Of a stretch of 8,200 nt of DNA, positions 1 to 8,200 are shown piece after piece. Source of the stretch: Candidatus Hydrogenedentota bacterium (lineage in GTDB: Bacteria > Spirochaetota > Leptospiria > Turneriellales > J094); assembly GCA_003695005.1 (NCBI GenBank), contig RFJE01000151.1, positions 1 through 8,200 on the forward strand. The letters run 5' to 3'. The position numbers and the translations under genes were made by a program. Each line of letters begins with the position of its first letter. Within the stretch, counting starts at the first letter, position 1. A model generated the notes under the pieces. The model searched no databases, had not been told where the DNA came from, and saw nothing but the letters and a program-made list of their open reading frames with translations.

Positions 1-1339
1 TCTTTGGAGGAATGTCAAACACTTGACCTGGATAAATTAAATCTGGATTTTTAATTTTATGTTTATTGGCTTTATAGATTCTAGGCCATAGACGGGGATC
101 CCCGTAAATAAATTTGTATCCGGCAATTCGCCATAAACAATCTCTTCTTTTAGGTATATACCGCACTGTATATTTCTTCCAACCTTTTCGAACAGTTGTA
201 GTTTCTTGTTTCTTCTTGTTTCCTTTTGCCTTCTCTTGTTTTTCTTTTTCAAGTTCAGCGGATCTTTGCTTTGCTTCCGCTAATAAAACTTGCAAACTTG
301 GAATTTGGTCTTCTACGACTTTAGCTAATCGAATAGCTTCTTCGGAAGAGGCTATCGAATCTTCGTAAGCTTTATCATTTTTTGCCTTCTCCGCATTTTT
401 AAGAGCATCTTCTGCTGCGCTTTGGCTATCTTGTAATGTGCTTAATAATTCTTGTGCTTGTGGTTTTTCTTTTAGAGCTTCTTGAAGCGCTGGATCTTCC
501 ATTTGCTTTTTAAGATCATCTAAACTCGTTTTCGAAGAGTTAACTGCTGCTTGTGCTTCCTGGTATTTCTTCTCTGCTTTTTGCTCCATTGCTTTTTGTA
601 AGGCCTCGTCTGCTTTTGTTTCTGCATTTTGGATGTTGACTACGGCTAGTTTATATTTGAGTGAGTTAATATTTTGCTCTGCCGAGGCAATATCTTGTTT
701 TGCTTGCGATAGTTCCGCCGAAGCGCTTTCGGTCGCTCCTGCTTCTTCTGCTTTACGAATTTTATCTTGAACCATTGCAATCCTTTGCTTTAAACTAGCT
801 TCTTGGGCTTTAGAAGTATCGATTGCTTTTTGAGCATATCGCTCGCTTTCTTCGTATGCGCGAGCAGCTTTTATAAAATCACCTGCTTTTTCTGCTTCTT
901 CACCTTTTTGCTTTTCGTTTAATGCATTTTGATAGTCCTCACTAGCAAATTCTTCTGCATTTAAATCAGCAGCCTTAGTAATGGCATCTTCGGCTTTTTC
1001 TTTCTTTTTAGCTGCATAAGTAGGGGCAGCTTGTTGAAACGCTTCTTCTGCTAATTTTTTGGCTTCGTCTGCTTTCTTTGCTGCTTCTTCCATCTCTCCT
1101 TCGGAAACCTGGTTGTGGCTAGCAAAAAGGGCTTTTACCGCCGCATCGTATTTCTCTTTTGCATATTCTTTTGCATTGACCATTTCTGCTTTGGCAATAG
1201 CATCCTTTGCATTCGCCATTTTTTCTACTGGTATTGGGTCCCCACAATAAGCTACTGTAAAAAGAATGGCTACAAGTGCTGTCTTAACATACAAACTTCT
1301 TTTTGTTACATTATTTTTTATGTTACCTTGTTTTTTCAT
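1..1339 (-). CDS. LysM-domain lipoprotein, Ala/Lys/Glu-rich (3' end cut by window edge)
   Basis: I translated this reading frame by hand. It is open from ATG 1339 to the left edge (446 codons, no stop seen). The start is preceded by AGGAG six nt upstream. Residues 1-31 form a signal peptide (basic start, then a hydrophobic stretch around residues 19-30) ending TVAY before Cys32, a relaxed lipobox of the kind spirochaetes tolerate; Tyr at -1 is unusual. Two similar helical units follow at about residues 46-70 and 118-142 (DAI-x-KA...NA-x-E-[YF]A...Y..A), resembling DUF4398. A long charged Ala/Lys/Glu/Gln coiled-coil-like region runs to about 380. Residues 390-445 are a LysM domain (YTV, DCLWRIA, IYGDPRLWPRIYKAN, NPDLIYPGQVFDIP), which binds peptidoglycan glycans. 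Inferred role: an envelope lipoprotein attached to the cell wall. The architecture recalls leptospiral LruA/LipL71, but orthology is not established. It lies 84 nt downstream of the STAS gene, with a hairpin between them. Confidence 0.9.
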   Translation of the reverse strand, partial: MKKQGNIKNNVTKRSLYVKTALVAILFTVAYCGDPIPVEKMANAKDAIAKAEMVNAKEYAKEKYDAAVKALFASHNQVSEGEMEEAAKKADEAKKLAEEAFQQAAPTYAAKKKEKAEDAITKAADLNAEEFASEDYQNALNEKQKGEEAEKAGDFIKAARAYEESERYAQKAIDTSKAQEASLKQRIAMVQDKIRKAEEAGATESASAELSQAKQDIASAEQNINSLKYKLAVVNIQNAETKADEALQKAMEQKAEKKYQEAQAAVNSSKTSLDDLKKQMEDPALQEALKEKPQAQELLSTLQDSQSAAEDALKNAEKAKNDKAYEDSIASSEEAIRLAKVVEDQIPSLQVLLAEAKQRSAELEKEKQEKAKGNKKKQETTTVRKGWKKYTVRYIPKRRDCLWRIAGYKFIYGDPRLWPRIYKANKHKIKNPDLIYPGQVFDIPPK

Positions 1340-1376
1340 GGATCCTCTCCTAAACGATTGATTGATGCAAAATTTC

Positions 1377-1410
1377 CCTGTGCGCGGATAGTTATCCGCG
1401 CCGTTACAGG
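1377..1410 (-). terminator. Strong hairpin between STAS gene and lipoprotein gene (possible terminator or attenuator)
   Basis: A perfect 9-bp inverted repeat, GCGCGGATA / TATCCGCGC (1382-1390 and 1393-1401), has a 2-nt centre. CCTGT/ACAGG pairs (1377-1381 with 1406-1410) extend the stem across a 4-nt bulge. On the minus strand the stem is followed by GGGAAATTTTGC, so the U-tract is short and only weakly terminator-like. It lies 14 nt after the STAS stop codon. It could end the STAS transcript, partly attenuate read-through into the lipoprotein gene, or stabilise an mRNA end. A TTGTCA box (1412-1417) just upstream of it could also be the -35 of a lipoprotein promoter, but the matching -10 is poor. 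Confidence 0.45.
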
Positions 1411-1423
1411 TTGACAAGAGAAT

Positions 1424-1759
1424 TTACTGAAACTTAGAAACTGCTTCGTCTTCCGAATCGTAAATTTCAAAAAAAGAAGTAAGCTTTGTTAGCTCAAATA
1501 CTTTTTTAACCGAGGCAAATACATTAATAATTTTTAAGCCGCCCTGGTATTTTTTGAGATTCGAAAGACTGGAAATTAATGCACCAATCCCGGATGAATC
1601 AATGTAAGACACTTTCTCTAAGTTAATGATGATGTTATATTTTTGCTCATCAATTAACTTTTGAATCGTGTCTTTAATTTCCGGTGCATTGTATAAATCA
1701 ATCTCTCCTTCGATATCTAATATAACGACTCCGTCGCGTTCTCTTTGGTTTATTTCCAT
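1424..1759 (-). CDS. STAS-domain anti-sigma factor antagonist (SpoIIAA/RsbV type)
   Basis: The product is a 111-residue single STAS domain, the usual length for free anti-anti-sigma factors. Visible hallmarks are the N-terminal strand with GVVILDIEGEIDLYNAP (residues 10-26), the conserved helix LIDEQ, and the phospho-switch loop YIDSSGIGAL (52-61). Ser55 or Ser56 in that loop would be phosphorylated by an HPK-like anti-sigma kinase. The C-terminal strand and helix (GLKIINVFASVKKVFELT) complete the fold. In this family the unphosphorylated protein binds the anti-sigma kinase and frees a sigma factor; the phosphorylated form is inactive and is reset by a PP2C phosphatase. Neither partner is in the window, so the target pathway is unknown. 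The start is set by GGGAGA eight nt before the ATG. A promoter-like pair lies about 70-95 nt upstream. The lipoprotein gene follows on the same strand. Confidence 0.95.
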   Translation of the reverse strand: MEINQRERDGVVILDIEGEIDLYNAPEIKDTIQKLIDEQKYNIIINLEKVSYIDSSGIGALISSLSNLKKYQGGLKIINVFASVKKVFELTKLTSFFEIYDSEDEAVSKFQ

Positions 1760-1783
1760 AGACTTTCTCCCTGTCGTTTTTTC

Positions 1784-1795
1784 GGGGCAAGCCCC
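1784..1795 (-). promoter_or_regulatory. Short GC hairpin in STAS leader
   Basis: GGGGC-AA-GCCCC is a perfect 5-bp stem with a 2-nt spacer. It sits in the presumed 5' leader of the STAS gene, about 13 nt before the GGGAGA ribosome binding site. It has no following U-tract on the minus strand, so it is not a terminator for that strand. It could modulate access to the ribosome binding site or mRNA stability, or be fortuitous. Confidence 0.3.
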
Positions 1796-1827
1796 CTACC
1801 GTATTGCATACAGCAAATCTAAATAAC

Positions 1828-1855
1828 AGTATCGCGAAGCGGTTGCTTTCGTCAA
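1828..1855 (-). promoter_or_regulatory. Candidate sigma70-type promoter for STAS gene
   Basis: On the minus strand TTGACG (1855-1850) is followed after 16 nt by GATACT (1833-1828). These match TTGACA in five of six positions and TATAAT in four of six. The predicted transcript start near 1820 gives a leader of roughly 60 nt before the STAS ATG, which contains the GGGGC hairpin. This is a motif judgement by eye only. Confidence 0.4.
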
Positions 1856-1873
1856 CTAAAAAAAGGTTTTTTT

Positions 1874-1895
1874 GGATAATATAAAAAAATTATCC
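1874..1895. repeat. AT-rich inverted repeat upstream of STAS promoter
   Basis: GGATAAT (1874-1880) and ATTATCC (1889-1895) are perfect 7-bp arms around an 8-nt A-rich loop. Immediately to the left is a second symmetric element, seven A, GG, seven T (1858-1873). The pair sits directly upstream of the candidate -35 box. It may be an operator or a bent UP-like AT tract; no protein can be named. Confidence 0.4.
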
Positions 1896-1905
1896 TCATA
1901 AGCGT

Positions 1906-1927
1906 CTGTGTGCTAGCTAGCGCACAG
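1906..1927. repeat. 22-bp near-perfect palindrome
   Basis: The sequence pairs over ten positions on each side of a 2-nt GC centre (CTGTGTGCTA / TAGCGCACAG), with a single T:G wobble. It has no U-tract on the plus strand. On the minus strand a T7 run lies about 17 nt beyond it, too far for a classical intrinsic terminator. It could be a dimeric repressor site upstream of the STAS promoter, a terminator relic of the inserted element, or part of a small repeat family. Confidence 0.4.
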
Positions 1928-1992
1928 CAATTCTCGGTGAAACATAGATTTTTTATTTTAGTCTTTAGAAATCGTTAGGTAGGAGAGCAGAT

Positions 1993-2111
1993 GTGTTAAA
2001 AAAACAGGGCAAAAGTCAGTAATTTTCTTGGTTTTAGGAGTCTGTGCACCAACTGTAGCAGGTTTCGGACAAAAAGCCATATTTTTTGCAATAATGCCTG
2101 ACAACCAATAA
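1993..2111 (+). pseudogene. Vestigial plus-strand gene start with signal-peptide-like sequence
   Basis: AGGAG (1981-1985) lies eight nt before GTG 1993. As written, the GTG frame stops after nine codons. If the 7-A run at 1998-2004 had one more A, the frame would read VLKKTGQK, then a hydrophobic stretch (VIFLVLGVCAPTVAG), then FGQKAIFFAIMPDNQ, and stop at 2109-2111, giving 39 codons. The basic start, hydrophobic core and small-residue end look like an exported-protein leader. I infer a decayed or frame-disrupted gene start, possibly the 5' part of a gene interrupted by the neighbouring transposase relic. It could equally be chance in AT-rich DNA. No family is recognised. Confidence 0.3.
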
Positions 2112-2170
2112 ATTTTTCTATGGATAATGTATTCAAAAAGTATTTTTACGGATTTTTGCTTAATGACTAG

Positions 2171-2638
2171 TTAATAATGCCCGAATTTCCCCATACTGGA
2201 TGCAATAGAGGCTCTCATTTTATCTCAATTTCTACTTTTTCTTTGCTGTGAAGATAAAATCGGCGTAAGTGTCTCCGCGTTTTTCATATACTAAAGGTAA
2301 GTTCTATTTCTTCCGAACGTTCTTTGTGTTTTTCCTTAGCTTCTGAGGTTTTCATTTTGCGGATCATTTCATGACAAAGTTCATGATCTTCACTGACCAC
2401 TAATTCCTTTCGACCACGCCTTTCTTCATCTTTTGTCGTAAAACAAACTTTCTACTCATAAAACGACAATTCATATCCGTAACATTTACTTGCTTCCCAC
2501 CTCCTTTGCTTTCTTCTCGCTATTAATCTCCCTTTTGCGTTTTTGCTCAGAATAAAATTTCTTAAATTCCTCCTCTAACTTTTCAATGTCTAAATCTAAA
2601 TCTTCACTTTCTTTATCACCGAAACAATCATCCTCTTC
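2171..2638 (-). pseudogene. Decayed IS1182-type transposase (C-terminal half, frameshifted, internally deleted)
   Basis: Minus-strand fragments in different frames line up in order with the C-terminal half of IS1182-type DDE transposases (Pfam DDE_Tnp_1_6 style). Block 1 (2638-2489) is an acidic linker EEDDCFGDKESEDL followed by a charged helix, ending KKAKEVGSK and a stop. Block 2 (about 2495-2458), in another frame, reads KQVNVTDMNCRFM, matching the family's NVTDPDSR-like motif. Block 3 (2451-2221), in a third frame, reads CFTTKDEERRGRKELVVSEDHEL, then MKTSEAKEKHKER and EEIELTFSI-stop-K..RRFYL..KEKVEIE. This corresponds to the family's vSE.hEL...M...L.t.eGk..Y..R...iEp.F..iK....RRF.LrG motif chain. 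Block 4 (2218-2171) reads ASIASSMGKFGHY, like the family's terminal IASN-type helix. The region between blocks 2 and 3 is far too short, so the catalytic middle is missing. The relic cannot be active. Assignment is from motif memory, not a search. Confidence 0.7.
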
Positions 2639-2689
2639 TCTATCCTCTTAATCCTCTTAGATAATCGCGATTTGCGAATGCCACAATAA

Positions 2690-2812
2690 TCACGCTCTAG
2701 TTGGCGCATGGGTTCTTACCCTGGACACGGAAGCTTAACTACTGGTTGTGATGTAAGCTCTGTAATCTCCGGCATAACAATGATGAAATATGGTAGTAAT
2801 GGTTACCCATAA
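2690..2812 (+). other. Short plus-strand open stretch, possible gene 3' remnant
   Basis: This frame is open from 2690 to a TAA at 2810-2812. From ATG 2708 it would give 34 residues, starting MGSYPGHGSLTTGCDV and ending KYGSNGYP, a Gly/Ser/Tyr composition unlike random AT-rich translation. There is no good ribosome binding site, which fits a 3' remnant better than a gene. Together with the signal-peptide-like stretch at 1993 it could be the other half of a small exported protein split by the transposase relic. No family is recognised and chance remains likely. Confidence 0.2.
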
Positions 2813-2820
2813 AAGATCAT

Positions 2821-3711
2821 TTATGCGTGACTTAAAGCGTCTCTTAAAAGCGGATATTGAAATGTAAAGCCCGCTTTACACAATTTCTCGCAAGAGACGC
2901 GGCTTCCTTCTAAAAGCATTTGTGACATTTCACCAAAGGCCGTTTTTAAGACAAAGCTCGGCACAGCAGGAAGCCAGCTTTTGCGACCGAAGGTTTCCAA
3001 CAAGGTATTGGTAAATTCTTTGTTCGTAATATGCTGTGGCGCGGTAAGGTTGTAAATGCCTTCGGTATTCTTTTCTAAAGCCCATGCAAAAGCGCGCGCG
3101 GCGTCTTCTATATGTACCCACGGCATGTATTGCTCGCCGGAACCTAAGGGGCTTAAAAGGGAAAATTTTGCCGGCAGATAAAGTTTTTGCAAAATACCGG
3201 AATGCCGATCCACAACAACCCCCAAACGAAAAATCGTAACTCGAGAAGCAACATCCTCGGCCTGAAAGGCCAAAGCGGCTTGTTCCCACTCATGGCAAAG
3301 TTTTGCTAAAAAATCGTCCGAGGGTGGGTCGTCTTCGGTGAAAATGTGATCGGTTGTTCGAGCGCCATAGTAGCCCGTGGCCGATGCCGAGACAAAGGAA
3401 TCTAGCTTATGATTTTTTTGCTTTAAGCTGTTCAACAGAAGTTTGGCGCTGTCTACGCGACTTGATGTTAGTTCTTTTTTGCGCGAGGCCGTCCATCTTT
3501 TGTCGGCCACAGAAGCCCCCGCTAAATGCACAATGCCAGAGACACCTTCTAGAGCGCGTAAGTCGAGTTCCTCCTTTTGGGTATGCCAATAAAACGTGTT
3601 TTCACTATCAGGGTTTCGACTTAAGAATCGAATTTGATAATTTTGGCGTAGTTTTTTCGCGAGATTTGGCGCGAGCGCTCCATGTTTGCCTGTAATGAGA
3701 ATTTTTTTCAT
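2821..3711 (-). CDS. TIGR01777-type SDR / NAD(P)-binding epimerase-like protein (YfcH family)
   Basis: The 296-residue product has the usual length of the family. The nucleotide-binding loop is ITGKHGALA (residues 6-14); it keeps two of the three classical glycines and has Ala14 at the third. Other family signatures are VHLAGASVADKRW (61-73), SASATGYYG (108-116) with the catalytic-type Tyr, FRLGVVV (161-167), GSGEQYMPWVHIEDAA (190-205), YNLTAPQ (220-226) and a C-terminal DUF1731-like LPAVPSFVLKTAFGEMS. The physiological substrate of this family is unknown. It is the last gene of the operon, starting 15 nt after the previous stop. It lacks a recognisable Shine-Dalgarno sequence, so re-initiation from upstream translation is likely. 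Its place beside lipid genes suggests an oxidoreductase step on a fatty-acyl or membrane substrate, but that is inference. Confidence 0.9.
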   Translation of the reverse strand: MKKILITGKHGALAPNLAKKLRQNYQIRFLSRNPDSENTFYWHTQKEELDLRALEGVSGIVHLAGASVADKRWTASRKKELTSSRVDSAKLLLNSLKQKNHKLDSFVSASATGYYGARTTDHIFTEDDPPSDDFLAKLCHEWEQAALAFQAEDVASRVTIFRLGVVVDRHSGILQKLYLPAKFSLLSPLGSGEQYMPWVHIEDAARAFAWALEKNTEGIYNLTAPQHITNKEFTNTLLETFGRKSWLPAVPSFVLKTAFGEMSQMLLEGSRVSCEKLCKAGFTFQYPLLRDALSHA

Positions 3712-3726
3712 GATGTTCGTAGACGT

Positions 3727-4455
3727 TTACCATGGGTCAAAATCGATGATCGTTTCATAGTTATCTCCCTCTTCATCGCGTAAATTGCTAATCCCCTGAA
3801 AGCTCAATAAGCGCCTTTTTTCTTTATCGTAATATAAAGAAAATCCTTTTACAAACAGTCTGTAGAATATGTTGTTTAAGTCGAGCGTATATTGTACGGC
3901 ACTTCGCCCGTTATACCTCGTATCTTTGACTTTATACAGGCGAAATTCCAAAAGCGTCAAGCGCGAAGGAACAGCAAAAAAGACGCGCATCTTTTTTCCG
4001 GTTTGCAGTTCCTTCCACTTTAGTCTGATGAACCGATCAAAACCAGCGTCTAGAACAAGGGGAGTTTTGATTCTTAAGATATCAGACTCTAACTTTGCGG
4101 ATTTGTCGCGTCGAAAGTATAATTTTACTTTGCCAGGAGGAAGCAGGGTTGCCCCTTCCATATAGCCCGTGCGAAGATCTTCTGTGACAAAATCAGGGGC
4201 TGTTTGGCTTTTTGAGTAATCCACCCTTTTCTTTACAATCACCTTGCCTTTCGGGTCGGTGTACGTTACCTGCGAAGCGATGTGCTTGCCGTTTTGCCAG
4301 ATTTCTCTATGGTTTTCATAATAATAAATTTTCTTTCTATCTTTAGAGTAAGCTGTTGCCCGGTAAACGATTTTATCTTTAGCGTAAAGCGTTGCGGTCG
4401 TGAGCAGAAAAAAAGATAACGTCCCGCACAAACTCTTATGCATGCGCGATACCAT
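3727..4455 (-). CDS. Conserved exported protein of unknown function in lipid-modification operon
   Basis: The 242-residue product begins MVSRMHKSLC, then a hydrophobic core (GTLSFFLLTTATLYA), with likely signal peptidase I cleavage after Ala25 (LYA|KD). I see no lipobox Cys and no further membrane segment, so it should be periplasmic. The mature part is rich in Lys, Arg, Tyr and alternating hydrophobics, suggesting a beta-rich fold. Memorable stretches are FVTEDLRTGYMEGA (89-102), LVLDAGFDRFIRLKW (133-147), VFFAVPSRLTLLEFRLY (158-174) and LLSFQGISNLRDEEG (216-230). The general look, a beta-rich barrel for hydrophobic ligands such as in DUF3108- or lipocalin-like proteins, is only a guess. AGAGGA five nt before ATG 4455 supports this start, which overlaps the methyltransferase gene by 20 nt. 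Met5 (4443) is an alternative with a poorer ribosome site. Operon context implies a role with modified membrane lipids outside the cytoplasm. Confidence 0.85.
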   Translation of the reverse strand: MVSRMHKSLCGTLSFFLLTTATLYAKDKIVYRATAYSKDRKKIYYYENHREIWQNGKHIASQVTYTDPKGKVIVKKRVDYSKSQTAPDFVTEDLRTGYMEGATLLPPGKVKLYFRRDKSAKLESDILRIKTPLVLDAGFDRFIRLKWKELQTGKKMRVFFAVPSRLTLLEFRLYKVKDTRYNGRSAVQYTLDLNNIFYRLFVKGFSLYYDKEKRRLLSFQGISNLRDEEGDNYETIIDFDPW

Positions 4456-5755
4456 GAAAATCCTCTAACTTTCTGTTTTCGGGCCGCGAAAGCACAATCT
4501 GCACGTCATTAATGTAGCGCGAGGCAAACCCAACCTCGCAGAAAACAAGGTAAAAAAGCCATTTGCGAATAAAGGCTTCGCTGAATCCCATCGCTTTGAC
4601 TTCGTCGAGGTTTGCCTTAAAATTGTGTCGCCATTCGCGTAAGGTGCGCGCGTAGCTTATACCCATACTCTCCACATCATAGACTTCTAACTTACCCACA
4701 CGCAAAAGCGATTTTCGAAATTCATGCAGCGAAATCAACAAGGAACCGGGGAAAATATGCTTTTGTATCCAGTCCGTTCTACGTGTGTAGGGCTTAAAGC
4801 GACTGTCTGGGTACGTGATGCATTGTATAACGGCAATCCCATCTGGTTTTAAAGACCTGCTCAGAATTTTGCAGAAGTCGTCATAGTATTCGAGCCCGAT
4901 GGCTTCTATCATTTCAATCGAAACAATTTTATCATACTGTCCTTGAACCTTGCGGTAATCTTTCAGTTCAATTTGGATTTTTGATTCTAAGTTTTTTTGT
5001 TTAATTAAATTCGAGGTATACGCAAATTGTTCTTTCGATATAGTAATCGTTGTTACTTTGCACCCATATTTTTCTGCGGCATACACCGCAAAACCACCCC
5101 ATCCGGAACCAATCTCTAAGACATGATTTTGTTCTTGTAAATTGAGCTTTCGGCAAATTGTTTCATACTTATTGATTTGCGCCTCTTGCAAGGTTTCTTT
5201 TCCTGTAAGATATAACGCCGAAGAATAGGTCATGGTAGAATCGAGCATAAGCCGATAGAAGTCATTCGAGAGGTCATAGTGAAAGGCAATATTCTCTTTA
5301 GCCTTTTTAGGAGTATTTTTTCGCGTAAGATGCCAAAGGTAATTTGATATGCCCAGGATGTTTACCCACACAAACCGAGCGGTAGATTCCGCAAATCCAG
5401 GCGTGGAATCGGTGTTTTGCATAAACCAGTCGAGCACTGCATAGAGATCTTCAGAGTCCCATAAATTTTCAACGTAGGCTTCACCAAACCCCGTTGTTCC
5501 AAATAAGACGCATTTTTTAAAGAAAGCATAGTCATGGACATGCAACGTGGCTTTTTGTGTACTTTCTCGGTCTCCGAAAACAAAATGACTTCCGTTAGGA
5601 GTAATAATATCTAGACGCCCCCGCGAAGCCCTATTTAAGGCTTTATACAAAAGTTTTTCATAAAGAGTTTTGGGCTGTCCAGGCTCTTTGTCTCGAGCAT
5701 AGAGTCTTACCTCGGACTTTTTCGCCTCAAGTTTCTTATTTTTTTGTTGTAGCAT
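4436..5755 (-). CDS. cfa: Cyclopropane-fatty-acyl-phospholipid synthase-type SAM methyltransferase
   Basis: The 439-residue product has the full two-part Cfa layout: an N-terminal lipid-binding region (to about 140) and a SAM methyltransferase domain. The substrate motif HYDLSNDFYRLMLD is at residues 159-172, the SAM loop VLEIGSGWGG at 212-221, and the IVSIEMIEAIG motif at 277-287, with Glu284 matching the conserved active-site Glu. Tyr368 in SYARTLREW matches the conserved Tyr near the bicarbonate site. At the position of the E. coli active-site Cys139 this protein has Ser179 (MTYSSALY); Gln311 (IQCI) sits where E. coli has His266. Family members transfer methylene or methyl from SAM to double bonds of phospholipid acyl chains in the membrane. 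Those variants are typical of the COG2230 subgroup found with COG2907 and DUF1365, so the product could be a cyclopropane or a methyl-branched acyl chain. AAGGA precedes the start; it overlaps the DUF1365 gene by 20 nt. Confidence 0.93.
   Translation of the reverse strand: MLQQKNKKLEAKKSEVRLYARDKEPGQPKTLYEKLLYKALNRASRGRLDIITPNGSHFVFGDRESTQKATLHVHDYAFFKKCVLFGTTGFGEAYVENLWDSEDLYAVLDWFMQNTDSTPGFAESTARFVWVNILGISNYLWHLTRKNTPKKAKENIAFHYDLSNDFYRLMLDSTMTYSSALYLTGKETLQEAQINKYETICRKLNLQEQNHVLEIGSGWGGFAVYAAEKYGCKVTTITISKEQFAYTSNLIKQKNLESKIQIELKDYRKVQGQYDKIVSIEMIEAIGLEYYDDFCKILSRSLKPDGIAVIQCITYPDSRFKPYTRRTDWIQKHIFPGSLLISLHEFRKSLLRVGKLEVYDVESMGISYARTLREWRHNFKANLDEVKAMGFSEAFIRKWLFYLVFCEVGFASRYINDVQIVLSRPENRKLEDFHGIAHA
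4461..4466 (-). promoter_or_regulatory. Ribosome binding site of exported protein, inside cfa
   Basis: AGAGGA lies five nt before ATG 4455 and within the last codons of the methyltransferase gene. It favours the longer start of the exported protein over Met5 at 4443 and implies coupled translation. Confidence 0.65.
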
Positions 5756-6536
5756 ATCTTTTTCCTTTTTGTTGTTTTATTAGTACGTCCACCTCTGCTT
5801 TTTTATAGTAAGGTAACCGTTTCAAATATAATTTTAAGGCTTGTTTATGAATAAGATAAATAATTCGCCAGGTGATGAGGGGGTAGCGAAAAAATAAATA
5901 CCAAATTTGCTTCGTGGAAATAGGTTTTTGCTTGCCTACCAGGCCTGCTTTTAATTCCACACCATTTTCGGATAAAGAATCGGTTCTTATGTTGAGACTG
6001 TCCGATGGCGCTTTTGCCTTGAAATGAAATTTGGCATCGTGCGAAATAAAAGGGGAGACATAAAAGTTTTTTGTCTCGACCGTCTCAAAGGTATCTTTCG
6101 TCTCTGTTGGACTGAGATAAACAAGCTTTTGTTCACCAAAAGTGTTGTTTACTTCCGCGAAGCAAGCGTAAGGCTTCTCGTTCTTGTCGTAGAAAAAATA
6201 AAAACTCACCGGGTTAAAAACATAGCCCATCACGCGAAGATGCGTCAGAATACAAATGCGCTGTGGTATCGGCAGGTTTAGGTCAGTGGCGATCTCATAG
6301 AGCTTTTGCTTCACCCTTAAAGGTCGAGGATCCCATAGGCCGTGGTCTTTCTCCCTAAAACTAAAAAGACCGAGCTTATTGTAAGAAATAAGAGAGCTTC
6401 TTGATTGCATGATTTCATCCAGGTCTAGATGCCAAAGAAAAATGCGATAAGAAAAATAGTTCTTAACCTTAAAATCCCGAGCATGCCAAACACGACCTTC
6501 ATATACACAACTTTTTACCCATTTCTTGGTGTTCAT
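5736..6536 (-). CDS. DUF1365 (COG3496) protein
   Basis: The product is 266 residues from ATG 6536. The family signatures are all present: CVYEGRVWHAR (10-20), DLDEI after a YRIFLWHLDL strand, THLRVMGYVFNPVSFYFFYD (98-117), CFAEVNNTFGE (125-135), KNFYVSPF (156-163) and a C-terminal basic-hydrophobic helix ITWRIIYLIHKQALKLYLKR (221-240). The biochemical function is not established in general. The family almost always travels with COG2907 flavoproteins and Cfa-type methyltransferases, and is taken to act with them on membrane acyl chains. I chose ATG 6536 because GGAG lies six nt upstream and its ATGA overlaps the stop of the flavoprotein gene. A GTG at 6551 would add five residues but destroys that logic. 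The gene overlaps cfa by 20 nt at its end. Confidence 0.93.
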   Translation of the reverse strand: MNTKKWVKSCVYEGRVWHARDFKVKNYFSYRIFLWHLDLDEIMQSRSSLISYNKLGLFSFREKDHGLWDPRPLRVKQKLYEIATDLNLPIPQRICILTHLRVMGYVFNPVSFYFFYDKNEKPYACFAEVNNTFGEQKLVYLSPTETKDTFETVETKNFYVSPFISHDAKFHFKAKAPSDSLNIRTDSLSENGVELKAGLVGKQKPISTKQIWYLFFRYPLITWRIIYLIHKQALKLYLKRLPYYKKAEVDVLIKQQKGKRYATTKK

Positions 6537-7774
6537 ACCAGACTCCGACACAATTCTACCGCGGACAAATAGCCATCTTCATGAAACCCATAGCGAAAAT
6601 AAGCTCCCGTAAAGTAGACAGGCCCTTCGAGGTTGAGTTTTCGTAAACTAGGTTGCATTTCAATGGCCCGCGTATCAAAAAGGGGATGCTCATACACGAT
6701 CGTTTTGTGGATTTTCTCGGCAGCAACAGGCAGAAATTCATTGATCGATACAAAGTAGTTGTTGTCAGACTTTATATTCTGCAGTTTGTTCATCCAGTAA
6801 ACCGTAGAGGATTTGTCTTGTCGGGTACGATAGTTCCATGATGACCAAATACGACGAAGAGGTGGCATTACGCTTTCATCAGAATGAAGAGTGGCGATGT
6901 TTCGTGTATAGCGAAAAGCCGATAGCACTTTTCGTTCATCGTTTGTTGGATTCTCGAGAATTCTAAGAGCGTCGGGCGCATGCGCAGCAACAATTACTTT
7001 ATCAAAAACCTCATAAGCATTACCTGTAAATACTTTTACTTTTCTGCCATCCGTGGTTATTTTTGTAACGGGGAGATTTGTAAAGACATCAGGATGTTGC
7101 GCCTCTTTTATTTTCTCGCGAATTTTATTCATATAAACGCGTGATCCCCCCGTGACGGTATACCATGTATGCTGCGTTGTCATTCCTAAGAAACCATGAT
7201 TGTGAAAAAATCGAATCAATGTAATTGCGGGGAACTTAAGCATATCTTCTGCGGGCGTAGACCATACCGCAGATGCCATCGGCACAAGAAAGTTCATGAC
7301 GAAGGCTTCGCTAAAATTTTGCTGGCGTATATACTCTTCGAGGGTGACCTTTGGCGATAGGTTTCTCAGATGCTCGGGAGCAGATTCGTTAAAGCGGTTG
7401 ATTTCGAGTAAGAATCGATAGTACTTTGGCCGGAATATGTTTTTTCTCTGTGCAAAGAGTCCATTTAAATTGGAGCCATTGTATTGAAGTCCTGTGACCA
7501 GGTTATGGAAGGAAAAAGACATGTTGCTTTTTTCATAAGGAACCCCGAGCTCGTCGAAGAGTTGCAGCAAATTTGGATATGTAACCTTGTTAAAGACAAT
7601 AAAGCCGGTATCTACGGGGAGCGTGTGCGCACCTTCGCGTACTTCTACCGTGTTGGTATGCCCCCCTACATAGGATTCTTTTTCATATACTTTAAGGTCA
7701 TAGTCATGCCGCAAGAGATAAGCTGAGCCCATCCCCGATATGCCGCTTCCTACAATGGCTAATGTTTCTTTCAT
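6533..7774 (-). CDS. COG2907 FAD-dependent amine-oxidase-like flavoprotein
   Basis: The 413-residue product has the normal length. The FAD dinucleotide-binding motif AIVGSGISGMGSAYLL is at residues 6-21, with the ribose-binding acid at Glu31 (VYEKE), followed by GGHTNTVEV (37-45) and VDTGFIVFN (54-62), both typical of COG2907. The central MASAVWSTP motif and the C-terminal FAD-closing motif VYFTGAYFRYGFHEDGYLSA (386-405) are intact. Members are predicted NAD/FAD oxidoreductases linked to Cfa-type methyltransferases. Related flavoproteins act on methylated acyl chains, for example as desaturases on the way to furan fatty acids, so an acyl-chain oxidation role is inferred here. It starts one nt after the regulator stop. 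AAGGA is about 12 nt from the ATG, rather far, so coupling probably helps. The 3' end overlaps the DUF1365 gene by four nt. Confidence 0.94.
   Translation of the reverse strand: MKETLAIVGSGISGMGSAYLLRHDYDLKVYEKESYVGGHTNTVEVREGAHTLPVDTGFIVFNKVTYPNLLQLFDELGVPYEKSNMSFSFHNLVTGLQYNGSNLNGLFAQRKNIFRPKYYRFLLEINRFNESAPEHLRNLSPKVTLEEYIRQQNFSEAFVMNFLVPMASAVWSTPAEDMLKFPAITLIRFFHNHGFLGMTTQHTWYTVTGGSRVYMNKIREKIKEAQHPDVFTNLPVTKITTDGRKVKVFTGNAYEVFDKVIVAAHAPDALRILENPTNDERKVLSAFRYTRNIATLHSDESVMPPLRRIWSSWNYRTRQDKSSTVYWMNKLQNIKSDNNYFVSINEFLPVAAEKIHKTIVYEHPLFDTRAIEMQPSLRKLNLEGPVYFTGAYFRYGFHEDGYLSAVELCRSLV
6543..6546 (-). promoter_or_regulatory. Ribosome binding site deciding the DUF1365 start
   Basis: GGAG sits six nt before ATG 6536 and lies downstream of the alternative GTG at 6551. 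It supports the ATG, which shares its bases with the preceding TGA as ATGA, a classical translational-coupling arrangement. Confidence 0.75.
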
Positions 7775-7775
7775 G

Positions 7776-8200
7776 TTACTTTTTTTCCTTTTCTCTCAAT
7801 GCTTCTCGTCGACGAAGTTTTCGATAGCCGCAGCCCCCGAACAGAACCTTCGTCGTGGCACGCGCCGAGCGTAAGTCATTTCTTATTTTGGTTATTGCTT
7901 TTGTTGTTTGCGGCATCACTATCGAGAGATGCACACTCTTATACGGAGTTTTACGCACTTCGTCGAGAAGATGGGCACGCTCCACCATACCGATATAGCG
8001 GGTAGAAATAGCGTAGCTTTTCAAAACCAGATTATGCATAAAGGCGCCTAGTTCATGCTCATCTTCGGGGAAGCTGGCCACTAAGACCGCCGGCATTTTT
8101 TCAGAGGCGATTTGGTATTGTCCGAGGTAGCCTAAAAACCAGCGCGAAAATGAGTGCTCATCCGTAATCGATAACAGGCCTTCTTCCCAAGCGTTACCAA
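7776..8200 (-). CDS. LitR/CarH-type cobalamin-binding light-sensor regulator (5' end cut by window edge)
   Basis: Only the C-terminal 140 residues are visible; the frame is open to the right edge, so the Met at 8096 is internal. Reading on from the edge gives GNAWEEGLLSITDEH: Trp (8187-8189), nine residues, then Glu-His (8159-8154). This is the Wx9EH signature of AdoCbl-binding photoreceptor regulators, where the Trp caps the adenosyl group. Next is the Rossmann-type B12-binding domain with FPEDEHELG, the DxHxxG motif whose His (8055-8057) would be the lower cobalt ligand, and VLFGGCG at the end. In the family, an N-terminal MerR DNA-binding domain precedes this; the dark tetramer represses and light breaks the Co-C bond, releasing DNA. 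The MerR part is off-window, so a non-DNA-binding B12 protein is possible. The tail after GGCG is only about 16 basic residues, shorter than usual. It is co-directional with and one nt from the flavoprotein gene. Confidence 0.88.
   Translation of the reverse strand, partial: GNAWEEGLLSITDEHSFSRWFLGYLGQYQIASEKMPAVLVASFPEDEHELGAFMHNLVLKSYAISTRYIGMVERAHLLDEVRKTPYKSVHLSIVMPQTTKAITKIRNDLRSARATTKVLFGGCGYRKLRRREALREKEKK

What the first reader, a model, noticed from the sequence alone, without database searches (positions are those of the whole stretch)
2821..8200. B12-dependent light-sensor regulator fused by operon to a membrane-lipid modification module
The sequence shows Wx9EH and DxHxxG in the first gene, then COG2907, DUF1365, Cfa-type methyltransferase, an exported protein and a TIGR01777 SDR protein with gaps of -20 to +15 nt. 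LitR/CarH regulators control lipid, carotenoid and photolyase genes in other phyla. If the host is a spirochaete, a self-controlled, light-responsive lipid operon there would be notable, since light sensing is little described in that group.
Basis: partly seen in the sequence, partly recalled or inferred. Interest (0 to 1): 0.7.

Follow-up and report, generated by a model that had tools for sequence, protein, structure and literature searches.

The report
B12 light switch for furan lipids
In a spirochaete related to Leptospira, a gene that likely encodes a vitamin-B12 light sensor sits at the head of a tight row of genes matching the known bacterial pathway for furan fatty acids, so light would likely switch on a protective change of the cell's membranes.

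Summary
It matches ufaD, ufaO (DUF1365) and ufaM, the furan-fatty-acid pathway; the Cfa-type enzyme has Gln at the bicarbonate His, like operon UfaM copies. At 22 of 28 LitR loci of relatives, in 13 genera, litR directly precedes ufaD. A 29-bp palindrome precedes litR or its operon in 14 of those 22, and in some relatives also photolyase, uvrA, BLUF-cyclase and DUF1295-methyltransferase genes. Exact copies occur in 12 of 28 LitR+ and 1 of 33 LitR- genomes. The clade lacks the His after the motif Trp (0 of 29). Light, B12 and furan products are untested, and the window's own genome shows neither a MerR half nor the operator. Light-inducible ufaM operons under B12-free class II LitR are known in Pseudomonas, so this is a new variant of a known kind.

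The parts
7776..8198 (-). litR/carH, 3' end (140 codons), cut by the contig end: part of the four-helix cap and the B12-binding Rossmann domain
   Evidence: PF02310 30.3 bits; CarH model positions 128-250; T. thermophilus CarH E 0.003; relatives 31-43% identical
8154..8189 (-). Wx9EH motif (adenosyl cap); the residue after Trp is Glu, not His
8046..8063 (-). DxHxxG motif (lower axial His)
6533..7774 (-). ufaD-like NAD(P)/FAD oxidoreductase, starts 1 nt after the litR stop
   Evidence: 44-68% identical copies after litR in relatives; UfaD family in D-O-M order in 70 of 80 outside loci
5736..6536 (-). ufaO-like DUF1365 protein (ATG start overlapping ufaD by ATGA; ORF call from GTG 6551)
   Evidence: PF07103 216.9 bits; UfaO is a DUF1365 protein (PMC7380195)
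4436..5755 (-). ufaM-like SAM methyltransferase of the Cfa family, with Ala/Gln at Cfa His240/His266
   Evidence: PF02353 277.8 bits; residues
3727..4455 (-). exported protein, predicted LolA/RseB/DUF1849-like fold
2821..3711 (-). TIGR01777 SDR-family oxidoreductase, last gene of the row, lineage-specific here
   Evidence: 283.9 bits; not found in the 38 relative stretches

Best explanation
The window carries the 3' end of a LitR/CarH-type gene followed 1 nt later by ufaD-, ufaO- and ufaM-like genes, and the regulator is predicted to bind adenosylcobalamin, to repress this row in the dark and to let go in light, so that furan-type fatty acids would likely be made when photo-oxidative damage threatens. 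Shown from sequence: the gene order, the two cofactor motifs, the UfaM-type residues, the conserved litR-ufaD pair in 13 other genera, and in relatives a 29-bp palindrome (TGTCnAAnnTT-n7-AAnnTTnGACA) upstream of litR or its operon. Inferred: the palindrome is LitR's operator; at many litR promoters its right arm doubles as a TTGACA-like -35 box, so bound LitR would block RNA polymerase and also limit its own synthesis. Inferred from CarH: green, blue or UV light cleaves the Co-C bond, the AdoCbl-held oligomer falls apart, and the row is transcribed. Inferred from Rhodobacter: UfaM methylates an unsaturated acyl chain, UfaD adds a second double bond, UfaO inserts O2 to close the furan. The exported LolA-like protein may carry or sense such lipids. 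The same site lies before photolyase, uvrA, BLUF-cyclase and DUF1295-methyltransferase genes in some relatives, which suggests a wider photo-damage regulon.
For: Both CarH-defining motifs in the window. litR directly before ufaD at 22 of 28 other LitR loci, 13 genera, 3 families, with ufaO and ufaM next in 20 of the 22. D-O-M is the order of R. palustris RPA2571-2569 (PMC7380195) and of 70 of 80 outside loci. UfaM-type Ala/Gln residues in the window and 29 of 29 Leptospirae copies. Site TGTC-n21-GACA exact in 7 of 26 litR upstream regions against 0 or 1 for every other spacing from 10 to 30; exact 14-letter pattern in 12 of 28 LitR+ and 1 of 33 LitR- genomes (Fisher p 2.5e-4); 8 of the exact sites lie away from the litR loci, before uvrA, DUF1295-methyltransferase, desaturase, BLUF-cyclase and other genes. 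Photolyase is divergent from litR in 5 loci. Own genome has a PduO-type cobalamin adenosyltransferase.
Against: The window's litR lacks its start, and no MerR domain, operator at up to 1 mismatch, photolyase, DUF1295 or BLUF gene was found in its 80%-complete genome. The His that becomes the upper cobalt ligand of CarH in light is absent in 29 of 29 and in 66 of 67 further homologues with the motif; one study found the H132A variant mostly still tetrameric in light (PMC10442372). One relative (G004) keeps operon and site although its LitR has lost both motifs. At 1 mismatch the pattern equals its control genome-wide. The pattern was derived from some of the promoters counted, and related genomes are not independent. 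The 5 loci of genus g18 and L081 show no n20/n21 site. In G029 the ufaO frame holds a stop.
Confidence: 0.6

Rival explanations
1. The regulator controls the row but not by AdoCbl photolysis: like CarA of Myxococcus or class II LitR of Pseudomonas it reads a partner protein or another signal, or it senses B12 status rather than light.
For: No His after the motif Trp in 29 of 29; the G004 LitR has lost Trp and the motif Gly yet keeps operon and site; CarA and class II LitR show that the family can drop B12 (PMC9304148; PMC9758184).
Against: Wx9EH intact in 27 of 29 and D/ExHxxG/P in 25 of 29, and Wx9EH in 67 of 73 homologues, which argues that the cofactor site is under selection; photolyase and BLUF-cyclase genes share the site in relatives.
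Confidence: 0.22
2. The module makes cyclopropane or merely methyl-branched acyl chains, not furan fatty acids.
For: The methyltransferase belongs to the Cfa family; R. sphaeroides UfaM itself was not available for alignment; furan acids in leptospires were not found in print.
Against: Gln in place of the bicarbonate ligand His266, D-O-M gene order, and a DUF1365 protein, the furan-forming family in Rhodobacter. G023 with ufaD but without ufaO and ufaM shows the set can be reduced.
Confidence: 0.12
3. LitR does not control these genes: it is only a neighbour, and the palindrome belongs to another regulator.
For: No site was found in the window's own genome; no n20/n21 site in the 5 loci of genus g18.
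Against: 1-nt gap here, 22 linked loci in 13 genera, site at litR promoters themselves, exact sites almost only in LitR+ genomes, and no site before ufaD in 6 LitR-lacking genomes.
Confidence: 0.06

Closest known systems
CarH / class I LitR (Thermus thermophilus, Myxococcus xanthus, Bacillus megaterium)
   Same: MerR head in relatives, Wx9EH cap and D/ExHxxG B12 motif; predicted dark repressor released by light
   Different: No His after the Trp; palindromic site in relatives and no sign of tandem 11-bp direct repeats in 26 upstream regions; target is a furan-lipid operon, not carotenoid genes
Class II LitR operons of Pseudomonas (PplR1/PmlR1: phrB, SDR, FAD oxidoreductase, ufaM)
   Same: LitR-family regulator with a light-inducible operon holding a FAD oxidoreductase, ufaM and photolyase (PMC9758184)
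   Different: Class II LitR lacks B12 binding and works through a LOV protein; here the B12 motifs are intact and litR is the operon's own first or near-first gene
UfaD-UfaO-UfaM furan fatty acid pathway (Rhodobacter sphaeroides, Rhodopseudomonas palustris)
   Same: Same three families, same D-O-M order as RPA2571-2569 (PMC7380195)
   Different: Regulated in Rhodobacter through sigma-E/ChrR; here headed by a B12-type LitR; product not shown
Light-dependent cyclases of leptospires (LprA of L. kobayashii, PMC9043183; TpPAC, seen only in its reference list)
   Same: Light sensing in the same class of spirochaetes
   Different: Second-messenger enzymes, not transcription factors; BLUF-cyclase genes here carry the candidate LitR site
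Cyclopropane fatty acid synthase (Cfa)
   Same: Family fold and SAM-dependent transfer to acyl chains
   Different: His266, a bicarbonate ligand, is Gln, and His240 is Ala

Membership tests
CarH / class I LitR | N-terminal MerR-type DNA-binding domain | tested here: inconclusive
   Missing in the window because the contig ends; none in the own genome; present in relatives (PF13411 in L065 and L066; motif in 27 of 27 with a start)
CarH / class I LitR | Wx9EH motif (PMC8156234) | tested here: met
   Window 8189-8154; 27 of 29 in the aligned set
CarH / class I LitR | D/ExHx2G/Px41SxT/Vx22-27GG motif (PMC9304148) | tested here: met
   DEHELG, x40, SIV, x26, GG in the window: one residue shorter in the first spacer
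CarH / class I LitR | His after the Trp (present in many, not a defining motif) | tested here: not met
   0 of 29; 1 of 67 homologues. Lowers 'works exactly like T. thermophilus CarH', not membership by the two defining motifs
CarH / class I LitR | Operator of tandem 11-bp direct repeats nAnnTnnACAn (PMC8156234) | tested here: not met
   0 of 26 litR upstream regions of relatives score above shuffles at 5%; a 29-bp palindrome is found instead. Own promoter not available
CarH / class I LitR | AdoCbl binding and light-dependent DNA release | not testable with these tools
   Needs purified protein
UfaM (cis-vaccenate 11-methyltransferase) | Cfa-family methyltransferase encoded with UfaD and UfaO | tested here: met
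   D-O-M order as in R. palustris
UfaM (cis-vaccenate 11-methyltransferase) | Residue class of operon UfaM copies (Glu, Ala, Gln, Tyr) | tested here: met
   Window and 29 of 29 Leptospirae copies; outside copies Ala 73 of 73, Gln 72 of 73 with one gap. A signature found here, not a published one
UfaO | DUF1365 domain, next to ufaD | tested here: met
   216.9 bits; invariant H23, R25, D43, D69, N113, E133 in 18 aligned
UfaD-UfaO-UfaM pathway | Production of furan fatty acids | not testable with these tools
   Needs lipid analysis
Cyclopropane fatty acid synthase | Bicarbonate ligands Glu239, His266, Tyr317 (PMC11387697) | tested here: not met
   Glu, Gln, Tyr in the window
Class II LitR | Only the four-helix part of the B12 domain; no B12 binding (PMC9758184) | tested here: not met
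   Rossmann part with DxHxxG and GG present

The most novel reading that the evidence does not exclude
Leptospirae use a separate branch of B12 photoreceptors that works without the bis-histidine photoproduct and grips a single 29-bp palindrome instead of tandem direct repeats. Through it one light-released repressor commands a photo-damage regulon: its own gene, furan-lipid synthesis (ufaDOM and a DUF1295-methyltransferase pair), photolyase, uvrA and a BLUF cyclase. It would be a direct photoreceptor-to-furan-lipid circuit, distinct both from the singlet-oxygen sigma factor of Rhodobacter and from the LOV-LitR relay of Pseudomonas.
Probability: 0.35. Interest if true: 0.78.

Novelty: new variant of a known kind. 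Interest (0 to 1): 0.6.

Why it matters
If true, it names a B12 photoreceptor, a DNA site and a lipid product for a light response of spirochaetes, and ties furan fatty acids directly to light sensing. It also offers a natural test of how CarH-type sensors could work without the histidine held to drive the photoswitch, in a class of genomes where regulator, site and targets can be compared, including one lineage (G004) whose LitR has lost its B12 motifs while operon and site stay.

Tried and rejected
Cyclopropane-synthase reading of the Cfa-like gene: set aside because Gln replaces His266. Missing MerR half elsewhere in the same genome: searched, none found. Operator in the own genome: none at up to 1 mismatch. 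Photolyase, DUF1295 and BLUF genes in the own genome: none found in this 80%-complete bin; no BtuR-type adenosyltransferase either, but a PduO-type one.

Operator tests that were weak or negative: generic inverted-repeat scoring of single upstream regions beat all 40 shuffles in only 4 of 26 (L077, L079, L087, L092), so the shared letters and spacing, not any single hairpin, carry the claim. At 1 mismatch the genome-wide pattern equals its control. The exact site in LitR- G048 lies inside a coding frame. Half-site letters in the 31 aligned sites are invariant partly because sites were chosen by them. The -10-like hexamers match 1 to 6 of 6 letters, best of five spacings, and were not tested against chance. 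CarH-like tandem repeats were not found.

Literature searches: CarH with Leptospira (14 papers, none on a leptospiral CarH by its listing); LitR with furan fatty acid; Leptospira with furan fatty acid; any two of CarH, cyclopropane, furan, UfaM, LitR (428 papers, 20 listed; the only listed one treating LitR together with UfaM is PMC9758184). Only open-licence papers are covered.
Full report
Observation. The window is a whole 8,200-bp contig (C307) of a genome bin held as G000 (2.19 Mb, 80% complete). On the minus strand six ORFs follow one another: a 140-codon open fragment at 7776-8198, then 6533-7774, 5736-6551, 4436-5755, 3727-4455 and 2821-3711. Gaps are +1, an ATGA overlap (start ATG 6536) or -19 (GTG 6551), -20, -20 and +15. 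No sigma-70-like site lies on the minus strand between 7774 and 3711.

Host. The relatives picked by the tool share order, class or phylum with G000. LitR proteins whose longest contigs have the lengths of the G004 (527,751 bp), G021 (387,361 bp) and G032 (12,660 bp) contigs are named Leptospiraceae bacterium by their source, and that of G026 (1,073,807 bp) Spirochaetales bacterium. The window's gene at 2-1417 matches LipL71 (209.8 bits, below that model's cut-off of 600). So the host is a spirochaete of the Leptospira class; its own name is not known.

The regulator. The fragment aligns to CarH of Thermus thermophilus (E 0.003) and to positions 128-250 of the CarH model. It has Wx9EH, DxHxxG, SxV and GG. 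According to PMC8156234 and PMC9304148 (passages read) the two motifs together define CarH and set it apart from the B12-independent CarA. In the window plus 28 relatives Wx9EH is intact in 27 of 29, D/ExHxxG/P in 25 of 29, and a His after the Trp occurs in 0 of 29. Among 73 homologues of the L066 LitR, 67 carry Wx9EH and 1 of these 67 has that His. In T. thermophilus CarH this His becomes the upper cobalt ligand in light; its H132A variant mostly stayed tetrameric in one study although an earlier one reported disassembly (PMC10442372, passages). Two full-length relatives tested have a Pfam MerR domain and 27 of 27 relatives with a start have the recognition-helix motif; the bin itself shows no MerR domain.

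Linkage. LitR was found in 28 of 61 genomes and DUF1365 in 32 of 61, the own genome included. Of 28 LitR loci outside the window, 22 have litR directly before ufaD, in 22 genomes, 13 genera and 3 families; 20 of the 22 have ufaO and ufaM next (L078 lacks them, L068 is cut; the ufaO frame of L066/G029 holds a stop). The six others are L077, L083, L086, L087, L090 and L092; L086 and L087 end at the contig edge right after litR. Distances of LitR and UfaD among 23 loci correlate (Mantel r 0.76, 0 of 2000 permutations as high), as vertical inheritance of the pair would give. Outside Leptospirae, of 80 UfaD loci 13 have ChrR near, 14 a MerR/LitR-type gene near, and 2 of these 14 carry both B12 motifs: L165 (gammaproteobacterial bin, same strand upstream) and L168 (Burkholderiales bin, divergent). 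Of eight plasmid loci read, four have sigma/ChrR, one a MerR gene (Aeromonas), one another HTH gene, one no regulator by annotation and one no annotation. So the B12-type LitR with ufaDOM is common in Leptospirae and rare elsewhere in this sample.

The DNA site. In 26 litR upstream regions (two of the 28 had no clear start) TGTC-n21-GACA occurs exactly in 7 and with up to one mismatch in 11; other spacings from 10 to 30 give 0 or 1 exact and 0 to 6 with one mismatch. Counting sites at the operon head, 14 of 22 litR-ufaD loci have one: L065, L066, L071, L072, L075, L076, L078, L079, L080, L082, L084, L088, L089 and L091, five of them with one or two half-site mismatches or n20 spacing. Of the other eight, L067 and L085 lack the upstream DNA; the five g18 loci and L081 show none (L081 has n22). 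At litR promoters the right arm mostly supplies a TTGACA-like box with a -10-like hexamer 15-18 nt on and the start codon often close behind (for example L065, L079, L083, L091), which suggests leaderless transcripts. In L086, L088 and L089 the site instead abuts the start codon of a methyltransferase gene that precedes litR. The pattern TGTCNANNNTTN7AANNNTNGACA has 16 exact sites in 13 genomes: 12 of 28 LitR+ and 1 of 33 LitR-; within the class it is 12 of 28 against 0 of 20; the reversed control is in 2 of 61 (Fisher p 2.5e-4 for all). The pattern was shaped on some of these promoters and relatives are not independent. Eight exact sites lie away from the litR loci: before uvrA (G023), a DUF1295-methyltransferase pair (G014), a fatty acid desaturase and an unnamed gene beside a PAS gene (G004), a TonB receptor (G010) and BLUF-cyclases (G015, G016, G017). 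Sites shared with divergent photolyase genes are in L065, L071 and L078, and with genes of the BLUF-cyclase cluster in L065, L071, L080, L083 and L087. In LitR+ genomes with ufaD apart from litR a site precedes ufaD in G044 (one mismatch) and G026, not in G045; G031 lacks the upstream DNA. In six LitR-lacking genomes (G019, G020, G025, G035, G039, G047) none was found before ufaD. CarH-like tandem 11-bp repeats were not above shuffles in any of 26 regions. The window's own genome has no match.

Mechanism. From these facts and the known biochemistry of CarH (PMC8156234) I infer a dark repressor that blocks the -35 region of its own operon and leaves in light, so that furan-type acyl chains are made when photo-oxidation threatens. 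The light step, the cofactor and the product are untested. The missing His argues for a different light-state ligand or a weaker switch.

What is known. Light-inducible operons with ufaM under B12-free class II LitR and LOV proteins are described in Pseudomonas (PMC9758184, introduction and passages). Light-controlled motility through the cyclase LprA is described in Leptospira kobayashii (PMC9043183, passages). Text searches joining LitR with furan fatty acid and Leptospira with furan fatty acid gave 0 papers; only open-licence papers are covered. I rate it a new variant of a known kind.

Noticed in passing
L091:5633-6415 (G004): A LitR at the head of a full ufa operon that has lost the motif Trp and the Gly of DxHxxG, while the operator-like site and operon remain: a possible CarA-like, B12-independent turn.
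   Followed up: partly
L124:11617-12690: A stand-alone B12-binding protein with Wx9EH but no helix-turn-helix, next to an ECF sigma factor gene, about 5 kb downstream of a ufa operon in an uncultured bacterium.
   Followed up: no
L115:9258 onward and L156:9123 onward: Homologues of the exported LolA-like protein beside ufa genes in a Chitinophagaceae bin and a Thiotrichaceae bin (247 and 196 bits).
   Followed up: no
L083, L087, L092: Second-type LitR proteins with DxHxxS instead of DxHxxG, not next to ufa genes, each with the 29-bp site upstream.
   Followed up: partly
window 5736-6536: UfaO/DUF1365 is confidently modelled (pLDDT 91) as a barrel plus long C-terminal helices; best solved-structure matches are weak and of fatty-acid-binding-like and nitrobindin type.
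   Followed up: partly
window 1760-2820: About 1 kb without any ORF of 80 aa between the SDR gene and a STAS anti-sigma-antagonist-like gene (1424-1759), possibly decayed coding DNA; a LipL71/LysM-like gene lies at 2-1417.
   Followed up: no
window 8198 and L067:15675: In both G000 and its relative G011 the contig ends inside litR; chance or an assembly-breaking sequence.
   Followed up: no
L223:1504-2382 and L232:1858-2514: The site also precedes a fatty acid desaturase (G004, exact) and, with one mismatch, a SOUL heme-binding protein (G010).
   Followed up: partly
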